From Candidatus Latescibacterota bacterium (GTDB lineage: Bacteria > Latescibacterota > UBA2968), in assembly GCA_022821275.1 (NCBI GenBank), contig JAJEDY010000061.1, forward strand, positions 62,001-126,000: DNA of 64,000 nucleotides, in the 5' to 3' direction. Below the pieces are notes generated by a model, which saw nothing but the letters and a program-made list of their open reading frames with translations, was not told where the DNA came from and did no database searches. The position numbers and the translations under genes are program-made. This document shows positions 1-64,000 of this stretch, piece after piece (position 1 is the first letter of the stretch; every line of letters starts with the position of its first letter).

Positions 1-2
1 CC

Positions 3-596
3 GGGCTATGTGGTATTATCTGCGACATTGACAAAAAGGGATTGCAACTGCGCGTCGTTATCGGACGCTGGACCGCGTGGCGCCCCGGGGAAAAACCGCC
101 ATCAGCAACAGCACCCCCCGAAAAAGATACCTCCCCCGAACCAAAACGGGACAGACCTGAAAAAAAATCACATCCGACAGCAAAACCCTCCTATTGGTCG
201 CGGCTGCAGGCCTTGCACGCAAAAGTGGAACAATATCTTAAAGATGCGCGCCCCATCCTGACGCGATTCGTGAAACGGTTATCAAAAACAATAGCATTTC
301 AGCACCTGAAATTGAATCTGGAATTAGGGACAGATGATCCTGCCCTCACCGGGCGTCTATTTGGATATATCGAAGCATTCAAACGCATCTTTGGCAAACG
401 CATCCACATCTCAATCACCCCTGATTTTCTCCAACCGCGCTTTGCCGGATCGGGATACTTGAGACTCTCCATATATCTTCACCGTTTGATATTCGCCGCA
501 CTCGCCCTTGCTGTGCGCGGCGGACTCTGGCGCGCAAAAATCTGGTGGACAAAACGCAAAAACAGGCGCAAAATTCCTCTAACTGCTGGGGGATAG
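3..596 (+). CDS. DUF2953-like protein, 5'-truncated by window edge
   Basis: The frame is open to the left edge, so the N-terminus, probably a membrane segment, is missing. What is visible is a hydrophobic stretch, a proline- and lysine-rich linker, then a segment with LGTDDPALTGRLFGYIEA and ISITPDF, the conserved core of DUF2953 proteins (Bacillus YtfI-like). A hydrophobic helix near the C-terminus is followed by a basic tail. It lies 44 bases upstream of a GerW/YtfJ-family gene, the same pairing as ytfI-ytfJ in Bacillus, which strengthens the call. The function of the family is not known to me outside sporulating Firmicutes. Confidence 0.65.
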   Translation, partial: GLCGIICDIDKKGLQLRVVIGRWTAWRPGEKPPSATAPPEKDTSPEPKRDRPEKKSHPTAKPSYWSRLQALHAKVEQYLKDARPILTRFVKRLSKTIAFQHLKLNLELGTDDPALTGRLFGYIEAFKRIFGKRIHISITPDFLQPRFAGSGYLRLSIYLHRLIFAALALAVRGGLWRAKIWWTKRKNRRKIPLTAGG

Positions 597-640
597 GGCT
601 AACTACTGATTATTATGACTATACTTTTTCGGGAGGAAAC

Positions 641-1030
641 ATGGCCATTGAAGACATGGTGCGAACGATGTTAAATGAACTGCGTGAAATCGTAAAAACC
701 GAAACCGTAGTAGGCGAACCCCTTGTCCTGGGCGACGTCACCATCATACCCGTATCCAAAATATCCTTTGGATTTGGCGCAGGTGGTGGACAGGGCGAAA
801 AAGACGACGGAAGCAGTGGCACGGGCGGAGGCGGCTCTGTGCAACCCGTGGCATTCATCGTCATACAAAAAGGCAAAGCACAGCTTCTACCCATAGAAGA
901 CAAAAGCATGTCCATCGCCGACTTGCTAAAATACGCGCCCGATGTAATAGAAAAAATCAAAGCAATTAAAGACAAACGCAAAAAACAGAAAGACGGTGAG
1001 GAAGGCGACAGCGAAGAAGAAAAACAATAA
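641..1030 (+). CDS. GerW (YtfJ) family protein
   Basis: A 129-residue protein with the family core: an N-terminal helix, TVVGEPLVLGDVTIIPVSK, then SFGFGAGGG, a glycine-rich loop, and a strand ending in PVAFIVIQKGKAQLLPI. The C-terminus is a charged Lys/Glu tail. The start at 641 was chosen because GGGAGG lies a few bases upstream; the open frame extends further back but without a ribosome site. In Bacillus the family is tied to spore germination, but it is also found in non-sporulating phyla, and nothing else here suggests sporulation. It is probably co-transcribed with the upstream DUF2953-like gene and with recG 6 bases downstream. Confidence 0.8.
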   Translation: MAIEDMVRTMLNELREIVKTETVVGEPLVLGDVTIIPVSKISFGFGAGGGQGEKDDGSSGTGGGGSVQPVAFIVIQKGKAQLLPIEDKSMSIADLLKYAPDVIEKIKAIKDKRKKQKDGEEGDSEEEKQ

Positions 1031-1036
1031 ACCGAT

Positions 1037-3130
1037 ATGCTCTCAAACTTAAACCAACCCCTGAGAACCCTGCCGGGCATTGGGCTGAAACGCGAAAAAG
1101 TATTGGAAAACGCAGGCATCGCCACCGTGGGCGACCTGCTATTGTATTTGCCCTATCGGTACATAGATCGATCCACCGAAGTCGGAATCGCACACCTGCC
1201 ACTCGACCGGGAAGTCACTGCAGTAGGCGAAATCGTGAGCATGCAAACAATCCCCGGCAAGCGTCGGCGCTTCGTCATGACAGTCGAAGACCAGACCGGA
1301 TCGGTCGCCTGTACGTGGTTCGGAGGCATACAATACCTCAAAAACGCATATCGCGCAGGCGACATCGTGGCACTCGGCGGAAAATTGACGCGATTCGGGC
1401 GCACCCTGCAAATAGTACACCCCGAAATAGAAGTTCTCGCAAACGAAGACGACGACAATCAACGGTTGCATACCGGACGCATCATCCCCCTGTACTCGAC
1501 CACATCAAAAATGAAATCAGACCGCCTCACAGCTCGCGCGCTCCGCCGCTTATTATTCGCCGCGCTGCAAGCTGTTGGGGATCAGATCGAAGACCCATTA
1601 GACGAAAACATACGCAAACGCTGTAGCCTGATGCGCCTGCGAGACGCAATAGAAAAAATTCACTTTCCAGACACAACAACGGACATAGACACTGCGCGGC
1701 AACGGTTGGCTTTTGACGAAATCTTCTATATCCAGCTTCACCTCGGACACGCAAAAAAACTGCGCCAAAGCACCCCCGGACGCGTACTGACATCCAGTGG
1801 CCCCCTGACGCGACAACTCGTGGCGCATCTGCCCTTTGAACTCACACAGGCGCAAACGCGCGCCAATAAAGAAATCGGTCACGACTTACAGAAACCCGTA
1901 GCCATGCACCGCCTGTTACAGGGCGACGTGGGATCCGGCAAAACCCTCGTCGCCCTCCACGCCATGTTATGTGCAGCAGACAGCGGCACGCAAGCCGCCT
2001 TAATGGCACCCACAGAGATCTTAGCCGAACAACACGCCCACACCATACGGGAACTCGTCGCACCATTGGGCTTAGACATAGCACTGGTGACAGGGCGCAT
2101 GCCAAAGGCACAACGCACCAAAATACTGGCCGGATTGGGATCTGGAAAAATAAAAATAGCAGTCGGCACACATGCCCTGTTGCAAAACGACATCGCATTT
2201 GCCGACCTCGCACTCATCGTGGTCGATGAACAACACCGCTTTGGCGTGGTCCAGCGCGCCATGTTGCGCGAAAAAGGCAATACACCCCATCTGCTGGTCA
2301 TGACCGCCACCCCCATACCCAGATCCCTATCGCTGACCCTGTATGGCGATCTGGACGTCACCATCATCGACGCCCTGCCGCCCGGTCGCATCCCCGTACG
2401 CACGGGATGGCGTTATGCACAGGACCGCGCCCGCGCACTGCAATTTCTCCGCAGCGAACTGCAACGAGGACATCAGGCCTATATCGTCTATCCACTCGTA
2501 TCCGAATCCGAAAAAAGCGACCTGCAAGCCGCCACTGCCGCCTTTGAAGACCTGCAACAGGGCGCACTCTCAGACTTCCAACTGGGCTTACTTCACGGTC
2601 GGCTAAAACGCGACGAAAAAGAAACCACAATGTCTGCATTCAGGCGCGGCGACCTGGATGTACTGGTCACGACAACCGTCATAGAAGTCGGCGTCGATGT
2701 ACCCAACGCCACAGTCATGATGGTCGAACACGCCGAGCGTTTTGGACTATCGCAATTGCACCAATTGCGCGGGCGCGTAGGTCGCGGACAACATCAATCC
2801 TACTGTATTTTAATCGCAGACCCCCAGGAAGGGCTATCGGATGATGCACGTGAACGCCTCGACGCCATGGCGCGGACAACGGACGGATTCGAAATCTCAG
2901 AAGCCGACTTGTGCATCCGGGGACCCGGACATATTTTTGGCACACAACAAGCTGGCTTCCCTCAATTTCACTTTGCCGACCTCGCACGCGACGGCACCTT
3001 AATCGCCACCGCACGCCGAGAAACACAGGCACTCCTATCCCGAGACCCGGACTTGACCGCGCACGCCGTCTTGAAACGAGAATTAGACGCAACCGCACTT
3101 CACGACATACAAATTGTGGAAGCGGGGTAA
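1037..3130 (+). CDS. recG: ATP-dependent DNA helicase RecG
   Basis: At 697 residues it matches the usual RecG length (E. coli 693). Order of domains: an N-terminal wedge/OB region that begins with a helix-hairpin-helix-like LRTLPGIGLKREKVLENAG, then two superfamily-2 helicase lobes. Walker A is GDVGSGKT at residues 296-303, the DEQH box is at 397-400, and motif III is MTATPIPRSL. The motif QLRGRVGRGQHQSYC in the second lobe is typical of RecG/Mfd. It remodels stalled forks and Holliday junctions in recombinational repair. No clear ribosome site precedes the start, which sits 6 bases after the GerW-family gene, so translational coupling is likely. Confidence 0.97.
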   Translation: MLSNLNQPLRTLPGIGLKREKVLENAGIATVGDLLLYLPYRYIDRSTEVGIAHLPLDREVTAVGEIVSMQTIPGKRRRFVMTVEDQTGSVACTWFGGIQYLKNAYRAGDIVALGGKLTRFGRTLQIVHPEIEVLANEDDDNQRLHTGRIIPLYSTTSKMKSDRLTARALRRLLFAALQAVGDQIEDPLDENIRKRCSLMRLRDAIEKIHFPDTTTDIDTARQRLAFDEIFYIQLHLGHAKKLRQSTPGRVLTSSGPLTRQLVAHLPFELTQAQTRANKEIGHDLQKPVAMHRLLQGDVGSGKTLVALHAMLCAADSGTQAALMAPTEILAEQHAHTIRELVAPLGLDIALVTGRMPKAQRTKILAGLGSGKIKIAVGTHALLQNDIAFADLALIVVDEQHRFGVVQRAMLREKGNTPHLLVMTATPIPRSLSLTLYGDLDVTIIDALPPGRIPVRTGWRYAQDRARALQFLRSELQRGHQAYIVYPLVSESEKSDLQAATAAFEDLQQGALSDFQLGLLHGRLKRDEKETTMSAFRRGDLDVLVTTTVIEVGVDVPNATVMMVEHAERFGLSQLHQLRGRVGRGQHQSYCILIADPQEGLSDDARERLDAMARTTDGFEISEADLCIRGPGHIFGTQQAGFPQFHFADLARDGTLIATARRETQALLSRDPDLTAHAVLKRELDATALHDIQIVEAG

Positions 3131-3147
3131 TCACTGACCGCTAATAG

Positions 3148-3176
3148 TTGACACCCATATTGTATTATGGTAGATT
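3148..3176 (+). promoter_or_regulatory. candidate sigma-70 promoter for PfkB-hflKC
   Basis: TTGACA at 3148-3153 is followed after 17 bases by TAGATT at 3171-3176, about 90 bases before the PfkB start. The -35 is a consensus match and the -10 a four-of-six match. This is prediction from sequence only. Confidence 0.4.
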
Positions 3177-3193
3177 GATTCGGCTTTCTTATG

Positions 3194-3234
3194 CATCCAT
3201 CCGTGTTCATCCGTGTTCATCGGTGGTTGCTTTT
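3194..3234. repeat. CAGAT-family intergenic repeat, single arm
   Basis: This segment contains two ATCCGTGTTC units and ends CGGTGGTTGCTTTT. In reverse complement it is the same sequence as the arms near 26744, 26868, 57925 and 57971. Only one arm is present here, between recG and the PfkB gene. Confidence 0.75.
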
Positions 3235-3265
3235 GATTTTTTCATCTTTCCCCGGAAACTGACTG

Positions 3266-4276
3266 ATGAATCATAAGCTGCGCATTGCGTTGCTTGGCAC
3301 GATTAACCGCGACACGATTTACACCGCCGATGGCGTGACAACCGAAAGCTACGGCGGTTTGTTGTACAGCATCCTGGCATTGGCCGAAATCGCGTCTTCT
3401 GATGTGGTGATTTATCCCATCTGCAATGTAGGCGCAGACATGGAAGCCATAGTGCGAGAAAAACTCGCGCCATATCCACACGTCAAATACGACGGCATCC
3501 AATTTGTATCGGGCAAAAATCCCCATTGCTTTTTGGATTACGATGCAAACGGGCGCAAACGCGAAACCCTGCACAACGATGTCCCGCAAATCTCTTTTTC
3601 ACAAATTGAACCGTTTTTAGACTGCGACGCGATATGCTTTAATTTCATCACCGGAATGGAACTCGCCCTCGAAACCGCACAGCGCGTGCGTCGTTTCGCC
3701 ACTGGTTTGCTATTGATGGATGTCCACAGTTTGACTCTGGGCATGGATGAAAAACGCCGCCGATTCTGGCGCGTGCCCCCGCAGTGGAAAAAATGGATGG
3801 GGTGCGTAGATGTCGTACAAATGAACGAGCAAGAAGGCACTTTGCTCGCTGGCGAAACACTGGATAGCAAAGATGCAACACGCCGTTTTGCAAAACAAGT
3901 ATTGTGCGCGGGACCTTCAGTATTGATGATCACGCGCAGCAACCGCGGTTCTGAGACAATTTTTAAAAATGACCATTCAGACATTGTGATCGACAAATTC
4001 GATCCCGCGCCCATAGCTGAACCCTGTGACGAAACCGGATGTGGCGACACCTTTTTAATGGGATATACCTGGTCCTTCTTGCAAACGGACAACCGCGCCT
4101 TTGCCAGTCGTTTTGCCAATCGGGTGGCGGGTATCAACGTATGTTTGCGAGGCATTGAAGGCATTGCAAAAATAAGCCAATTCTTAACCCCCGACGACCT
4201 GCCTATGAGGGACACTCAGACAGGTCAATCTGCCGTATTAAACGGCATTCTCCCCGGTCCTGAAAGGAGGGCCTGA
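3266..4276 (+). CDS. PfkB-family carbohydrate/nucleoside kinase
   Basis: A 336-residue ribokinase-fold protein. The N-terminal GTINRDTIY and ESYGGLLYS match the substrate-side glycine motif. The C-terminal signature is DETGCGDTFLMGY, with the anion-hole glycines and catalytic base Asp at residue 261; Cys259 replaces the usual Ala. The substrate cannot be read from sequence: PfkB members phosphorylate sugars, adenosine and others. Its stop codon overlaps the hflK start (TGATG) and the hflK ribosome site lies inside this gene, so it heads the hflKC operon. That pairing is unusual and gives no direct clue to substrate. Confidence 0.85.
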   Translation: MNHKLRIALLGTINRDTIYTADGVTTESYGGLLYSILALAEIASSDVVIYPICNVGADMEAIVREKLAPYPHVKYDGIQFVSGKNPHCFLDYDANGRKRETLHNDVPQISFSQIEPFLDCDAICFNFITGMELALETAQRVRRFATGLLLMDVHSLTLGMDEKRRRFWRVPPQWKKWMGCVDVVQMNEQEGTLLAGETLDSKDATRRFAKQVLCAGPSVLMITRSNRGSETIFKNDHSDIVIDKFDPAPIAEPCDETGCGDTFLMGYTWSFLQTDNRAFASRFANRVAGINVCLRGIEGIAKISQFLTPDDLPMRDTQTGQSAVLNGILPGPERRA

Positions 4277-5250
4277 TGCAAGAATATCAATTTCCAAACC
4301 GTCCAAATTTCGATTTGCAATTCAACCCCAAGTTCATCTATTACGGGTTAATTGTACTGGCCTTGCTCTGGTTGGCCAGCGGCATCTACACGGTGCGGCA
4401 AGATGAGCAAGCAGTCGTATTTCGATTCGGACAAGCGGTGGGCCTGAAAGATCCTGGCATCCAATACCACTGGCCCACACCCATCGAGCGCGTTGAAAAA
4501 GAGCGCGTATCAGAAGTAAAACGCCTCGAAGTCGGTTTTCGCACCATCAGCGTGAGCCCCACGCCGAGATACCAGAAGGTCTCAGCCGAATCCGCGATGT
4601 TGACCGGCGACGAGAATATCGTGGATGTAGAACTAATCGTTCAGTATCGCATCCGCGATTTGGAGAACTATTTGTTCCAGGTCAACGACCAGCGAAAAGC
4701 CATCAAAGACGTGACCGAGGCCGCATTGCGTCAGGTCGTTGGGCAGCGCACCATCGACGAGGCTCTCACAGAGGGCAAGCTGGAAATTCAAGAAGAGATT
4801 CTGAAACAGGTTCAAGAAGTCCTGGATCTCTACAAAATTGGCGTGCGCGTCGATCAGGCCAAATTGCAGACCGTATCTGTACCCCAGGAAGTCGATCACG
4901 CATTTAAGGACGTCGCCAATGCGCGAGAAGACAAAGAACGTCTCCGCAACGAAGCCGAAGCCTATCGCAATGATATTATCCCAAAAACGCGCGGTGAAGC
5001 CGAAAAAATGATCCGAGAAGCCGAAGCCTATAAAGTCGAGCGCGTCAAGCGCTCGCAGGGCGATGCAGACCGCTTCGTCGAGGTACTCAAAGAATACCGC
5101 ACCGCAAAAGACGTGACCGAAACGCGAATGTACCTCGAAACAATGGAAAAAATCCTGCCCAGCATACAAAAATTCGTCGTCGAATCCGACGCCAGAGGCG
5201 GTATTCTCAACGTTCTCAACCTGCAAAAGCCATTAGGAGGAGGAAATTGA
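4276..5250 (+). CDS. hflK: HflK, SPFH-domain modulator of FtsH
   Basis: A 324-residue SPFH (band 7) protein. An N-terminal transmembrane helix spans about residues 17-38, followed by the SPFH domain starting at VRQDEQAVVFRFGQ and GIQYHWPTPIE, and a long charged coiled coil rich in Glu, Ala and Arg. HflK and HflC form a membrane complex that surrounds the FtsH protease and limits its access to membrane substrates. It starts within the stop codon of the PfkB gene behind an AAGGAGG site, and hflC begins one base after its stop. The order hflK-hflC is the standard one. Confidence 0.93.
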   Translation: MQEYQFPNRPNFDLQFNPKFIYYGLIVLALLWLASGIYTVRQDEQAVVFRFGQAVGLKDPGIQYHWPTPIERVEKERVSEVKRLEVGFRTISVSPTPRYQKVSAESAMLTGDENIVDVELIVQYRIRDLENYLFQVNDQRKAIKDVTEAALRQVVGQRTIDEALTEGKLEIQEEILKQVQEVLDLYKIGVRVDQAKLQTVSVPQEVDHAFKDVANAREDKERLRNEAEAYRNDIIPKTRGEAEKMIREAEAYKVERVKRSQGDADRFVEVLKEYRTAKDVTETRMYLETMEKILPSIQKFVVESDARGGILNVLNLQKPLGGGN

Positions 5251-5251
5251 T

Positions 5252-6112
5252 ATGCGCAACCTCGTAACTCTGGTGGTCATTTTGATAGCAGCGATTATCT
5301 TAATTCAATCATCGTGTTATATCGTGGATGAACGCGAACAGGTCGTCGTCACAGAATTTGGGCAACCCGTACGCACCGTGCAATCCCCGGGCCTGCATTT
5401 TAAAATTCCGTTTATCCAGCAATTGCACACCTTCGAAGATCGCCTGCTATACAGCGATGCCGATCCCAGACAAATTTACACACAGGACAAGAAAAACCTC
5501 ATCGTCGATAATTTTGCCCGCTGGCGCATCACAGATCCACTCAAGTTTCTGGTATCTGTGCAAAACGTCTCCTATGCACAATCGCGCCTGGACGACATCA
5601 TTTTTTCAGCAGTGCGCGAAGAACTCGGGCAACGCACGCTGGTCGAGATCGTAGTTACGCACCGCGAGGATATCATGAAAAAAGTGACAGAGCGCTCCCA
5701 CGAGGCAGCACTCGGACTGGGCATTGATATCCTCGATGTGCGGATTAAGCGCGCAGACCTGCCGCGCGAAAACAAAAACAACGTGTTTGAACGCATGCGC
5801 GCCGAACGCGAACGGCAGGCCAAAGAATACCGCGCCGAAGGTGAAGAAGAGGCTCTGAAAATTCGCGCGGAAGCCGACCTCGAAGTCGCGCGCCTCAAAT
5901 CCGAAGCCCTGCAAAAATCGCAGTTAATTCGCGGCGAAGGCGATGCCGAAGCATTGCGTATCTATGCCGATGCCTTTGAACAAGACCCCCGTTTTTTTCA
6001 ATTCTGGCGCACCCTCGAAGCGTATGAAAAAACCCTGGGCGAAGGAACCACCGTCGTGATGCCACCCACCAGCGACTTCTTCAAGTACCTGACCAAAAAG
6101 CGTCCGCGGTAG
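5252..6112 (+). CDS. hflC: HflC, SPFH-domain modulator of FtsH
   Basis: A 286-residue partner of HflK. An N-terminal membrane helix (residues about 4-22) is followed by EREQVVVTEFGQPVRT, the start of the SPFH domain, and then a charged helical region with EGEEEALKIRAEADLEVARL. GGAGGA upstream supplies the ribosome site inside the end of hflK. The protein is expected on the periplasmic face of the inner membrane with HflK. A perfect 15-bp hairpin follows immediately after the stop. Confidence 0.93.
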   Translation: MRNLVTLVVILIAAIILIQSSCYIVDEREQVVVTEFGQPVRTVQSPGLHFKIPFIQQLHTFEDRLLYSDADPRQIYTQDKKNLIVDNFARWRITDPLKFLVSVQNVSYAQSRLDDIIFSAVREELGQRTLVEIVVTHREDIMKKVTERSHEAALGLGIDILDVRIKRADLPRENKNNVFERMRAERERQAKEYRAEGEEEALKIRAEADLEVARLKSEALQKSQLIRGEGDAEALRIYADAFEQDPRFFQFWRTLEAYEKTLGEGTTVVMPPTSDFFKYLTKKRPR

Positions 6113-6120
6113 AAATGGAC

Positions 6121-6152
6121 CGTAGGTGCGGGTTTGAAAACCCGCACCTACG
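6121..6152. repeat. perfect 15-bp inverted repeat
   Basis: CGTAGGTGCGGGTTT (6121-6135) and its exact reverse complement (6138-6152) are separated by only two bases. It sits 8 bases after hflC. No T-run follows, so it is not a classical intrinsic terminator; it may stabilise the hflC mRNA end or be a dispersed palindromic element. Confidence 0.9.
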
Positions 6153-6171
6153 CCTCAACGAGGCAACTCCC

Positions 6172-7104
6172 ATGTCTGCCCGTTCAACCCAAATCTCGTA
6201 TCTCTGCTTTCTCCTCCTCTTCTCCTTATCCGCAGCAAACGCGACAGAATGGCACAAATTTGAACGCGATGGCCTCGCCTTACACCTCGCGCATAACGAT
6301 GCGGTTCGGGCAGGGGATTTGTTAAACGCGCTCCTTATTGGGCGCAACGAAATTCGGCGCAAACTGGGCGGTGCCCCCGAAATTCCCATAGAGGTTTATC
6401 TCGCACCGAACGAAGCTGTTTTTCGAGAATTGACACACGGGCGCTTGCCGCACTGGAGCGCGGGGGTTGCATTTCTCGAATCGCGCACCATAGTTCTGCA
6501 AGCCAGCGCCGACAATTTGCTACAGGTTGCACGGCACGAATTTGCCCACATATTATTGCACGCCATTGCGCCCACTCGCGTCCCCGTCTGGTTTCACGAA
6601 GGCGTGGCGATGTGGGCGTCACACGAGTGGCGCTTGCGCCAAAGCGCGGCCGTATTTTACGCAGTCTTTTCAGAAAGCTTAATCCCGCTGTCCGAAATTG
6701 ACGAGGTCTTATCTTTTCCCTCGGCAAAAGCCGACCTGGCCTACACGGAAAGTTTGCTGGCAGTCTCGTTTTTAATCCGTCTGGGCGGCCCCAATGCCGT
6801 GGTCGTCATGCTTTCCGAACTGGAAGCAGATGCGCCCTTTGAAGTCGCATTATTTCGCGTAACTGGCGAAACACCTCGCGAATTTGAACGGCGATGGCGC
6901 GATGATGTACAGGCGCGATTCAGTCTGATGACATTGCTCTTTTCGCCCGATTTGATCTGGCTGTATCTCACCTTGCTCTTGCTACTCGCCTATATATGCG
7001 TGAGACTGAGGAATCGCGCGACCTTGCGGCGGTGGGAAGCCGAAGACGCAGCCGAAGAATTGACCTTACAATTGCGCGTATATCGCCGAGAGGACGAGCA
7101 GTGA
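6172..7104 (+). CDS. secreted, membrane-anchored zinc metallopeptidase (MA-like)
   Basis: The predicted start at 6172 gives a signal peptide (hydrophobic CFLLLFSLSAANA) and has GAGG upstream; an earlier in-frame ATG at 6115 lies before the hairpin and is less likely. The catalytic motif is HEFAHILLH, an HExxH zinc site, followed about 20 residues later by WFHEGVAMW, whose Glu fits the third ligand of gluzincins. Near the C-terminus is a strong membrane helix (LIWLYLTLLLLLAYICV) and a charged cytoplasmic tail. This resembles the peptidase MA-like family; the substrate is unknown. Its stop overlaps the coaE start. Confidence 0.8.
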   Translation: MSARSTQISYLCFLLLFSLSAANATEWHKFERDGLALHLAHNDAVRAGDLLNALLIGRNEIRRKLGGAPEIPIEVYLAPNEAVFRELTHGRLPHWSAGVAFLESRTIVLQASADNLLQVARHEFAHILLHAIAPTRVPVWFHEGVAMWASHEWRLRQSAAVFYAVFSESLIPLSEIDEVLSFPSAKADLAYTESLLAVSFLIRLGGPNAVVVMLSELEADAPFEVALFRVTGETPREFERRWRDDVQARFSLMTLLFSPDLIWLYLTLLLLLAYICVRLRNRATLRRWEAEDAAEELTLQLRVYRREDEQ

Positions 7105-7703
7105 TCATAGGCGTAACAGGAGGCATTGGCGCGGGCAAAAGCACCGTATGCGCCGTATTTGAAAAAGCTGGCGCGCACATAATCGACGCCGATGCAGTGG
7201 GTCACGAAGCACTCCGCGACCCAATTGTAATTCGCAACCTATCCGATGTGTTTGGGCGGGAGATCCTGGATGCCAACGGGCAAATCGCACGCCGGGAACT
7301 GGGCAAACGGGCCTTTGCGTCTGACAAAAACCGCGAAAAACTCAACGCCCTCGTGTGGCAACCGCTTCGGCAGTTATTACTGGACAAAATTCACGCGGCT
7401 CTGGATCGAGAACCCGCGCGTCCCGTAGTCGTGGATGCGGCCCTGCTGGTCGAGCGCGGCGATCCAAAAAAAATCGTCGATGTACTCGTCGTGGTGACAG
7501 CCCCCGAAGCATTGCGGATCCAGCGGACAATGGCGCGATTGGGCATCTCCAAAACCGAAGTTATGGCCCGACTATCCGCACAATTGCCCGAAGAAGACAA
7601 AGTCGCGGTCGCGGACTTTGTCGTAATCAATGATAAAACCCCCGCCGTGTGTCGGCAGCGCGCGCGGGCTATTTGGAACAAATTGCAATGTGAGGAGCGA
7701 TGA
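7101..7703 (+). CDS. coaE: dephospho-CoA kinase
   Basis: CoaE carries out the last step of coenzyme A synthesis, phosphorylating the 3' hydroxyl of dephospho-CoA. The GTG at 7101 is the chosen start: it overlaps the previous stop (GTGA) and gives 200 residues, the normal family length, with Walker A GGIGAGKST at residues 7-15 close to the N-terminus. DADAVGHEAL matches the conserved substrate-binding region and VVDAALLVE the strand before the lid. The stop overlaps the gcvPA start (ATGA), so it is co-translated with the glycine cleavage genes. Confidence 0.93.
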   Translation: MIIGVTGGIGAGKSTVCAVFEKAGAHIIDADAVGHEALRDPIVIRNLSDVFGREILDANGQIARRELGKRAFASDKNREKLNALVWQPLRQLLLDKIHAALDREPARPVVVDAALLVERGDPKKIVDVLVVVTAPEALRIQRTMARLGISKTEVMARLSAQLPEEDKVAVADFVVINDKTPAVCRQRARAIWNKLQCEER

Positions 7704-9028
7704 ACTACACGCCACATACAGAACGCGATATCCAGCACATGCTCAACGTGATCGGAATAGCATCCACTGATGATCTATTTGCACCCGTTCCCGAATCGCT
7801 ACGCCTGAACGCGCTCAATTTGCCTCCGGGAATCAGTGAAATGGAAGCGATGGCATTTGTGCAATCGCTGACCGATCAAAGCGAGACACCCCTATCATTC
7901 CTGGGCGGAGGTGCTTACGATCACTTTTCGCCCAGCGTGGTCGATGCCATCATTTCACGAGGCGAATTTTTTACAGCCTACACGCCCTATCAGCCCGAGG
8001 TGAGCCAGGGAACCCTTCGGGCTATTTTTGAATTTCAATCCATGATTTGTGAACTGACCAACATGGAAGTCGCCAATGCCTCCATGTACGATGGCGCTTC
8101 CTCACTGGCCGAAGCCGTGCTTATGTCGGTCCGCCTGAACAACCGTACGCGCGTCTTATTGCCGCGCAGCCTGCACCCGTTTTACCGCCAGGTGATAGCG
8201 ACTTATGTGCGGGGGATCGATCTCGAACTCGTGGATATTCCCTGGTCTGACTCCGGCACACTGGATATCCATGCTTTAAAGCGCGAATTAAACGACAATA
8301 CCGCCGCCGTGGTCGTACAAAATCCAAATTTTTTGGGCGTACTCGAACACTTAGACGAAATTGGCGACCTGATCAACAATACCAGAACAGCTTTTGTGGC
8401 CTGCGTCAACCCCATATCCCTGAGCGCGATTCGCCCACCGGGCGACTTCGGCGCCGATATGGTCGTAGGCGACGGACAGCCACTGGGCCTGCCCCTGTCT
8501 TATGGGGGACCTTACGTCGGCTTTTTTGCATCGCGAGACGCACACGTGCGAAAAATGCCCGGTCGCATCTGTGGGCAGACCACCGATGTAGATGGCAAAC
8601 GCGGCTTTGTACTGACATTGCAAACGCGCGAGCAACACATTCGACGCGAACGCGCCACATCGAACATCTGCACCAACCAGACCCTTTGTGCAACCGCAGC
8701 AACCGTGTACCTATCCTCTGTCGGACCGCAGGGCTTCCGCGAAGTTGGCGAATTGAACTGGCATCAAAGCCATCGCGCTTTGCAGGCATTGACCGCCTTA
8801 GACGGCGTGCGCCAGAAATTCTCCGGCGCAGTATTCAACGAATTCGTTCTGGAAACAGACCGCAAAGCATCCGATGTTCTAACCGCCTTGCAACATCGGG
8901 GCATTGAAGCTGGCATTGACCTGGGCCGATTTTATCCCGAACTCGAAAATTGTATTCTCACATGTGTCACAGAAAAACGCACAGACGCCGACATTGATCG
9001 CCTCATCGATGCGTGGAGGACATTGTAA
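7700..9028 (+). CDS. gcvPA: glycine dehydrogenase (decarboxylating) subunit 1
   Basis: A 442-residue N-terminal half of the glycine cleavage P-protein. FLGGGAYDHFSPSVVD and EFFTAYTPYQPEVSQGTLR are hallmark segments of the subunit-1 family, followed by the aminotransferase-fold core. With subunit 2 it decarboxylates glycine and passes the aminomethyl group to the H-protein lipoamide. The two-subunit form occurs in many Bacteria and Archaea; others have a single fused P-protein. No gcvT or gcvH lies in this window. The gene overlaps both neighbours by a few bases. Confidence 0.95.
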   Translation: MNYTPHTERDIQHMLNVIGIASTDDLFAPVPESLRLNALNLPPGISEMEAMAFVQSLTDQSETPLSFLGGGAYDHFSPSVVDAIISRGEFFTAYTPYQPEVSQGTLRAIFEFQSMICELTNMEVANASMYDGASSLAEAVLMSVRLNNRTRVLLPRSLHPFYRQVIATYVRGIDLELVDIPWSDSGTLDIHALKRELNDNTAAVVVQNPNFLGVLEHLDEIGDLINNTRTAFVACVNPISLSAIRPPGDFGADMVVGDGQPLGLPLSYGGPYVGFFASRDAHVRKMPGRICGQTTDVDGKRGFVLTLQTREQHIRRERATSNICTNQTLCATAATVYLSSVGPQGFREVGELNWHQSHRALQALTALDGVRQKFSGAVFNEFVLETDRKASDVLTALQHRGIEAGIDLGRFYPELENCILTCVTEKRTDADIDRLIDAWRTL

Positions 9029-10476
9029 TGAACCGCGATAAGTTAATTTTTGAACGCGGCGCGCCAGACAGACGCTGTGTCGCATTTCCCGCTGCGGTGG
9101 ATTCCGGAACAGAAATTCCCGAAACCATGCGCCGCGATGTGCCACCCGGTCTCCCCGAAGTCAGCGAACTGGAACTCGTGCGCCACTACACCGCGCTTTC
9201 ACAGATGAACTTCAGCATCGACACCCATTTTTATCCCCTGGGATCCTGTACCATGAAATACAATCCCAGAGTACATGAAAAAGCGGCGCGTATCCCGCAG
9301 ATCGCGGGATTGCATCCCCTATCGGAAAATGCCCAACCCGCCCTGCAAGTCATCTGGGAAATGGAACAAGTGCTCAAAGCCGTCAGCGGAATGGACGGAT
9401 TCACCTTTCAACCCACAGCCGGGGCGCAAGGCGAATTCGTGGGCATATCACTGATCGCCGCCTATCACAAGGCACAGGGCAACGCCAAAAAAGTAGTACT
9501 CATCCCCGACTCTGCCCACGGCACAAATCCGGCAACCGCGGCAATCTGCGGGTATGCAGTACAGGCAATAAAATCAACAGAACGCGGCACAGTCGATGTG
9601 GAAGACCTCAAGACGCACTTGACCGAAGACGTAGCCGGATTGATGTTGACCAACCCCAACACATTTGGCGTATTTGAAGACGAAATTGAAGACATCGCCG
9701 CATTAGTACACGACGTAGGTGGCCTCTTGTATTACGACGGCGCGAACTTAAACGCCTTTCTGGGTCAATGTCGCCCCGGCGACATGGGCTTTGACGTCGT
9801 ACACATCAACCTGCACAAAACATTTACAACACCCCACGGAGGTGGCGGACCAGGCTCTGGTCCCGTAGGCGTAACAAAGGCACTCTTGCCATTCTTACCC
9901 CTGCCCGTAGTCCTGAAAGAAGGTGATACATTCAAGCTCGACTTTGACCGCCCGGAATCCATCGGCAAAGTGAGTTCATTCTACGGCAATTTTGGCATGG
10001 TCATACGCGCATTGGTCTATGCCAAAATGCTCGGCGCAGAAGGCATGCGCCGCACTAGTGAAATGGCCGTCTTGAACGCCAATTACATCGCGGCAAAACT
10101 CGACCCCCACTACGACCGCCCCAAAAATGCACAACCCATGCACGAAATGGTATTCTCGGCATCGCGACAAAAAAGGGCGAACGGGATCACCGCAACCGAT
10201 ATTGCCAAACGGCTGATCGACTACGGCGTCCATCCGCCCACGATCTACTTTCCCCTGCCCAATGTCGCGCCCGAAACCATGCTCATCGAACCGACCGAGA
10301 CCGAAAGTCTCGAACAGGTTGACGACTTTATCGAAGCCATGATCCAAATAGCAAAAGAAGCCGAAGAAAACCCCGACCTCCTCACCGAAGCCCCCCACGC
10401 AACACCCGTGCGAAGACTGGACGAAGCAACCGCCGCGCGAAAACCCATCCTTCGGTTCAAGACCAATAACCCTTGA
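9028..10476 (+). CDS. gcvPB: glycine dehydrogenase (decarboxylating) subunit 2
   Basis: A 482-residue PLP-carrying half of the P-protein. The PLP lysine lies in HINLHKTFTTPHGGGGPG, which is nearly invariant in the family, and FYPLGSCTMKYNPR near the N-terminus is also diagnostic. The start at 9028 overlaps the stop of subunit 1 (TAATG) and has GGAGG 10 bases upstream; an in-frame GTG at 9013 is a less likely start. It forms the active enzyme with the preceding gene. A promoter for the next operon begins inside the last codons. Confidence 0.95.
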   Translation: MNRDKLIFERGAPDRRCVAFPAAVDSGTEIPETMRRDVPPGLPEVSELELVRHYTALSQMNFSIDTHFYPLGSCTMKYNPRVHEKAARIPQIAGLHPLSENAQPALQVIWEMEQVLKAVSGMDGFTFQPTAGAQGEFVGISLIAAYHKAQGNAKKVVLIPDSAHGTNPATAAICGYAVQAIKSTERGTVDVEDLKTHLTEDVAGLMLTNPNTFGVFEDEIEDIAALVHDVGGLLYYDGANLNAFLGQCRPGDMGFDVVHINLHKTFTTPHGGGGPGSGPVGVTKALLPFLPLPVVLKEGDTFKLDFDRPESIGKVSSFYGNFGMVIRALVYAKMLGAEGMRRTSEMAVLNANYIAAKLDPHYDRPKNAQPMHEMVFSASRQKRANGITATDIAKRLIDYGVHPPTIYFPLPNVAPETMLIEPTETESLEQVDDFIEAMIQIAKEAEENPDLLTEAPHATPVRRLDEATAARKPILRFKTNNP

Positions 10477-10500
10477 CATACTCAAATATCTAACTATATT
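10473..10500 (+). promoter_or_regulatory. sigma-70 promoter of the EcoRV-like modification operon
   Basis: TTGACA (10473-10478) and TATATT (10495-10500) are separated by 16 bases, a strong match to the sigma-70 consensus, 44 bases before the HTH gene. The -35 overlaps the last codon of gcvPB. The -10 is the left end of a perfect palindrome. Confidence 0.7.
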
Positions 10501-10514
10501 CCCTGGGGAATATA
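10495..10514. promoter_or_regulatory. palindromic operator over the -10 box
   Basis: TATATTCCC and its exact reverse complement GGGAATATA are separated by TG. The left arm is the -10 box itself, so a bound repressor would block the promoter. The small HTH protein encoded next is the obvious candidate for autoregulation, as with controller proteins of other restriction-modification systems. This is inference. Confidence 0.6.
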
Positions 10515-10543
10515 GCTTGTTGATCTCTCCAGGAGAAAATTCC

Positions 10544-10744
10544 ATGAGCAAGAAAGGTATTTCGCAAGAACTAATTACAACTCGAGAAGCTGCAGAAAAT
10601 CTTGGATATACAATTCAGCACACACGCCTGTTGATACGTCGTGGAGAAATTGAGGCCACAAAATTTGGCAGAGATTGGCTGGTCGTGCGTGAATCTGTTG
10701 TCGAATACAAGATGGGTGGTGCATCAGACAATTCCGACGAGTGA
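10544..10744 (+). CDS. small excisionase/MerR-type HTH protein, putative R-M controller
   Basis: A 66-residue DNA-binding protein of the HTH_17/excisionase type: ITTREAAENLGYTIQHTRLL followed by a wing with IEATKFGRDWLVVRESV. The start at 10544 has AGGAG upstream. It is followed after 15 bases by the adenine methylase, and a palindrome covers its own promoter, so a controller role for the restriction-modification operon is plausible. EcoRV itself is described as having a controller protein, but of a different (Xre-like) type as I recall it. A recombination directionality factor is the alternative; no integrase is nearby. Confidence 0.7.
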   Translation: MSKKGISQELITTREAAENLGYTIQHTRLLIRRGEIEATKFGRDWLVVRESVVEYKMGGASDNSDE

Positions 10745-10759
10745 ACCGAGGGGATACAG

Positions 10760-11674
10760 ATGAATAAAAAAATAAACAATGTAAAAGCACCGCCCCTCAA
10801 AATTCAGGGCATCAAAACAAAACTCGTTTCATTTATTATGCACAATGTGAAATGGGATGGACAGGGGCGATGGGTTGAACCATTCTTGGGGTCAGGAGTT
10901 GTGGTACTGAATGTCAACCCAGAGAAAGCCTTGCTCGCAGATACAAATGAACACATCATTCACTTCTATCGCGCAATACAAACTGGCGAAATGAATCCCT
11001 ATGATTTGCGATGCTTTTTAGAGCGAGAAGGCCGTGTGCTAAAAGAAAAAGGCCAGGACCACTACTATGAACTGCGTGAACGCTTTAATACACATCATTC
11101 GCCCTTTGACTTTCTCTTTTTGAATCGCGCGTGTTTTAACGGCATGATGAGATTCAACTCAAAGGGCAAATTTAACGTGCCTTTTTGCAGAAAACCCGAA
11201 AGATTCGCTCAGGCTTATATCACCAAAATATGCAATCAAGTCGCCTGGGCACTTGAAAGAATAAAGGGAAAAGATTGGCACTTCACAGTTCAGGACTGGC
11301 ACGATACCTTAAGCCAGGTTGAAGATTCAGATTTCGTTTATCTCGATCCGCCTTATAATGATAGACATACAGATTATTACAACCAGTGGCGCGACAGTGA
11401 TGCAGATGGGTTGGCGCGAGCAGTCAAAAAGTTAAAGGCTCCTTTTGCCTACTCGACCTGGAAGCAAAATAAATACCGTACAAATGACCACCTGACAAAG
11501 CACTTCTCTGATTTTCCCACGGCGACAAAGGCGCATTTCTATCATATCGGCTCAAAAGAATCGCTCCGCAACGCGATGGAAGAGGCTCTCGTCATGTCAC
11601 CAGATTGTGTCGCGAAAAATGAGAAAGACAGTATGTTACCGGACTTTCAGGAACAATTCGCTATTTCTTTTTAG
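10760..11674 (+). CDS. DNA adenine methylase, M.EcoRV-like (D12 class)
   Basis: A 304-residue N6-adenine methyltransferase. The SAM-binding motif is EPFLGSG at residues 40-46 and the catalytic motif DPPY at 196-199. Other segments, such as IQGIKTKLV, LDFLFLNR-like FDFLFLNRACFNGM and RFAQAYITKI, match my recollection of M.EcoRV closely along most of its length, so GATATC methylation is predicted. A good GAGGGG ribosome site precedes the ATG. Its last codons overlap by four bases the end of the convergent restriction gene. It would protect host DNA from that enzyme. Confidence 0.9.
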   Translation: MNKKINNVKAPPLKIQGIKTKLVSFIMHNVKWDGQGRWVEPFLGSGVVVLNVNPEKALLADTNEHIIHFYRAIQTGEMNPYDLRCFLEREGRVLKEKGQDHYYELRERFNTHHSPFDFLFLNRACFNGMMRFNSKGKFNVPFCRKPERFAQAYITKICNQVAWALERIKGKDWHFTVQDWHDTLSQVEDSDFVYLDPPYNDRHTDYYNQWRDSDADGLARAVKKLKAPFAYSTWKQNKYRTNDHLTKHFSDFPTATKAHFYHIGSKESLRNAMEEALVMSPDCVAKNEKDSMLPDFQEQFAISF

Positions 11675-12405
11675 CGATATTGTCTCCATATCCTGAACTC
11701 TGCCAAATTTTTGTATTTCCCTTCACGCTCAGACGCTGATCTTCCGTAATTTCGCCAATATTCTAAAAACTCTTCCTTCGACTGGAAAGGTCCCGATTCA
11801 TTGCGGAAATCATACAAATCCCCCGATATACTTCCAATATTTGCCGTATTTCCACTGCCTGCACTCTCACCAGCTATCTTCCATTTTCGGGCCACAAACC
11901 AGGACACATCTTCGAATGGTAACGGGATTTCATAGAGTCTTTCCAAATCGTAAATGTGATTCGGGTCATCTTCAGAAGATTTTCTTGTATATATAAAGCC
12001 GACCACCCATTCTTCTGCGTACTGACTATATGGAAACTCGATATTTTTGGTTTCATTTCTGAGAAAACTCGTGTAACCCCCAAGTGTAAAACTGACTTTT
12101 GTCCTTTCTCGACTGCGGTAGGTGGTTTTGACATCTACCGCAATTTTTTGATCGTCTGCGGCACTCTCCATTAACGTGAAATCAGGATAGTAATTCTGAG
12201 CTTTTGCTTCCCGAACAATCATTCCATTTTGCTGCGCGACCTGATAAATTACTGGTCTGACGAGCAACTCAAAAACAGTACTCAAAACTTTGGAATCAGT
12301 ACCAAGAGAGTAAATTTTCTCATCCGCTGTTATAATACCTCTGACATCGTAGCTGATATTGTGCTCCTCAAAAATTCTCTCGAATTCAGTTCGAAAATCA
12401 AGCAT
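11671..12405 (-). CDS. type II restriction endonuclease, EcoRV-like
   Basis: The 244-residue protein aligns end to end with EcoRV (245 residues) from memory. Catalytic residues appear as Glu46, Asp75 in YYPDF, and Asp91-x-Lys93 in VDVKTTY, each one position offset from EcoRV Glu45, Asp74, Asp90 and Lys92. The minor-groove Q-loop Gln70 and the major-groove recognition loop GSGNT (183-187) are kept, as is FTLGGYTSFLRN. GATATC cleavage is therefore predicted. The gene runs convergent to its methylase with overlapping stops and has its own promoter region beyond 12405. GAGGTG upstream is the ribosome site. Confidence 0.93.
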   Translation of the reverse strand: MLDFRTEFERIFEEHNISYDVRGIITADEKIYSLGTDSKVLSTVFELLVRPVIYQVAQQNGMIVREAKAQNYYPDFTLMESAADDQKIAVDVKTTYRSRERTKVSFTLGGYTSFLRNETKNIEFPYSQYAEEWVVGFIYTRKSSEDDPNHIYDLERLYEIPLPFEDVSWFVARKWKIAGESAGSGNTANIGSISGDLYDFRNESGPFQSKEEFLEYWRNYGRSASEREGKYKNLAEFRIWRQYR

Positions 12406-12444
12406 GTTTACACCTCATTTGATCACATCTGTAAAGTATGCTGT

Positions 12445-12455
12445 CTGGTGACCAG
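12445..12455. promoter_or_regulatory. possible operator upstream of the endonuclease gene
   Basis: CTGGTGACCAG is a perfect 5-1-5 palindrome about 40 bases upstream of the endonuclease start. It is short enough to occur by chance and does not resemble the palindrome upstream of the methylase operon, so its role is doubtful. Confidence 0.2.
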
Positions 12456-12468
12456 CGATTTTTGATTT

Positions 12469-13245
12469 TTAATCGGCGCAAAAATTCATGGTATTAACAT
12501 TTCCTGTCTTTAGATCATCTAAGGTCATATTATACCACCATGGGAGTTGCGCTCCTGGTCCCAATGCTTCTTTGAATTTGGCATAGTATCTAAGCGCGAT
12601 CCTCTTATTCTGTGCCATCTGTTCTTCATAAGGACGACGTTCCACATAGGGTTTATAGCAATCATACAAAAAATCTTTCTCTTTTCCTTCGCTCAGACGT
12701 CTCACAACACCGAAAAGGTCCATGTGAAAACTCGCAATAATCCGATAAACATCTGCAATAAAAGGCCCATTGGGAAACGCCTTTGCATATTGGTAGGCGA
12801 CCTTTATATTTGGCATTTCTCCAAGTCCATGATACGAACGAACGCCCAGAATTTGTGAAAAAAGGGTATATTCCCGATATTTAGAATCGGGATCCATTTT
12901 ATGAGCTTGAACGAGAAATTTTTCAGAATATACCAGAGCCTGACTGTATGTTCCCCCAGCATATTTGGATGTTTCTATTCCCAACGCCCGCGTGCGATCA
13001 TTATCGTATTTATAGTAATCTTCATGCTTTTCAATTTTGAAGAGATCGTCAAACTTCCTCAACTCCTCTGATATGAACGCTCTCAGTTTCCCATCTAACT
13101 CGACATATTTTTTTACCGTAGGATTTGCAACTATTGCTTCGTATTCCGCATAAAGCTGATCGAGTCGTTGTTGTATGGGATCTTCTCCAAACGCATTTGA
13201 AGTAATCGCGCACCCCATAAAAATATAGAAAATTATTCTCACCAC
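12469..13245 (-). CDS. secreted protein of unknown function
   Basis: I do not recognise this gene. A GTG start at 13245 (or the adjacent GTG at 13242) follows AAGGAGG by 6 to 9 bases and begins with a hydrophobic signal sequence, RIIFYIFMGCAITSNAFG; an upstream ATG in frame lacks a ribosome site. The mature protein of about 235 residues is largely helical and charged, with SKYREYTLFSQILGVR and WWYNMTLDDLKTGNVN as notable stretches; the spacing of aromatic residues hints at TPR-like helices. The Cys in FMGC could be a weak lipobox. AT-rich composition matches the adjacent R-M genes more than the PhyH genes. Confidence 0.7.
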   Translation of the reverse strand: MVRIIFYIFMGCAITSNAFGEDPIQQRLDQLYAEYEAIVANPTVKKYVELDGKLRAFISEELRKFDDLFKIEKHEDYYKYDNDRTRALGIETSKYAGGTYSQALVYSEKFLVQAHKMDPDSKYREYTLFSQILGVRSYHGLGEMPNIKVAYQYAKAFPNGPFIADVYRIIASFHMDLFGVVRRLSEGKEKDFLYDCYKPYVERRPYEEQMAQNKRIALRYYAKFKEALGPGAQLPWWYNMTLDDLKTGNVNTMNFCAD

Positions 13246-13370
13246 GACGATCCTCCTTAATTTTATCCTCACAAAACCCACCTCACTTGCATATTTCCAT
13301 TCTCCGGGCGGTTCAAGATTTTCTGGCATGTTCTTTTTGAACGTATTATGGTAAAATACAGCAAAACCTT

Positions 13371-13403
13371 CTGGATCGCGGCTAACATCCTGCCGCGATG
13401 ACG
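13371..13403 (+). repeat. CTGGAT-family stem-loop repeat
   Basis: CTGGATCGCGG is followed by CTGCCGCGATGACG, giving a 7-bp perfect stem (TCGCGGC/GCCGCGA) with a 9-base loop. It belongs to a family with copies at 47881, 53211, 59070 and 61078. It lies in the 254-base gap between the unknown secreted protein and the first PhyH gene. Confidence 0.8.
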
Positions 13404-13499
13404 ATTGCCTTTAACGTATTACTTGTTTCTCACATCTTGTATCTTTGTGTCTTTGTGTGAGGCTCTCTCACATCCCACTTCCCACAAGCAGGTGCTATC

Positions 13500-14318
13500 A
13501 TGTCCTTCCAATTCACAGAAAAACACATCGCCGATTACCACACCCTCGGCTACACCATATTCCAGGACATCATACCCACAACCCTACTCACAGACCTGCG
13601 CCGCGTCGCTGATAAAGCAAGAGAAATAGCGCGCAAAGTCACCGGTCCACAGGCGCAGCGCCTCCAGCCCATCGCCAAATACGACCTCGACCAGCGCCCC
13701 TTCAAAAACTACGGTGAATTGCCAGAACTCAACGACGCCATCCATCGCGTCCTCACCCCACACCACTACCACGCCGACCTCGACCGCACCGGCATCCTGC
13801 TCGAACCCGCCGAATACCCCTGGTGTACGGACTGGCACCGCGACTGGCGCGATCACATGCCCCGGGAAGTATTCGAATCCGAATTTCGCGAAGAATGGCA
13901 ATGGCAATCATACCACATCGACTACCAGAACCAGATCAACTGCGCCCTGTACGAAGACCCATCCACCTGGATCGTACCCGGCAGTCACTATCGCCAGCGC
14001 AACCTCCCCGGTGAAATCGCCGCCAAAAACGCCTATGACCGCGACAAATTCCGCAACCAGAGACCCGTCTCCAACGAACAACAAGAACGCGACTGCCTCG
14101 ACTACGCGCGCAACATGCCCGGCGCTGTACAACTGCGCCTCAACGCGGGCGACTTCGCCCTCTATCGTTCAAGCGCCTGGCATCTCGGCAATTATGTCCC
14201 CTACCGCAAACGCGCCACCATCCACGACTTCTGCGGCACGCCTGAATATTCCCAACACATTGACGAACGCATTGAAAGAAAAGAAACAGCCATCAAACGC
14301 CTTGCATCTGCAACCTGA
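13500..14318 (+). CDS. phytanoyl-CoA dioxygenase (PhyH) family protein, copy 1
   Basis: A 272-residue non-haem iron, 2-oxoglutarate oxygenase. Iron ligands read as His113 and Asp115 in DWHRDW and His228 in SAWHLGNY, with Arg238 as the likely 2-oxoglutarate anchor. The jelly-roll is preceded by an N-terminal FTEKHIADYHTLGYTIFQD helix-strand typical of the family. PhyH proteins hydroxylate varied small molecules; the substrate here cannot be read. It is the first of four PhyH genes on this strand and the most divergent from copies 2 and 3. It uses cytosine-rich codons like most genes of the window. Confidence 0.87.
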   Translation: MSFQFTEKHIADYHTLGYTIFQDIIPTTLLTDLRRVADKAREIARKVTGPQAQRLQPIAKYDLDQRPFKNYGELPELNDAIHRVLTPHHYHADLDRTGILLEPAEYPWCTDWHRDWRDHMPREVFESEFREEWQWQSYHIDYQNQINCALYEDPSTWIVPGSHYRQRNLPGEIAAKNAYDRDKFRNQRPVSNEQQERDCLDYARNMPGAVQLRLNAGDFALYRSSAWHLGNYVPYRKRATIHDFCGTPEYSQHIDERIERKETAIKRLASAT

Positions 14319-14416
14319 ACACTTTCGACGCCCTGCACATAACTATTGTCTCTAAATTTTACTATTCGTAAATTTAGCAATAATTATACAAATTCCATAC
14401 TTTCAGGAGCCACGCT

Positions 14417-15187
14417 ATGCAACTCACACCCGAACAAATACGCGAATTTTACGACCGCGGTTACGTCAAAATACCCGGCGCCATATCAAAAGCCATGGTC
14501 GATACCGCGCGCCAGGCCGTCAACCACTCCATCGGCACCCTGGGCCCAAACGGCGAAGACATGTCCAAACACCGCGCAGCGCAATTCTGCCGCGACTTGA
14601 ATGGCGCCCCCGTAATAATGGACCTCTTCAACAACAGCCCGGTCATCTCCCTCGCCGAATCCCTCATGGGAGAGGGCAACTTGCAAAAACCCATCGGAGG
14701 CGCGCAAGTCGCCCCGCGATTTCCCACAGTAATCGGCGAAATCCCACCCGAACCGCGCGGTCATCTCGACGGCATGGGCACCGGCACAAACGGCATGCCA
14801 AAAGGCGTGTACCGACGCGGATTTACGGCCTTCGCCGTCATCTATCTCGCCGACGTACCCGAACCCTACAGCGGCAACTTCACCGTCTGGCCAGGCTCTC
14901 ATCGCTTCTTTGAAAACTACCTCAAACGCGAGGGCCTCGAAATACTCTCCAGCGGCACCCCGCGCGTTGACCTGCCCGAAGGACCGGACATGGTCACCGG
15001 AAACGCCGGCGACCTCATCATCGCACACCATCAGATGATCCACACCGGCGGTCCCAATGCCTCACCCAACATACGCTACGCCGCCATCGCACGCCTGCGC
15101 CACATCGACTGCAACAAAAATGGCAACGACTGCTTCCAGGACATCTGGCGCGAATTTCCCTGCGTGCGCGAAGCCATCGCGGCGTAA
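14417..15187 (+). CDS. phytanoyl-CoA dioxygenase family protein, copy 2
   Basis: A 256-residue PhyH protein. Iron ligands are His116 and Asp118 in RGHLDGMG and distal His209 in QMIHTGGPN; Arg220 follows at the expected spacing. CAGGAG lies upstream of the ATG. It is a clear tandem paralogue of copy 3: both are 256 residues with the shared stretches YSGNFTVWP, SHRFF and GNAGDLI, and both start with a Q/E-rich helix then FYDRGY/FAKEGY. The substrate is unknown. Confidence 0.9.
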   Translation: MQLTPEQIREFYDRGYVKIPGAISKAMVDTARQAVNHSIGTLGPNGEDMSKHRAAQFCRDLNGAPVIMDLFNNSPVISLAESLMGEGNLQKPIGGAQVAPRFPTVIGEIPPEPRGHLDGMGTGTNGMPKGVYRRGFTAFAVIYLADVPEPYSGNFTVWPGSHRFFENYLKREGLEILSSGTPRVDLPEGPDMVTGNAGDLIIAHHQMIHTGGPNASPNIRYAAIARLRHIDCNKNGNDCFQDIWREFPCVREAIAA

Positions 15188-15191
15188 AGGC

Positions 15192-15250
15192 ATCCACAGA
15201 AAAAACGCGAGTAATTTGAGCTTTTACACAGATAGATACAGATAAAAGGC
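15192..15250. repeat. degenerate CAGAT-family repeat arm
   Basis: CATCCACAGA near the start and ACACAGATAGATACAGATAA further on recall the arm at 57925. The match is partial and the segment is probably a decayed copy between PhyH copies 2 and 3. Confidence 0.45.
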
Positions 15251-15319
15251 GAGAGGCGAGAAGGAATAGGGTCTGGCGGGTTGGGGAGACTGACAACTAA
15301 CAACTGACAGAGGTTTACC

Positions 15320-16090
15320 ATGTCTATGACCATTACTGACGCGCAAAAACGCCAATTCGCAAAAGAAGGCTACCTCAAAATCCCGGGGGCTGTACCCAAA
15401 AACATGATCGAAACGTCACTTCGCGCCGTCAACCATTCCATCGGCAACGTGGGCATTGGCGGCGAAGACCTCTCCAGACACCGCTCCGGCTTCTTTTGCG
15501 CCGAGCTTTTGGACGCGCCCTTCATTCTCGACATGTACAACAAAACCCCGGTCATGCAAATTGCCGAATCGCTCATGGGCAAAGGCAACGTCCTCCCCGT
15601 TGAACGCGCCAAAACCTATCCGCGCTTCCCTCTCCCCCTCGGACAAGAACCATCGCCACCGCGGGGACACATCGACGGCATTGGCAGCGGCACCAACGGC
15701 ACGGCCAAAGGCGATTACAAACGCTCATTCACCGCCTTCGCCGTCGTCTATCTCGTCGATGTACCCGAACCCTACAGCGGCAACTTCACCGTCTGGCCCC
15801 AATCCCATCGCTTCTTTGCCGACTACTTCACAGAACACGGCCACGAAGTACTCGCCAACGGCATGCCCCGGCCCGACCTGCCCAAAGACCCCATCATGAT
15901 CACTGGTAACGCGGGCGACCTCATTCTCGCGCATCATCAAGTCGTCCACGGAGCCTGTCTCAACGCATCGCCCAACGTGCGCCTCGCCACCATCACCCGT
16001 CTCAAACACAAAAATACCGACGAAATCGGCAAAGGCGCGTACACAGACATCTGGCGCGAGTGGCCCGGTATCCGCGACATCCTATCATAA
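15320..16090 (+). CDS. phytanoyl-CoA dioxygenase family protein, copy 3
   Basis: A 256-residue paralogue of the preceding gene. Iron ligands His117 and Asp119 lie in RGHIDGIG and His210 in QVVHGACLN, with Arg221 as co-substrate anchor. Two possible ATGs (15320 and 15326) differ by two residues. The close similarity of copies 2 and 3 points to a recent tandem duplication; differences are concentrated after the HxD motif and around the distal His, where substrate contacts are expected. Copy 4 follows after 8 bases. Confidence 0.9.
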   Translation: MSMTITDAQKRQFAKEGYLKIPGAVPKNMIETSLRAVNHSIGNVGIGGEDLSRHRSGFFCAELLDAPFILDMYNKTPVMQIAESLMGKGNVLPVERAKTYPRFPLPLGQEPSPPRGHIDGIGSGTNGTAKGDYKRSFTAFAVVYLVDVPEPYSGNFTVWPQSHRFFADYFTEHGHEVLANGMPRPDLPKDPIMITGNAGDLILAHHQVVHGACLNASPNVRLATITRLKHKNTDEIGKGAYTDIWREWPGIRDILS

Positions 16091-16098
16091 AGTTCACC

Positions 16099-16875
16099 AT
16101 GACCATCACCGAAGCGCAAAAACAACAATACAGAGACGACGGCTATTTCATCCTCGAAGCCGTCATCCCCGAACACCACCTCGAACTCCTGCGCGACGAA
16201 TGCCAGACCTTTATCGACACCATGCACGCGCGCATGGATGAACAGGGCACGGACACCATCGGCATCAATCATCGCAACAAACGCTACTTTGTCTCCAACT
16301 GCTTTCGCCAGCAACCCAAACTCCGCGCCTTCCTCTTCAGCGACCTCATGGCCGAAATATGCCGGGCCACCCTCGGCGACAACGCGTACCTCTTCTGGGA
16401 ACAATACGTCGTCAAAGGCGCGGAAACCGGCATGAAATTCTCATGGCATCAGGACTCGGGCTATGTCGGTTATCCCGACCACAAACCGTATCTCACCTGC
16501 TGGTGTGCGCTCGACGACATGAGCGAAGAAAACGGCACCGTCCATCTCCTGCCCTATTCGCGCAGCGGTATCCGCTCGTGGGTACACCACATCGTCGAAG
16601 AAGGCAGCAACGACAAAGTCGGCTACTTTGGCAGCGACCCCGGCCTCATTGCAGAAGTACCCGCAGGCAGCATTGTCGCCTTCTCCAGCATCGTCTTCCA
16701 CAGCAGCAGCACCAACACCACCCCAAAACTGCGCCGCGCGTACCTGGGGCAATACTCCTGCGAACCCATCCTATCATCTGACGGCAGCAAACTCTGGGGC
16801 AACGCCGAACCCTTCCTCCGCAATGGCAAATCCACAGTTGGTGAATCCCCACCCGACTTGCCATCGCGAATGTAA
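16099..16875 (+). CDS. phytanoyl-CoA dioxygenase family protein, copy 4
   Basis: A 258-residue PhyH protein of another subfamily. Iron ligands His117 and Asp119 lie in SWHQDSGYVGY and His201 in FHSSSTN, with Arg212 or Arg213 behind. The motif WHQD and the following LTCWCALDD are the more canonical PhyH form, close to ectoine-hydroxylase-type and related enzymes. The start at 16099 was preferred because it is 8 bases after copy 3 and leaves the family N-terminus MTITEAQKQQYRDDGYFIL intact; an upstream in-frame start would overlap copy 3. The substrate is unknown. Confidence 0.88.
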   Translation: MTITEAQKQQYRDDGYFILEAVIPEHHLELLRDECQTFIDTMHARMDEQGTDTIGINHRNKRYFVSNCFRQQPKLRAFLFSDLMAEICRATLGDNAYLFWEQYVVKGAETGMKFSWHQDSGYVGYPDHKPYLTCWCALDDMSEENGTVHLLPYSRSGIRSWVHHIVEEGSNDKVGYFGSDPGLIAEVPAGSIVAFSSIVFHSSSTNTTPKLRRAYLGQYSCEPILSSDGSKLWGNAEPFLRNGKSTVGESPPDLPSRM

Positions 16876-16876
16876 A

Positions 16877-18202
16877 CTAAAACTCTCGCCACCAGTACGG
16901 ATTGGACATCTCCCCCGGATAAGAGGAATGCACCAATTCGTAAACCCCCGTACCTCGCCGATCTCTAAACACAAATTCGTAGCGCCGCGCGGTCTCGTAA
17001 AACCAGACCTCCGAAGGCTTCTGACCCGCCGCAGAAGTCCGATAATCAATATCATCGGGCGGCCCATACTGAATATAAACCCGTCCCCGATCCGTATCCG
17101 ATCCCCTTACGCCAGCCCCAAAATGCGTCTCCACATAATGCACACGCATCAAATGCTGAAGCAAACGCCCATTAGTCGGCGTATCGGGTGCATCGTCCAA
17201 CTGCTTCCAGAAAACCTTCAAAAACGCCAGCCTGGCTGGCCAGCTCTCCAGCGCGTCATAAGCCCGCCGCGTCTTCTCATCGGCGACATACCGAATATCT
17301 GCATAATACCCGATCAAATCCCTCTGCACCTGCGTAAGCCCCTCGGGCAAATCTTTTGACACCAGAAAAATGGGACGCCTCGTCTGAAAATACTGCCGAC
17401 TGCTCCCATCAAACGCCTCCACCTGAAGATCATAAGTCCCCTCCCGCAAACCCTCTGTATCCAGAACCTCTGCCCTCACACAACTCTCCCCCGGCTTTAA
17501 AAACCGCTTCGCCGGATAAGTACGCACAACCACCCCCTCCGCATCGATCAGGCGGTACCCCATAATAAAACTCTCTCCCGACGACGACAGATTATACACC
17601 TCAAAATAAATCTGCAGCGGCTCTCCGATAGCATAATTTCGGGTAATATTCGGCACGACCTTCCAGCCCTGTTTGACAAACCGATGCACCTCCCCGCTTC
17701 GCGCCACATGAGAAGCCAATTGCAAATCGCTAAACACCAGCCCCGCACGACGCTCGTAATCCGGTATCTGAAGCGGTGCAGAACAACGCCCGCTCTCCTC
17801 CGCATGAATATCCTTAATCTGCACAATCAGCCGATAAGCACCCGGCTTCAAATCAAAATAAACTGCATCCTTAAACGGCGCCCCGATCCCCACATCCAGC
17901 TCTGGAACGGCAACCTGCTGAACCCATGTCCGATGAACCACCCGATTATCCAGCGTATCCAGCACCACAGCGACCAGAGAAATCTTCCCAACAGACTCAC
18001 CCTTCTGCTCCCGCAACGCGAGCTGACTCGCATCCAGCAACAAAGCCACTTCCTGTCGGGTATATCCCTCGGGACCTCGAAAAGCCGACAAATCCACAAA
18101 AAAACGCAGGTTACCCGTACTCGACAAAGGCAAATCCTGCGCTTCTATCCCACCCGTATGAGACCAGATGAGCAGCACCGCGACACAACGTATCCATCTC
18201 AT
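16877..18202 (-). CDS. GWxTD-domain secreted protein
   Basis: A 441-residue protein with a signal peptide (MRWIRCVAVLLIWSHTGG, cleavage near EAQD). The C-terminal region has the pattern of GWxTD-domain proteins: FGAGVRGSDTDRGRVYIQYG, then PPDDID, and EVWFYETARRYEFVFRDR. Here the eponymous Gly-Trp is GS, so the motif is degenerate. The domain is common in FCB-group bacteria and its role is unknown. It is the last gene of a minus-strand run from the sulfatase, with 16 bases to the PhyH gene before it. The middle looks like beta-rich domains. Confidence 0.75.
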   Translation of the reverse strand: MRWIRCVAVLLIWSHTGGIEAQDLPLSSTGNLRFFVDLSAFRGPEGYTRQEVALLLDASQLALREQKGESVGKISLVAVVLDTLDNRVVHRTWVQQVAVPELDVGIGAPFKDAVYFDLKPGAYRLIVQIKDIHAEESGRCSAPLQIPDYERRAGLVFSDLQLASHVARSGEVHRFVKQGWKVVPNITRNYAIGEPLQIYFEVYNLSSSGESFIMGYRLIDAEGVVVRTYPAKRFLKPGESCVRAEVLDTEGLREGTYDLQVEAFDGSSRQYFQTRRPIFLVSKDLPEGLTQVQRDLIGYYADIRYVADEKTRRAYDALESWPARLAFLKVFWKQLDDAPDTPTNGRLLQHLMRVHYVETHFGAGVRGSDTDRGRVYIQYGPPDDIDYRTSAAGQKPSEVWFYETARRYEFVFRDRRGTGVYELVHSSYPGEMSNPYWWREF

Positions 18203-18218
18203 ATCTTATCTTCCACAA

Positions 18219-19067
18219 TTAAAAATTTAAACGCTCAGCCTCCTCCATCAACTGCAGCCAATCCTCATGACCGCTTGCTACCCGATCTGGATCTATCTCG
18301 CTCCTCGCAACAAAACCCGGCACCTCCTCGCGCCCGGTAGGCAACCTGTAATCGCTATATCGAATATCCAGGCTCCAGCGAATATGATCGGACTCATTGG
18401 GAAACGAGCGATGAATTGTCTTGTGCTGAATCAGCGCGGCACCCCCGGCTGGCAGCACGGACAAAACGCGATCGCCCGACGGCAGCCGATCCTCGGGAAT
18501 TTCCTTCTCTGAATCCGCCGGATCGTGTGGAATAATACCGTACTTGTGACTCCCCGCCAAAATCTCCAAACAGCCATTCTCCACATCCGTATCCACCAGC
18601 GGCACCCAGAAATTGACCATAAACGTCTTCTCCACATCCGGATCTAAAAACGCGATATCCTGGTGCCACAACACCTCTGCCTCGCCGGGCATCTTTGCGC
18701 GGATATTAAACTGCGGATGCACCAGAATCTCCGGCCCAATAATCGACTCTACCACATCCAGAATAGCCGGATGTGTCAGGAAAAAAAACAAACCCGCAGT
18801 CTTGTGAGCCTTGCCCAAAATCTCAGCTACAAAACGCTTATCCGTCCCCAGCGCCTCGCACAAATACGACAATCTCCGATCAAAAGGCGCATCCTCAAAA
18901 AGATCCTCCAATTGACCCAGAGCATAAGCGTCTCTCGCCTTTTGTCCAATTACCGCATTAAACTCATCCACAAGCGGCTGATACGCCTCCGGGTGCAAAC
19001 ACTCGTCCAGCAACAAATACCCTTCATCTTTATAAAAAGCAATCTGCGCATCCGTCAAACCGCCCAT
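18219..19067 (-). CDS. phytanoyl-CoA dioxygenase family protein, copy 5
   Basis: A 282-residue PhyH protein. Iron ligands are His135 and Asp137 in LWHQDIAFLD and His219 in KTIHRSFPN, with Arg230 as 2-oxoglutarate anchor; ENGCLEILAGSHK is the usual following strand. The gene lies 10 bases after copy 6 and shares its direction with the sulfatase, so the sulfatase, both PhyH genes and the GWxTD gene look like one operon. An oxidation step acting on the same substrate as the sulfatase is possible but unproven. Confidence 0.9.
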   Translation of the reverse strand: MGGLTDAQIAFYKDEGYLLLDECLHPEAYQPLVDEFNAVIGQKARDAYALGQLEDLFEDAPFDRRLSYLCEALGTDKRFVAEILGKAHKTAGLFFFLTHPAILDVVESIIGPEILVHPQFNIRAKMPGEAEVLWHQDIAFLDPDVEKTFMVNFWVPLVDTDVENGCLEILAGSHKYGIIPHDPADSEKEIPEDRLPSGDRVLSVLPAGGAALIQHKTIHRSFPNESDHIRWSLDIRYSDYRLPTGREEVPGFVARSEIDPDRVASGHEDWLQLMEEAERLNF

Positions 19068-19077
19068 GATTTATCTC

Positions 19078-19857
19078 CTATCGATTCCATTCCTCACACC
19101 CTTTAAATGGCATCGTCTCACCCGGAACATATCGCGGGCGCGCCGCATACACATTCGCAACATCTGGGGAGGCTTTGCCGCGCACGAGAATATTCTCGTG
19201 ATCCTCTCTATTCACCCATGTACTCGTCGGAATATACCGCAGCGTGAGACCAACGCGCCACTCGTCCGAAGTATTGGCATTAGAACCGTGGATAATATTC
19301 GGATTGTGGATCGAAACATCGCCCGCGTTGAGCTCCAGATCAACCGCATCCGAATCGTCGATCTGATCGGGATGAATCCCCACGCCGAGCACGTACTTCT
19401 CCTGATCCAGATCGATGAGATCGCGGCGCTTGAGCAAATGCTTATTATGCGTTCCTGGCAACACCCGCATACAGCCATTCTCGACCGTCGAAGGTGTCCC
19501 CGCCACCCACAAAGTCGTCACTTCCATCGGCTCGAGGGGCCAATAAGACCCGTCTTGATGCCACTGCACAGCCTGACCATCTCCCGGGGGTTTGGCGATA
19601 TAATGCGCGGCAAACATCGCGACATCGGGCCCGAGAAACTGCTCCGCAATATCCACAAGACGTTCATCGCCCACGAGCCGATGCATAAAAGGATCGCGAG
19701 CGAGCAAATGGTGATGCAAACGCTCGGGACGCACGCCCGGATTCCTCTCGATAAGCCAGTGGACGTGTTGCACCGTCTCCTCTGCGAGCACGGCATCAAT
19801 CGCCTTACGCGCGATAGCATAGCCATTTTGATCGTATTCACTGCTCAAATTATTCAT
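19078..19857 (-). CDS. phytanoyl-CoA dioxygenase family protein, copy 6
   Basis: A 260-residue PhyH protein. Iron ligands His100 and Asp102 lie in QWHQDGSYW and His190 in NIIHGSNAN, with Arg201 following. STVENGCMRVLPGTHNKH is the canonical strand. The open frame continues upstream into the sulfatase gene, but the ATG at 19857, one base after the sulfatase stop, gives the family N-terminus (DQNGYAIARK). Translational coupling with the sulfatase is therefore likely. Confidence 0.9.
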   Translation of the reverse strand: MNNLSSEYDQNGYAIARKAIDAVLAEETVQHVHWLIERNPGVRPERLHHHLLARDPFMHRLVGDERLVDIAEQFLGPDVAMFAAHYIAKPPGDGQAVQWHQDGSYWPLEPMEVTTLWVAGTPSTVENGCMRVLPGTHNKHLLKRRDLIDLDQEKYVLGVGIHPDQIDDSDAVDLELNAGDVSIHNPNIIHGSNANTSDEWRVGLTLRYIPTSTWVNREDHENILVRGKASPDVANVYAARPRYVPGETMPFKGCEEWNR

Positions 19858-19858
19858 A

Positions 19859-21310
19859 TTACCCCGACCTGATCTCTCGCAACCGATCCGCCATCCGCTC
19901 GGCAACATCGGGATAGATTGACGCCACATTCTCAATCTGCCCAATATCGCCCGAAAGATTATAGAGTTGCGGAACAGGAGAATTGCCAGTCTCAATATTC
20001 ACATTCGTATTCACAGGCGGACCCTGATGCGGCGGAATAAACACCCAATCTCCCTGCCGCAAAACCGTCTTTGCCTGAACACCCTCCAGAACAATCTCGG
20101 CGCGGCCCGTATCGCTTTGCCCCAGCAGGGCATCGAGCACATCCACGCTATCGGGACCCGCATCCGGCGACACACCCGCAAGCGCAGCAAAAGACGCAAA
20201 AAAATCGACTTGACTGACCAGCGCATCAGACTCCCCGGTTTCCACAGCACCGGGCCAGGAAACGATAAAAGGCACGCGAGTACCCCCATCGTACATACTG
20301 TATTTTCCCCCGCGCAACGGACCTGCCGGCCGGTGATCACCGCACAACTCAACCGCCTCATCGTAATACCCATCATTCAGCACCGGACCGTTATCACTGG
20401 AAAAAACCACAATCGTATCTTCTTTCAACCCACAACGCTCAAGCGCATCGAGCATCTCGCCAACACACCAATCCATCTCGGCAATCGCATCGCCGCGCGG
20501 ACCCAATCCAGTACTCCCCACAAATCGGGGATGCGGCAACCGCGGAACATGGGGCTGGTGGAAAGCGTAATACAGGAAAAACGGACCATCTTTATTTTTC
20601 TCGACAAATGAAACGGCCTTTTCCAAAAACACATCGGCCATATCTTCATCCACCCAAAGCGCTGCATCGCCCCCTCTCATATACCCAATTCGACTCACGC
20701 CATTGACAATACTCATATCGTGTCCGTGGTGGAACATCATCTTCAGCAACTCGGGATTGTCCTTCCCAGTCGGCAAGCCGGGAAACGGCTTATTCCTATC
20801 GTACTCCACCTCAATCGGATCGGACGGATCGAGACCCACCACATCTCTGCCATCCAGATACACACACGGCACGCGATCATTGGTCGCAGCCATGATATAA
20901 GAATCGTCAAACCCAATATCCAGAGGCGTCAGCGGAAGCGGCTCATTCCAATTCTGATTCCCCTCGCCAATACCCAGATGCCATTTGCCAACAACGCCCG
21001 TTGTATAACCCGCCTCCTTGAGCACGGAAGGCAACGTAGCGGTACCCGGATCTATAATAAGCGGCGCATCGCCGGGCAAAATATGCGCGCGTTCATTGCG
21101 CCAGGAATAAGAACCCGTAAGCAAACTATAGCGCGAAGGGGTACACGTCGCCGCCGTGGCATACCCCTGGTAAAACATCAAACCTTCAGAAGCCAAACGA
21201 TCAATATTGGGCGTATCGAGTGCCGTGGCACCGTAACAGCTCACATCTCCAAAACCGAGATCATCCGCATACATAACGACAATATTGGGATGCCTTGCCG
21301 AATCTGTCAT
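19859..21310 (-). CDS. sulfatase (arylsulfatase A family)
   Basis: A 483-residue type I sulfatase. The N-terminal PNIVVMYADDLGFGDVSCYG supplies two metal-binding aspartates, and CTPSR at residues 56-60 carries the Cys converted to formylglycine. SSDNGP and KWHLG further on are also conserved. No signal peptide is visible, so it may act in the cytoplasm or need another export route. No formylglycine-generating enzyme is encoded in this window. It heads the operon with two PhyH genes and the GWxTD gene. The substrate could be a sulfated polysaccharide or small sulfate ester. Confidence 0.94.
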   Translation of the reverse strand: MTDSARHPNIVVMYADDLGFGDVSCYGATALDTPNIDRLASEGLMFYQGYATAATCTPSRYSLLTGSYSWRNERAHILPGDAPLIIDPGTATLPSVLKEAGYTTGVVGKWHLGIGEGNQNWNEPLPLTPLDIGFDDSYIMAATNDRVPCVYLDGRDVVGLDPSDPIEVEYDRNKPFPGLPTGKDNPELLKMMFHHGHDMSIVNGVSRIGYMRGGDAALWVDEDMADVFLEKAVSFVEKNKDGPFFLYYAFHQPHVPRLPHPRFVGSTGLGPRGDAIAEMDWCVGEMLDALERCGLKEDTIVVFSSDNGPVLNDGYYDEAVELCGDHRPAGPLRGGKYSMYDGGTRVPFIVSWPGAVETGESDALVSQVDFFASFAALAGVSPDAGPDSVDVLDALLGQSDTGRAEIVLEGVQAKTVLRQGDWVFIPPHQGPPVNTNVNIETGNSPVPQLYNLSGDIGQIENVASIYPDVAERMADRLREIRSG

Positions 21311-21443
21311 ATTTTTTTATCCTTTCTAATAGAACTTCTGGCGCAATTGTACCTCGTTGTGTACATTAGTTTGCAATATAGGACGTTATCCAAACCGCAA
21401 GCAAGCGGAAATAATCGCCACACGCATTTACAAAGGAGAATAT

Positions 21444-22223
21444 ATGATTACTCGACTAACGATTCTCGCGGTATTGCTGAGCACAATGGCCCAGGCGGAA
21501 ACCAATCCCGCAGCCGAAGGATTCAACCAGGCAGAATCAGATACAAAAGCAATAGAAATTGCCGATGCAGTCATGGAAAAAATGGGGGGATGGGAAAATT
21601 GGAATCAAACTCGATACATCACATGGCGTTTCTTTGGACGGCGCCTGCACGTATGGGACAAATGGACGGGCAACCTGAGGCATGAAGACGGGGACATGCT
21701 CATCACGATGAACATAAACACAAAAAAAGGCCGCGTCTGGTTTGGCGGAACAGAGCAAACAAACCCCGACTCTGTCAGAAAATATGTAAACCAGGGATAC
21801 AGGCGATGGATCAACGACTCCTACTGGCTCGTCATGCCCTATAAATTGAAAGACACGGGCGTCACCTTAAAATACAGCGGCGAAGACAAAACCATAGAAG
21901 ACCGCCCCGCGCACAAACTGACCCTCACCTTTCAAGATACAGGCGTCACGCCACAAAACAAATACGATGTATGGGTAGATAAAGAGCACAACCTGGTCAC
22001 AGAATGGGCATTTTATCGCAACGCATCGGACGCAGAACCGCGATTCCGCAACCCGTGGACAAACTGGACAAAACACGGCAACATCCTGATCTCCGACGGA
22101 CGCGGAACAACGCGCAGAGGCGAACGCAAGCATACGGACATTGCCGTCTTTGATACATTACCCGCTTCGGTATTTGAAAGTCCCGACCCCGTAGATATGA
22201 TGGCCCTCAAAGGATCAATGTGA
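21444..22223 (+). CDS. secreted protein of unknown function, possibly LolA-like
   Basis: A 259-residue protein. The start at 21444 has AAAGGAG upstream and opens a clean signal peptide (MITRLTILAVLLSTMAQA). The mature part has EIADAVMEKMGGWENWNQTR, HVWDKWTGNLR, and a run of beta strands ending in YDVWVDKEHNLVTEWAFY. Those resemble outer-membrane-lipoprotein-sorting (LolA-like) folds such as DUF6503, but the match is from general pattern only. It is divergent from the sulfatase operon across 133 bases that should hold both promoters, so shared regulation is possible. Confidence 0.6.
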   Translation: MITRLTILAVLLSTMAQAETNPAAEGFNQAESDTKAIEIADAVMEKMGGWENWNQTRYITWRFFGRRLHVWDKWTGNLRHEDGDMLITMNINTKKGRVWFGGTEQTNPDSVRKYVNQGYRRWINDSYWLVMPYKLKDTGVTLKYSGEDKTIEDRPAHKLTLTFQDTGVTPQNKYDVWVDKEHNLVTEWAFYRNASDAEPRFRNPWTNWTKHGNILISDGRGTTRRGERKHTDIAVFDTLPASVFESPDPVDMMALKGSM

Positions 22224-22226
22224 ATC

Positions 22227-22670
22227 TTACCCGGCGAGAATATTCTTCAGCGAATCAAAACCGCCTAGAAAAACGCCATTGCCGATAAAATCGACCAGTT
22301 CCTCTTCTTCATCAGCCGGACAGCCAAATTCTGCGGTCCACTGAATATACGTCCGATCGCCATCTGTAACAGGCGTCAAACTCAGCGTTGCCACATAGTC
22401 TTCAACCGGCATCGGCGACTCGAGAATAGAATACGTACACGTAAAAGTAACATCGCTCAACGTCAGCAATTGTTCGCGAATATTGCCGCCATCATTCAAA
22501 TTAAAATTGCGAATACAGCCCACGCTATCGCTGGGTTCACCACCTTCAATATGGCTATCTGCAACCGCGGGATGCCATTCGGGCAGCGCATTAAAATCGC
22601 GAATTTTGTCCCACACAGCATCTACTGAAGCGTCGAGAACTGAACTGACAAATATATTGGCCTTGGCCAT
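22227..22670 (-). CDS. SRPBCC (START-like) family protein
   Basis: A 147-residue single-domain protein. FVSSVLDASVDAVWDKIRDF followed by LPEWHPAVADSHIEGG is the N-terminal pattern of the SRPBCC/polyketide cyclase-like ligand-binding fold; the C-terminal helix is ELVDFIGNGVFLGGFDSLK. The ATG at 22670 follows AAGGAGGAGG, the best ribosome site nearby; the open frame extends further but without support. Family members bind hydrophobic ligands; nothing more specific can be said. It is convergent with the preceding gene, 3 bases from it. Confidence 0.85.
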   Translation of the reverse strand: MAKANIFVSSVLDASVDAVWDKIRDFNALPEWHPAVADSHIEGGEPSDSVGCIRNFNLNDGGNIREQLLTLSDVTFTCTYSILESPMPVEDYVATLSLTPVTDGDRTYIQWTAEFGCPADEEEELVDFIGNGVFLGGFDSLKNILAG

Positions 22671-22799
22671 CTCATCCTCCTCCTTAAAAATATTCTGGTA
22701 AAAGTTGGCACGCAATATACAAAAAAACCAAGACAATCACAGCGGGGAAGACAAGGGGTTATCACCAAACGCACAACAAACCAACAACAGGAGATTAAC

Positions 22800-23849
22800 A
22801 TGGAGCTATTAAAAGAATTGTGTGAATGTTCGGGAGTACCCGGGCGCGAAGAGCGACTGCGCGAAATCGTCCGGCGAGAACTGGAACCTATCGCCGATGA
22901 ACTTCGCGTAGATGGAATGGGCAACTTAATTATTAAAAAGAACGCAAGCGCGGAAGAAAATCCCAAAAAACTAATGCTGGCCGCGCACATGGACGAAATA
23001 GGCTTTGTCGTATCTCACATCGACAAACAGGGCCTCTTGCGCCTCGTCCCTCTGGGCGGGCATGATCCGCGCAACATGGTCGCGCAACGCGTAACCGTCG
23101 CCGGCACTGAAAAAGATCACACGGGCCTGCTCTACCCCGGCGTAAAACCGCCGCACATACAGACAGAAGCCGACCGCAACAAAAAACTGGACGTCAGCGA
23201 TTTTGTCGTAGATCTCTACATGTCAGCCGACGACGTCAAAGAAGAAATCGAAATCGGCGCCATGGTAACACTACAACGCGACTTTGCCGAAATAGGCAAC
23301 GGCGTAAGTTGTAAAGCCATGGACAACCGGATCGCCGTATATGTCATGATCGAAGCCGTAAAACGGGCCGAAACCTTCGCCTTTGAAACATATCCCGTAG
23401 CCACAGTACAGGAAGAAATTGGCCTGCGAGGTGCAACCGCGAGTGCCTTTGGCGTCAATCCAGACGTGGGCGTAGCACTGGACATCACACTGGCAGCCGA
23501 CATACCGGGCATCCCCGAACACGAACAGGTCACGCGCCTGGGAGAAGGTGCTGCGATAAAAATTCAGGACTCGAGCTCAATCTCACATCCTGGACTGGTC
23601 GCGCGCATGAAAACCCTCGCAAAAGAGCGCGACATCAAACACCAGATGGAAATACTGCCCCGGGGCGGCACAGACGCAGGTGGAATACAGCGGATACGAG
23701 CCGGAGTACCCGTAATCACCCTGTCCATCCCCACGCGCTACGTACATACATCCATCGAACTGGCCGACAAAGACGACATTGAAGCCACGGTCCAACTGTT
23801 GGCAGCCTTTCTCGAAGAAGGCCATCGCACGGATTGGGACATGGTGTGA
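22800..23849 (+). CDS. M42 family metallopeptidase
   Basis: A 349-residue di-metal aminopeptidase of the glutamyl-aminopeptidase/CelM type. Visible landmarks: AAHMDEIGFVV (His and Asp ligand region), SCKAMDNRIAVY (bridging Asp), VQEEIGLRGA (Glu catalytic pair), LDITLAADIPG and RGGTDAGGI, and YVHTSIELADKDD near the C-terminus for the last His. These enzymes form large tetrahedral shells that trim peptides. AACAGGAG lies upstream of the ATG. It is convergent with the following gene, whose stop is 4 bases away. Confidence 0.93.
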   Translation: MELLKELCECSGVPGREERLREIVRRELEPIADELRVDGMGNLIIKKNASAEENPKKLMLAAHMDEIGFVVSHIDKQGLLRLVPLGGHDPRNMVAQRVTVAGTEKDHTGLLYPGVKPPHIQTEADRNKKLDVSDFVVDLYMSADDVKEEIEIGAMVTLQRDFAEIGNGVSCKAMDNRIAVYVMIEAVKRAETFAFETYPVATVQEEIGLRGATASAFGVNPDVGVALDITLAADIPGIPEHEQVTRLGEGAAIKIQDSSSISHPGLVARMKTLAKERDIKHQMEILPRGGTDAGGIQRIRAGVPVITLSIPTRYVHTSIELADKDDIEATVQLLAAFLEEGHRTDWDMV

Positions 23850-23853
23850 TAGA

Positions 23854-24804
23854 TCACCGCCTCTGTTCTTCATGGAACAAAAACGAAAGCAGCGTGAACC
23901 GACGCCCCCTGGTCACCGGCTGAACTTCGTGAAGAAAAGAACTGGAAAACACAATTGCATCACCCGCGAGAGGGCGATAGCGGTGGGGACCAAACTCGGG
24001 GAAAATCAGATGTCCACCTGTGTAATCGTCATTGAGATTGAGCGTAAGCGCAAAGCGGCGGTGGGCAGTTGAAGGACTGAGATTATCGCGGTGGGCGCGA
24101 AAAAAACCGCCACTCTCCGCGTCATAACACGCGATCTTGAACCCCTCGAAACGCGTCGCCCTGTAATGGAAAGCGCGCTGCACCTCTGGCATAACCCGTC
24201 GCCCCACCGTAGAAGTAAGCAAACGCAGAAGTTGGGCATCGGTAACCTCGTGATCCCGGCGCTTTTTATTCTGGTAATCAATAACATCGCGCCGAACGCC
24301 AGAATTGGAACTTTCAACACCGGTTTCCGTATGGCCCTTTGTCGCCCACACATTGATAAGTGTCCGGCAGATATCCGGAGTCAAAACATTGGGAATAAGG
24401 AGAACCGGAGCCTGGACATCGATATCCCTGGCCTGGGGAGAAGACTGGCTCTTAAACGCGCGATAAATCTGATCAAACGCATTCGGATCCTGAATCCCCG
24501 ACAGAACCCGCAAATTGATATCCAGCGCGAACGCGGCAAAAACGCCATCGAGACCATAAGCTTTGCCAACCGCATTCTCACGATCAATAAATACAGTGGC
24601 ATTGGCCTTCGCGAGTACCAATGGGCTAACAACAAAAACATCTACCGCTTCCGAAACCTCCAAACCCTCTAAAACCCGTTCTTCTTTTGCAAAAATCAAA
24701 AGCGTTGGGCGACCGCCTGCGCGGGAATAAAAGCGCGTTTGAGAACCATCCATTATCGGAAGAACAAAGTCGGGAGCGCGTTCGCCCCGGTTGAGGATAC
24801 TCAT
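23854..24804 (-). CDS. redoxin-like/prolyl 4-hydroxylase-type 2OG-Fe(II) oxygenase fusion
   Basis: A 316-residue two-domain protein. The first 120 residues resemble a peroxiredoxin/thioredoxin fold (RGERAPDFVLPIMDGSQTRF) but contain no cysteine, so they cannot be redox-active in the usual way. The C-terminal part is a P4H-type oxygenase with iron ligands His238 and Asp240 in FRAHRDN and His292 in SSFLHEVQPV, and Arg302 for 2-oxoglutarate. The start at 24804 was chosen by its GAGG spacing; 24828 is an alternative. Its promoter region overlaps the start of the divergent binding-protein gene. Confidence 0.85.
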   Translation of the reverse strand: MSILNRGERAPDFVLPIMDGSQTRFYSRAGGRPTLLIFAKEERVLEGLEVSEAVDVFVVSPLVLAKANATVFIDRENAVGKAYGLDGVFAAFALDINLRVLSGIQDPNAFDQIYRAFKSQSSPQARDIDVQAPVLLIPNVLTPDICRTLINVWATKGHTETGVESSNSGVRRDVIDYQNKKRRDHEVTDAQLLRLLTSTVGRRVMPEVQRAFHYRATRFEGFKIACYDAESGGFFRAHRDNLSPSTAHRRFALTLNLNDDYTGGHLIFPEFGPHRYRPLAGDAIVFSSSFLHEVQPVTRGRRFTLLSFLFHEEQRR

Positions 24805-24826
24805 AGTGAGCCTCTTAGCGTTTAAC

Positions 24827-26758
24827 ATGAACCATCATTTACCTTGCCTCTGTCTATTTCTCCTCTTACTCGGATGCCTTTCGCCCGACCCCGGGCGGAA
24901 CACGCCCACCCAAACCACATTCAGTGTCCAAAAACAAGCACCTCAGACCCGTGCCCCCCTCAAAATTGACCCCGCCATACTGCAGAACCGCACCTTTAAC
25001 GAAGCCCCCATGTTCACCGAACAGGTCAAACAGGGCAAACTTCCCCCCGTCTCTGAGCGACTGCCCGAAAATCCGCTCGTCATCGTACCCATCGAAGAAA
25101 TCGGCACCTACGGCGGCACGCTGAGACGCGCCCTCACAGGCGACATCGTGCAAACCCCGGGACCCAATAAAACCCTCAACGAAAACCTGATGGGCTATAA
25201 ACGTCCCTTTCCAAATAGCATCCAGTTCAACCTGGCCGAACACTTCACTTATCAGGACAGTGGCAAAATCGCAATCTTCAAAATCCGCAAAGGCGTCAAA
25301 TGGTCCGACGGGCACCCATTCACCGTTGACGACATCCTCTTCTGGTATTACGACATGACCTTTGACGACAACGCCCGTCAAAACCCCTTCCCGCCAGCGG
25401 GATGGATGGTAGATGGCAAACCCATGCGATTAAAAAAAATCGACCCACACACCCTTGAAATCTCCTCACCCAAACCCCTGGGCCGCGTACTTCACGAACT
25501 CAGCCGCGCCCTGATCGCCGCACCAAAACACATCCTGTCGCCCCTGCACCCCAAATACAATCCCAAAACCGATTACAACGCCTTTCGCGAAGCCACCACC
25601 AGCGCGCAGCTACTCCTTCAGCCCGGCATCCCCCGCATCTCTGCCTGGATACCCGTCGAATGGATCCGGGGTCAGCGCATCGTCTATGAGCGCAACCCCT
25701 ACTACTGGAAAGTAGATACAGCGGGCAATCAGCTTCCCTATGCCGACCGCATCATCTTCAACATCATCCAGGACCCCCAGGTCATTCTGCTAAAATTCAT
25801 CAACAGCGAACTCGACTTAATCGGACGTTATACCCGCATCGACATGTTCCCCACCCTCAAAGTAAAAGAGAAAAACGGGAAATTCAATCTCCGAATCACC
25901 GGACCCAACAGAGGTCCTGCCTACCACCTCAACTGGGACGCGCCCAACCCCGCATTGCGAGAAGCCTTTCGCAACAAAAACGTCCGCATCGCGCTCTCAC
26001 ACGCTATAAACCGCGAAGAAATTGACGAAATCGTCTTCCACGGCCTCCTCGATCCCTCGGGCTATTCCTTTGGACCTATAAGCCCTTATTTCTCGCCAGA
26101 AGCCTACAAAAAATACGCCGAATACGACCCCGACAAAGCCAGACGCCTCCTCGACAGCGAAGGCTACATCGACACCGATGGCGACGGCATCCGCGAACTG
26201 CGAGACGGCTCCCGCTTTGAACTCACCATCGACTTCGTACATCCCGGCGGCATGTTCAACGGCCAACCGGTCTCCGAACTGGTCGCCGACCACTGGCGAG
26301 CCGTAGGGATCAAAGTCAACCTCAACGGCGGCCTGCGCGACATCATCGTCCCTCGCCGCTACAACTGCGAATACGACGTACACTACTGGGGCCTCGAAGG
26401 ACCCAACGCCCCCTTAACATACCCCATTGGCTGGGCTATCCTGGCTAAAAACGTACCCTACTGGCATCAGAAAGCCTATGACGAAGGTCCCCCCTGGCTG
26501 CGCGAAGCCACCAAATACGTCCGATTGGCGATGACCACTGTCGATACTGCAAAACTCCGCACATACATGACCCGCGTGCGCGACCTCCACACGGAAAATG
26601 TCCCCATCATCACCATCGGTTCCGCGTACCACGTCTGGGGAGCCAGCAGTCGCCTGGGCAATATCCCCTATGAAAATGTGGCCGACAACGCCTTTCTGGG
26701 CTGGAGTCGGCCGATATTTCACGAACAGATATTTGTGAAGATAAGCAACCACCGATGA
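24827..26758 (+). CDS. peptide-type ABC transporter substrate-binding lipoprotein (family 5)
   Basis: A 643-residue SBP_bac_5 protein. The N-terminus is a lipoprotein signal with the lipobox LLLGC, Cys17 being the lipidation site if the ATG at 24827 is used; an earlier start at 24791 is possible. The core has IRKGVKWSDGHPFTVDDILFWY and KNVRIALSHAINREEI, hallmarks of oligopeptide/dipeptide binding proteins. DTDGDGIRELRDG is a calcium-type loop seen in many of these long forms. No permease or ATPase genes adjoin it. The final codons and stop lie inside a CAGAT-family repeat, so the natural C-terminus may have been changed by the repeat. Confidence 0.9.
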   Translation: MNHHLPCLCLFLLLLGCLSPDPGRNTPTQTTFSVQKQAPQTRAPLKIDPAILQNRTFNEAPMFTEQVKQGKLPPVSERLPENPLVIVPIEEIGTYGGTLRRALTGDIVQTPGPNKTLNENLMGYKRPFPNSIQFNLAEHFTYQDSGKIAIFKIRKGVKWSDGHPFTVDDILFWYYDMTFDDNARQNPFPPAGWMVDGKPMRLKKIDPHTLEISSPKPLGRVLHELSRALIAAPKHILSPLHPKYNPKTDYNAFREATTSAQLLLQPGIPRISAWIPVEWIRGQRIVYERNPYYWKVDTAGNQLPYADRIIFNIIQDPQVILLKFINSELDLIGRYTRIDMFPTLKVKEKNGKFNLRITGPNRGPAYHLNWDAPNPALREAFRNKNVRIALSHAINREEIDEIVFHGLLDPSGYSFGPISPYFSPEAYKKYAEYDPDKARRLLDSEGYIDTDGDGIRELRDGSRFELTIDFVHPGGMFNGQPVSELVADHWRAVGIKVNLNGGLRDIIVPRRYNCEYDVHYWGLEGPNAPLTYPIGWAILAKNVPYWHQKAYDEGPPWLREATKYVRLAMTTVDTAKLRTYMTRVRDLHTENVPIITIGSAYHVWGASSRLGNIPYENVADNAFLGWSRPIFHEQIFVKISNHR

Positions 26759-26909
26759 ACACAGATACACACAGATAAAAGGCATTTTAGGCCTGGCATC
26801 TTGAATTTGTCTCATTGACCTGTTAAAGCGGTACATCCCCTGCCTGTATTTCGAGATGGGCAACACCGCAACCATCTGTGTTCATCCGTGTTTATCTGTG
26901 GTTGCTTTT
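26744..26909. repeat. paired CAGAT-family repeat, arms facing each other
   Basis: The left arm (26744-26785) reads AGCAACCACCGATGAACACA onward; the right arm (26868-26909) is nearly its reverse complement, ending ATCTGTGGTTGC. About 85 bases separate them. The left arm includes the stop codon of the binding-protein gene. Paired arms of this kind could form a large hairpin or represent a small mobile element; no target-site duplication was identified. Confidence 0.8.
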
Positions 26910-26922
26910 TACGTAACATCAA

Positions 26923-27744
26923 TTACAAAAAAGACCTCAGAAAATTCGCCGATCGGATCGCGGCTTCATCGGGTGGCAAATCGCCGCCAAAGGCGTGATG
27001 CAGCGTCACGTACCCGCGGTAATTGACGCCGTGCAGCCCATCAAAAACCCTCTGAAAATCTATTCCACCAGATTCATCCAGCGGTCGCAAAGTGGAAGAA
27101 ACCGTACCGCGCACATAGGTGGTCATCGGCATATCGCCATCGGGATCTGGAACGTGATTTTGCAGATAAACGTTAAAGAGATAGGGTGCAAAGCATTTGA
27201 GGGTCTCGGGACCGTAGTCCTCACCGCACAAAGCCAAATTTGCAGGCTCGTAAATAATGCCAAAATTTGGTCGGTCAATACTCTGAAGTGTCTCAATCGA
27301 TCCCGTCACCGTCTCAAAAAGACTCTGAGTATGCGATTGATGAGCCAGACGTATATCTCGCTCGGCTGCCTCGTCGGCTGCGCGCCGGGCATGCGCGATA
27401 TCTGCATCGGCCTTGATACAAACGCGCAGTAAATCGCAGCCAAGCGCGTCTGCCAGATCGAGATGCGGGGTAATATTGCGCAAGCTATCTGGTCCATCCG
27501 CACCATTTTCAGGTATAGCAAAATCGCCGGTCGCCATTGAAACCGCGAGATCGTATTTCTTCAAAATATGTTGCACTTCCACAACGCGTTCGGCCGGACT
27601 ATGCACACCCACGCCCGAAGCGCGCATGCAAAGTGCTTCATAACCTGCACTTTGGGCAATCGCCGCGAGATCGGGCAGAGCGATAGTCAAATTGCGCTTA
27701 TTGCGAAAACTTTCAGCCACGCGGACAGAGAGAGAAAGTTGCAT
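26923..27744 (-). CDS. sugar phosphate isomerase/epimerase-like TIM-barrel protein
   Basis: A 273-residue member of the AP-endonuclease-2/xylose-isomerase-like barrel family. Features include YEALCMRASGVGVHSPAERV, LGCDLLRVCIKADADI, and IYEPANLALCGEDYG, where the Glu would be a metal ligand, and DFQRVFDGLHGVNYRGYVTL near the end. The ATG at 27744 follows GGAG by 7 bases. The substrate is unknown; the family includes inosose dehydratases, hydroxypyruvate isomerases and epimerases. It is transcribed away from the following nuclease gene. Confidence 0.82.
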   Translation of the reverse strand: MQLSLSVRVAESFRNKRNLTIALPDLAAIAQSAGYEALCMRASGVGVHSPAERVVEVQHILKKYDLAVSMATGDFAIPENGADGPDSLRNITPHLDLADALGCDLLRVCIKADADIAHARRAADEAAERDIRLAHQSHTQSLFETVTGSIETLQSIDRPNFGIIYEPANLALCGEDYGPETLKCFAPYLFNVYLQNHVPDPDGDMPMTTYVRGTVSSTLRPLDESGGIDFQRVFDGLHGVNYRGYVTLHHAFGGDLPPDEAAIRSANFLRSFL

Positions 27745-27848
27745 TGCAATCTCCAAACGAGGAAAAAATTTCAACTTGCATCAGGCGAAATTTTAACTAA
27801 TCTTACGGCTATCATATATTTTTCCCCACTGCGACGGAAGGTAGAGCC

Positions 27849-28250
27849 ATGATAGAAATGCGGGTTGTAGATTTACGACAAGACGAGCAGAACGTAGTGT
27901 GGCTACAAAGTGTTGAAGGCAGTGTGATGGTACCCATTGAAATTGGTCATGTCGAATATCGGTCTATCCGTTCAGAACTCGCAGGTAAATCCATGCCGCG
28001 ACCTCTTGCGTATGATTTGATGTATGCGATGTTGGCACATTTTGATGCCGAAGTTGAAAAAGTGCAAATAGTAGAATTGCAAAATCAGATCTTTTATGCC
28101 GAACTCATCCTCTTTGCTCGAGGTGAGCAAGTGCATTTAGACGCCCGCCCCAGCGATAGTATCGTACTGGCACTCAAATTTGGCGCACCCATCTATATGG
28201 ATGCCAAAATCATTCAACAAGTGGGATTCAAAGTCCGGCCCACCGAATGA
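27849..28250 (+). CDS. bifunctional nuclease (BFN/DUF151) domain protein, UVR tail out of frame
   Basis: A 133-residue BFN domain beginning MIEMRVVDLRQDEQNVVWL and containing LDARPSDSIVLALKFGAPIY, the most conserved segment. The frame stops at 28250. In many homologues the domain continues into a UVR coiled-coil motif, and such a motif is encoded immediately downstream in the next frame (28252-28368). A one-base change would join them. Either a natural frameshift, a genuine split, or a sequencing error is possible. The domain is linked to DNase/RNase activity in plants and to unknown roles in bacteria. Confidence 0.82.
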   Translation: MIEMRVVDLRQDEQNVVWLQSVEGSVMVPIEIGHVEYRSIRSELAGKSMPRPLAYDLMYAMLAHFDAEVEKVQIVELQNQIFYAELILFARGEQVHLDARPSDSIVLALKFGAPIYMDAKIIQQVGFKVRPTE

Positions 28251-28251
28251 T

Positions 28252-28368
28252 GAATTGCTGGAAGTTTTGAAAGAGCAAATGAACAAAGCTGTTAAGGAAG
28301 AGCGATACGAAGACGCGGGAATAATTCGAGACGAGATTGAGCGGATAGAGGAGAAAAGTGAGAAGTGA
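28252..28368 (+). pseudogene. out-of-frame UVR domain of the BFN protein
   Basis: The +1 frame encodes LKEQMNKAVKEERYEDAGII then RDEIERIEEK, a textbook UVR motif (the UvrB-UvrC interaction helix hairpin). It has no ATG of its own; TTG at 28255 lacks a ribosome site. The reading is best explained as the C-terminus of the preceding gene displaced by a frameshift just before 28250. Confidence 0.7.
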
Positions 28369-28389
28369 GAAGGGTGAAGTGAGAAGTCC
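28351..28389. repeat. low-complexity GTGAGAAG repeats
   Basis: Several imperfect GTGAGAAG/GTGAAG units occur in a row immediately after the UVR domain and around its stop codon. It is a short simple-sequence tract and may be prone to slippage. Confidence 0.7.
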
Positions 28390-28430
28390 ATCCAACCCCT
28401 TTCGTCTCACATTTTACGTTTCACCTGCCT

Positions 28431-28472
28431 TTCACACTTCCTACTTCACACTTCCTACTTCACACTTCCTAC
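28431..28472. repeat. three tandem copies of a 14-bp unit
   Basis: TTCACACTTCCTAC occurs three times exactly in tandem and continues as a partial fourth. The aldo/keto reductase stop codon (minus strand) lies in the second copy, so unit gain or loss could alter the end of that protein. Confidence 0.9.
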
Positions 28473-29228
28473 TTCAAACACAGTGCTATGCGCCTCGACA
28501 TGGCCGATGTTCTCATCGATCTCGCTGCGATTCATCATCCCAACGGTAATCGCGTCAACGGCTGGAATATCGAGAACATAGTGAATTGCATCGCGTGCGG
28601 GCAAATCGCCGCGACCCACGACTTTCATCCCGTAAACGCCGATATCGTTGTCATCCATCTCTTCCAGAATGGGGACAACGCGTTCGGGTGGCCCATCCAT
28701 ATTCTTCCCAGCGTAGTTAATCCGCGCCAAAACAACATCGACCCAGGGGGTGAGAGCCGCTTGCTGGAAGGCATCGATATCGTGACATGAAACACCGTGT
28801 GCGCGAATGATGCCTTTTTCCTTTTTATCGGCGAGAACATCCATAACCCCTCGATAGGAACTGGGCCAGTTTTCATCTGTCAGACAATGCATAAGCACAA
28901 TATCGATATAATCAGTATCTAACTCGCCCAAAATGCGATCCATATCGCGCTCTGCCTCCTGCGCCGTTGTCGCGCGAATTTTGGATGTAATAACAACCTG
29001 CTCGCGATCGATATGCTCCAATGCCCCTGCGAGATGGGCATGACTGCCGTATTGATCGGCACTATCCCAAAAAGTGATACCTCGTTCAAAGCCATAGACG
29101 AGCAAATCAGTGAGCGCCTGCGTCCCCAGATCCGTCTGGTTGGAACGCCCGCCCCAGCCATTGGTACCAGTGCCAAAACTGAGTTGAGAGACCCATATAC
29201 CGGTCGTGCCGAGTTCGACGGTTTTCAC
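28455..29228 (-). CDS. aldo/keto reductase
   Basis: A 257-residue NAD(P)H-dependent carbonyl reductase. The catalytic tetrad is visible: Asp and Tyr in FWDSADQYGSHAHL, Lys in QVVITSKI, and His in VLMHCLTDEN. The N-terminus GTTGIWVSQLSFGTGTNGWG is typical of the family. The start is a GTG with AAAGGAG upstream. The last codons fall in tandem 14-bp repeats. Substrate cannot be assigned; the family acts on sugars and other aldehydes. Confidence 0.92.
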   Translation of the reverse strand: MKTVELGTTGIWVSQLSFGTGTNGWGGRSNQTDLGTQALTDLLVYGFERGITFWDSADQYGSHAHLAGALEHIDREQVVITSKIRATTAQEAERDMDRILGELDTDYIDIVLMHCLTDENWPSSYRGVMDVLADKKEKGIIRAHGVSCHDIDAFQQAALTPWVDVVLARINYAGKNMDGPPERVVPILEEMDDNDIGVYGMKVVGRGDLPARDAIHYVLDIPAVDAITVGMMNRSEIDENIGHVEAHSTVFEVGSVK

Positions 29229-29349
29229 GGTAAACTCCTTTCCAGTCTTCTGTGTTTTTTGTTATAATATTTTTTGTATATTAAAGCACAGTTTTGCATC
29301 CGTCAATGGATTTTGGTCCCCTCTCCTCTGAGGAAGGAATATTACCGCC

Positions 29350-30390
29350 ATGAGACTCGGGCTTATTGGATTGCCGCAGGTCGGCAAAAAGACGCTATTT
29401 CGCTTACTAACCGGGCACACAGGTGACATGGGGCAGGCAAAAGTGCGGGATGAGCGGTTTGACCGGCTGGTAGAAATGTACAAACCCAAACGCGAAGTAC
29501 CTGCGGAAATGGCATTTGTGCTATTACCCGACCTGGACACACAGACCGAACGCAACATACCTGTATTTCAAGACCTGGAGCGGGTAGATGTAATCTGCTT
29601 CCTCGCCCGGGTATTTGAAAACGACACCGTATTTCACATCGCGGGCGACGTAGATGCCAAACGCGACATACGGACTTTTTGGGAAGAACTATTACTCGCC
29701 GACCTGATCTTTGTAGAAAAGCGACTGGAGCGAATAGCACAAGACCGACACACAAAAGACAGGCTGCGAATAGAGCAAGAAAAAGATTTAATGACGCGCA
29801 TGCAGGCGCACCTGGAAGCCGGAAACCCTCTGCGCCAATTTGGGCTAACCTCGGACGAAGTAAAACTCACATCCAGCTATCCCTTCTTAACCACCAAAGC
29901 CGTAATCGTAGTCCTGAACACAGACGAAGATCAAATCGGCGACGATGCGATCATACGGGAAATAGCCGCTGAATTTGCCGACTGCGATTTTGAATGGATC
30001 GCCATATCCGCACAGATCGAAGAAGAAATCTCCCTACTCGACGACGAAACACGCGAGGAATTTCTCGCCGACCTCGGCATCGAACAACCCGCACTGGATC
30101 GGCTCACCTTATTGTGTTACAAAACCCTGGGCTTGATCTCATTCTTCACAGTCGTTAACGACGAAGTACACGCCTGGGCGATCCCGAGAGGTTCTCTGGC
30201 ACCGCAGGCGGGCGGCGCGGTTCACGGAGACATTGAGCGGGGATTCATCCGGGCCGAAGTCATGCGCTACGAAGACTTAATCGCACTGGGAGACGAACAA
30301 AAGGTCAAAGCAGCCGGTAAGCTCATGGTCAAAGGAAAAGACGCAGAGATCTTCGATGGCGATGTAATACACTTCTTATTTAAGGTCTGA
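29350..30390 (+). CDS. divergent YchF/Obg-like P-loop protein with TGS domain
   Basis: A 346-residue relative of YchF. The P-loop is GLPQVGKKT rather than GLPNVGKST, so the usual Ser of GKS/T is shifted to Lys. The switch regions between the P-loop and RLDQL-like RFDRLVEMYKPKREV are mostly missing, and the DxAGL motif is replaced by LLPDLDTQ. NTDE, the NxxE ATP-specificity motif, is kept. The C-terminal TGS domain (GGAVHGDIERGFIRAEV, DGDVIHFLFKV) is well conserved. Likely a paralogue that may bind nucleotide poorly. Canonical YchF binds ribosomes and ATP. Confidence 0.85.
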   Translation: MRLGLIGLPQVGKKTLFRLLTGHTGDMGQAKVRDERFDRLVEMYKPKREVPAEMAFVLLPDLDTQTERNIPVFQDLERVDVICFLARVFENDTVFHIAGDVDAKRDIRTFWEELLLADLIFVEKRLERIAQDRHTKDRLRIEQEKDLMTRMQAHLEAGNPLRQFGLTSDEVKLTSSYPFLTTKAVIVVLNTDEDQIGDDAIIREIAAEFADCDFEWIAISAQIEEEISLLDDETREEFLADLGIEQPALDRLTLLCYKTLGLISFFTVVNDEVHAWAIPRGSLAPQAGGAVHGDIERGFIRAEVMRYEDLIALGDEQKVKAAGKLMVKGKDAEIFDGDVIHFLFKV

Positions 30391-30485
30391 GATTGGCCCT
30401 TTATCCGTTATTTGCTTTACACACAGACCCTTTTTACATATCATTTTACGTTCTAAAAATATCCGTTCCCCCAACAGGAGATCGC

Positions 30486-30773
30486 ATGATGGCCGCCAAA
30501 ATCTCGGAAATATTCACCGAATACGAAGAAGCGAACAAAGACCTGGAACCCACCACCACCAGGCTGGATACCGAACAAGAAATCCCGGCAGAAAAATATT
30601 GCTGCGTCACGGGCGAAGCGGTAAAATCGAGCTTTTGTCGTTATCCCGACGAAAAAGAAGGCACCATGATGGTCCTGTCAAAAGAGCAGATGCTATTGCA
30701 CGCCCGCAATGGTGGCAATATTTCAGAAATATTTAAGCAAGTATTGGCACTTCGCAGAAAACGGGAACAGTAG
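30486..30773 (+). CDS. small protein of unknown function
   Basis: A 95-residue protein beginning at a double ATG (30486/30489) behind AACAGGAG. It contains a Cys-rich stretch, EKYCCVTGEAVKSSFCRYPD, and a C-terminal basic helix (FKQVLALRRKREQ). I do not recognise the family. The cysteines might bind a metal. It lies between the YchF-like gene and the ABC transporter operon and could belong to either transcript. Confidence 0.55.
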   Translation: MMAAKISEIFTEYEEANKDLEPTTTRLDTEQEIPAEKYCCVTGEAVKSSFCRYPDEKEGTMMVLSKEQMLLHARNGGNISEIFKQVLALRRKREQ

Positions 30774-30814
30774 GCGACGCCCATCGCTGTTTCCACCTTC
30801 ACCCCTTTCGAGAA

Positions 30815-31699
30815 ATGCGCGTGAAAGACGGCGTTTTGAAATACGGCTTCGTGGGTCCAGCCCTGATCTTTCTGATCGCATTCAACATCTTTCCCCTCTT
30901 TTACAACATCTACCTCAGCTTTACCGATGCCGAACTCAGTGGCGGCATCGCACGGCTCATAGGTGGGCGCAACTACGGCGTCATCTTTGACGACACGCGC
31001 TATGGCACGGCTCTCCGCACCACCGGACTATTCGTAATCCTGGCAGTCGCAATCGAACTCCTTCTCGGCTTTGCGCTTGCCCTCGCCCTTCAAAAACCCT
31101 TCTGGGGCAAACCCGCCCTCACCACCATACTCCTGGTACCCATGATGCTATCCCCCGCGGTTATGGGCCTGTACTGGAACTTTATCCTCAACGGCCACTA
31201 CGGCGTCGTCAACCAGGCACTATCCGCCTTTGGCCTCTTCCAACCGCAATGGCTGACCGATCCCGATTTGAAACTCTTCTCCATCCTGATCATCGACATC
31301 TGGATGTGGACGCCGTTTATGATGCTCATCGCGCTCGCCGGTCTCAATGCCATCCCCAATCACCTCTACGAAGCCGCGGCCATTGACCGGGCATCCAGAT
31401 GGACCATCTTTCGGCGCATCACCCTGCCATTGTGCTCACCCCTCCTCTTTCTCGCAGTCTTGCTGCGCACCACAGATGCCCTCAAGCAATTTGACCTCGT
31501 CATGGCTGTCACGGGACCCAATGATCGCGCGACCCAAACCTTGAGTGCCCTCCTGTATCAAGTCATGTTCCGCGGATATAAAATCGGACTGGGCAGTTCT
31601 TATAGCATCGTCATCCTCCTCATCGTCATCGCAATCGCAACTATTTTTATTCGATACATCGCCAGCATCCAGGCAAAACAGGGGAGGGAAACCGCGTGA
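30815..31699 (+). CDS. sugar ABC transporter permease (MalF type)
   Basis: A 294-residue inner-membrane permease with six predicted helices, starting FVGPALIFLIAFNIFPLFYN, and the ATPase-contact EAA loop LYEAAAIDRASRWTIFRRIT. It pairs with the following permease, whose GTG overlaps its stop. The operon is permease-permease-ATPase-ATPase. Substrate is not evident; the architecture resembles glycerol or sugar uptake systems of the CUT1 class. Confidence 0.92.
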   Translation: MRVKDGVLKYGFVGPALIFLIAFNIFPLFYNIYLSFTDAELSGGIARLIGGRNYGVIFDDTRYGTALRTTGLFVILAVAIELLLGFALALALQKPFWGKPALTTILLVPMMLSPAVMGLYWNFILNGHYGVVNQALSAFGLFQPQWLTDPDLKLFSILIIDIWMWTPFMMLIALAGLNAIPNHLYEAAAIDRASRWTIFRRITLPLCSPLLFLAVLLRTTDALKQFDLVMAVTGPNDRATQTLSALLYQVMFRGYKIGLGSSYSIVILLIVIAIATIFIRYIASIQAKQGRETA

Positions 31700-32559
31700 A
31701 ATACTTGAGATGGCTCGTCATCATCCCGTATTTTTGTCTCGCCACACTGCCCCTGTGCTGGCTCTTCCTCACCTCCCTGAAAACGCAGGAAGCAGCGATC
31801 AGCCCCACAGCCTCTCTCATTCCAACCACCGCTGAAAACACGGCACCCGGAGGCCTGAGCTTCTCCGCCACATTAGACGCCTATCGCAAATTGGCAACAC
31901 CGCATACGGGCAAAGCACACGCATTTTTTCACTACCTCTTCAACAGCGTCATCATCGGCCTGCTCAGCACCCTTGCATCGGTCGTCCTCGGAACGGGCTG
32001 CGCGTATGGCTTTAGCCGGTTTCGCATCGCAGGCGCGCGGGACTGGCTATTCTTCATCCTCTCGACCCGCTTCCTGCCCCCACTCGCCGTTGTCGTCCCC
32101 GTATTGATGATGTACCGCGCCTTTGATCTGCCCAACACACACCTGGGCCTCATCCTCCTCTACACGGCATTTAATCTCTCGCTCGCGGTCTGGCTCATGA
32201 AAGGCTTCATAGACGAAATTCCCCGGGCATATGAAGAAGCCGCGCTCGTCGATGGATACAGCCCACTTCAAGCATTTTACAAAATCATCTTACCTCACTC
32301 TGCAACGGGCATGGCTGTTACCGCCGTCTTCTGCCTCATATCCGCCTGGAATGAATACGGCTTCGCGCTCGCGCTCAACAACGCCGAAGCCGTCACCGTA
32401 CCCGTCTATTTTGCCGGACTTCAGGGCAACATCCAGGGCATACCCTGGCCGCAGATTGCCGCGGGCGTCCTCATCTTTGTCGTGCCAATTGTAAGTTTCA
32501 CAGTACTCGTCCGCAATCATCTGCTGCGGGGCGTGACCTTTGGAACAATTAAACAGTAA
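31696..32559 (+). CDS. sugar ABC transporter permease (MalG type)
   Basis: A 287-residue second permease. IIPYFCLATLPLCWLFLTSLK is the N-terminal helix of the MalG type, and YEEAALVDGYSPLQAFYKII is the EAA loop. It starts with GTG in the stop of the previous gene (GTGA). The next gene follows after 2 bases. It would form the transmembrane heterodimer with the preceding permease. Confidence 0.92.
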   Translation: MKYLRWLVIIPYFCLATLPLCWLFLTSLKTQEAAISPTASLIPTTAENTAPGGLSFSATLDAYRKLATPHTGKAHAFFHYLFNSVIIGLLSTLASVVLGTGCAYGFSRFRIAGARDWLFFILSTRFLPPLAVVVPVLMMYRAFDLPNTHLGLILLYTAFNLSLAVWLMKGFIDEIPRAYEEAALVDGYSPLQAFYKIILPHSATGMAVTAVFCLISAWNEYGFALALNNAEAVTVPVYFAGLQGNIQGIPWPQIAAGVLIFVVPIVSFTVLVRNHLLRGVTFGTIKQ

Positions 32560-32561
32560 CC

Positions 32562-33620
32562 ATGCCATTTCTCGAACTTCAAAACCTCCAAAAAACCTAT
32601 CCCGACGGCACGCGGGCAGTCAGGGGAATTGACCTGCAAGTTGACCAGGGGGAATTTATCGTCCTGCTCGGACCCTCCGGATGTGGAAAAACAACCACAT
32701 TGCGGATGATCGCTGGCCTGGAAGATCCAACCGACGGACAGATCACACTCGACAACCAGAACGTCACGCACCTGCCGCCATCTCAACGCGATGTGGGATT
32801 TGTCTTCCAGTTTTACGCGCTCTACCCGCACATGACCGTCCAAAAAAACATCGCTTTTCCACTCGAAAACATCGGCACATCCCCCACCGACATCGAAGCG
32901 GCGATAGACCGCGTTGCCCGCGCCCTGAGTATTGAAACATTACTCAACCAATACCCCAGACAACTCTCAGGTGGAGACCAACAGCGCGTCTCTCTTGCCC
33001 GTGCAATGGTACGCACACCGGATATCTATCTCATGGACGAACCCCTGGGCACACTCGACGCAGAACATCGATTGGAACTCAGAGCATTTATACGCCGCCA
33101 ACAACTGTCACTCTCCATAACGGCGATCTACGTCACACACGATCAGGAAGAGGCCATGAGTCTGGCAGATCGCATTGTCGTCATGGACGGCGGCAAAATC
33201 AGACAAATCGGATCCCCATCAGAAATCTACAACCATCCCGCAGATCTCTTTGTCGCAAACTTTGTCGGCAGCCCGGGCATGAATCTATTAACCGGACAAA
33301 TAGTGCAACGCGAGGACGGACTATCTTTTACCCATCGCGACACAGACATTCACATCCCCATCCACGCGAACACCGCGCCCGCGCGGGTCATCCTCGGCAT
33401 GCGTCCGGAATTTATCCGTCCCGCCAACCGCGGCATACCTGGCAAAGTCATCCTCAGCGAATACCTCGGCAGCCACGGTTACGCACATATAGATACACCA
33501 ATAGGCGAACTCATCATGCGTTCAACCGACCGCCTTACCATCGGAGAAAAAATCCATCTACACCTGAATGAAACCCATATTCGCCTATTCGATCCAGACA
33601 CGGGAACATCTCTCACATGA
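32562..33620 (+). CDS. ABC transporter ATP-binding protein 1 (MalK/UgpC type)
   Basis: A 352-residue ATPase. Walker A GPSGCGKTT, Q-loop VFQFYALYPHMT, Walker B YLMDEPLGTLDAEH, and H-loop YVTHDQEEAMS are present. The signature reads LSGGDQQR instead of the usual LSGGQQQR, a mild change. A C-terminal TOBE domain follows. The stop overlaps the next ATPase (ATGA). With its partner it would energise the transporter as a heterodimer. Confidence 0.93.
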   Translation: MPFLELQNLQKTYPDGTRAVRGIDLQVDQGEFIVLLGPSGCGKTTTLRMIAGLEDPTDGQITLDNQNVTHLPPSQRDVGFVFQFYALYPHMTVQKNIAFPLENIGTSPTDIEAAIDRVARALSIETLLNQYPRQLSGGDQQRVSLARAMVRTPDIYLMDEPLGTLDAEHRLELRAFIRRQQLSLSITAIYVTHDQEEAMSLADRIVVMDGGKIRQIGSPSEIYNHPADLFVANFVGSPGMNLLTGQIVQREDGLSFTHRDTDIHIPIHANTAPARVILGMRPEFIRPANRGIPGKVILSEYLGSHGYAHIDTPIGELIMRSTDRLTIGEKIHLHLNETHIRLFDPDTGTSLT

Positions 33621-34669
33621 ATGACCCATTTCTCAAAATAGACAACCTGTCCAAAAATTATGGCGAAACGCAGGCACTCTCGGAAATCTCGCTCTCTCTT
33701 CACGCCGAAGAACTCCTCGTCATCCTGGGACCAACAGGCGCGGGAAAAACAACGCTCTTGCGCATCATCGCGGGCCTCGAAACAGCGGATGCCGGACGCA
33801 TCGCCGTCAAAGGCGCAGATATAACCCATCAGCTACCCGCAGAACGCGACATCGCCCTCGTCTTTCAGAACTTCTCGCTCTACCCCAACAAAACCGTGCG
33901 CCAGAACCTCGAATTTCCACTCCAGGCACCCGGGCGCAACCTCTCCAAAGAAGACATAGCAAACAGAATTGCTCACAGCGCCGACCTGCTCCGCATAACC
34001 CCGCTATTAGACCGGCCCGCCACACGCCTATCCGGCGGCGAAATGCAGCGCGTTGCAATCGGACGCGCCATTGTGCGCCAACCCCAACTCTTTCTCTTAG
34101 ACGAACCCCTCACCAACCTGGATGCAAAATTGCGCGAAGTACTGCGCGTCGAACTCATCCGCCTCCAGCGCGACCTGGGCACACCCATGATTTACGTCAC
34201 CCACGACCGAATTGAAGCCCTCTCGATGGGCGACCGAATCGCCGTATTATCCGAAGGAAAAATCCTCCAAATCGGCTCCCCAGAAGAAATCTACCAGCAA
34301 CCCAATTCTCCGACCGTCGCCCGTCAACTCGGCTATCCCCCCATCAACACCATAGACGTCCACAAACGGCGAGGTCAATGGTCCACCGCCTCAAATCACC
34401 CCATCATGACCGCAGACCACAACGCCCCTTCAAACGCCACCCTCGGTATCCGTGCGGAAAATATTTCCCCCCGTGGAGGTGAAATCCCCGCAACCATCGA
34501 AGTCGTCGAAGACCTCGGCGCATCGACCATCTTGCTCGCCGACTGGGCGGGACAACCCATCCAGATCTTGACATCCGGCGAGCAACCGTGGCACATCGGG
34601 GATGAGATATACCCATCTATTGATCCAGACCGCGTACTGGTGTGGGGAACCACAGATGAACAGGGATGA
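33617..34669 (+). CDS. ABC transporter ATP-binding protein 2
   Basis: A 350-residue second ATPase, clearly different from the first. Walker A GPTGAGKTT, Q-loop VFQNFSLYPNKT, signature LSGGEMQR, Walker B LFLLDEPLTNLDAK, and H-loop YVTHDRIEALS are all intact. Two distinct ATPases next to two permeases recalls the glycerol transporter GlpSTPQV of alphaproteobacteria, which I note as analogy only. No substrate-binding protein is encoded in the operon; it must come from elsewhere. The last codons and the stop are within a CAGAT-type repeat. Confidence 0.92.
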   Translation: MNDPFLKIDNLSKNYGETQALSEISLSLHAEELLVILGPTGAGKTTLLRIIAGLETADAGRIAVKGADITHQLPAERDIALVFQNFSLYPNKTVRQNLEFPLQAPGRNLSKEDIANRIAHSADLLRITPLLDRPATRLSGGEMQRVAIGRAIVRQPQLFLLDEPLTNLDAKLREVLRVELIRLQRDLGTPMIYVTHDRIEALSMGDRIAVLSEGKILQIGSPEEIYQQPNSPTVARQLGYPPINTIDVHKRRGQWSTASNHPIMTADHNAPSNATLGIRAENISPRGGEIPATIEVVEDLGASTILLADWAGQPIQILTSGEQPWHIGDEIYPSIDPDRVLVWGTTDEQG

Positions 34670-34673
34670 AAAC
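34648..34673. repeat. CAGAT-family repeat arm at gene end
   Basis: ACCACAGATGAACAGGGATG matches the left arm of the family. It encodes the last residues (TTDEQG) and the stop of the second ATPase. Confidence 0.6.
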
Positions 34674-34778
34674 CCGTAGACATGAGTATCGGTTGTTTAC
34701 TTTGCGGCTGGGTTTGGATATATTCTATGGGTGACCATTACTGGGATGCCTCTCTCATTTTTAAGGAGGACAATCACA

Positions 34779-35009
34779 ATGAGCAATGATAGAACTACAG
34801 AAACGACAGTCACGCTGAGCATTCAGCAACTGGAAGGACTTATCCGCAAGGTGGTTCGCGAAGAACTCATCGAATTGGTAAAACAGAAACCAGCAATTTT
34901 CAATCTCGATAAGAATACTCCGCTTTATGAGGATATGGAGGATATTCTCAAAAGAAAAAAATCCGGTCAATTGAAGTTTTATACGCATGCAGAAATTTGG
35001 GATGAATGA
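34779..35009 (+). CDS. antitoxin-like protein of a RelE-type module
   Basis: A 76-residue protein starting at 34779 behind AAGGAGG. Its N-terminal part is a helix-rich LSIQQLEGLIRKVVREELIE, the C-terminal part is charged and ends HAEIWDE, a shape common for antitoxins of the RelB/Phd kind without a firm family match. It overlaps the toxin gene by eight bases, the typical arrangement of antitoxin-toxin pairs. Confidence 0.65.
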   Translation: MSNDRTTETTVTLSIQQLEGLIRKVVREELIELVKQKPAIFNLDKNTPLYEDMEDILKRKKSGQLKFYTHAEIWDE

Positions 35010-35331
35010 ATATCAAGCGTTTTATGAGGGCCGATTCGCCCGAAACCTTTCTCGCTACTCGAATATACGCCAGCGCATCAAGCGAAGAGTTGAGCAGATT
35101 CTCAAAAACCCCTATGATCGCACAGAACGTCTTGGGCAGGTTTCTGGAGGATTAGATTTGCGGGGTTGCCGCAGTGCTCGGGTAGATAGAAACTTCAGAC
35201 TGATTTTTGTTATCTGTGAAGAATGTCGGTATATACAAGCGTGTCAGTATTGCCTTTGCGAGGGCAGAGAAGATAAAACAATTGTTTTCTTAACGGTTGG
35301 GCCACACAATAGGGCTTATACGATGAGATGA
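35002..35331 (+). CDS. RelE/ParE-superfamily toxin
   Basis: A 109-residue protein with the RelE-like pattern: basic helices (RRVEQILKNPYDR), a beta strand with RSARVDRNFRLIFVI, and a C-terminal strand TIVFLTVGPHN ending in a short tail. Cysteines in EECRYIQACQYCLCEG form a CxxC-like group seen in a subgroup of these proteins. It is expected to cleave mRNA at the ribosome when the antitoxin is lost. The start at 35002 overlaps the antitoxin; an upstream in-frame ATG at 34987 is less likely. Nothing certain follows for 279 bases. Confidence 0.78.
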   Translation: MNEYQAFYEGRFARNLSRYSNIRQRIKRRVEQILKNPYDRTERLGQVSGGLDLRGCRSARVDRNFRLIFVICEECRYIQACQYCLCEGREDKTIVFLTVGPHNRAYTMR

Positions 35332-35560
35332 ACATAGAGCGAAAAAAAATGTAAAATGTAAAAAAATGATCCATACAAGTTCCAGATGAAAAAAATGCAT
35401 TTGTTCAATCTCACCCTCTTGTTTCTGATGCGATTTACCAACTCTGGAAAAATCAGTGCCGCCACCGCAGAGGACGTAGCCACTAACATGAGGAACTGAC
35501 TGTGGAAGCGTTTATCATTTTGAACCAGAGTAAACGACCATCTACAAAGCGGATCGAAAC
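35332..35560. other. intergenic stretch with no supported gene
   Basis: Between the toxin and the rel terminator I see only a short ORF at 35386-35499 (38 codons) with no ribosome site and no family match. On the minus strand a hydrophobic stretch (LMLVATSSAVAALIFPELV) is open but has no start site. It may be a decayed remnant. Confidence 0.5.
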
Positions 35561-35600
35561 AAAAAAGCCGACGCGAAAAACGTCGGCTTTTTATTTTTTT
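35561..35600 (-). terminator. bidirectional intrinsic terminator after rel
   Basis: AAAAAGCCGACG and CGTCGGCTTTTT form a perfect stem around a short loop, with T-runs on both strands. It lies 11 bases beyond the stop of the rel gene and would end its transcript; it could also act for the toxin transcript. Confidence 0.85.
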
Positions 35601-35610
35601 ATTCCACCAC

Positions 35611-37383
35611 TCATGATGAACCCTCCGGAGAATCTTCAAGGCGATAGGCCGAAGTGATATTGGGAATCTTGCGGAGATTTTGCAGAAGCTCTTCGAGGTG
35701 GTCGGCATCTTTGATCTCCACCTGGAACTGATCGTCGATCTCCTCGCGCCTGGTCTCGATACTGGCACCCACAATGGGAACACCGAGATTGGACATAACC
35801 TGTGTCATATCGGACAACAAATTGGTGCGATCCTTGCCAGTGACCTTTATGGTCGCCGTAAAAGTCTCTGTCTGATCGCGATCAACCATATCGCGCCCCA
35901 GGCGAACGCTCTGATTAAAAGCCTCTTCGCGCAGAACCCGTCGAATACAACTTCGCGCCTTCGCACTCTTGACAAAATCGAGCCAATCGCGGTGCGGACG
36001 CTGGCGCGGCGACGTAATAATCTCAACCGTCTGCCCTGTTTCAAGCGGCGTAGATAATGGCATCATCTGGCGATCAATGCGGGCACCCACGCAACGGTTG
36101 CCAACCTCGGTATGCACTGCAAAAGCAAAATCCACAGGTGTGGCCTCATCGGGAAGCTGAATCAAATCGCCCTGAGGCGTAAAAACATAAATCTCATTAG
36201 AAAAGAGATCGACCTTAAGCTCTTCAATAATCTCTCGAGGATCTGATGTCTCCCCCTGCCACTCGAGCATATTGCGAAGCCCATCTATGTGTTGATCGAG
36301 CTCCGACCTTTCTGGAGACCCTTCTTTGTAAAGCCAGTGTGCTGCAATACCCTCCTCTGCTGTCTGGTGCATCTCGTGGGTGCGTATCTGCACCTCGATC
36401 ATCAACCCGCGCGGGCCTATCACCGTCGTATGCAAAGACTGGTACATATTGCTCTTGGGCGTTGCAATAAAATCCTTAAACCGGGGCATAACCGGTGTAT
36501 AAAGCGAATGAATCATACCCAGAACGTGATAACATTCCTGAACCGTATCGACCAATATGCGAATGGCTAACAAATCATAGATATCTTCAAAAGCTTTGCT
36601 CCGCGTCTGCATCTTCCGGTGAATACTGAAAAAATTTTTGGGACGCCCGGTGATCTCCGCTCGAATATTTGCTTCCTTGAGTATTTTTTGCAGCGGCACG
36701 CGCATCTCTTCAATATAAGCCTCGCGTTCTCGTCTCTTAAGACGGATCTTTTTGCTAATCGCGCGATAGGCCTCGGGTTCGAGCCACTTGAGAGCCAGGT
36801 CTTCAAGCTCCCACCGAATGCGCGCAACCCCCAAACGGTGCGCCAGAGGCGCGTAAATATCGAGACTCTCGCGCGCCATGCGCTCGCGCGTCTCAGGAGG
36901 CAGGGGATCCAGCGTACGCATATTGTGCAGACGTTCGCAAAACTTAATGAGAACAACGCGCAAGTCATTGATCAAAGACAGAAACATCTTGCGGAAATTC
37001 TCAGCTTGATCGGCCTCTTGCGATTGAAAAGACAGATCTTTGATCCTGGTCACACCGGCAACCAGATCGGCAATATGAGAACCAAAATGACGCGCGATTT
37101 GCGCGTGGGTTGCTGTACCCCGCGCTATGGTATCGTGCAAAATACCAGCCACCAGAGTCGAAGTATCCTGATTGAGATCTATCAGAATGCGCCCGACCTC
37201 AAGCGCGTGTACAATATACGGCTGGCCCGACTTGCGAAAATAATTCTGATGTGCCTTCCTCGCAAAATAAAAGGCGCGGGTCAAGAGTTTTACATTGTGA
37301 TCGGAACGACTTTGAAGCGCATGCTGGAGAAATGCGTCAAAGGTGGGATCATCTGCAAGGGATTTTGGGGAGGGTTTGGTCAT
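35611..37383 (-). CDS. RelA/SpoT family (p)ppGpp synthetase with altered hydrolase site
   Basis: A 590-residue Rel protein, shorter than the usual 700-plus. The HD domain keeps His59, His83 and Asp84 but HDxxED reads HDTIAR, losing the catalytic Glu-Asp, and the later Asp of ADRLHN is Glu (CERLHN). The synthetase domain is intact: GRPKNFFSIHRKM, RFKD (301-304, an RxKD motif as in bifunctional enzymes), YQSLHTTVIGP and EVQIRT. TGS (IYVFTPQGDLIQLP) and a C-terminal ACT domain follow; the zinc-finger region is reduced. A synthetase with weak or no hydrolase activity is predicted. Confidence 0.93.
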   Translation of the reverse strand: MTKPSPKSLADDPTFDAFLQHALQSRSDHNVKLLTRAFYFARKAHQNYFRKSGQPYIVHALEVGRILIDLNQDTSTLVAGILHDTIARGTATHAQIARHFGSHIADLVAGVTRIKDLSFQSQEADQAENFRKMFLSLINDLRVVLIKFCERLHNMRTLDPLPPETRERMARESLDIYAPLAHRLGVARIRWELEDLALKWLEPEAYRAISKKIRLKRREREAYIEEMRVPLQKILKEANIRAEITGRPKNFFSIHRKMQTRSKAFEDIYDLLAIRILVDTVQECYHVLGMIHSLYTPVMPRFKDFIATPKSNMYQSLHTTVIGPRGLMIEVQIRTHEMHQTAEEGIAAHWLYKEGSPERSELDQHIDGLRNMLEWQGETSDPREIIEELKVDLFSNEIYVFTPQGDLIQLPDEATPVDFAFAVHTEVGNRCVGARIDRQMMPLSTPLETGQTVEIITSPRQRPHRDWLDFVKSAKARSCIRRVLREEAFNQSVRLGRDMVDRDQTETFTATIKVTGKDRTNLLSDMTQVMSNLGVPIVGASIETRREEIDDQFQVEIKDADHLEELLQNLRKIPNITSAYRLEDSPEGSS

Positions 37384-37399
37384 AGCGACCTCCGCATCA

Positions 37400-39943
37400 T
37401 CACGCCCAGGTAATTAACCCGGTATCAGATATTGAATTGATGTCCTGGTGGTGCGGGCGGATGCGAACCGTATAGCCCCACCGGCCGCTTTTTTGCAAAG
37501 GCAAGCGCCCCACAAAAGTATGGGAATCCACCAGCATCATCGACAGCGACTCGCCCTGAACAATTTGCCCCTCTGTGCCAACCTGCCCATGAAAAATTTC
37601 GACAACCACATCCTCTACGGTCAAGTCGCCCAGCGCGATATCCGCGCGAATCTCGATCTTATCGCCCACATGTGATGTTTGCGTCTGGCTCGACGTCACA
37701 GAACGGATCGCAACATCTCGCCACGCCTGGTGAACTCTATTTTTCCATTCAGCCAGCGCACGGGCTCTTGCGCCATCATTATCCGAAAGATCTCTCGATC
37801 GCGCATGCGCCTTCAAATAGAACCGCTCGGTATATTCCTGCACCATGCGATGCGTATTGTATTTTGGACACAACACGCGCATGGCATTTTTCATGCGGGC
37901 GATCCATCCTCTGGGCAACCCATCCACACCGCGATCATAAAAAAGCGGCACCGCTTCTTTCTCGAGAATATTGTAAATTGCCCGCGCCTCAATCTGATTT
38001 TGATACGCCGGATCGTCGTATTCTTTGCCGTGTCCGATCTCCCAGCCCAATTCCGGTTGATACGCTTCTGCCCACCAGCCATCGAGCACACTGAGATTTA
38101 GCGCGCCATTGGCAACGGCTTTCATGCCACTGGTACCACTGGCCTCCTGGGGCCTCATCGGCGTATTCAGCCAGATATCGACCCCCTGCACGAGAAAACG
38201 CGCCACACACATATCGTAATTTTCGATAAAAACCAGACGGCGGTGGAGATACTCCCGCTGCGTAAGACCAAAAATTTCCTGAATAAACTCCTTCCCCGCA
38301 TGGTCTTGAGGGTGTGCTTTACCCGCAAAAATAACCTGAACAGGACGCTCCTCATTGCACAGGATGCGCGTGAGCCTTTCGAGATCGTGAAACAAAAGGG
38401 TTGCGCGTTTGTACGTAGCAAACCGCCTGGCAAAACCAATCGTAAGCGCATCGGACGTCAGGACTTCGTCGGCGCGCGCCATATCGATTGACGACGCTGT
38501 TTCTCGCTGCAACTGCATTCTGAGACGTTGCCGCGCAAATGCAACGAGGCGTTCTCTTCTGCGCTCGTGAACGCGCCAGAGTTCCTCGGGCGGAATGTGG
38601 TCTATCGTCTCCCACACACTCTGATCGTGTGGTTCCTCCAGGCGTCGAGGTCCCATATAATTGTCTTCAAGAGCGCGCATTTGTTGCGAAATATGGGAGG
38701 CAATATGAACGCCATTGGTAATCGACGCAATGGGAATTTCATTCTTCGGCAACCCAGGCCACAGCGATTGCCACATCGTGCGCGAGACCTCGCCATGGAG
38801 CTTGCTCACGCCATTGCGATAGGACGAAAGATTGAACGCCAGCACAGTCATATTAAAACCGTCGCTGGCTCTTTGGGAACCTCCCTGTCCCAAAGCGAGA
38901 AACGCAGACATGGAAAGGCCGAGTTCATGCGCATAAGAACTGAAATATTTTTCGATCAGAGACACCGGAAAAACATCGTGCCCGGCTGGAACGGGCGTAT
39001 GGGTCGTAAAAACATGACCTGCTGACGTGTACTCTGCGGCCTGATCAAATGTAGCACCTTTATTGTGCATCTCCTGCCGGATGCGTTCCAGCCCCAGAAA
39101 AGCCGAATGCCCTTCATTCATGTGGCATACCGTAGGCTGTATGCCACATGCGTTGAGCGCACGCACGCCGCCAATACCCAGCAGAATCTCCTGTCGGATG
39201 CGCGTTTCACTATCCCCGCCGTAGAGCTGTGCCGTAATTTCGCGGATAGACGGCGGGTTTTCCATCAAATTGGTATCGAGCAAATACAGGGGAATGCGCC
39301 CAACCTGCACCTTCCATATCCGCACCCGGGCTTCCCCCTCGGGATATTCGAGAGTAACGATCACATCCCGACCGCGTTCATCGCGAACAATCTGGACGGG
39401 CAACGCGTAATAGTCATTTTCGATATATTCTTCTTGTTGCCAACCGTCATTTGTGAGATACTGCCTGAAATAGCCGTGTTGATACAGCAGACCCACGGCA
39501 GAAAATGGCAACCCCAGTGTGCTCGCAGACTTGAGATGATCCCCAGCCAACACCCCCAGACCCCCCGAATAGATCGGCAGACTCTCGGTAAGACCAAACT
39601 CCGCTGAGAAATAGGCGATTTGAATATCGGACGCTGTTTTGTCGTGGGTGGAATGAAAATAGGTCTCCCCATCCATAAATGCGCGGAAAGACTCAGAGAC
39701 CCGCTTAAAATGCGCCATGAATCCCGGATTTTCAGAAAGCTGATTGAGGCGCTCCTGGCTGATATCATTGAGCATACGCACCGGATTGTGATAAACTGTT
39801 TCCCATAGAATGGGATCGATGCGTCGAAAGAGATCCATCGTATCGGGATCCCACGCCCAGCGCAGATTATAAGCCAGTGCTTCGAGACCCTGAAGCGCTT
39901 TGGGCAATGAGGGTTTGACGACAAAAGTAGAAATTGGTTTCAC
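37400..39943 (-). CDS. alpha-glucan phosphorylase (GT35)
   Basis: An 847-residue glycogen/maltodextrin phosphorylase with the N-terminal DUF3417 segment (LEALAYNLRWAWDPDTMDLF). The region around EASGTSGMKAVANGALNLS matches the active-site segment of the bacterial/archaeal short form. HMNEGHSAFLGLERIR is another hallmark. It releases glucose-1-phosphate from glucan ends. The start is a GTG at 39943 with only a weak ribosome site. The C-terminal 120 residues are a beta domain. The rel gene lies 16 bases downstream on the same strand. Confidence 0.94.
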   Translation of the reverse strand: MKPISTFVVKPSLPKALQGLEALAYNLRWAWDPDTMDLFRRIDPILWETVYHNPVRMLNDISQERLNQLSENPGFMAHFKRVSESFRAFMDGETYFHSTHDKTASDIQIAYFSAEFGLTESLPIYSGGLGVLAGDHLKSASTLGLPFSAVGLLYQHGYFRQYLTNDGWQQEEYIENDYYALPVQIVRDERGRDVIVTLEYPEGEARVRIWKVQVGRIPLYLLDTNLMENPPSIREITAQLYGGDSETRIRQEILLGIGGVRALNACGIQPTVCHMNEGHSAFLGLERIRQEMHNKGATFDQAAEYTSAGHVFTTHTPVPAGHDVFPVSLIEKYFSSYAHELGLSMSAFLALGQGGSQRASDGFNMTVLAFNLSSYRNGVSKLHGEVSRTMWQSLWPGLPKNEIPIASITNGVHIASHISQQMRALEDNYMGPRRLEEPHDQSVWETIDHIPPEELWRVHERRRERLVAFARQRLRMQLQRETASSIDMARADEVLTSDALTIGFARRFATYKRATLLFHDLERLTRILCNEERPVQVIFAGKAHPQDHAGKEFIQEIFGLTQREYLHRRLVFIENYDMCVARFLVQGVDIWLNTPMRPQEASGTSGMKAVANGALNLSVLDGWWAEAYQPELGWEIGHGKEYDDPAYQNQIEARAIYNILEKEAVPLFYDRGVDGLPRGWIARMKNAMRVLCPKYNTHRMVQEYTERFYLKAHARSRDLSDNDGARARALAEWKNRVHQAWRDVAIRSVTSSQTQTSHVGDKIEIRADIALGDLTVEDVVVEIFHGQVGTEGQIVQGESLSMMLVDSHTFVGRLPLQKSGRWGYTVRIRPHHQDINSISDTGLITWA

Positions 39944-39962
39944 AGTATTTGGCCCCTAAATT

Positions 39963-40985
39963 TCACATATCTTCAACAGAGACGACCGCATCCGTTTCCC
40001 ACGATCTTATCGCAGCTTCAATAACCATCTGTGCTTTGAGTGCTTCTTCACCCGAACCCTCGATATCTTCGGGAGATGCGTTTTCGAGGTTTTGCTCTAT
40101 CCACCGCCCAATGCGGCTTTGAAATGTTTCGTTGAACCCCATCATACCGCCGATATAGTCATAGCGTTCGAGTTCCATTGAGCGGCGGGGGTGAAAATGC
40201 AGGCGCTCACAGGCTTCTTCGAGCACAAAGCGAGCATCTGATCCGGCGACTTCGAGACGTTCAAGACCATAAGACCCCCCCGGTCCCGTGGCATCGTAAC
40301 TTCCGGTGAGATTGCCCACCGTACCGTCTGCAAAGCGCATATTGAGTTGCATATTTGACCAGCACACGCGGCGATTGCCGTCTTTGTCCACGCCGCGCTT
40401 AAAAAAGGCACTTACTTTTTCAATATCACCGCAAAAGTAGCGCATAACGTCAATAGAGTGCGGGTGCAGGGCGCGAATGTGGAACCACGGCGACGTTTCT
40501 CGGGGGTTATTGATCCACATCGTCATATTGATAATATTGATCTCGCCCAGCCTACCCTGATCAACCCATTCTTTGGCACGCGCAGCAGCAGGCGTAAAGC
40601 GGTGATTGAGGTCAATACCATAGCGCAGATTTTTATCTTTTGCTTTGGCAACCATCTCTTTTGCCTCGTCAATATTATTCGAAATCGGTTTTTCCCCGAG
40701 TACAGGAACACCCGCTTCGAGGAGTTCCATCGTGGGTTTATAGTGATCGCCACCATTTTCATGACCGGCAGTCGCAACACTTGCCACTGCGATATCCAGC
40801 CCCGCGTTGAGCATATCCTGCACAGTATAAAATGCCCTGGCACCGTATTGCGACGCCGCGGCATCTGCGCGTTTTCGGTCTATATCGCAAACCGCAACAA
40901 GATTGCACTGGTCGTGACTATTGTAAATGGTGGCGTGTCGGTTGCCAATCCCCCCCAAACCGACCACGGCGACATTTAATCCCAT
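39963..40985 (-). CDS. Gfo/Idh/MocA family oxidoreductase
   Basis: A 340-residue NAD(P)-dependent oxidoreductase. The N-terminal Rossmann motif is VVGLGGIGNRHATIY and the family motif EKPIS lies in GVPVLGEKPISN, giving the catalytic Lys. The C-terminal sheet contains FKRGVDKDGNRRVCWSNMQL. AAAGGAG precedes the ATG. Substrates are usually sugars, inositols or related polyols and cannot be told here. A run of same-direction genes (41676 to 35611) includes it. Confidence 0.92.
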   Translation of the reverse strand: MGLNVAVVGLGGIGNRHATIYNSHDQCNLVAVCDIDRKRADAAASQYGARAFYTVQDMLNAGLDIAVASVATAGHENGGDHYKPTMELLEAGVPVLGEKPISNNIDEAKEMVAKAKDKNLRYGIDLNHRFTPAAARAKEWVDQGRLGEINIINMTMWINNPRETSPWFHIRALHPHSIDVMRYFCGDIEKVSAFFKRGVDKDGNRRVCWSNMQLNMRFADGTVGNLTGSYDATGPGGSYGLERLEVAGSDARFVLEEACERLHFHPRRSMELERYDYIGGMMGFNETFQSRIGRWIEQNLENASPEDIEGSGEEALKAQMVIEAAIRSWETDAVVSVEDM

Positions 40986-40998
40986 TACAAACTCCTTT

Positions 40999-41676
40999 CT
41001 ACCAGTTACTGAGTATCCGATCTACAAATGACGGATAAAAATACATAGCGACGATAACGCCCCCGATGAGAATATAGGCCCCGATTACGATGAACATAAT
41101 CGTCTTTTTGCGCTTGCTCATTTTGGCGCGCGACGAAGTTCTCAGATCGCTCGGTTGCTTGAGAAAGGGTTCCGACTTATCTTCATCATCAGAGGACGCT
41201 TCCGACGGAGCTTCCTCGTCTTCTACTTCTTCAGCACTTTCTTCCGATACTTTCTCTCCCTCCCCGGTCTCTTCTGCATCTGCAGGCGCATCCGCTTCTA
41301 TATCTTCCTCTAATTCGGCTATATCGAGCACATGCTCTATTTTTTCCACGAGCGTCTTGTCTTCAAATGGTTTTTCAACAATACTGTAAACACCCTGTTC
41401 GAGGAGGGCTTTGGCTTCCGCTTCCTCAACGGGAAACGATACCACAATCACTGGAATTTCAAAGCCTTCTTCGCGAATAAATTCGATCAACACATCGCCT
41501 TGAACAACCGGCATCTCGAGATTGAGCAACACCAGATCGGGTTGTCCGTGCGCGATCGCATCAACCGCTTCGGTCCAGGTTGTCGCGCCCTGTGCCCGAT
41601 AATCATTGGATTCGAGAATCTTGACAATTCGGTCCACAACGGCTTCTTCACTGTCAATAGTCAGAACTTTTGTCAT
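40999..41676 (-). CDS. membrane-anchored pseudo-receiver protein
   Basis: A 225-residue protein: an N-terminal response-regulator receiver (about 1-120), an acidic Glu/Ala/Ser-rich linker (120-180), a basic patch, and a C-terminal membrane helix (TIMFIVIGAYILIGGVIVAM). The receiver begins KVLTIDSEEAVVDR and has LVLLNLEMP, with Asn52 at the phospho-acceptor position where Asp is expected; Ser80 and Lys102 (VEKPF) are kept. It is therefore probably not phosphorylated in the usual way. The ATG at 41676 follows a GGGGGATG site; an upstream in-frame ATG at 41841 is unlikely. Confidence 0.85.
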   Translation of the reverse strand: MTKVLTIDSEEAVVDRIVKILESNDYRAQGATTWTEAVDAIAHGQPDLVLLNLEMPVVQGDVLIEFIREEGFEIPVIVVSFPVEEAEAKALLEQGVYSIVEKPFEDKTLVEKIEHVLDIAELEEDIEADAPADAEETGEGEKVSEESAEEVEDEEAPSEASSDDEDKSEPFLKQPSDLRTSSRAKMSKRKKTIMFIVIGAYILIGGVIVAMYFYPSFVDRILSNW

Positions 41677-41888
41677 AACATCCCCCGTGCGTAATAGGGA
41701 AAATATTGGCAGTGGGAAGTATAAAACGAAAGAAGTCCGATGACAAGGATTTTCCCTCATTACAATCACCCGACAAGTTCTCTCTTGATGGGTGAACGTG
41801 CGTATAGTATATTGAAGAACCTTCCCCCTTTGATCGCCCATCCCCTCTCACGTCTCATGCTCTATGTCTCACCCTTCAGAGGATTTTT

Positions 41889-44800
41889 ATGGAAACAAAA
41901 AGCATCGTCGTAAAAGGTGCGCGAGTACACAACTTACAAAATATAGACCTGACATTGCCCCGACACGCGCTAATATGTTTTACCGGCGTCTCTGGATCGG
42001 GCAAATCTTCAATGGCTTTTGATACCATCTATGCCGAAGGTCAGCGGCGTTATGTGGAATCCCTATCCGCGTATGCGCGTCAGTTTTTGGGACAGATGGA
42101 AAAACCCGAAGTCGATCAAATCACGGGATTATCGCCAACGATTTCCATCGAGCAAAAAACCGCAGGGCGCAATCCCCGCTCAACCGTGGGCACAATGACC
42201 GAAATCTACGACTATTTGCGCGTGTTATTTGCGCGAATCGGCACCCCCCATTGCGTACATGACGACACGCCAATTGGGGCGCAAACGCGCGACGGCATTG
42301 TAGATCGGATCATGGCGCTGGGTGAGGGCACGCGCATACATATTCTATCTTCTCTCGTACAGGGGCGAAAAGGAGAATATCACGACCTGTTTGAAAACTT
42401 GCAAAAAGAGGGATATATCCGGGCACGCGTGGATGGACGGATCGCGACATTGACCCAGACCCCGAAACTGGAACGCTATAAAAGACACGATATCGAAGTC
42501 GTAATCGATCGGGTCATCGCAAAAAAAACAATGCGAGGACGCATTGGCGAGGCCGTCGATGCCGGTCTCCTGATGGGCAATGGCGCAATAATTGTCAGCG
42601 CAGAGGGCGAAGACGACCTGCTGCTGAGCACGCATTTCTCCTGTCCCACCTGCGGGCGCAGCGCGCAGGAACCCGTACCGCAATTATTCTCATTCAACAG
42701 CCCACAGGGCATGTGCTCTGGCTGTCGCGGACTGGGCACGCGCTTTGCGATGGATCTGGCAAAAGCCATATCCAATCCCGAATTATCCGTACAGGAAGGG
42801 GCTATTGCGCCACTGGGCGTGCCCAAAAATCGGTGGAAATCTCACTATTACGCGGGCGTCTTGAAGCGCCATGGCGCAGACTTGCAAACGCCATGGAAAC
42901 GCATCTCACCGGAGGGGCAACAGACATTATTATACGGCATAGACGGCAAAATGACCTTTGAATGGCGCCGCAGCAATGGCAGCATAAAACGCCATCGCGA
43001 CGGATTTGAAGGCATTCTACCACCAATGGAACGGCAGTTTGCCGAAGGGCGTAGCCCGATAGTACGCAAACGACTGGCACCTTTCATGCGCGTGGGCATA
43101 TGTCCCGCATGCGAGGGAACGCGCTTAAAACCCGAAGCCCTCTCCATCAAAATCGAAGGACAGACCCTACCCGATGTCACGGCAATGACCGTCGATCGCG
43201 CGTATGCCTTTTTTGAGCACCTCAAATTGACCGAGATTCAGGCGCGAATAGCCGAAGACGCCTTAAAAGAAATTCGCGGCCGATTGAAATTTCTCTTAGA
43301 TGTGGGCCTCGACTATCTCACACTCAATCGCACGGCACCGACGCTATCGGGCGGCGAGGCGCAACGCATTCGTCTCGCCAGCCAGATTGGATCTGGATTG
43401 GTCGGTGTGACCTATGTACTGGACGAACCGTCAATCGGCCTGCACCACCGCGACAATCGGCGGTTGCTCGACGCCCTGTGTCGCCTGCGGGACGTGGGCA
43501 ATACCGTAATCGTCGTCGAACACGATGAAGACACGATGCGCCGTGCGGATCGGGTGATAGACTTTGGACCTGGTCCCGGGCACCTCGGTGGCCGTATAGT
43601 CGCCGAGGGATCGTGGAAACAGGTCGCGAGAAGAACCCGCTCGGTGACAGGAACTTATCTTTCGGGAAAAGAGAAAATTGCCATCCCCCAAAGACGACCC
43701 GTATCGCATCGCGGCTTATGGATTCGGGGGGCATCTCAAAATAACCTCAAAAATATCGACGCAAAAATACCAGTCGGCGTATTTACCTGTGTCACCGGCG
43801 TATCCGGATCGGGAAAATCATCGCTGATTGCCGATATCCTCTACCCCGCTCTCGCACAAAAACTAAACCGCGCAGAAACGGAAACAGGCGCACACCGCTG
43901 TATCGAAGGCATAGACCTCCTGGACAAAGTCATCGAAATCAACCAGCAACCCATCGGACGCACACCGCGCAGCAATCCGGCGACATATACGGGCGTATTT
44001 GATCCCATTCGAAAATTATTTGCCGAACTGCCCGAATCAAAGGTACGAGGATATAAACCCGGACGCTTCAGTTTTAACGTAAAGGGCGGGCGGTGCGAGG
44101 CGTGTAAGGGCAATGGCGCAAACCTCGTCGAAATGGACTTCCTCGCCGACGTATGGGTAACGTGTCCCGTGTGTGAGGGACGGCGTTTTAATCGCGAGAC
44201 ACTGGACGTAAAATACAAAGGCAAATCCATCGCCGATGTGCTGGAGATGGAAGTCGAAGAAGCGCATCTATTTTTTCAGGCAATCCCCGGCATTCACCGC
44301 ATTCTCCAAACCCTAATCGATGTGGGAATGGGCTACGTCAAATTGGGCCAGCCCGCGCCAACGCTCTCCGGCGGCGAAGCACAACGGGTCAAGCTATCAA
44401 AAGAACTGTGCCGCAGAAGCACGGGCAAAACCCTGTACATCCTGGACGAGCCGACGACGGGCCTGCATTTTGCCGATATCCAGAATCTTTTAAATGTATT
44501 GCATCGGCTCGCGGACATGGGCAATACAGTGGTCGTTATCGAACACAATCTGGACGTAATCAAAACCGCCGACTGGGTCATCGACCTGGGACCTGAAGGC
44601 GGCGAAGACGGGGGACAAATTATAGCGGAAGGTACACCCGAACACCTGACGCAATCTCCCAACTCTCACACGGGCCGCGCGCTTGGCGAAGTGTTGTCAC
44701 GCACGCCGATTATATCCGGAAAAAACGGCAAACGAATCGCCAATGGCCATGTGCGGACCATCGACATTGTGGGTGCGCGGGAGAACAACTTGCAAAATGT

Positions 44801-47549
44801 AGATGTATCCATTCCCCGCGAAAAAATGACCGTAATCTCCGGCGTATCCGGTTCGGGAAAATCCTCCCTGGCACTCGACACGATTTACGCCGAAGGACAG
44901 CGGCGATATGTCGAATCCCTGTCCGCTTATGCGCGACAGTTTCTGGGACAGATGCCCAAGCCAAAGGTAGATCGCGTGGTGGGTCTGTCGCCCGCGATTG
45001 CCATAGAGCAAAAAGCCGCGAGCAAAAACCCGCGCTCAACCGTAGGCACCGTAACAGAGGTGTACGATTATCTGCGGGCACTCTACGCGCTGTTGGGCGA
45101 TACCTATTGTCCAGATTGCGATGTATTGGCGGGCAGCCAGTCCGTTCGAGAAATTGTGGCACGCGTACTGAAAATGGAACGACGCCTCTACCTTCTCGCA
45201 CCCGTAGAACTCGGCAAGGGCGAAGACTATACCAGTTTGATCAACCGCTTTCGCCGCGAAGGCTATTTGCGCGGCAGACTCAACGGCGCAGTTTTCAACC
45301 TCTCAAACCCACCCGAGATCGACTACAGGCAGACTCACAGGCTCGAAATTCTAATAGATCGCGTCACCGCACAAAAAAAGAACCGCAAACGCATCGCGGA
45401 TTCCATCGAAATCGCCCTGGATATTTCAGGGGGCATTTTGATCGTCGCATCGCCCGACGATAGCGAAGAAACGCGATTTAGCCAGCACCTATCGTGTCCA
45501 TCCTGCGGACGCAGTTTCGAGACAATAACCCCCCAGCATCTCTCTTTTAACAGCTCTGAAGGCTGGTGTTTGTCGTGCGAAGGGCTGGGAACGCAGCGCG
45601 GCATGGGCATCCACACACTGATCCCCGATGTTCACAAATCACTGTCCGAAGGCGCAGTACTCGCCTGGGGAAAGGTAGAACCACACACACAAATAGGCGA
45701 CATGCTATCTGTGGTCGGCGAGGCCGCAGGCTTTGATCTGCATACCCCTTTCGCGCAGATATCAACGGAAGGACGACACGCGATCTTATACGGCCTGGGC
45801 ACGCGATGGTTAAAAACATCTAAAAATCTCTCATTCCAATTCAAGGGCCTGTTTCCGACAATCGAGACCCTCGTACGACAAGCGCCGCGATTCCGTCGGC
45901 TAATGGGTGAATTTATCCAGGACGTGCCGTGTCCGTCCTGCAAGGGATCCCGCCTGAAGCCAGAAAGTACTGCCATAAAACTATTCGGCAAACCAATGCC
46001 CCAACTGGTATCAATGCCCATCCGCGAGGTACGCTCCTATTTTGACACAATGGTATTGGAAGGACAGGCGCGCGAAGCCGCCGCAGAGGTATTGCACGAA
46101 ATCCAGAGCCGCCTGCGGTTTCTCGACGAAGTGGGCCTGGGCTATTTGAACCTGGGACGGCGAGCACCCACGCTATCGGGCGGCGAAGCCCAGCGCATTC
46201 GCCTGGCGAGCCAGATCGGCTCCGGTCTCACCGGGGTCCTCTACGTACTCGACGAACCGACAATTGGCCTGCACCAGCGCGACAATCACCAGTTATTGGC
46301 GGCACTGGCGCGACTGCGCGACCTGGGTAATTCTCTACTCATTGTCGAACACGACCACGAAACCCTGAACCGGGCAGATCACATTCTGGACTTTGGGCCG
46401 GGCGCAGGTGTCGAAGGCGGACGCATCGTGGCTGCGGGTAATCCGCACAAATTAAAAACCAACAACGGCTCAATAACCGCGCATTATCTCGCGGGCGACT
46501 TACAGATTGAGGTCCCCGATGTGCGGCGAAACCCCGAACGGGGATCGCTTTGCGTGGTAGGCGCGCGGCATAACAACTTAAAAAATGTCGATGTATCATT
46601 TCCGCTGGGCACCTTGACCTGCGTGACCGGTGTATCGGGCTCGGGCAAAAGCTCGCTCGTCAACGACGTACTCTTCGGCGCGCTTGCCGCTCGCGTGAAT
46701 CGCGCACAAAAAGCCTGGGGAGAACACGACGATGTACTGGGATTGGAACGCATCGACAAAGTGATCAACATCGACCAGACACCCATTGGATATTCGCCGC
46801 GCAGCAATCCCGCGACTTATGTCAAAGTATTCGACAAAATACGCACGCTATATGCCAGTTTGCCGGATGCCCAGGTGCGCGGATTTAAAACCGGGCATTT
46901 CAGTTTTAATCACAAGCACGGGCGGTGCGATGCCTGTGCGGGTTTGGGCGCGCGCCGTATAGAAATGCACTTCTTGCCCGATGTGTGGGTCACCTGTGAA
47001 ACCTGTGGCGGAAAGCGCTACAACCGCGACGTCATCGACATAACCTATAAGGGTGCATCCATTGCCGACGTTCTGGAAATGACAGTGGCCGAAGCCCTGT
47101 CGCATTTTACCCATGTACCCGGCATCCAGCGCTCGCTCCAAACCCTATTTGACGTGGGCCTGGGCTATATCAAAATGGGACAGGCATCGACCACGCTCTC
47201 GGGCGGCGAAGCCCAGCGCGTGAAATTGGCGCGCGAGCTGGCGCGACCGAGCACGGGAAAAACCGTGTATATTCTCGACGAACCGACAACCGGCCTGCAC
47301 TTTGCCGACATCCAGAAACTACTCGACGTACTCAACCGGCTCGTCAACGCGGGCAACACCGCGATCGTAATCGAGCACAACCTGGACGTAATCAAAACCG
47401 CCGACTGGGTCATCGACCTGGGACCAGAAGGCGGAAAAGACGGCGGCGATTTAATCGCTTGCGGAACGCCTGAAGACGTGGTATCTGTCACAGCCTCGCA
47501 CACCGGACGATTTTTGAAAGATGTATTGGCAGGGATTGAAACAGGGTAA
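41889..47549 (+). CDS. uvrA: UvrA, tandem-fused (two complete UvrA units)
   Basis: A 1886-residue UvrA, twice the usual 940. Unit 1 runs to about residue 945 and unit 2 from about 952. Each carries two ABC ATPases: Walker A GVSGSGKSS occurs four times and LSGGEAQR four times, with DEPxxGLH after each. Zinc-finger cysteines are kept in both: CPTCGR and CEACKG in unit 1, CPSCGR and CDACAG in unit 2. UvrA normally works as a dimer, so one chain may form a covalent dimer. Chlamydia UvrA is similarly fused (known). No frameshift was seen. Confidence 0.97.
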   Translation: METKSIVVKGARVHNLQNIDLTLPRHALICFTGVSGSGKSSMAFDTIYAEGQRRYVESLSAYARQFLGQMEKPEVDQITGLSPTISIEQKTAGRNPRSTVGTMTEIYDYLRVLFARIGTPHCVHDDTPIGAQTRDGIVDRIMALGEGTRIHILSSLVQGRKGEYHDLFENLQKEGYIRARVDGRIATLTQTPKLERYKRHDIEVVIDRVIAKKTMRGRIGEAVDAGLLMGNGAIIVSAEGEDDLLLSTHFSCPTCGRSAQEPVPQLFSFNSPQGMCSGCRGLGTRFAMDLAKAISNPELSVQEGAIAPLGVPKNRWKSHYYAGVLKRHGADLQTPWKRISPEGQQTLLYGIDGKMTFEWRRSNGSIKRHRDGFEGILPPMERQFAEGRSPIVRKRLAPFMRVGICPACEGTRLKPEALSIKIEGQTLPDVTAMTVDRAYAFFEHLKLTEIQARIAEDALKEIRGRLKFLLDVGLDYLTLNRTAPTLSGGEAQRIRLASQIGSGLVGVTYVLDEPSIGLHHRDNRRLLDALCRLRDVGNTVIVVEHDEDTMRRADRVIDFGPGPGHLGGRIVAEGSWKQVARRTRSVTGTYLSGKEKIAIPQRRPVSHRGLWIRGASQNNLKNIDAKIPVGVFTCVTGVSGSGKSSLIADILYPALAQKLNRAETETGAHRCIEGIDLLDKVIEINQQPIGRTPRSNPATYTGVFDPIRKLFAELPESKVRGYKPGRFSFNVKGGRCEACKGNGANLVEMDFLADVWVTCPVCEGRRFNRETLDVKYKGKSIADVLEMEVEEAHLFFQAIPGIHRILQTLIDVGMGYVKLGQPAPTLSGGEAQRVKLSKELCRRSTGKTLYILDEPTTGLHFADIQNLLNVLHRLADMGNTVVVIEHNLDVIKTADWVIDLGPEGGEDGGQIIAEGTPEHLTQSPNSHTGRALGEVLSRTPIISGKNGKRIANGHVRTIDIVGARENNLQNVDVSIPREKMTVISGVSGSGKSSLALDTIYAEGQRRYVESLSAYARQFLGQMPKPKVDRVVGLSPAIAIEQKAASKNPRSTVGTVTEVYDYLRALYALLGDTYCPDCDVLAGSQSVREIVARVLKMERRLYLLAPVELGKGEDYTSLINRFRREGYLRGRLNGAVFNLSNPPEIDYRQTHRLEILIDRVTAQKKNRKRIADSIEIALDISGGILIVASPDDSEETRFSQHLSCPSCGRSFETITPQHLSFNSSEGWCLSCEGLGTQRGMGIHTLIPDVHKSLSEGAVLAWGKVEPHTQIGDMLSVVGEAAGFDLHTPFAQISTEGRHAILYGLGTRWLKTSKNLSFQFKGLFPTIETLVRQAPRFRRLMGEFIQDVPCPSCKGSRLKPESTAIKLFGKPMPQLVSMPIREVRSYFDTMVLEGQAREAAAEVLHEIQSRLRFLDEVGLGYLNLGRRAPTLSGGEAQRIRLASQIGSGLTGVLYVLDEPTIGLHQRDNHQLLAALARLRDLGNSLLIVEHDHETLNRADHILDFGPGAGVEGGRIVAAGNPHKLKTNNGSITAHYLAGDLQIEVPDVRRNPERGSLCVVGARHNNLKNVDVSFPLGTLTCVTGVSGSGKSSLVNDVLFGALAARVNRAQKAWGEHDDVLGLERIDKVINIDQTPIGYSPRSNPATYVKVFDKIRTLYASLPDAQVRGFKTGHFSFNHKHGRCDACAGLGARRIEMHFLPDVWVTCETCGGKRYNRDVIDITYKGASIADVLEMTVAEALSHFTHVPGIQRSLQTLFDVGLGYIKMGQASTTLSGGEAQRVKLARELARPSTGKTVYILDEPTTGLHFADIQKLLDVLNRLVNAGNTAIVIEHNLDVIKTADWVIDLGPEGGKDGGDLIACGTPEDVVSVTASHTGRFLKDVLAGIETG

Positions 47550-47880
47550 AGCAATAGAAAAAATTACTTCCTGCAAATACAGTTTTTCTTTTTTATGCCT
47601 TCGGCGACCTACTTTTTGTCACCAGCAACAAAAAGTAGGCAAAAAATGCCGCTCTCAAACGCCGAGGGGCTGGCACAGCGCAAATCGTTTTTGTGACAAT
47701 ACTCCATGCAGCGGCCTACACAGTTAAAATGCCACCAAAGTGTCCGCTGCGAAACGGACTCACGCGCTGTGCGCGAGGTATAATTTTTGATTTACACACA
47801 CCCTCAATCAAAGACCAAATAGTGGCGAAAATCGGAAAATTGCTGTATTTCTTGAAGGAAATAGCTTATCTTGGGGAGTT
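47550..47880. other. intergenic region with a 12-bp stem and decayed repeat
   Basis: A perfect 12-bp inverted repeat (CCTACTTTTTGT at 47608-47619 with 47628-47639) has an 8-base loop. The following segment (AAAAATGCCGCTCTCAAACG and beyond) resembles palindromic intergenic elements of the type seen in many bacteria, decayed. No ORF is supported. It ends at a CTGGAT-family repeat just before HerA. The change in composition here marks the edge of the HerA-NurA region. Confidence 0.55.
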
Positions 47881-47917
47881 GTCATTGTGGCATGGTTTTA
47901 GCCGCAATCCAGTCTAT
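47881..47917 (-). repeat. CTGGAT-family stem-loop repeat, reverse orientation
   Basis: In reverse complement it reads CTGGATTGCGGC, loop, GCCACAATGAC, the same layout as 13371 and 53211; ATAGACTGGATTGCGGCT is shared with the copy at 53211. It sits about 30 bases before the HerA gene start. Confidence 0.75.
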
Positions 47918-47946
47918 TGAACAAAAAAATAAATAAGGTAAACAAT

Positions 47947-49653
47947 ATGACTCTTAAAACTCATGATGGTGTACCCTCGCTCTCTGGCACCGAGAGCGTA
48001 ATTAGAGAATATGAAACAGGAGAAGAGCAGCGACATGCCCAACAATTGCTGGGTTCTCTCGTACAGACCGATCAGTATGTAGGGGAGGTCTATTCGCTTG
48101 GGTATGAGACCGCTCTTGTGCAAATTCACGATTTCCACCGCCGAGAGGTTGGCGGTATTCCAAGTCTTTGCTTTCTCATAGCCACTGTACCGGAAGATCT
48201 GTTAGGGCAAAAGAGCGCACTATTCGGGATGACACGAACTGGAAAGTCGAATACGACGAAGATCATAGCAGAGGCAGTGTTCAATCTTCGATATAATTCG
48301 AATTCGCCGCGGAAGGTGGGGCAGATCATCTTTGATCCGAATGGAGAGTATGCCAATGCTAATGCACAAGACTCGGGTGGAGAGGCTCCAAATGCGCTCA
48401 AGAATGTGTGGCGTGGACGCCAAGAGGGTAATTCCGAAGATGTGGTTACTTATGGAATCCTTGATCATCCCAATGATCCCGAACGAGAGTTCATGTTGCT
48501 AAACTTCCACGCCGAAGAGAACCTACCTATCGGAAAAGAAATCATTGACGGGGTGCTGCCGGCACGAGACTCAAAGTACATCCAAAACTTCCAGCAAGTC
48601 GGTTTGCAACCGCTTGAAGAGGGCGTCGGTGCCGGAGATCAAGTGCGCTACAATCGACTGGTGTTGGCATATCGGACCTTGCTTGAGAAGGCTGGTTTTG
48701 TCGCTCCCGATACTATTCAGCCGCGCACTACCCTCCCCAACAACCTCTTCAGTCAAGACCTGATCCAAGCGCTGGAAGATAACGGAGACCCCGAATTTAC
48801 ATCCGCGGCGCGGGCATTCAGAACCGAAGTACCGAGTTGGGATCAACTGGCGCAGGCGTTCCAAGCACTCCATAGATTCATAGGGACTAACGATTACAAA
48901 ACATTTGAGAACCAATACATCCAAAACTCCTCTTCTGGCGAGGCATGGGCTGACGGGGACCTAAGAGCCATATTAGAGATGATTGCGCGTCCGAACGGTG
49001 CTCAACTCATTGGGCAGGCTCGGCCTCAGCATACCGAGAGTACAACTACAGACTATGTTGATGATATTTATGATGCGTTAGTTGCTGGGAAACTCGTGAT
49101 CGTGGATCAGTCCAGCGGGGATGAGGCAGTAAACGACGCCTCGGCACGCCGAATCGTGCAGCGCATCTTTGACGGCAATAAGGAGTCATTCAGGGAGGGA
49201 CGCTCGACGGAAGAAATACCGGATATTCTCATCTACGCTGAGGAAGCCCACAACCTGCTTCCGTCGGACCGCGATACGGATTATCGAGATATATGGGTTC
49301 GCACAGCAAAGGAAGGTGCAAAGTACAATCTCGGCTTGATCTACGTCACACAGGAAGTATCGAGTATTCAGAGGAATATTCTAAAAAATACTGCGAACTG
49401 GTTTATCGGCCACCTCAATAATACGGATGAAACGCGAGAACTTCGAAAGTTCTATGATTTCGCTGACTTTGAGGGATCGATTCTCCGCGCCCAAGATAAA
49501 GGCTTTCTCCGCGTCAAAACCATTTCAAATCCTTTCGTGGTCCCCATACAGGTGCAAGAGTTTAAGTTAGAGTTGGTTAAACCAGAGGCTTCTAAATCAC
49601 AGACAGAGGTTCCTGAATCACAAACTCAGTTTGGTATAGACTATGCCGTTTGA
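47947..49653 (+). CDS. HerA-type hexameric DNA translocase
   Basis: A 568-residue HerA/DUF87 ATPase. Walker A is GMTRTGKSN at residues 94-102, Walker B is ILIYAEEAH (427-435), and IIFDPNGEYA (127-136) is a HerA-type segment after the first strand. Two or more inserted helical stretches lie between. In Archaea HerA works with NurA on double-strand break resection; in bacteria HerA pairs with varied nucleases in anti-phage systems. The ATG at 47947 follows an AAGG site. It overlaps the next gene by 11 bases. Codon use, with fewer C-ending codons, is unlike its neighbours. Confidence 0.9.
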   Translation: MTLKTHDGVPSLSGTESVIREYETGEEQRHAQQLLGSLVQTDQYVGEVYSLGYETALVQIHDFHRREVGGIPSLCFLIATVPEDLLGQKSALFGMTRTGKSNTTKIIAEAVFNLRYNSNSPRKVGQIIFDPNGEYANANAQDSGGEAPNALKNVWRGRQEGNSEDVVTYGILDHPNDPEREFMLLNFHAEENLPIGKEIIDGVLPARDSKYIQNFQQVGLQPLEEGVGAGDQVRYNRLVLAYRTLLEKAGFVAPDTIQPRTTLPNNLFSQDLIQALEDNGDPEFTSAARAFRTEVPSWDQLAQAFQALHRFIGTNDYKTFENQYIQNSSSGEAWADGDLRAILEMIARPNGAQLIGQARPQHTESTTTDYVDDIYDALVAGKLVIVDQSSGDEAVNDASARRIVQRIFDGNKESFREGRSTEEIPDILIYAEEAHNLLPSDRDTDYRDIWVRTAKEGAKYNLGLIYVTQEVSSIQRNILKNTANWFIGHLNNTDETRELRKFYDFADFEGSILRAQDKGFLRVKTISNPFVVPIQVQEFKLELVKPEASKSQTEVPESQTQFGIDYAV

Positions 49654-50866
49654 AGGCGAATTTGCAAGTTATAAGCCACTCGCACGGATCGCTAATAGCG
49701 AGCGCGTTCAGGATATTGTAAGTCGATGTAAGAAACAGGTGCCCGATGAAGGGCCAGCAGAGGCAGAGCTACTTATTGCCGATGTAAAGCCGAGCGACTG
49801 GCTACCCGATCTTGTTCTCGCTATAGATGGGAGTCTTCATCCGGTGCCTGTCGAGAATGGGTATCCTGGGGCAGAACTGGCCTATCTCACTGTTGCCTCG
49901 GTTATTATCGATGTGAAGAAACAACGCGAACTGGACCGGAATCGCCCGGTGGCTCCGTTGGTGGCGCGTACAACTGAAGGAGCAGGTAGCATCGACTGTG
50001 CGCTTCCCGGTTGCAACGTAGTTGTGGATAATGAACCGACTCCAAACGCTTCATTCCGTCGCGTATTCTTTGAGGCCATCCAGGAGAAACGCCCGTTCTC
50101 TGACGGAGAGACACTACTTGAGACATACGAGGCGCTTTTGGCGTACAAACCTTCGGCACGTTTGCAGGGATGTCCCTATGAGGATTGCGAGTTTGATTAC
50201 GACCCGCGCCCAAGTATAACGGATTGTATATGCCAACGGAAACTGAATTGGTACTCGACCGATGCCCTCCGCATTCACGAGAGGTTTAATCCAGTAGGGC
50301 TAAATGGAGCAGTTTTTACAGAGGCAATGCAGGTGTGGGAGCGGGTGTGGGTCGTGAACTTTCTTCGCTGGATTGAGCGCGATCCTCAACGCTTCCGACT
50401 GCTGCGTAACCTCGTCATTATTCTCGATGGGCCGCTTGCGGTATTTGGACAACCAGCCTGGCTTAGCCAAGCGATTCGTCAAGAGTTAAAACGCATCAAT
50501 GAGGCTGTCCGTAAAGTGATAGATAGCGATATTCTGATCGTCGGCATCGTAAAAAGCGGGGCATTTGTCGATCACTACGAGATATTAGATACTCCTACAC
50601 ATGGAACAAACGGAAACTCACGATTCAAGCCACAGACAGCAGTACTCCTCACAAACGAATATATCCGTACCCACATCGCCATCAGTACCATCAATGATAA
50701 ACCGTTTGGTGAGGCCACTTACTTTGGACGGATGTTTTTCTATAAAACTTCTTCAGGTGCTCGAATTGTTGCCTCCCTTCCCTTTCTCACTGAGGATGCT
50801 CGGACATGGTCCAACTCCGCGATGGCGAGGGGGGCGTTGGCAGAGAAAATTTCAGTCGAGGTCTGA
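49643..50866 (+). CDS. NurA-like nuclease, C-terminus likely damaged
   Basis: A 407-residue NurA-domain protein. LAIDGSLHP places catalytic Asp62 and IILDGPLAVFG Asp262. CPYEDC and CIC (Cys177, 182, 195, 197) form a probable zinc ribbon. It overlaps the HerA stop by 11 bases, so the two should act together. The frame ends at 50866 in AEKISVEV, but dropping one A at 50846-50849 lets it continue as AEKFQSRSDYLELLADVFGG, and a 59-bp duplication further on shifts the frame again. The current stop probably truncates the original protein. Confidence 0.82.
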   Translation: MPFEGEFASYKPLARIANSERVQDIVSRCKKQVPDEGPAEAELLIADVKPSDWLPDLVLAIDGSLHPVPVENGYPGAELAYLTVASVIIDVKKQRELDRNRPVAPLVARTTEGAGSIDCALPGCNVVVDNEPTPNASFRRVFFEAIQEKRPFSDGETLLETYEALLAYKPSARLQGCPYEDCEFDYDPRPSITDCICQRKLNWYSTDALRIHERFNPVGLNGAVFTEAMQVWERVWVVNFLRWIERDPQRFRLLRNLVIILDGPLAVFGQPAWLSQAIRQELKRINEAVRKVIDSDILIVGIVKSGAFVDHYEILDTPTHGTNGNSRFKPQTAVLLTNEYIRTHIAISTINDKPFGEATYFGRMFFYKTSSGARIVASLPFLTEDARTWSNSAMARGALAEKISVEV

Positions 50867-51175
50867 TTATCTCGAACTACTTGCGGACGTGTTTGGAGGG
50901 GCTGCCCCACGCATGCGCGATAATGCGCTGCGTGGGAAAAATTCATTTCTGAAAAACCGGCTGCCCCACGCATGCGCGATAATGCTATTGTCATAGTTCG
51001 CACAGATGCTCGTGAATTTACGCACTCGGCTACTCTCAAGGCATTACGAACAGCCTTTCCCAACAAGAACCTGCGTGAAGAACCTCGTCCTTTAAAAAGA
51101 AAAACACAAACCGCTCTATACGGCGATACTTCGAAGAAGCCTGGGGAAGTAGATATTATTATGACTCCCAGATGA
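50847..51175 (+). pseudogene. displaced C-terminal coding remnant of the NurA gene
   Basis: The +1 frame after 50847 encodes SRSDYLELLADVFGG then AAPRMRDNAL. After a direct repeat of 27 bp the same AAPRMRDNA resumes in the original frame as AIVIVRTDAREFTHSATLK and runs to a stop at 51175. The 27-bp repeat copies (50900-50926 and 50959-50985) are 59 bases apart, and 59 is not divisible by three, which explains the second frame change. No ribosome site or ATG of its own supports a separate gene, though an ATG at 50972 opens 67 codons. Confidence 0.6.
50900..50985. repeat. 27-bp direct repeat with internal hairpin
   Basis: The sequence GGCTGCCCCACGCATGCGCG at the start of each copy is exact through 27 bases (50900-50926, 50959-50985). 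CCCACGCA and TGCGTGGG around the first copy form an 8-bp stem with further GCGC pairing inside. Together this looks like a duplication scar. Confidence 0.9.
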
Positions 51176-51283
51176 TCTTATTTCTCCTTGCCCTGATATA
51201 TCTTGTTCCCTATCTTTTTTCAGGTAAGGGGATCAGGCATCATCTTCTGAGGGGAAACACATATAAGGAAGGGGTCTATAAGA
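51176..51283. other. short AT-rich gap
   Basis: No gene is seen. The stretch is pyrimidine-rich and leads into a AAGGAAGGGG ribosome site for the next small gene. No promoter is recognised with confidence. Confidence 0.5.
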
Positions 51284-51616
51284 ATGGGTATTAGATTAGG
51301 AAGAAACATACCGCCAACTGTAGATGATCACAATATTTTTGCTATTATATTAAATACACCGAACTCAGAAAAACTCGAAAAAGAGATTAAAGAGACATAC
51401 CCTGATTATTACCAAATATCTGATAATTGTTTCCTGGTATCCAGTCCGCAGATTGCAGATGAGGTCGCCAATACCATTAAACTTAAAGGGCCGGATCGTA
51501 TTGAAGAAACCAGTGGTGTTGTTTTCAAGTTGAATGGTAGTTATGCTGGTTACAGTTATCAATCTTTGTGGGATTGGATGGATCTGAAGCACGAATCGCG
51601 GGGGGTTAAATTTTGA
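51284..51616 (+). CDS. small protein of unknown function
   Basis: A 110-residue protein with a strong AAGGAAGGGG ribosome site. It contains FAIILNTPNSEKLEKEIKE, DNCFLVSS and GVVFKLNGSYAGYSYQSLWD, an alpha/beta mix. No family is recognised. The stop overlaps the next gene's TTG (TTGA), so the two are probably translated together. Low-GC codons match HerA-NurA, so it may belong to the same transferred unit. Confidence 0.65.
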   Translation: MGIRLGRNIPPTVDDHNIFAIILNTPNSEKLEKEIKETYPDYYQISDNCFLVSSPQIADEVANTIKLKGPDRIEETSGVVFKLNGSYAGYSYQSLWDWMDLKHESRGVKF

Positions 51617-51867
51617 ACGAAGGGCACAATCCTCCGGGGTCAGATGATATTCTTACGGCGAGATCCGTAGAGATTGAGAAGAATACCGAATCTCGTTTGG
51701 TGCGGTTAGAGACAGATATGAAATACCTCGCCACAAAAAATGATATTGAAAAATTGAAAGTTTGGATAATAGGAGGGGCTTTAGCAGGACTCCTTGCATT
51801 CATTATAGCCATCATCCATACATTTACGACGCTATTGACTAAATTCGTTGAAAAGGTAATTCAATAA
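51613..51867 (+). CDS. small membrane protein, XhlA/holin-like pattern
   Basis: An 84-residue protein starting at TTG, overlapping the previous stop, with a G-rich site upstream; an internal ATG (residue 37) is an alternative. Residues 28-48 form a short coiled-coil-like helix (RLVRLETDMKYLATKNDIEK), then a membrane helix WIIGGALAGLLAFIIAIIHTF and a basic tail. This recalls haemolysin XhlA-type small proteins, but the match is weak. As a neighbour of HerA-NurA it might be an effector. Confidence 0.5.
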   Translation: MNEGHNPPGSDDILTARSVEIEKNTESRLVRLETDMKYLATKNDIEKLKVWIIGGALAGLLAFIIAIIHTFTTLLTKFVEKVIQ

Positions 51868-51892
51868 TAGACAAATCTACACCGTAACCAAC

Positions 51893-51923
51893 AAAAAGGG
51901 AGCGGATTGATCCGCTCCTTTTT
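51893..51923 (+). terminator. intrinsic terminator
   Basis: GGAGCGGA and TCCGCTCC pair around TTGA with an A-run before and a T-run after. It ends the HerA-NurA-small-gene transcript and lies 20 bases before the GH5 start codon. Confidence 0.8.
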
Positions 51924-51942
51924 CTATTCACACGCTTCTAAA

Positions 51943-53136
51943 ATGACCCTTCGCATATTGATATCCGTCGCATTGTCGGCACTACTCTTCACCAGCAGTA
52001 CCATAGCCGACCCTTCTAAAATCGCCTTCTGGGACACACAACGCAAAGGCGCCAATCAACAAAATGCACAACACCGTCCCGAATGGTACGTTGCGGCAGG
52101 AGAATTGGGATTGGATTATGTACGCCTCCTACCCGATTCATGGCCCGCCGATGGCAGGGACTTCCTGATTGGCAACGCGGACAACTTCGAGACAATCAAC
52201 GAAACCGACCTATCCCTATTGATCAAAGCACTCGACGAAGCCGAACGCAACGGGATCAAAGTCGTCCTTACAATGCTCAACTTACCCGGCGCACGCTGGA
52301 AACAACTCAACAATGACCAGGACGATGCGCGACTCTGGAAAGACAAAAAATATCATCTACAAGCCTTCGAATTCTGGCGTCAACTCGCCGCGCGCCTGAA
52401 AACACACCCCGCCATCGTCGCCTACAATCCCCTCAACGAACCACACCCGGACAGGGCATTCGGCTTTGACGCGCCAGACGAAAACTTCGCCCAGTGGTTC
52501 AAGCGCATCCAGAACACGCCAGCCGACCTCAACCAATTCAACCGGGAAATGGTCAAAGCAATCCGCTCCGTAGATACACACACCCCCATCATCCTCGACG
52601 GCTGGTTCTATGCATCTCCCAAGGCATTCGATTATAATCGACCCATTGAAGATGACAAGGTCTTATACGCCTTTCACAACCCCGGTCCCTGGCAAATGGT
52701 AACCTATCGCGTCAATCAGGGCAGATACGCCTATCCGGACCGCGTGCCCAAATCGTGGAATGGACCAACGGAATCCTGGACCATTGATCGCCTTGCGCGG
52801 GAAATGCAGGCGGTACAAAAATTCTCCGAACAATACAACATACCCGCACATCGAATCATCGCCTCGGAATTCTGGTACGACCGTCGCCTTGAAGGCGCGG
52901 CAGCATATATGGCCGACCTCATCGAAATCTATAACCAGCGCGGCTGGCACTGGGCTTTTTACGCATATCGCGGCAGCGGCACCTGGACGGGACTCGATTA
53001 CGAAATCGCGCCAGATCAAAAAATGGGTTGGCGTTATTGGCAGGCCATTGAACAGGGCAAAGATCCCGAATCTCTCAAACCGAGAGGACCCAATCCATTG
53101 TGGGAAATACTGCAGCGGCAGTTTGAAAAAAAATGA
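51943..53136 (+). CDS. secreted glycoside hydrolase family 5 protein
   Basis: A 397-residue GH5 enzyme. The ATG at 51943 gives a signal peptide (MTLRILISVALSALLFTSST, cut near IADP); the frame opens earlier at a TTG inside the terminator. The acid/base Glu166 lies in YNPLNEPHPD and the nucleophile Glu309 in IIASEFWYDRR. GH5 enzymes act on beta-linked glucans, mannans and others; the specificity is not readable. A leader without a clear ribosome site follows the terminator, so expression may be weak or start elsewhere. Confidence 0.88.
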   Translation: MTLRILISVALSALLFTSSTIADPSKIAFWDTQRKGANQQNAQHRPEWYVAAGELGLDYVRLLPDSWPADGRDFLIGNADNFETINETDLSLLIKALDEAERNGIKVVLTMLNLPGARWKQLNNDQDDARLWKDKKYHLQAFEFWRQLAARLKTHPAIVAYNPLNEPHPDRAFGFDAPDENFAQWFKRIQNTPADLNQFNREMVKAIRSVDTHTPIILDGWFYASPKAFDYNRPIEDDKVLYAFHNPGPWQMVTYRVNQGRYAYPDRVPKSWNGPTESWTIDRLAREMQAVQKFSEQYNIPAHRIIASEFWYDRRLEGAAAYMADLIEIYNQRGWHWAFYAYRGSGTWTGLDYEIAPDQKMGWRYWQAIEQGKDPESLKPRGPNPLWEILQRQFEKK

Positions 53137-53210
53137 AAAAGATTTAAATTGGTAGAAGTACTGTGTAACATCAGTGGTCTGTCAAAAAAATTTGCTAATA
53201 TATTTTTCTG
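53137..53210. other. short intergenic, AT-rich
   Basis: No gene is seen after GH5. The TTTGCTAATATATTTTTCTG segment leads directly into the stem-loop repeat. Another 90 bases after the repeat contain no clear gene. Confidence 0.4.
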
Positions 53211-53292
53211 ATAGACTGGATTGCGGCTTACACCCTGCCGCAGTGACAACCGCCGTTCGTCACGCCTGCATGTTTTAAGCAGGCGTCCAGTG
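53211..53292 (+). repeat. CTGGAT-family repeat with extra hairpins
   Basis: ATAGACTGGATTGCGGCTTA then CCGCAGTGAC forms the core; a second stem GCCTGC...GCAGGC around TTTTAA follows, and ACTGGA/TCCAGT close the whole element. It shares an 18-base core with 47881. Confidence 0.85.
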
Positions 53293-53385
53293 GATTAAAG
53301 TAAGATACTTATTTGACGAACCACTACGTAACATCAATTCTTAATTTTTAATTCCTAATTCCTACAGCATCCTCAGGAGGATTTA

Positions 53386-54165
53386 ATGTCATTGTTTTTA
53401 CTCGAAGGTCGCGTCGCCATAGTAACTGGAGCGGGGCGTGGTATTGGACGTGGTATTGCAGAGGGATTGGCTGCACAGGGCGCGAAAATTGTATGTGCTG
53501 CGCGCACGCGGTCTCAATTAGACGAAGTCGTAGCCGCAATACGGGAGGCGGGAGGCGACGCAATCGCATATGAAATGGACATGAAAGACCTGGACTCCGT
53601 GCGCGGTGGCGTCGAAACAGCACTTGAAACATATGGACAAATCGATATCCTCGTCAACAACGCGGGCATGAACATACGCGAGCCATTTGAAGACGTAACA
53701 GAAGAACACTACGACGAAATCATGGCCGTCAACTTGAAGGGCCTCTACTTCTTAACGCAGGCCGTAGTCAAACACATGATCTCGCGCAAACAGGGCAAAA
53801 TCATCCACATCGGCTCATTGACAACGGACTGGTCCTTATCGCAAATCTCGGTCTATACCGCCACCAAAGGCGCCGTTGGGCAACTCGCCAAAGCTCAGGC
53901 ATTAGAACTCGGCGAGCACAACATCCAGGTCAACACAATATGCCCGGGCTTTATACTCACGTCATTGACCGAACGGCTCTGGGCAGACCCCACAATGCGC
54001 GAATGGGGTGAATCCCGTCTGCCCATAAAGCGATTGGCAACCCCCGAAGACCTCGTCGGCACCGCCGTATTCCTCGCCGCGCCTGCATCGGACTACGTCA
54101 CCGGACAATCCATCTACGTAGATGGCGGATTCATGGCCGGCGAAGCCTGGCCCTTGCCGGAGTAA
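53386..54165 (+). CDS. SDR family oxidoreductase
   Basis: A 259-residue classical short-chain dehydrogenase. The nucleotide motif is TGAGRGIGRG, the NNAG motif is LVNNAGMN, and the active-site Ser, Tyr, Lys are in IGSLTTDWSLSQISVYTATK. PGFILTSLTERLW is the usual region after the active site. CAGGAGG lies upstream. Similar enzymes act on gluconate or glucose-type sugars, and the following mutarotase gene makes a sugar substrate plausible. The next gene's start is 10 bases downstream. Confidence 0.93.
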   Translation: MSLFLLEGRVAIVTGAGRGIGRGIAEGLAAQGAKIVCAARTRSQLDEVVAAIREAGGDAIAYEMDMKDLDSVRGGVETALETYGQIDILVNNAGMNIREPFEDVTEEHYDEIMAVNLKGLYFLTQAVVKHMISRKQGKIIHIGSLTTDWSLSQISVYTATKGAVGQLAKAQALELGEHNIQVNTICPGFILTSLTERLWADPTMREWGESRLPIKRLATPEDLVGTAVFLAAPASDYVTGQSIYVDGGFMAGEAWPLPE

Positions 54166-54175
54166 GGGGAAAACA

Positions 54176-55171
54176 ATGGCGCAATATGACATACAACGAG
54201 AAGACTTCCACGGACACGCGCGCTACGTATTGCGCGATCTCGAATCCAATCGTGAAGCCAGTATTTTGCCCTCTGTAGGCAACAACTGCATCTCCTACAA
54301 AATCCCAAAAGATGACGGACTATTGGAACTGCTCTATCCCCCGCCCGATCCCGACACCCTGAAAGGCCGCGCAAGCGGATACGGCACACCCATATTATAC
54401 CCCTGGCCCAACCGCATAGACAGCGGCAAATTCTCATTTGACGGCGTGGAATACCAGCTCCAAACCCCTGCCCCGAACGAACACGCCTCTCACGGCTACG
54501 TCCACGAACGCCCCTGGCGCGTAGTCGCATCCGGTACCTCAGAAAGCGCGTGGATAACCAGCGTCTTCACATCGACGGACTTCCCGGAAATCGGCGCACA
54601 CTTTCCCTTCCCCTTTGAAGCGCGGGTAACATATCGACTCGTGGACGGCGTACTATCCCTCGAATTTGAAGGCACCAACGTAGGCGAAAGCGACATGCCC
54701 GTCGGCCTGGGCATCCACCCGTATTTCCCCCTACCCCTCACTGAAAAAGGCAACCGGGATACATGCACCGTGCGCATGCCCGCATCCACGTACTGGCCCT
54801 TGCGCGACGACCCCATTCCCACAGGAGAAATCTTACCCGTTGAAAGCACAATATTTGACGTACGCAAAAACACGCCATTGAAAGACCGGTATTACGACAA
54901 CGTCTGGTCCGGCGTCTCTCTAACCGACGGATGGAGCAGATGCGAGTACACCGATCCAACCGAAGGCGTCACCATCGCAATGGAAGCCAATGACGCATTC
55001 CGCGAACTCGTACTCTACGCCCCCGACACCCGTCCAATCGTATGCTTTGAACCCTACACCTGTGTCACCAACGCCTTCAATCTGCAAAACCAGGGCATCG
55101 ACGCGGGCCTGATACGCCTCCAACCCGGCGAGAAGCTGACTGGAATAATGAAAATTATTGGTGAAGCATGA
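54176..55171 (+). CDS. aldose 1-epimerase (mutarotase)
   Basis: A 331-residue galactose-mutarotase-like protein. GYGTPILYPWPNRIDSGKF with NEHASHGYVHERPW includes the conserved Arg and His, and GLGIHPYFPLPL includes the second His. CFEPYTCVTNAFN has the conserved Glu. It interconverts sugar anomers. The ATG at 54176 follows AAGGGGA. The stop overlaps the HD-domain gene, suggesting co-translation. Confidence 0.9.
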   Translation: MAQYDIQREDFHGHARYVLRDLESNREASILPSVGNNCISYKIPKDDGLLELLYPPPDPDTLKGRASGYGTPILYPWPNRIDSGKFSFDGVEYQLQTPAPNEHASHGYVHERPWRVVASGTSESAWITSVFTSTDFPEIGAHFPFPFEARVTYRLVDGVLSLEFEGTNVGESDMPVGLGIHPYFPLPLTEKGNRDTCTVRMPASTYWPLRDDPIPTGEILPVESTIFDVRKNTPLKDRYYDNVWSGVSLTDGWSRCEYTDPTEGVTIAMEANDAFRELVLYAPDTRPIVCFEPYTCVTNAFNLQNQGIDAGLIRLQPGEKLTGIMKIIGEA

Positions 55172-55761
55172 CCGACCGACTACAACAACAAATCGCATTT
55201 CTCCTCGAAATCGATAAACTCAAGCAAATTTTTCGGCAAACCTATTTGCTCGACGAAACCCGCAAAGAAAACGACGCCGAACACTCGTGGCATTTTGCCA
55301 TGTTCGCACTCATCCTCGCGGAATACGCACCCGAACCAGTGGATATCCTGAAAGTCATCAAAATGGCACTGGTACACGACCTCGTAGAAATCGACGCGGG
55401 CGACACCTTTCTCTACGACGAATCGGGCAATGCCGACAAAGCCGAGCGCGAAGCAAAAGCCGCCGACCGCATCTTTGCGCTCTTGCCTGCAGAACAGGGA
55501 CGCGAAATACGCGCATTGTGGGAGGAATTTGAAGAAAAAGAAACGCCCGAGGCAAAATTCGCGGGCGCAATAGACCGATTCCAACCCTTTCTGCACAATT
55601 GCAATACTCAAGGACGCGCCTGGCAAGAGCACGGAATCACCGCCGACCGCGTCTTGCAAAGCAACAGCCACATCTCAATCGGCGCGCCCATTCTGTGGAA
55701 CCGCGTGCAAGAACTGGTTGATGAAATGGTCGCTGAGGGATATATTGAGGATAAGAAATAG
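55168..55761 (+). CDS. HD-domain protein, HDDC2/YfbR-like
   Basis: A 197-residue HD phosphohydrolase. The first His lies in DAEHSWHFAMFALIL, and HD is in ALVHDLVEIDAGDTF, with Asp in AIDRFQPFLHN. These patterns match the HDDC2/YfbR nucleotidase group, which removes phosphate from deoxynucleoside monophosphates (family knowledge). Its ATG overlaps the mutarotase stop. Confidence 0.88.
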   Translation: MTDRLQQQIAFLLEIDKLKQIFRQTYLLDETRKENDAEHSWHFAMFALILAEYAPEPVDILKVIKMALVHDLVEIDAGDTFLYDESGNADKAEREAKAADRIFALLPAEQGREIRALWEEFEEKETPEAKFAGAIDRFQPFLHNCNTQGRAWQEHGITADRVLQSNSHISIGAPILWNRVQELVDEMVAEGYIEDKK

Positions 55762-55773
55762 AGGAACGAAGTA

Positions 55774-55986
55774 ATGAACAAGCCAATAAAAACAGAAGCA
55801 GATTACAAAGCCGCCCTCGCGCGTGCAGACGAGATTTTTGATGCAAAACCGGGAACATCAGAGGGTGAAGAGTTGGAATCACTCGTTACTTTGATCGAGC
55901 ATTACGAAGATACAGCCTACCCAATTGACCTGCCCGACCCAATTACGGCCATCAAGTTTCGGCTGGCGCAACAGGGGTTAAAGTAA
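55774..55986 (+). CDS. truncated HigA-like antitoxin, HTH missing
   Basis: A 70-residue protein: KTEADYKAALARADEIFDAK, GEELESLVTLIEHYED, then YPIDLPDPITAIKFRLAQQG. That is the N-terminal half of the HigA/transcriptional-regulator antitoxin, whose homologues continue with an Xre helix-turn-helix. Here a stop follows QQGLK and the next codons do not resemble the HTH. No toxin partner adjoins it. Either the domain was lost by deletion or this is a short variant with an altered role. Confidence 0.75.
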   Translation: MNKPIKTEADYKAALARADEIFDAKPGTSEGEELESLVTLIEHYEDTAYPIDLPDPITAIKFRLAQQGLK

Positions 55987-56053
55987 ATCTGGAAAGGCTC
56001 TCTATTTGACAACACCAATTTGATTATCCGGCTAAAAAATGGGAGGACCAAAA

Positions 56054-57910
56054 ATGAGCCAGACACTCAAGGACTTATTGAATGACAGTTTTGACCGGCA
56101 TGCGGAGCGCACGGCGGTTCGCGTATTGCGCCAGCCAGAGGAACCCGGCGAAAGGCGATTGCAATATCTGCCGTTGACATATCGGCAATTGAAGGTACAG
56201 CGAGACCGATTGGCATCGGGCCTGGCGCAACTGGGATTGGAAAAGGGGCAGCGCATCGGGCTATTGACCGATGGCGGTCTGGAATCTGTCCTGGTCTTTC
56301 TATCTTGCGATATGCTGGGATTATCCGCAGTGCCCATCTGCAACAAATTGCCCGACGATCTGCTGGTACACAGCATCAACCACTCGGGCGTTTCCTATTT
56401 GTTCACAGATGAAAGAAGTTTGGAACAGGTCGAACGCGTACGCGAGCAACTGATCAATCCCCCCCAGATCGTCCTGACAGAAGGACAGGGCGATGGCGCA
56501 CGCTCATTTTTTGAACTAACTCAAAAAGGCGCAGAATCACCACCGCCAGACATAGCAATAGAACCCGATGACGAATCGAAAATCGTGTACACATCGGGAT
56601 CATCGGGATTGCCCAAAGGCGTGGTACAAACCCATCGCAATCTCGTCGGCAATATCCTGTCCGTATGGGATACAATCAGCAACCGCGACCCCCTCATCTT
56701 ATTCAAATCCGCGCCCGACTATCACACCATGGGCATATTGAACATCTATTACCCCCTATCAAAAGGCTGGACATTAGACCTGGCGCGGTCGCCAGATCGC
56801 GTACTGGTGGATATTCGATATTCCGAACCCCATGGCTTTTTAACTGTCCCCCTGATCTTGGACAAAGTATTTGGCAACGTGCGAAAAGAAATTGATGCCG
56901 GCGGTGCAAAAGGCGCATTAATCGCCCGGTCACTGCGCGCCAAACAGCGCATTACACGCGGTGAAGCATCGGTCATTGACCACCTCGTCAATGCCACACT
57001 GGGCAAAAAAGTCGTCGGACAAATCAAAGAAAAACTCTCGCAGCGCGTGGGCAGCCGTCTCGAATTGTTAATCGTCGGCTCGGCAAAAGCCGACCCCGAA
57101 GCCCTCGACTTTTTCCAGGACGTGCTTGACATCACCTCCCTCGAAGGTTATGGCGTCACCGAATGCAGCCCCCTGATCGCGGCAAATGTCCTGAACGGAC
57201 AAAAAACAGGCACCGTTGGAAAGCCACTACAAGAAGTAAAAATCATCGCCGAAACAGGCGAAGAAATTGCCCACGGAGACCCCCAGACAAAAACCTATAG
57301 CGGCAGCGGCGATGGCATTGGCGAATTGTGGGTACACGGCAACCACGTCATGACGGGATATCTCGACGACCCCGAACGCACCGCCGAAGTACTCGTAACC
57401 GATGAAGCGGGCAAAGTGTGGTATCGCACAGGTGATTTATTCAGCATGGACGACGAGGGATTCTTGACCTTCCAGGGGCGCCTCGGACGGCAGTTTAAAT
57501 TGAGCAACGGCGAATTTGTCAACCCAGAACGTCTCGAACGCATCTTCGCGCGCGCTTCGCTCATCGAACACGTCTTAATCTGCGGCGACCAGACCCGCAC
57601 ATTTCCACTCCCCGTTATAACCGTAAATATAGAAGAGGCACAATTGCAAACAGATATCCCCGATCTACCCACAGACGACGAAGTAGCACTGTGTACCCAC
57701 CCCGCAATAGCCGAACGCATTCGCGAGCAACTGTTAAAAGAAGCCACAGCATCTGGCCTTCCCGCGCACGAACGTCCGCAAAAGATACTGGTCTTGCCGG
57801 ACCAGCTAAGCGAAGAAACGGGAACCCTCACGCGGGGATTGAAAAAGGTCGTACCCAAGAGAATAGAAGAAATATATGGAAACGAAATCGCCGCAACTTA
57901 TGATGGATAA
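56054..57910 (+). CDS. AMP-dependent long-chain acyl-CoA synthetase
   Basis: A 618-residue adenylate-forming enzyme. The AMP-binding signature is YTSGSSGLPKGVVQTHRN, EGYGVTECSPLIAANV matches motif A5, and WYRTGDLFSMDDEGFLTFQG is motif A7/A8. The ATG at 56054 follows GGGAGG. It activates a carboxylic acid with ATP and CoA; length and order fit long-chain fatty acids, but the chain length preference is inferred only from family. It is followed by a CAGAT repeat pair. Confidence 0.9.
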   Translation: MSQTLKDLLNDSFDRHAERTAVRVLRQPEEPGERRLQYLPLTYRQLKVQRDRLASGLAQLGLEKGQRIGLLTDGGLESVLVFLSCDMLGLSAVPICNKLPDDLLVHSINHSGVSYLFTDERSLEQVERVREQLINPPQIVLTEGQGDGARSFFELTQKGAESPPPDIAIEPDDESKIVYTSGSSGLPKGVVQTHRNLVGNILSVWDTISNRDPLILFKSAPDYHTMGILNIYYPLSKGWTLDLARSPDRVLVDIRYSEPHGFLTVPLILDKVFGNVRKEIDAGGAKGALIARSLRAKQRITRGEASVIDHLVNATLGKKVVGQIKEKLSQRVGSRLELLIVGSAKADPEALDFFQDVLDITSLEGYGVTECSPLIAANVLNGQKTGTVGKPLQEVKIIAETGEEIAHGDPQTKTYSGSGDGIGELWVHGNHVMTGYLDDPERTAEVLVTDEAGKVWYRTGDLFSMDDEGFLTFQGRLGRQFKLSNGEFVNPERLERIFARASLIEHVLICGDQTRTFPLPVITVNIEEAQLQTDIPDLPTDDEVALCTHPAIAERIREQLLKEATASGLPAHERPQKILVLPDQLSEETGTLTRGLKKVVPKRIEEIYGNEIAATYDG

Positions 57911-57924
57911 ACCCAAAATCTTAT

Positions 57925-58010
57925 GGATCCACAGATGAACGCAGATAGACACAGATAGAAGGAGATTTTTGCCTTTTATCCGCGTTCATCTGCGTAATCT
58001 GCGGATACTT
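57925..58010. repeat. paired CAGAT-family repeat, arms facing each other
   Basis: GGATCCACAGATGAACGCAG (57925 on) and, as reverse complement, the right arm 57971-58010 (ATCCGCGTTCATCTGCGTAA) pair over about 36 bases. The right arm ends four bases before the ATG of the Ldh gene, so the start region has no ribosome site of normal form. Confidence 0.8.
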
Positions 58011-58013
58011 TTT

Positions 58014-59045
58014 ATGCCAATTTTCAACCCCGATAAACTGCGGCGCATAGGCCGCGAAGTCTTCGAACGCATCGGCGCAACGCCCGAAGAAGCCCGAATC
58101 GTAGCCGATCTGCTCGTATCGTCCAATCTCGCGGGCCACGACTCGCACGGCGTAGTCCGCATACCCCAATACGTATCCGGAGTACAGAGCGGTCAAATAC
58201 AACTCGGAACAACCGTGGAAATCGAGCGGGAAACCGATGCAACAGCCGTCGTAAACGGACACTGGGGCTTTGGGCATGTAACCGCAACAGAAGCCATGCA
58301 CATCGCCATCCAAAAAGCCCGCAAAAGTGCTGTCGGCATCGTAACAGTACACCAGTGCAATCACATCGGGCGACTGGGTGGATATCCCGTACTCGCCGCG
58401 GCTGAAAACATGGCCGGACTGATGAGTAACAACGGCCACGGCGCCGACCTCTCGATGGCACCGTGGGGAGGACTGGGACGCATCCTGCCTGCGAACTGCC
58501 TCGCCGTTGCATTTCCTTCGGACCGCGACTTTCCCATTGCACTGGACCTGACCGCCGCAACTGCGGCAGGTGGCAAAATGCGGGTCGCCATGGCCCGGGG
58601 CGAGCGCGTACCCGAAAATTGGCTCATCGACGCCGAAGGCAATCCCACGACAGATCCCGCGGCTTACGTACATGGCAACGCCGCGCTAACGCCCTTTGGC
58701 GACCACAAAGGATATGGTCTATCATTCATCTTCGACATCTTATCCGGCGCCCTATCGCCCGCCGGATGCACCCGCAAAAACTCACCTGTAACGGGCAATG
58801 CTCTATTCGTACAGGCCATTCGCATCGATGCGTTCCAGTCCATCTCCGATTTTAAGACCGAAATCGGACAATTTATCGACTACGTAAAATCGGCAAAAAC
58901 CGCACCGGGATTCGACGAAATACTCGTACCGGGCGAACGCTCCTACCGCACGGGTTGTGAACGCGAAGAAAATGGGGTCCCCATAGAAGAAACAACGTGG
59001 GAACAAATTTGCGAAACCGCAAAAAAATTCGATGTGGAAATTTAG
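58014..59045 (+). CDS. Ldh family (malate/L-lactate-type) oxidoreductase
   Basis: A 343-residue NAD(P)-dependent dehydrogenase of the LdhA/malate-dehydrogenase-2 fold. The conserved AGHDSHGVVRIPQY includes the catalytic His, and VVNGHWGFGHVTATEAM is also diagnostic. The ATG at 58014 lies just after the repeat; the frame opens earlier at 57969 inside the repeat. The substrate is a hydroxy acid or related compound, unassigned. Confidence 0.9.
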   Translation: MPIFNPDKLRRIGREVFERIGATPEEARIVADLLVSSNLAGHDSHGVVRIPQYVSGVQSGQIQLGTTVEIERETDATAVVNGHWGFGHVTATEAMHIAIQKARKSAVGIVTVHQCNHIGRLGGYPVLAAAENMAGLMSNNGHGADLSMAPWGGLGRILPANCLAVAFPSDRDFPIALDLTAATAAGGKMRVAMARGERVPENWLIDAEGNPTTDPAAYVHGNAALTPFGDHKGYGLSFIFDILSGALSPAGCTRKNSPVTGNALFVQAIRIDAFQSISDFKTEIGQFIDYVKSAKTAPGFDEILVPGERSYRTGCEREENGVPIEETTWEQICETAKKFDVEI

Positions 59046-59069
59046 CGATCAGCAGTCAGCAAAAACCTC

Positions 59070-59156
59070 CTGGATCGCGGTCCCGTATTACACCCTACGG
59101 GACATGCTTTAAGCATGCCTGCCCCTGCATGGTTTAAGCAGGGGCCGCGATGACAC
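59070..59156 (+). repeat. CTGGAT-family repeat with nested hairpins
   Basis: The outer arms are GGATCGCGG and CCGCGATGAC. Inside are three smaller stems: GTCCCGTA...TACGGGAC, ATGCTTTAAGCAT and CCCCTGC...GCAGGGG. A nested cruciform is possible. It lies between the Ldh gene and the convergent DUF4097 gene. Confidence 0.85.
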
Positions 59157-59221
59157 CTCTAAAAAGAAACCCGCCCCCTATTTACGTCTTCAGGGAGCGG
59201 GTTTCTTTGTTATAAACCGCC

Positions 59222-60559
59222 TTATTCTTTCGGTTCAGGTGGTTCGGGCGGATCGGGCGGCGTAGGCGTTTCTGGCGCATCTATCTCTTCACCTGAAGAC
59301 AAGCTCAGACTGCCCCGACCGAGTTCAATCGCAACCTTAGCACCCCCACCATTGAGTTGCCCCGTCACGACCTGTGAGGTACGCGACACGCCGGTAATCG
59401 ACAGAGGCAGGTCGGTCTGGATACCCCCGCGCCCGACATAACCGTGTACATCGACTGCCGAACCATCGGGAATAATGAGATCAACTGCACCATCTTTATT
59501 TTGAATCGCGTAGTCATCGCCAATGGGTTTGTGTGGACGCACCGCAATCTTGCCGCTGCGACTTTGTACAATGACGCCCGCTTCGGGATTTTCAATTTCG
59601 ACAGCACCCCGGTTAGTATGGACAGTAGTCACACCGACAATATTTTCAAGACGCGTTGTACCGCGATTATTTTTTACAACCGCACGTCCTCCTACCCGAC
59701 CGGCTCTGATTGAGCCTCGGTTGTTTTGTGCAGTAAAATCACCCCCAACATGTTGCACCGCGACATCGCCGCGGTTCTGTTTAATGCTTATATTGCCCGA
59801 CGCGCCTTCCAAAATCGTTTTGCCGCGGTTATTGTTGAGATTGGCTGTGCCATCAATTTTGGGAAGCGTGATATTGCCGCGCCTTGCCCGCACATCGAGA
59901 TCAACTTTTTCGGGATGATGCAACTCAAAGTCGATCCGCACAGATCGAATGGGATCGCCTTTTTCGCGTTTGGGCACATTGGGTCGTACTTTCACAACGC
60001 CGGACTCCCGCCGTATTTGAACATCAATTTGTTCGGCATAAGCGTTCACCGCTTCTTCATCAGTTCCCCAAACCGAGATCGTCGCGTCAATCTTAACCTC
60101 ATCGCGATCCCAAATTTTTGAAATAACATGGCCTCTTGGCGTCTGCACAGATAGACGATCAGATACCTGGATCGGTGTTGTCTCAACAAATTGTCGAACA
60201 GCTTTTTCGGGATGCTGTCGTCTATCTTCCGTCCATTGTGAAAAGGCTTCAGATGCCGTTTGCAGGGCTTCCTGAACAATCTCGCCCACATCGGGAATTG
60301 AGCGCGTGGCTTCGCGCACCGCGCGTCTGGCTTTCGGCATGGCTTCGCGGATGCGTTTTTGTACTTCAACCTGAATATCTGCACCGCCGCGCCGGCGTCT
60401 GCGCTGGCGCTGACGACTTCCATTGCGTCTGCGTTGGCGATCTTCACCTCGCGGTTCTTCCGCGGTATCCCCGAGTGCTTCGAGCAATTTCATGGCATCT
60501 TCTGCCGTTATCTTTCCATCTTGAATCATCTCCAGAACTTTCATGCGTTCTTCTTTCAC
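59222..60559 (-). CDS. DUF4097-type beta-repeat protein with SHOCT-like N-terminus
   Basis: A 445-residue protein. The N-terminal MKVLEMIQDGKITAEDAMKL resembles the SHOCT-like/YvlB N-terminus. The middle is Arg-rich. Residues about 150-400 form a series of short beta strands of DUF4097 type (NRGKTILEGASGNISI, NRGAVEIENPEAGVIV), which suggests an envelope-facing adhesin-like solenoid. The end is Pro/Glu-rich. The start is a GTG with AGGAG six bases upstream. The DUF2089 gene lies 15 bases upstream and probably regulates or accompanies it. Confidence 0.8.
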   Translation of the reverse strand: MKEERMKVLEMIQDGKITAEDAMKLLEALGDTAEEPRGEDRQRRRNGSRQRQRRRRRGGADIQVEVQKRIREAMPKARRAVREATRSIPDVGEIVQEALQTASEAFSQWTEDRRQHPEKAVRQFVETTPIQVSDRLSVQTPRGHVISKIWDRDEVKIDATISVWGTDEEAVNAYAEQIDVQIRRESGVVKVRPNVPKREKGDPIRSVRIDFELHHPEKVDLDVRARRGNITLPKIDGTANLNNNRGKTILEGASGNISIKQNRGDVAVQHVGGDFTAQNNRGSIRAGRVGGRAVVKNNRGTTRLENIVGVTTVHTNRGAVEIENPEAGVIVQSRSGKIAVRPHKPIGDDYAIQNKDGAVDLIIPDGSAVDVHGYVGRGGIQTDLPLSITGVSRTSQVVTGQLNGGGAKVAIELGRGSLSLSSGEEIDAPETPTPPDPPEPPEPKE

Positions 60560-60574
60560 GATATACTCCTTTCT

Positions 60575-60964
60575 TTATTTTTTATTCATTCTTCCAAGTT
60601 CTTCCGCTGCATCCTCCACTGAAATCTCACCGGACGCGAGACGGTCGAGAACCTCTTGCTGAGACGCAGCGGACAAATCTTCCACCTCGGGATGTGTTCC
60701 CGTTGCAAAACCGAGTTCTGCAATCACATCGTCGAGATGGTTGCGAATCGTGCTATAGGGCACGCGGAGTTCGCGCGCCACCTCTCTGACATTGCCGCGC
60801 AATCGGACAAATGTCTCGACAAAAGTCAGATTTTCGGGTGACAGCCGGTTAAAAATTGTCGGCTGAAACTCTCCAATCACTTCACATTCACATCGCGTGC
60901 AGCGAATGCGGGTGACAATCACGTCATTCTGGCAGGCAGGGCATTTTTCAATAATTTTACGCAT
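60575..60964 (-). CDS. DUF2089 family protein
   Basis: A 129-residue protein. The N-terminus has a zinc ribbon (CPACQN and CTRC) and then LSPENLTFVETFVRLRGNVR with VPYSTIRNHLDDVI, an HTH-like region. ISVEDAAEEL at the end echoes the N-terminal motif of its neighbour. The start at 60964 follows AAAAGGAGC. DUF2089 proteins are predicted transcription factors, often beside DUF4097/SHOCT genes; a regulator of the neighbouring envelope gene is likely. Confidence 0.88.
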   Translation of the reverse strand: MRKIIEKCPACQNDVIVTRIRCTRCECEVIGEFQPTIFNRLSPENLTFVETFVRLRGNVREVARELRVPYSTIRNHLDDVIAELGFATGTHPEVEDLSAASQQEVLDRLASGEISVEDAAEELGRMNKK

Positions 60965-61077
60965 ATTGCTCCTTTTTTTCATTTTAGACATCATTTTAGA
61001 AAAAAAGTTTCATAGAAATATAAAATATTTCATATTTGAATGCAATTTATTTTTTAACAATTAGTCTTTTAAATAAA

Positions 61078-61128
61078 CTGGATTCCCGCTTTACTGACGT
61101 TGTGCTTCGCGTGCGCGGGAATGACACC
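61078..61128 (+). repeat. CTGGAT-family stem-loop repeat
   Basis: CTGGATTCCCGC and GCGGGAATGACAC form an 8-bp stem around a GC-rich loop. It lies in the 273-base gap between the DUF2089 and M14 genes; the AT-rich sequence on either side (61000-61070 and 61130-61200) shows no gene. Confidence 0.8.
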
Positions 61129-61237
61129 CGTGGATCAAGGCAATAAACTCATTTGAAGGACCAAACCCTTCTCATTTGACTTTTTCTAATAATTTCTTTC
61201 CTTGTTATGTCCTCTCACCCCACAACGAGGCCCCCTG

Positions 61238-63865
61238 ATGACACGTCTATTAATCGTCCTCATCGCATTGATCGGACTGAACACACCGGCTCATGCTCGC
61301 GTTGACCTCAGCTATTACCTGCCCGAGGGTACGACCTACGACCCCAGCATCCCCACGCCCGAAGCCTTTTTCGGATTTCAGATTGGCGACTGGCACCTGC
61401 GGCACGACCTGATCGTAAACTACATGCGCACATTGGCCGAACGCTCCGACCGCATAGCCCTCACACAATACGCCCAAACACACCAGCAACGCCCCTTATT
61501 GTTGCTCACCATCACATCCCCGCAAAACCACCAGAACCTCGAAGCCATCCAGACACAACACCGGCAACTCACCAACCCGGACCAGTCGTCCGCGCTCGAC
61601 ATCGACACAATGCCCGTAGTCGTGTACATGGGATACAGCATCCACGGCAATGAACCCAGCGGAGGCAATGCTGCGCCATTAATTGCATATCACCTGGCGG
61701 CGGCGCAAGGTCCCGCCATAGACAACCTCCTCGCCAACGCCGTCATCTTGCTCGATCCCGTATCCAATCCCGACGGCTTCGGCCGCTTTGCACACTGGGC
61801 AAACATGTACCGCAGCAAACAACTCGTTGCCGACCCCGAACACCGGGAACATCGAGAAATCTGGCCGAATGGGCGCACCAACCACTACTGGTTTGACCTC
61901 AACCGCGACTGGGTATTTATCCAGCATCCCGAAAGCCGGGGACGGATTGAGACATTTCACGCCTGGAAACCCAACATGCTCACCGACCACCATGAAATGG
62001 GCACCAATTCCACTTACTTCTTTCAACCGGGCATACCCTCGCGCAACAATCCCCTCACCCCGGCACGCACCTATGAACTCACCGCTGCAATCGCCGAACG
62101 CCACGTCAGCGCGCTCGATGAAATCGGCACACTCTATTACACGCGGGAGTCATTCGACGACTTTTACATCGGCAAAGGATCGACCTATCCCGACCTCAAC
62201 GGCGGCGTGGGCCTTCTCTTTGAGCAAGCCAGTGCACGCGGGCATATACAAGAAAGCATTCACGGACCCATCTCATTTCCCCTTGCCATACGCAATCAGG
62301 TGCGAACTGCCCTATCAGCACTCCAGGCAGCCCGTGAACTGCGCACCGAACTGCTATCGCATCAACGCGATTTTTATACCTCCGCAATCCGAGAAGCCGG
62401 GGCTGCCGCCATCAAAGCCTATGTTTTTGGCGATCCGGATGACCCGGCGCGCACCCATCATTTTATCGACATACTCCAGCAGCACCACATACAGATATAC
62501 GACCTCGCGCGCCCCATGCGCGTCGGTGGTCAGACCTTCGCACCCGGCTCGGCCTATATCATTCCCACCGCACAACCGCAATACCGCTTGCTCACCAGCC
62601 TGTTTGAACGCCGCACGACCTTTCGTGACAGCCTATTTTACGATGTCTCAGCCTGGACCTTGCCCCTGGCGTTTAACATGCCCCTGATAGAAATCAAATC
62701 GTCATCTCAGGAATTTATCGGTGACCTGTTGCCGCCGTCTGAATTTCCCCGTGGCCGTCTATCTGTATTCAACTCAGCCGTCAACACACAGACGGGTTAT
62801 ATTGGCGAACAGGGAGCTTATGCGTACCTCTTTGAATGGAATGGACATTACGCACCACGCGCACTTTACCGCCTGCAAAAAGCCGGTATAAGAGCCAAAG
62901 TGGCCTCGCGGCAGTTTCGCATGCGCATCCCTTCTGTGGTAGATGCGGGGAATGTGCGCTTATTTGACTACGGCACCATACTCATCCCCATGGGCATTCA
63001 AAAAAATGATCCGCAAACAATCCGAAACCTCATGCAAACAATCGCACGCGAAGACGCCCTCGAAGTATTTGCCGTCTCCACCGGGCAAACCGACAGTGGC
63101 ATTGATCTGGGCAGCCCGGGTTTTATCTCACTCGAAACACCTCAAATAGCCCTTTTAATAGGCAAAGGCGCCGATGTCTATAACGCCGGTGAAGTGTGGC
63201 ATTTGTTAGACCAGCGCTATAAAATGGCCATCAGCCTCATAGACGCCAGCCGTGTGCGCGATATAGACCTCAATCGCTACAACACAGTAATCGCAGCAGG
63301 TGGATCTTATAGCGACCTCGACTCTACAGGCGTCAACGCCTTAAAACAGTGGCTACACCGGGGCAATACCCTCATTGCCCTCAACAGTGCTGTTCGCTGG
63401 GCCATCAATTCCAAACTCACCAGCGCCCAATTCATCATGCGAGATCGAGAAAATCGCAGTGAACGCAGAGCTTATATCGACGCAACCAGCGACCGGGGGG
63501 CGCAGATTATTGGCGGTGCCATCTTTCAGGTTCGCCTGGACCGCACCCACCCCCTCGCCTATGGATATCGCAGTGATAACCTGCCAGTCTTTCGGCGCGG
63601 CACACTTTTTATCAAACCAGTAAACCCTTACGCCACCCCTTTGCAATACGCCAAACAACCCTTGCTCGCGGGTTATATCTCTGAACAAAACCACAATTAC
63701 ATCGCCGAAACCGCATCCACCCTCGTCGCCAAACAGGGCAATGGCCGCGTCATACTCATGCTCGACAACCCCACCTTCCGCGCCTATTGGTACGGCACCC
63801 AAAAACTCTTTGCCAACGCCCTCTTCTTCGGTCCCACCATCGGCCTTCACACATTAGGCGAATAA
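61238..63865 (+). CDS. secreted M14 family zinc carboxypeptidase
   Basis: An 875-residue peptidase. The ATG at 61238 gives a signal peptide (RLLIVLIALIGLNTPAHA); GAGG lies upstream, while the open frame extends to 61202 without support. The zinc ligands are His136 and Glu139 in GYSIHGNEPSGGN and a later His in TDHHEMG (His251 or 252). FDLNRDWVFIQHPESRGRIE matches M14 active-site strands. The C-terminal half is a beta-rich domain resembling the class I glutamine amidotransferase-like fold. It may degrade exogenous peptides. A terminator follows. Confidence 0.9.
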   Translation: MTRLLIVLIALIGLNTPAHARVDLSYYLPEGTTYDPSIPTPEAFFGFQIGDWHLRHDLIVNYMRTLAERSDRIALTQYAQTHQQRPLLLLTITSPQNHQNLEAIQTQHRQLTNPDQSSALDIDTMPVVVYMGYSIHGNEPSGGNAAPLIAYHLAAAQGPAIDNLLANAVILLDPVSNPDGFGRFAHWANMYRSKQLVADPEHREHREIWPNGRTNHYWFDLNRDWVFIQHPESRGRIETFHAWKPNMLTDHHEMGTNSTYFFQPGIPSRNNPLTPARTYELTAAIAERHVSALDEIGTLYYTRESFDDFYIGKGSTYPDLNGGVGLLFEQASARGHIQESIHGPISFPLAIRNQVRTALSALQAARELRTELLSHQRDFYTSAIREAGAAAIKAYVFGDPDDPARTHHFIDILQQHHIQIYDLARPMRVGGQTFAPGSAYIIPTAQPQYRLLTSLFERRTTFRDSLFYDVSAWTLPLAFNMPLIEIKSSSQEFIGDLLPPSEFPRGRLSVFNSAVNTQTGYIGEQGAYAYLFEWNGHYAPRALYRLQKAGIRAKVASRQFRMRIPSVVDAGNVRLFDYGTILIPMGIQKNDPQTIRNLMQTIAREDALEVFAVSTGQTDSGIDLGSPGFISLETPQIALLIGKGADVYNAGEVWHLLDQRYKMAISLIDASRVRDIDLNRYNTVIAAGGSYSDLDSTGVNALKQWLHRGNTLIALNSAVRWAINSKLTSAQFIMRDRENRSERRAYIDATSDRGAQIIGGAIFQVRLDRTHPLAYGYRSDNLPVFRRGTLFIKPVNPYATPLQYAKQPLLAGYISEQNHNYIAETASTLVAKQGNGRVILMLDNPTFRAYWYGTQKLFANALFFGPTIGLHTLGE

Positions 63866-63884
63866 CAAACGCGTTCCAACAGTC

Positions 63885-63928
63885 AAAAAAAGAGCACTGA
63901 TTTGCGAGAATCAGTGCTCTTTTTATTT
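63885..63928. terminator. intrinsic terminator, bidirectional
   Basis: AAAAAGAGCACTGATT and AATCAGTGCTCTTTTT pair perfectly around six bases. It serves the M14 gene and the convergent gene at the right edge. Confidence 0.88.
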
Positions 63929-63940
63929 TCCGCGTCACAT

Positions 63941-64000
63941 TCACCGTCGAATATCATAGCGCGTGGCATCTTTCGGTATGGGCAACGCAAAATCTTCGTC
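63941..64000 (-). CDS. C-terminal end of a gene running off the window edge
   Basis: The minus strand is open from the edge to a stop at 63941 and encodes DEDFALPIPKDATRYDIRR, 19 codons. The distance to a terminator and the lack of any other ORF support a real convergent gene. No family can be named from this end. Confidence 0.45.
   Translation of the reverse strand, partial: DEDFALPIPKDATRYDIRR

Follow-up and report, generated by a model that had tools for sequence, protein, structure and literature searches.

In all five C-R restriction-modification (R-M) systems that we examined, a C gene encoding a C-type HTH protein precedes the endonuclease gene (R). The C proteins that were scanned, those of four systems (EcoRV, Acinetobacter, Geobacillus and Latilactobacillus), all carry the HTH_3 domain. 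The regulator of the Kpn2I system is also a C protein; its promoters are divergent from that of the methylase gene (M), and the Kpn2I enzymes lie outside the EcoRV family. C.Kpn2I represses the strong methylase promoter, and the endonuclease is expressed from a weak constitutive promoter (PMC6237814). A recent review names four modes of R-M control, namely promoter methylation, methylase-repressor fusion, antisense RNA and C proteins (PMC12707154).

Here we describe an EcoRV-type locus in a stretch of 64,000 nucleotides (the window) from an uncultivated phylum, as an earlier note on this DNA had it, the host belonging to a MAG lineage of the Latescibacterota. We read the locus as a complete, probably functional and mobile EcoRV-family type II R-M cassette, most likely specific for GATATC, in which an HTH_17 protein would repress the operon that it shares with M at a palindrome while R would be expressed separately. 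We assign this reading a probability of about 0.7.

Endonuclease and methylase

The R gene is located at 11671-12405 on the minus strand and encodes a protein of 244 aa. Residues 16-244 match positions 6-243 of the 244 positions of the Pfam profile Endonuc-EcoRV (PF09233), which amounts to a full-length match (E = 1.5e-56; 192 bits at a curated cut-off of 25). EcoRV in the PDB was matched with E = 2.4e-79, and identity between the two proteins is about 49% over nearly the full length. The earlier note had claimed that the catalytic residues, the Q-loop glutamine and the GSGNT loop of EcoRV are kept, which the alignment bears out residue by residue: Asp75, Asp91 and Lys93 of R correspond to the catalytic Asp74, Asp90 and Lys92 of EcoRV, Gln70 and Asn71 to Gln69 and Asn70 of the Q-loop, and the GSGNT stretch Gly183-Thr187 to the recognition loop (R-loop) Gly182-Thr186. 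Asn189 and Lys39 are likewise kept (EcoRV Asn188 and Lys38), and most of the catalytic and direct-contact residues checked are invariant in the alignment of the EcoRV family. Substitutions relative to EcoRV near the contacts are Gln68 to Ala, His71 to Tyr and Thr187 to Ala; at EcoRV position 187 Ala or Glu is common across the family. With the predicted structure of R (pTM 0.75) the best 39 PDB matches were all EcoRV, the top one showing an E-value of 2e-25 and a TM-score of 0.79. By sequence and predicted fold the case for R as a full-length relative of EcoRV is convincing, and from the conserved residues we strongly infer that R would be specific for GATATC.

The genomes give no independent support for this specificity since GATATC is not depleted in carriers. 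Per Mb we counted about 376 sites in G000 and 361 in G006, carriers being similar to non-carriers, and observed/expected ratios were 0.77 and 0.70 in carriers vs. 0.71 in a non-carrier. Avoidance of GATATC was therefore rejected as a signature of specificity.

The M gene at 10760-11674 on the plus strand encodes an adenine-N6 DNA methyltransferase of 304 aa, which carries the DPPY motif and matches the profiles of the Dam family (TIGR00571, 1.2e-53), the D12 family (PF02086, 1.7e-40) and the PADLOC model MTase_II (1.3e-126). Its description as M.EcoRV-like stands as regards the family, with 50% identity to M.EcoRV, and can be refined in that the methylases of the Acinetobacter and Geobacillus EcoRV-type systems are closer (56-57%). 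By homology M is a Dam-family enzyme of the M.EcoRV kind, which would be expected to methylate adenine within GATATC. The convergent EcoRV-like gene pair of the earlier note holds up in its reading frames, strands and positions as well as in the family matches of both proteins, and so does the four-base overlap of the genes tail to tail: the stop codon TAG of M on the plus strand and the stop codon TAA of R on the minus strand share the 4 bp TTAG at 11671-11674.

Promoter, palindrome and HTH protein

Upstream of M a promoter of the sigma-70 type is predicted at 10473-10500 on the plus strand, consisting of TTGACA, a 16-bp spacer and TATATT (11/12 consensus positions). The copies in G002, G004, G005 and G007 keep the -35 element, the 16-bp spacing and TATATT, and G008 shows TGTATT. 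The palindrome at this promoter that had been noticed earlier is real: it spans 22 bp at 10494-10515 (CTATATTCCC-TG-GGGAATATAG), overlaps the -10 element as well as the predicted start point and is a probable operator. A search of the window that tolerated as many as 3 mismatches gave this single copy, against 0.03 expected. The pattern is found once in the 5.66-Mb genome and once per genome, and it is kept at two chromosomal sites. Within the genus, the genomes that have it are precisely those five whose HTH gene is intact (G000, G002, G004, G005 and G007); in G008 the palindrome is degraded and the frame of the HTH gene is broken. As the predicted start point falls within the palindrome, the element should act as DNA and not as an RNA hairpin, and a hairpin in the 5'-UTR was rejected on this ground. 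Control by promoter methylation (CfrBI type) was rejected as well, since no GATATC site is present in the promoter or across 8270-18653.

The small HTH protein is encoded before M, as the earlier note had it, at 10544-10744 on the plus strand (66 aa). Its family can now be given as HTH_17/excisionase (TIGR01764, 7.7e-10; PF12728, 7.3e-7), which makes it a DNA-binding protein and a probable operon regulator. Profile searches found no match to HTH_3, the domain of XRE-type C proteins. The position of the gene also departs from that of a C gene: it is located upstream of M on the strand opposite to R, and R has no preceding HTH gene. Judged by profile and gene order, the protein is not a C protein of the EcoRV type but one of another family that sits on the other gene. 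C proteins typically have a palindromic operator at their own promoter; the unique and conserved palindrome over the HTH-M promoter is a candidate for one. The sites of HTH_17 and excisionase proteins are often direct or irregular repeats, so that a symmetric operator is not certain.

In three other genomes the HTH protein is 77-97% identical, with residues 20-32 invariant, and dN/dS ranges between 0.06 and 0.26 in comparison to the window copy. An AlphaFold model built from four near-identical sequences was poor (mean pLDDT 53), and the HTH fold and dimerisation therefore rest on the family assignment. In Deinococcus a homologue with 46% identity is encoded immediately before a cytosine methylase. 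A PADLOC model for type II MTases gave a weak match (E = 0.007), in which the N-terminus of the model aligns with the HTH stretch.

Regulation of the cassette

In the proposed mechanism the HTH_17 protein and M would form one operon transcribed from the strong promoter. An HTH dimer would bind the 22-bp palindrome over the -10 element and start point and repress transcription of its own gene and of M. M would thus be produced first and at full level in a naive cell; as the HTH protein builds up, M would drop to a protective level, which would avoid an excess of methylase that spares incoming phage DNA. A controller gene dedicated to R is lacking: the sequence upstream of R at the second chromosomal site (G004) is not related to that in the window. 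R would probably be expressed weakly and constitutively by read-through or from a local promoter, with convergent transcription from M running against it.

Alternatively the HTH_17 protein could activate transcription or act as a two-way switch, or could also control R like classical C proteins. At low concentration R-M C proteins are commonly activators and at high concentration repressors (PMC12707154), and exact or near half-sites GGGAATATA are present upstream of R, on the strand that encodes it, at 12867, 12947 and 12974. However, this half-site cluster was recognized post hoc and lies within coding sequence, and the sequence upstream of R including the half-sites is absent at the G004 site. 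Moreover, the palindrome covers the -10 element and start point instead of a position upstream of -35, and the promoter as it stands comes close to consensus. We consider this alternative unlikely and favor repression of the HTH-M operon.

A wider proposal, which we make tentatively and hold somewhat less probable than its opposite, is that a type II R-M system has an HTH_17 excisionase-like protein as its dedicated regulator in place of an XRE C protein. Acting on the methylase side, this protein would use one symmetric operator and set the timing by repressing M, not by activating R. No excisionase-type R-M controller was found in the literature searched, which mostly lacked subscription papers. 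If the proposal is true, similar HTH_17 genes before other methylases, as in Deinococcus, would make such proteins a second class of R-M controllers that has gone unrecognised, and methylase-side control by a non-XRE protein would be absent from the four modes of the review (PMC12707154). The pair of operator and regulator would be compact.

Mobility and decay of the cassette

Compared to empty sites in G001, G003 and G006 and two in G004, the window carries an inserted segment of about 3 kb at 10455-13481, between gcvPB and a phytanoyl-CoA dioxygenase-like ORF. The cassette occupies three chromosomal sites and is lower in G+C content (42% vs. 52%). It is horizontally mobile. Just upstream of R and on the same strand an ORF of 286 aa (12469-13329) gave no match in Pfam, NCBIfam, PHROG and PADLOC searches; it belongs to the inserted segment at the window site and lies outside the portable cassette, the homology to G004 stopping at 12409.

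The mobility of the cassette and the excisionases among the best families of the HTH protein might suggest that the HTH_17 gene was left behind by a mobile element and travels along with the cassette, with no role in control. We regard this as very unlikely: neither in the window nor in G004 did we recognise an integrase gene next to the cassette, the HTH gene holds the same operon position at the three chromosomal sites and evolves under purifying selection across the four genomes that were compared, its presence tracks the unique palindrome over the shared promoter, and the Deinococcus homologue and the weak PADLOC match likewise speak against it.

M is kept without R in G007 and G008, and in G009, where M was later lost, only remnants are retained; R is lost first and M later. 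Where intact, both genes are under purifying selection (dN/dS 0.16-0.24 for R and 0.08-0.14 for M). A drift of the enzymes to a different specificity, or an inactive R, as the three substitutions near the contacts and the loss of R in sister genomes might indicate, is highly improbable, since the checked catalytic and direct-contact residues are kept and mostly family-invariant, Ala or Glu is common at position 187, R is under purifying selection and its loss ahead of M is expected of an active toxic nuclease.

Distribution of the family

The rarity of the EcoRV family claimed in the earlier note holds only in part: 8 of 64 genomes of Latescibacterota carry PF09233, but R matches only 12 records in a set of 72,556 from plasmids and a single virus in a set of 50,697 phage records. 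In IMG/VR, neither R by itself nor the HTH protein gave any match as a query; M matched five contigs. Four of these encode an EcoRV-type R close to M, and two of the four (L084 and L085) seem to represent a single virus.

The family of a textbook enzyme, EcoRV, is encountered in an uncultivated phylum together with signs of mobility and an ordered decay. The predicted methylation of GATATC would serve as a guide to the site that needs protection when DNA is moved into these bacteria.

Comparison with known systems

The EcoRV system of E. coli plasmid pLG13 (NC_005019) resembles the window cassette in both enzymes (R 49%, M 50%) and in the shared catalytic and recognition residues, with GATATC as the expected site. 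It differs in that M diverges from an operon of C and R whose C protein is of the XRE/HTH_3 kind, whereas in the window HTH_17-M converges on R and a C protein is lacking. In the methylase tree M.EcoRV groups with the methylases of Rhodothermus and Antarctobacter, apart from the window M. The closest full system that we found is located on plasmid pANC7454.2 of Acinetobacter sp. ANC 7454 (R 51%, M 56%), which is convergent with the same 4-bp tail-to-tail overlap; there, however, an HTH_3 C gene precedes R and no HTH_17 gene precedes M.

Kpn2I, with its methylase-repressing regulator and constitutive R, follows the logic proposed for the window cassette (PMC6237814). Csp231I is similar in having convergent R and M and a dedicated regulator, but its C gene is located before R and the window regulator gene before M (PMC4824078). 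The tandem EcoRV-family systems of Rhodothermus, Antarctobacter and Latescibacterota G015, G037, G046 and G063, four of them in the same phylum, have the same R and M families. They differ from the window cassette in carrying R and M on one strand, in lacking a homologue of its HTH gene and in forming a separate branch of the R tree. From Kpn2I, whose C-protein regulator is divergent from M and whose enzymes are not of the EcoRV family, the window cassette is set apart by an HTH_17 regulator encoded upstream of M in the same operon. Both enzymes of the cassette are ordinary, and its regulatory layout is a modest variant.

A convergent restriction-modification pair of the EcoRV family

The endonuclease gene (R, 11671–12405, minus strand) and the methylase gene (M, 10760–11674, plus strand) are convergent and share their stop codons in the bases TTAG at 11671–11674, and a helix-turn-helix (HTH) gene of 66 codons with a good ribosome-binding site lies in front of M at 10544–10744. 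These positions, like that of the palindrome discussed below, are as claimed in the earlier note and agree with the sequence. R matches Pfam Endonuc-EcoRV at 1.5e-56, and in the PDB no family other than EcoRV matches it significantly by sequence (2.4e-79 for EcoRV), identity reaching 118 of 239 positions. Asp75/Asp91/Lys93, Gln70-Asn71, Gly183-Thr187, Asn189 and Lys39 of R align with catalytic or direct base-contact residues of EcoRV. Substitutions close to the contacts put Ala, Tyr and Ala in place of EcoRV Gln68, His71 and Thr187, respectively; Ala or Glu is common at position 187 across the family. A structure model of R, built with window, sister-genome and viral-contig sequences as input, resembles EcoRV crystal structures (TM 0.79). 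Since these residues align and the model matches EcoRV, GATATC is the site expected for R. M was matched to Dam-family TIGR00571 (1.2e-53) and PADLOC MTase_II (1.3e-126) and is 50% identical to M.EcoRV and 56–57% identical to the methylases of the Acinetobacter and Geobacillus EcoRV-type systems. Sequence comparison confirms the enzymes as a new member of the EcoRV family.

Trees of R and M were calculated from 14 pairs, with weak support on several branches. The window R clusters with EcoRV, Acinetobacter and one viral contig, and the window M with the latter two. M.EcoRV (L015, plasmid pLG13) groups with the Rhodothermus and Antarctobacter methylases and R.EcoRV with Acinetobacter. From these groupings the window pair looks like one inherited together, and the prototype EcoRV pair appears to have been reassorted, both as leads only given the weakly supported branches.

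GATATC frequency is similar in carriers and non-carriers of the system, with observed/expected ratios of 0.70–0.77 in all three genome samples; the window holds 29 sites versus 16.4 expected from shuffling. None lies at 8270–18653, so cassette and promoter are free of GATATC. For a young mobile cassette, these counts speak neither for nor against GATATC specificity. The G000 (window genome), G005 and G006 samples (L090–L149) are strongly depleted of GTCGAC and GTATAC, with or without an EcoRV-type system (0–4 sites seen versus 70–81 and 33–40 expected, respectively, from a Markov model), a hint of restriction pressure that is older or widespread, or of a composition rule.

Distribution, mobility and decay of the cassette

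Sister loci at 94–97% and 78% protein identity carry record titles of Candidatus Latescibacterota MAGs. R is intact in four of the 11 genomes of the genus (G000, G002, G004, G005) and M essentially intact in six. Across the phylum, 8 of 64 genomes contain PF09233; the other four of these have a different, tandem arrangement close to Rhodothermus/Antarctobacter. Matches were few in the plasmid collection (12 of 72,556 records) and in the phage collection (2 of 50,697, both from one virus). EcoRV-type R and M pairs are also present on three predicted viral IMG/VR contigs (L084, L086, L088); in L084 the two genes converge and overlap at their ends, and no controller (C) gene was recognised in front of R.

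The cassette follows gcvPB in G000, G002, G005 and G007. This site is empty in G001, G003, G006 and two G004 contigs, where the same flanks stand a few tens of bases apart, and in G004 and G008 the cassette lies elsewhere. Homology in G004 stops four bases short of the R start codon. The G+C content of the cassette is 42.3% versus 51.9% for the window. In G007 R is wholly lost together with the final residues of M; G009 has nearly the same junction and has lost most of M as well; G008 retains M fused to a leftover of the first 45 codons of R. This order of loss, R first and M later, would be predicted for an active nuclease. Where the genes are intact, dN/dS is 0.16–0.24 for R and 0.08–0.14 for M. 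A 286-aa ORF at 12469–13329 (minus strand), without a family match, came with the cassette at this site, and homologous sequence persists in G007 and G009 after the loss of R.

Proposed regulation

EcoRV, Acinetobacter, Geobacillus, Latilactobacillus and Leuconostoc systems carry an HTH gene in front of R, of family HTH_3 in all four of the five that were scanned, whereas in the window no HTH gene precedes R and an HTH_17/excisionase gene precedes M. Upstream of it a perfect palindrome, CTATATTCCC-TG-GGGAATATAG (10494–10515), overlaps the –10 element of TTGACA-N16-TATATT, the top promoter match in the region (11/12). Within the genus the pattern TATATTCN6GAATATA is confined to G000, G002, G004, G005 and G007, with one copy in each, and the same five genomes are precisely those whose HTH gene is intact. 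In G002 the central two bases are inverted (TG to CA) and the arms extended to 12; G008 combines a broken HTH gene with a degraded palindrome. On the Deinococcus actinosclerus plasmid CP029778 (L089, 3992–5420) the gene of a 46%-identical HTH_17 homologue, with no recognisable palindrome before it, immediately precedes one for a DNA cytosine methyltransferase. From the regulator comparisons, the co-occurrence of palindrome and HTH gene and the Deinococcus case, we infer that HTH and M would form an autorepressed operon.

Some copies encode a 123-aa protein between the HTH gene and M (L012, about 4688–5060 of the reverse complement, in G002; L047 in G007; L061 in G009), with repeated coiled-coil-like units (IGQLRLEHGNKLTQLE), a hydrophobic C-terminal segment and no convincing Pfam family. 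The palindrome half-site GGGAATATA has three exact or one-mismatch copies within 116 bp at 12867, 12947 and 12974 (minus strand), inside the ORF upstream of R, and these may have arisen by chance.

The two intact chromosomal sites do not share the sequence upstream of R, and each has a same-strand ORF that reaches R, an arrangement that would suit weak expression of R or expression by read-through. Repression of M with constitutive R has a proven precedent in Kpn2I (PMC6237814), and convergent genes with a regulator have one in Csp231I (PMC4824078). Four modes of restriction-modification control are named in a recent review (PMC12707154): promoter methylation, methylase-repressor fusions, antisense RNA and C proteins. 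The regulatory layout, whose function is presumed, is a new variant relative to every related system compared.
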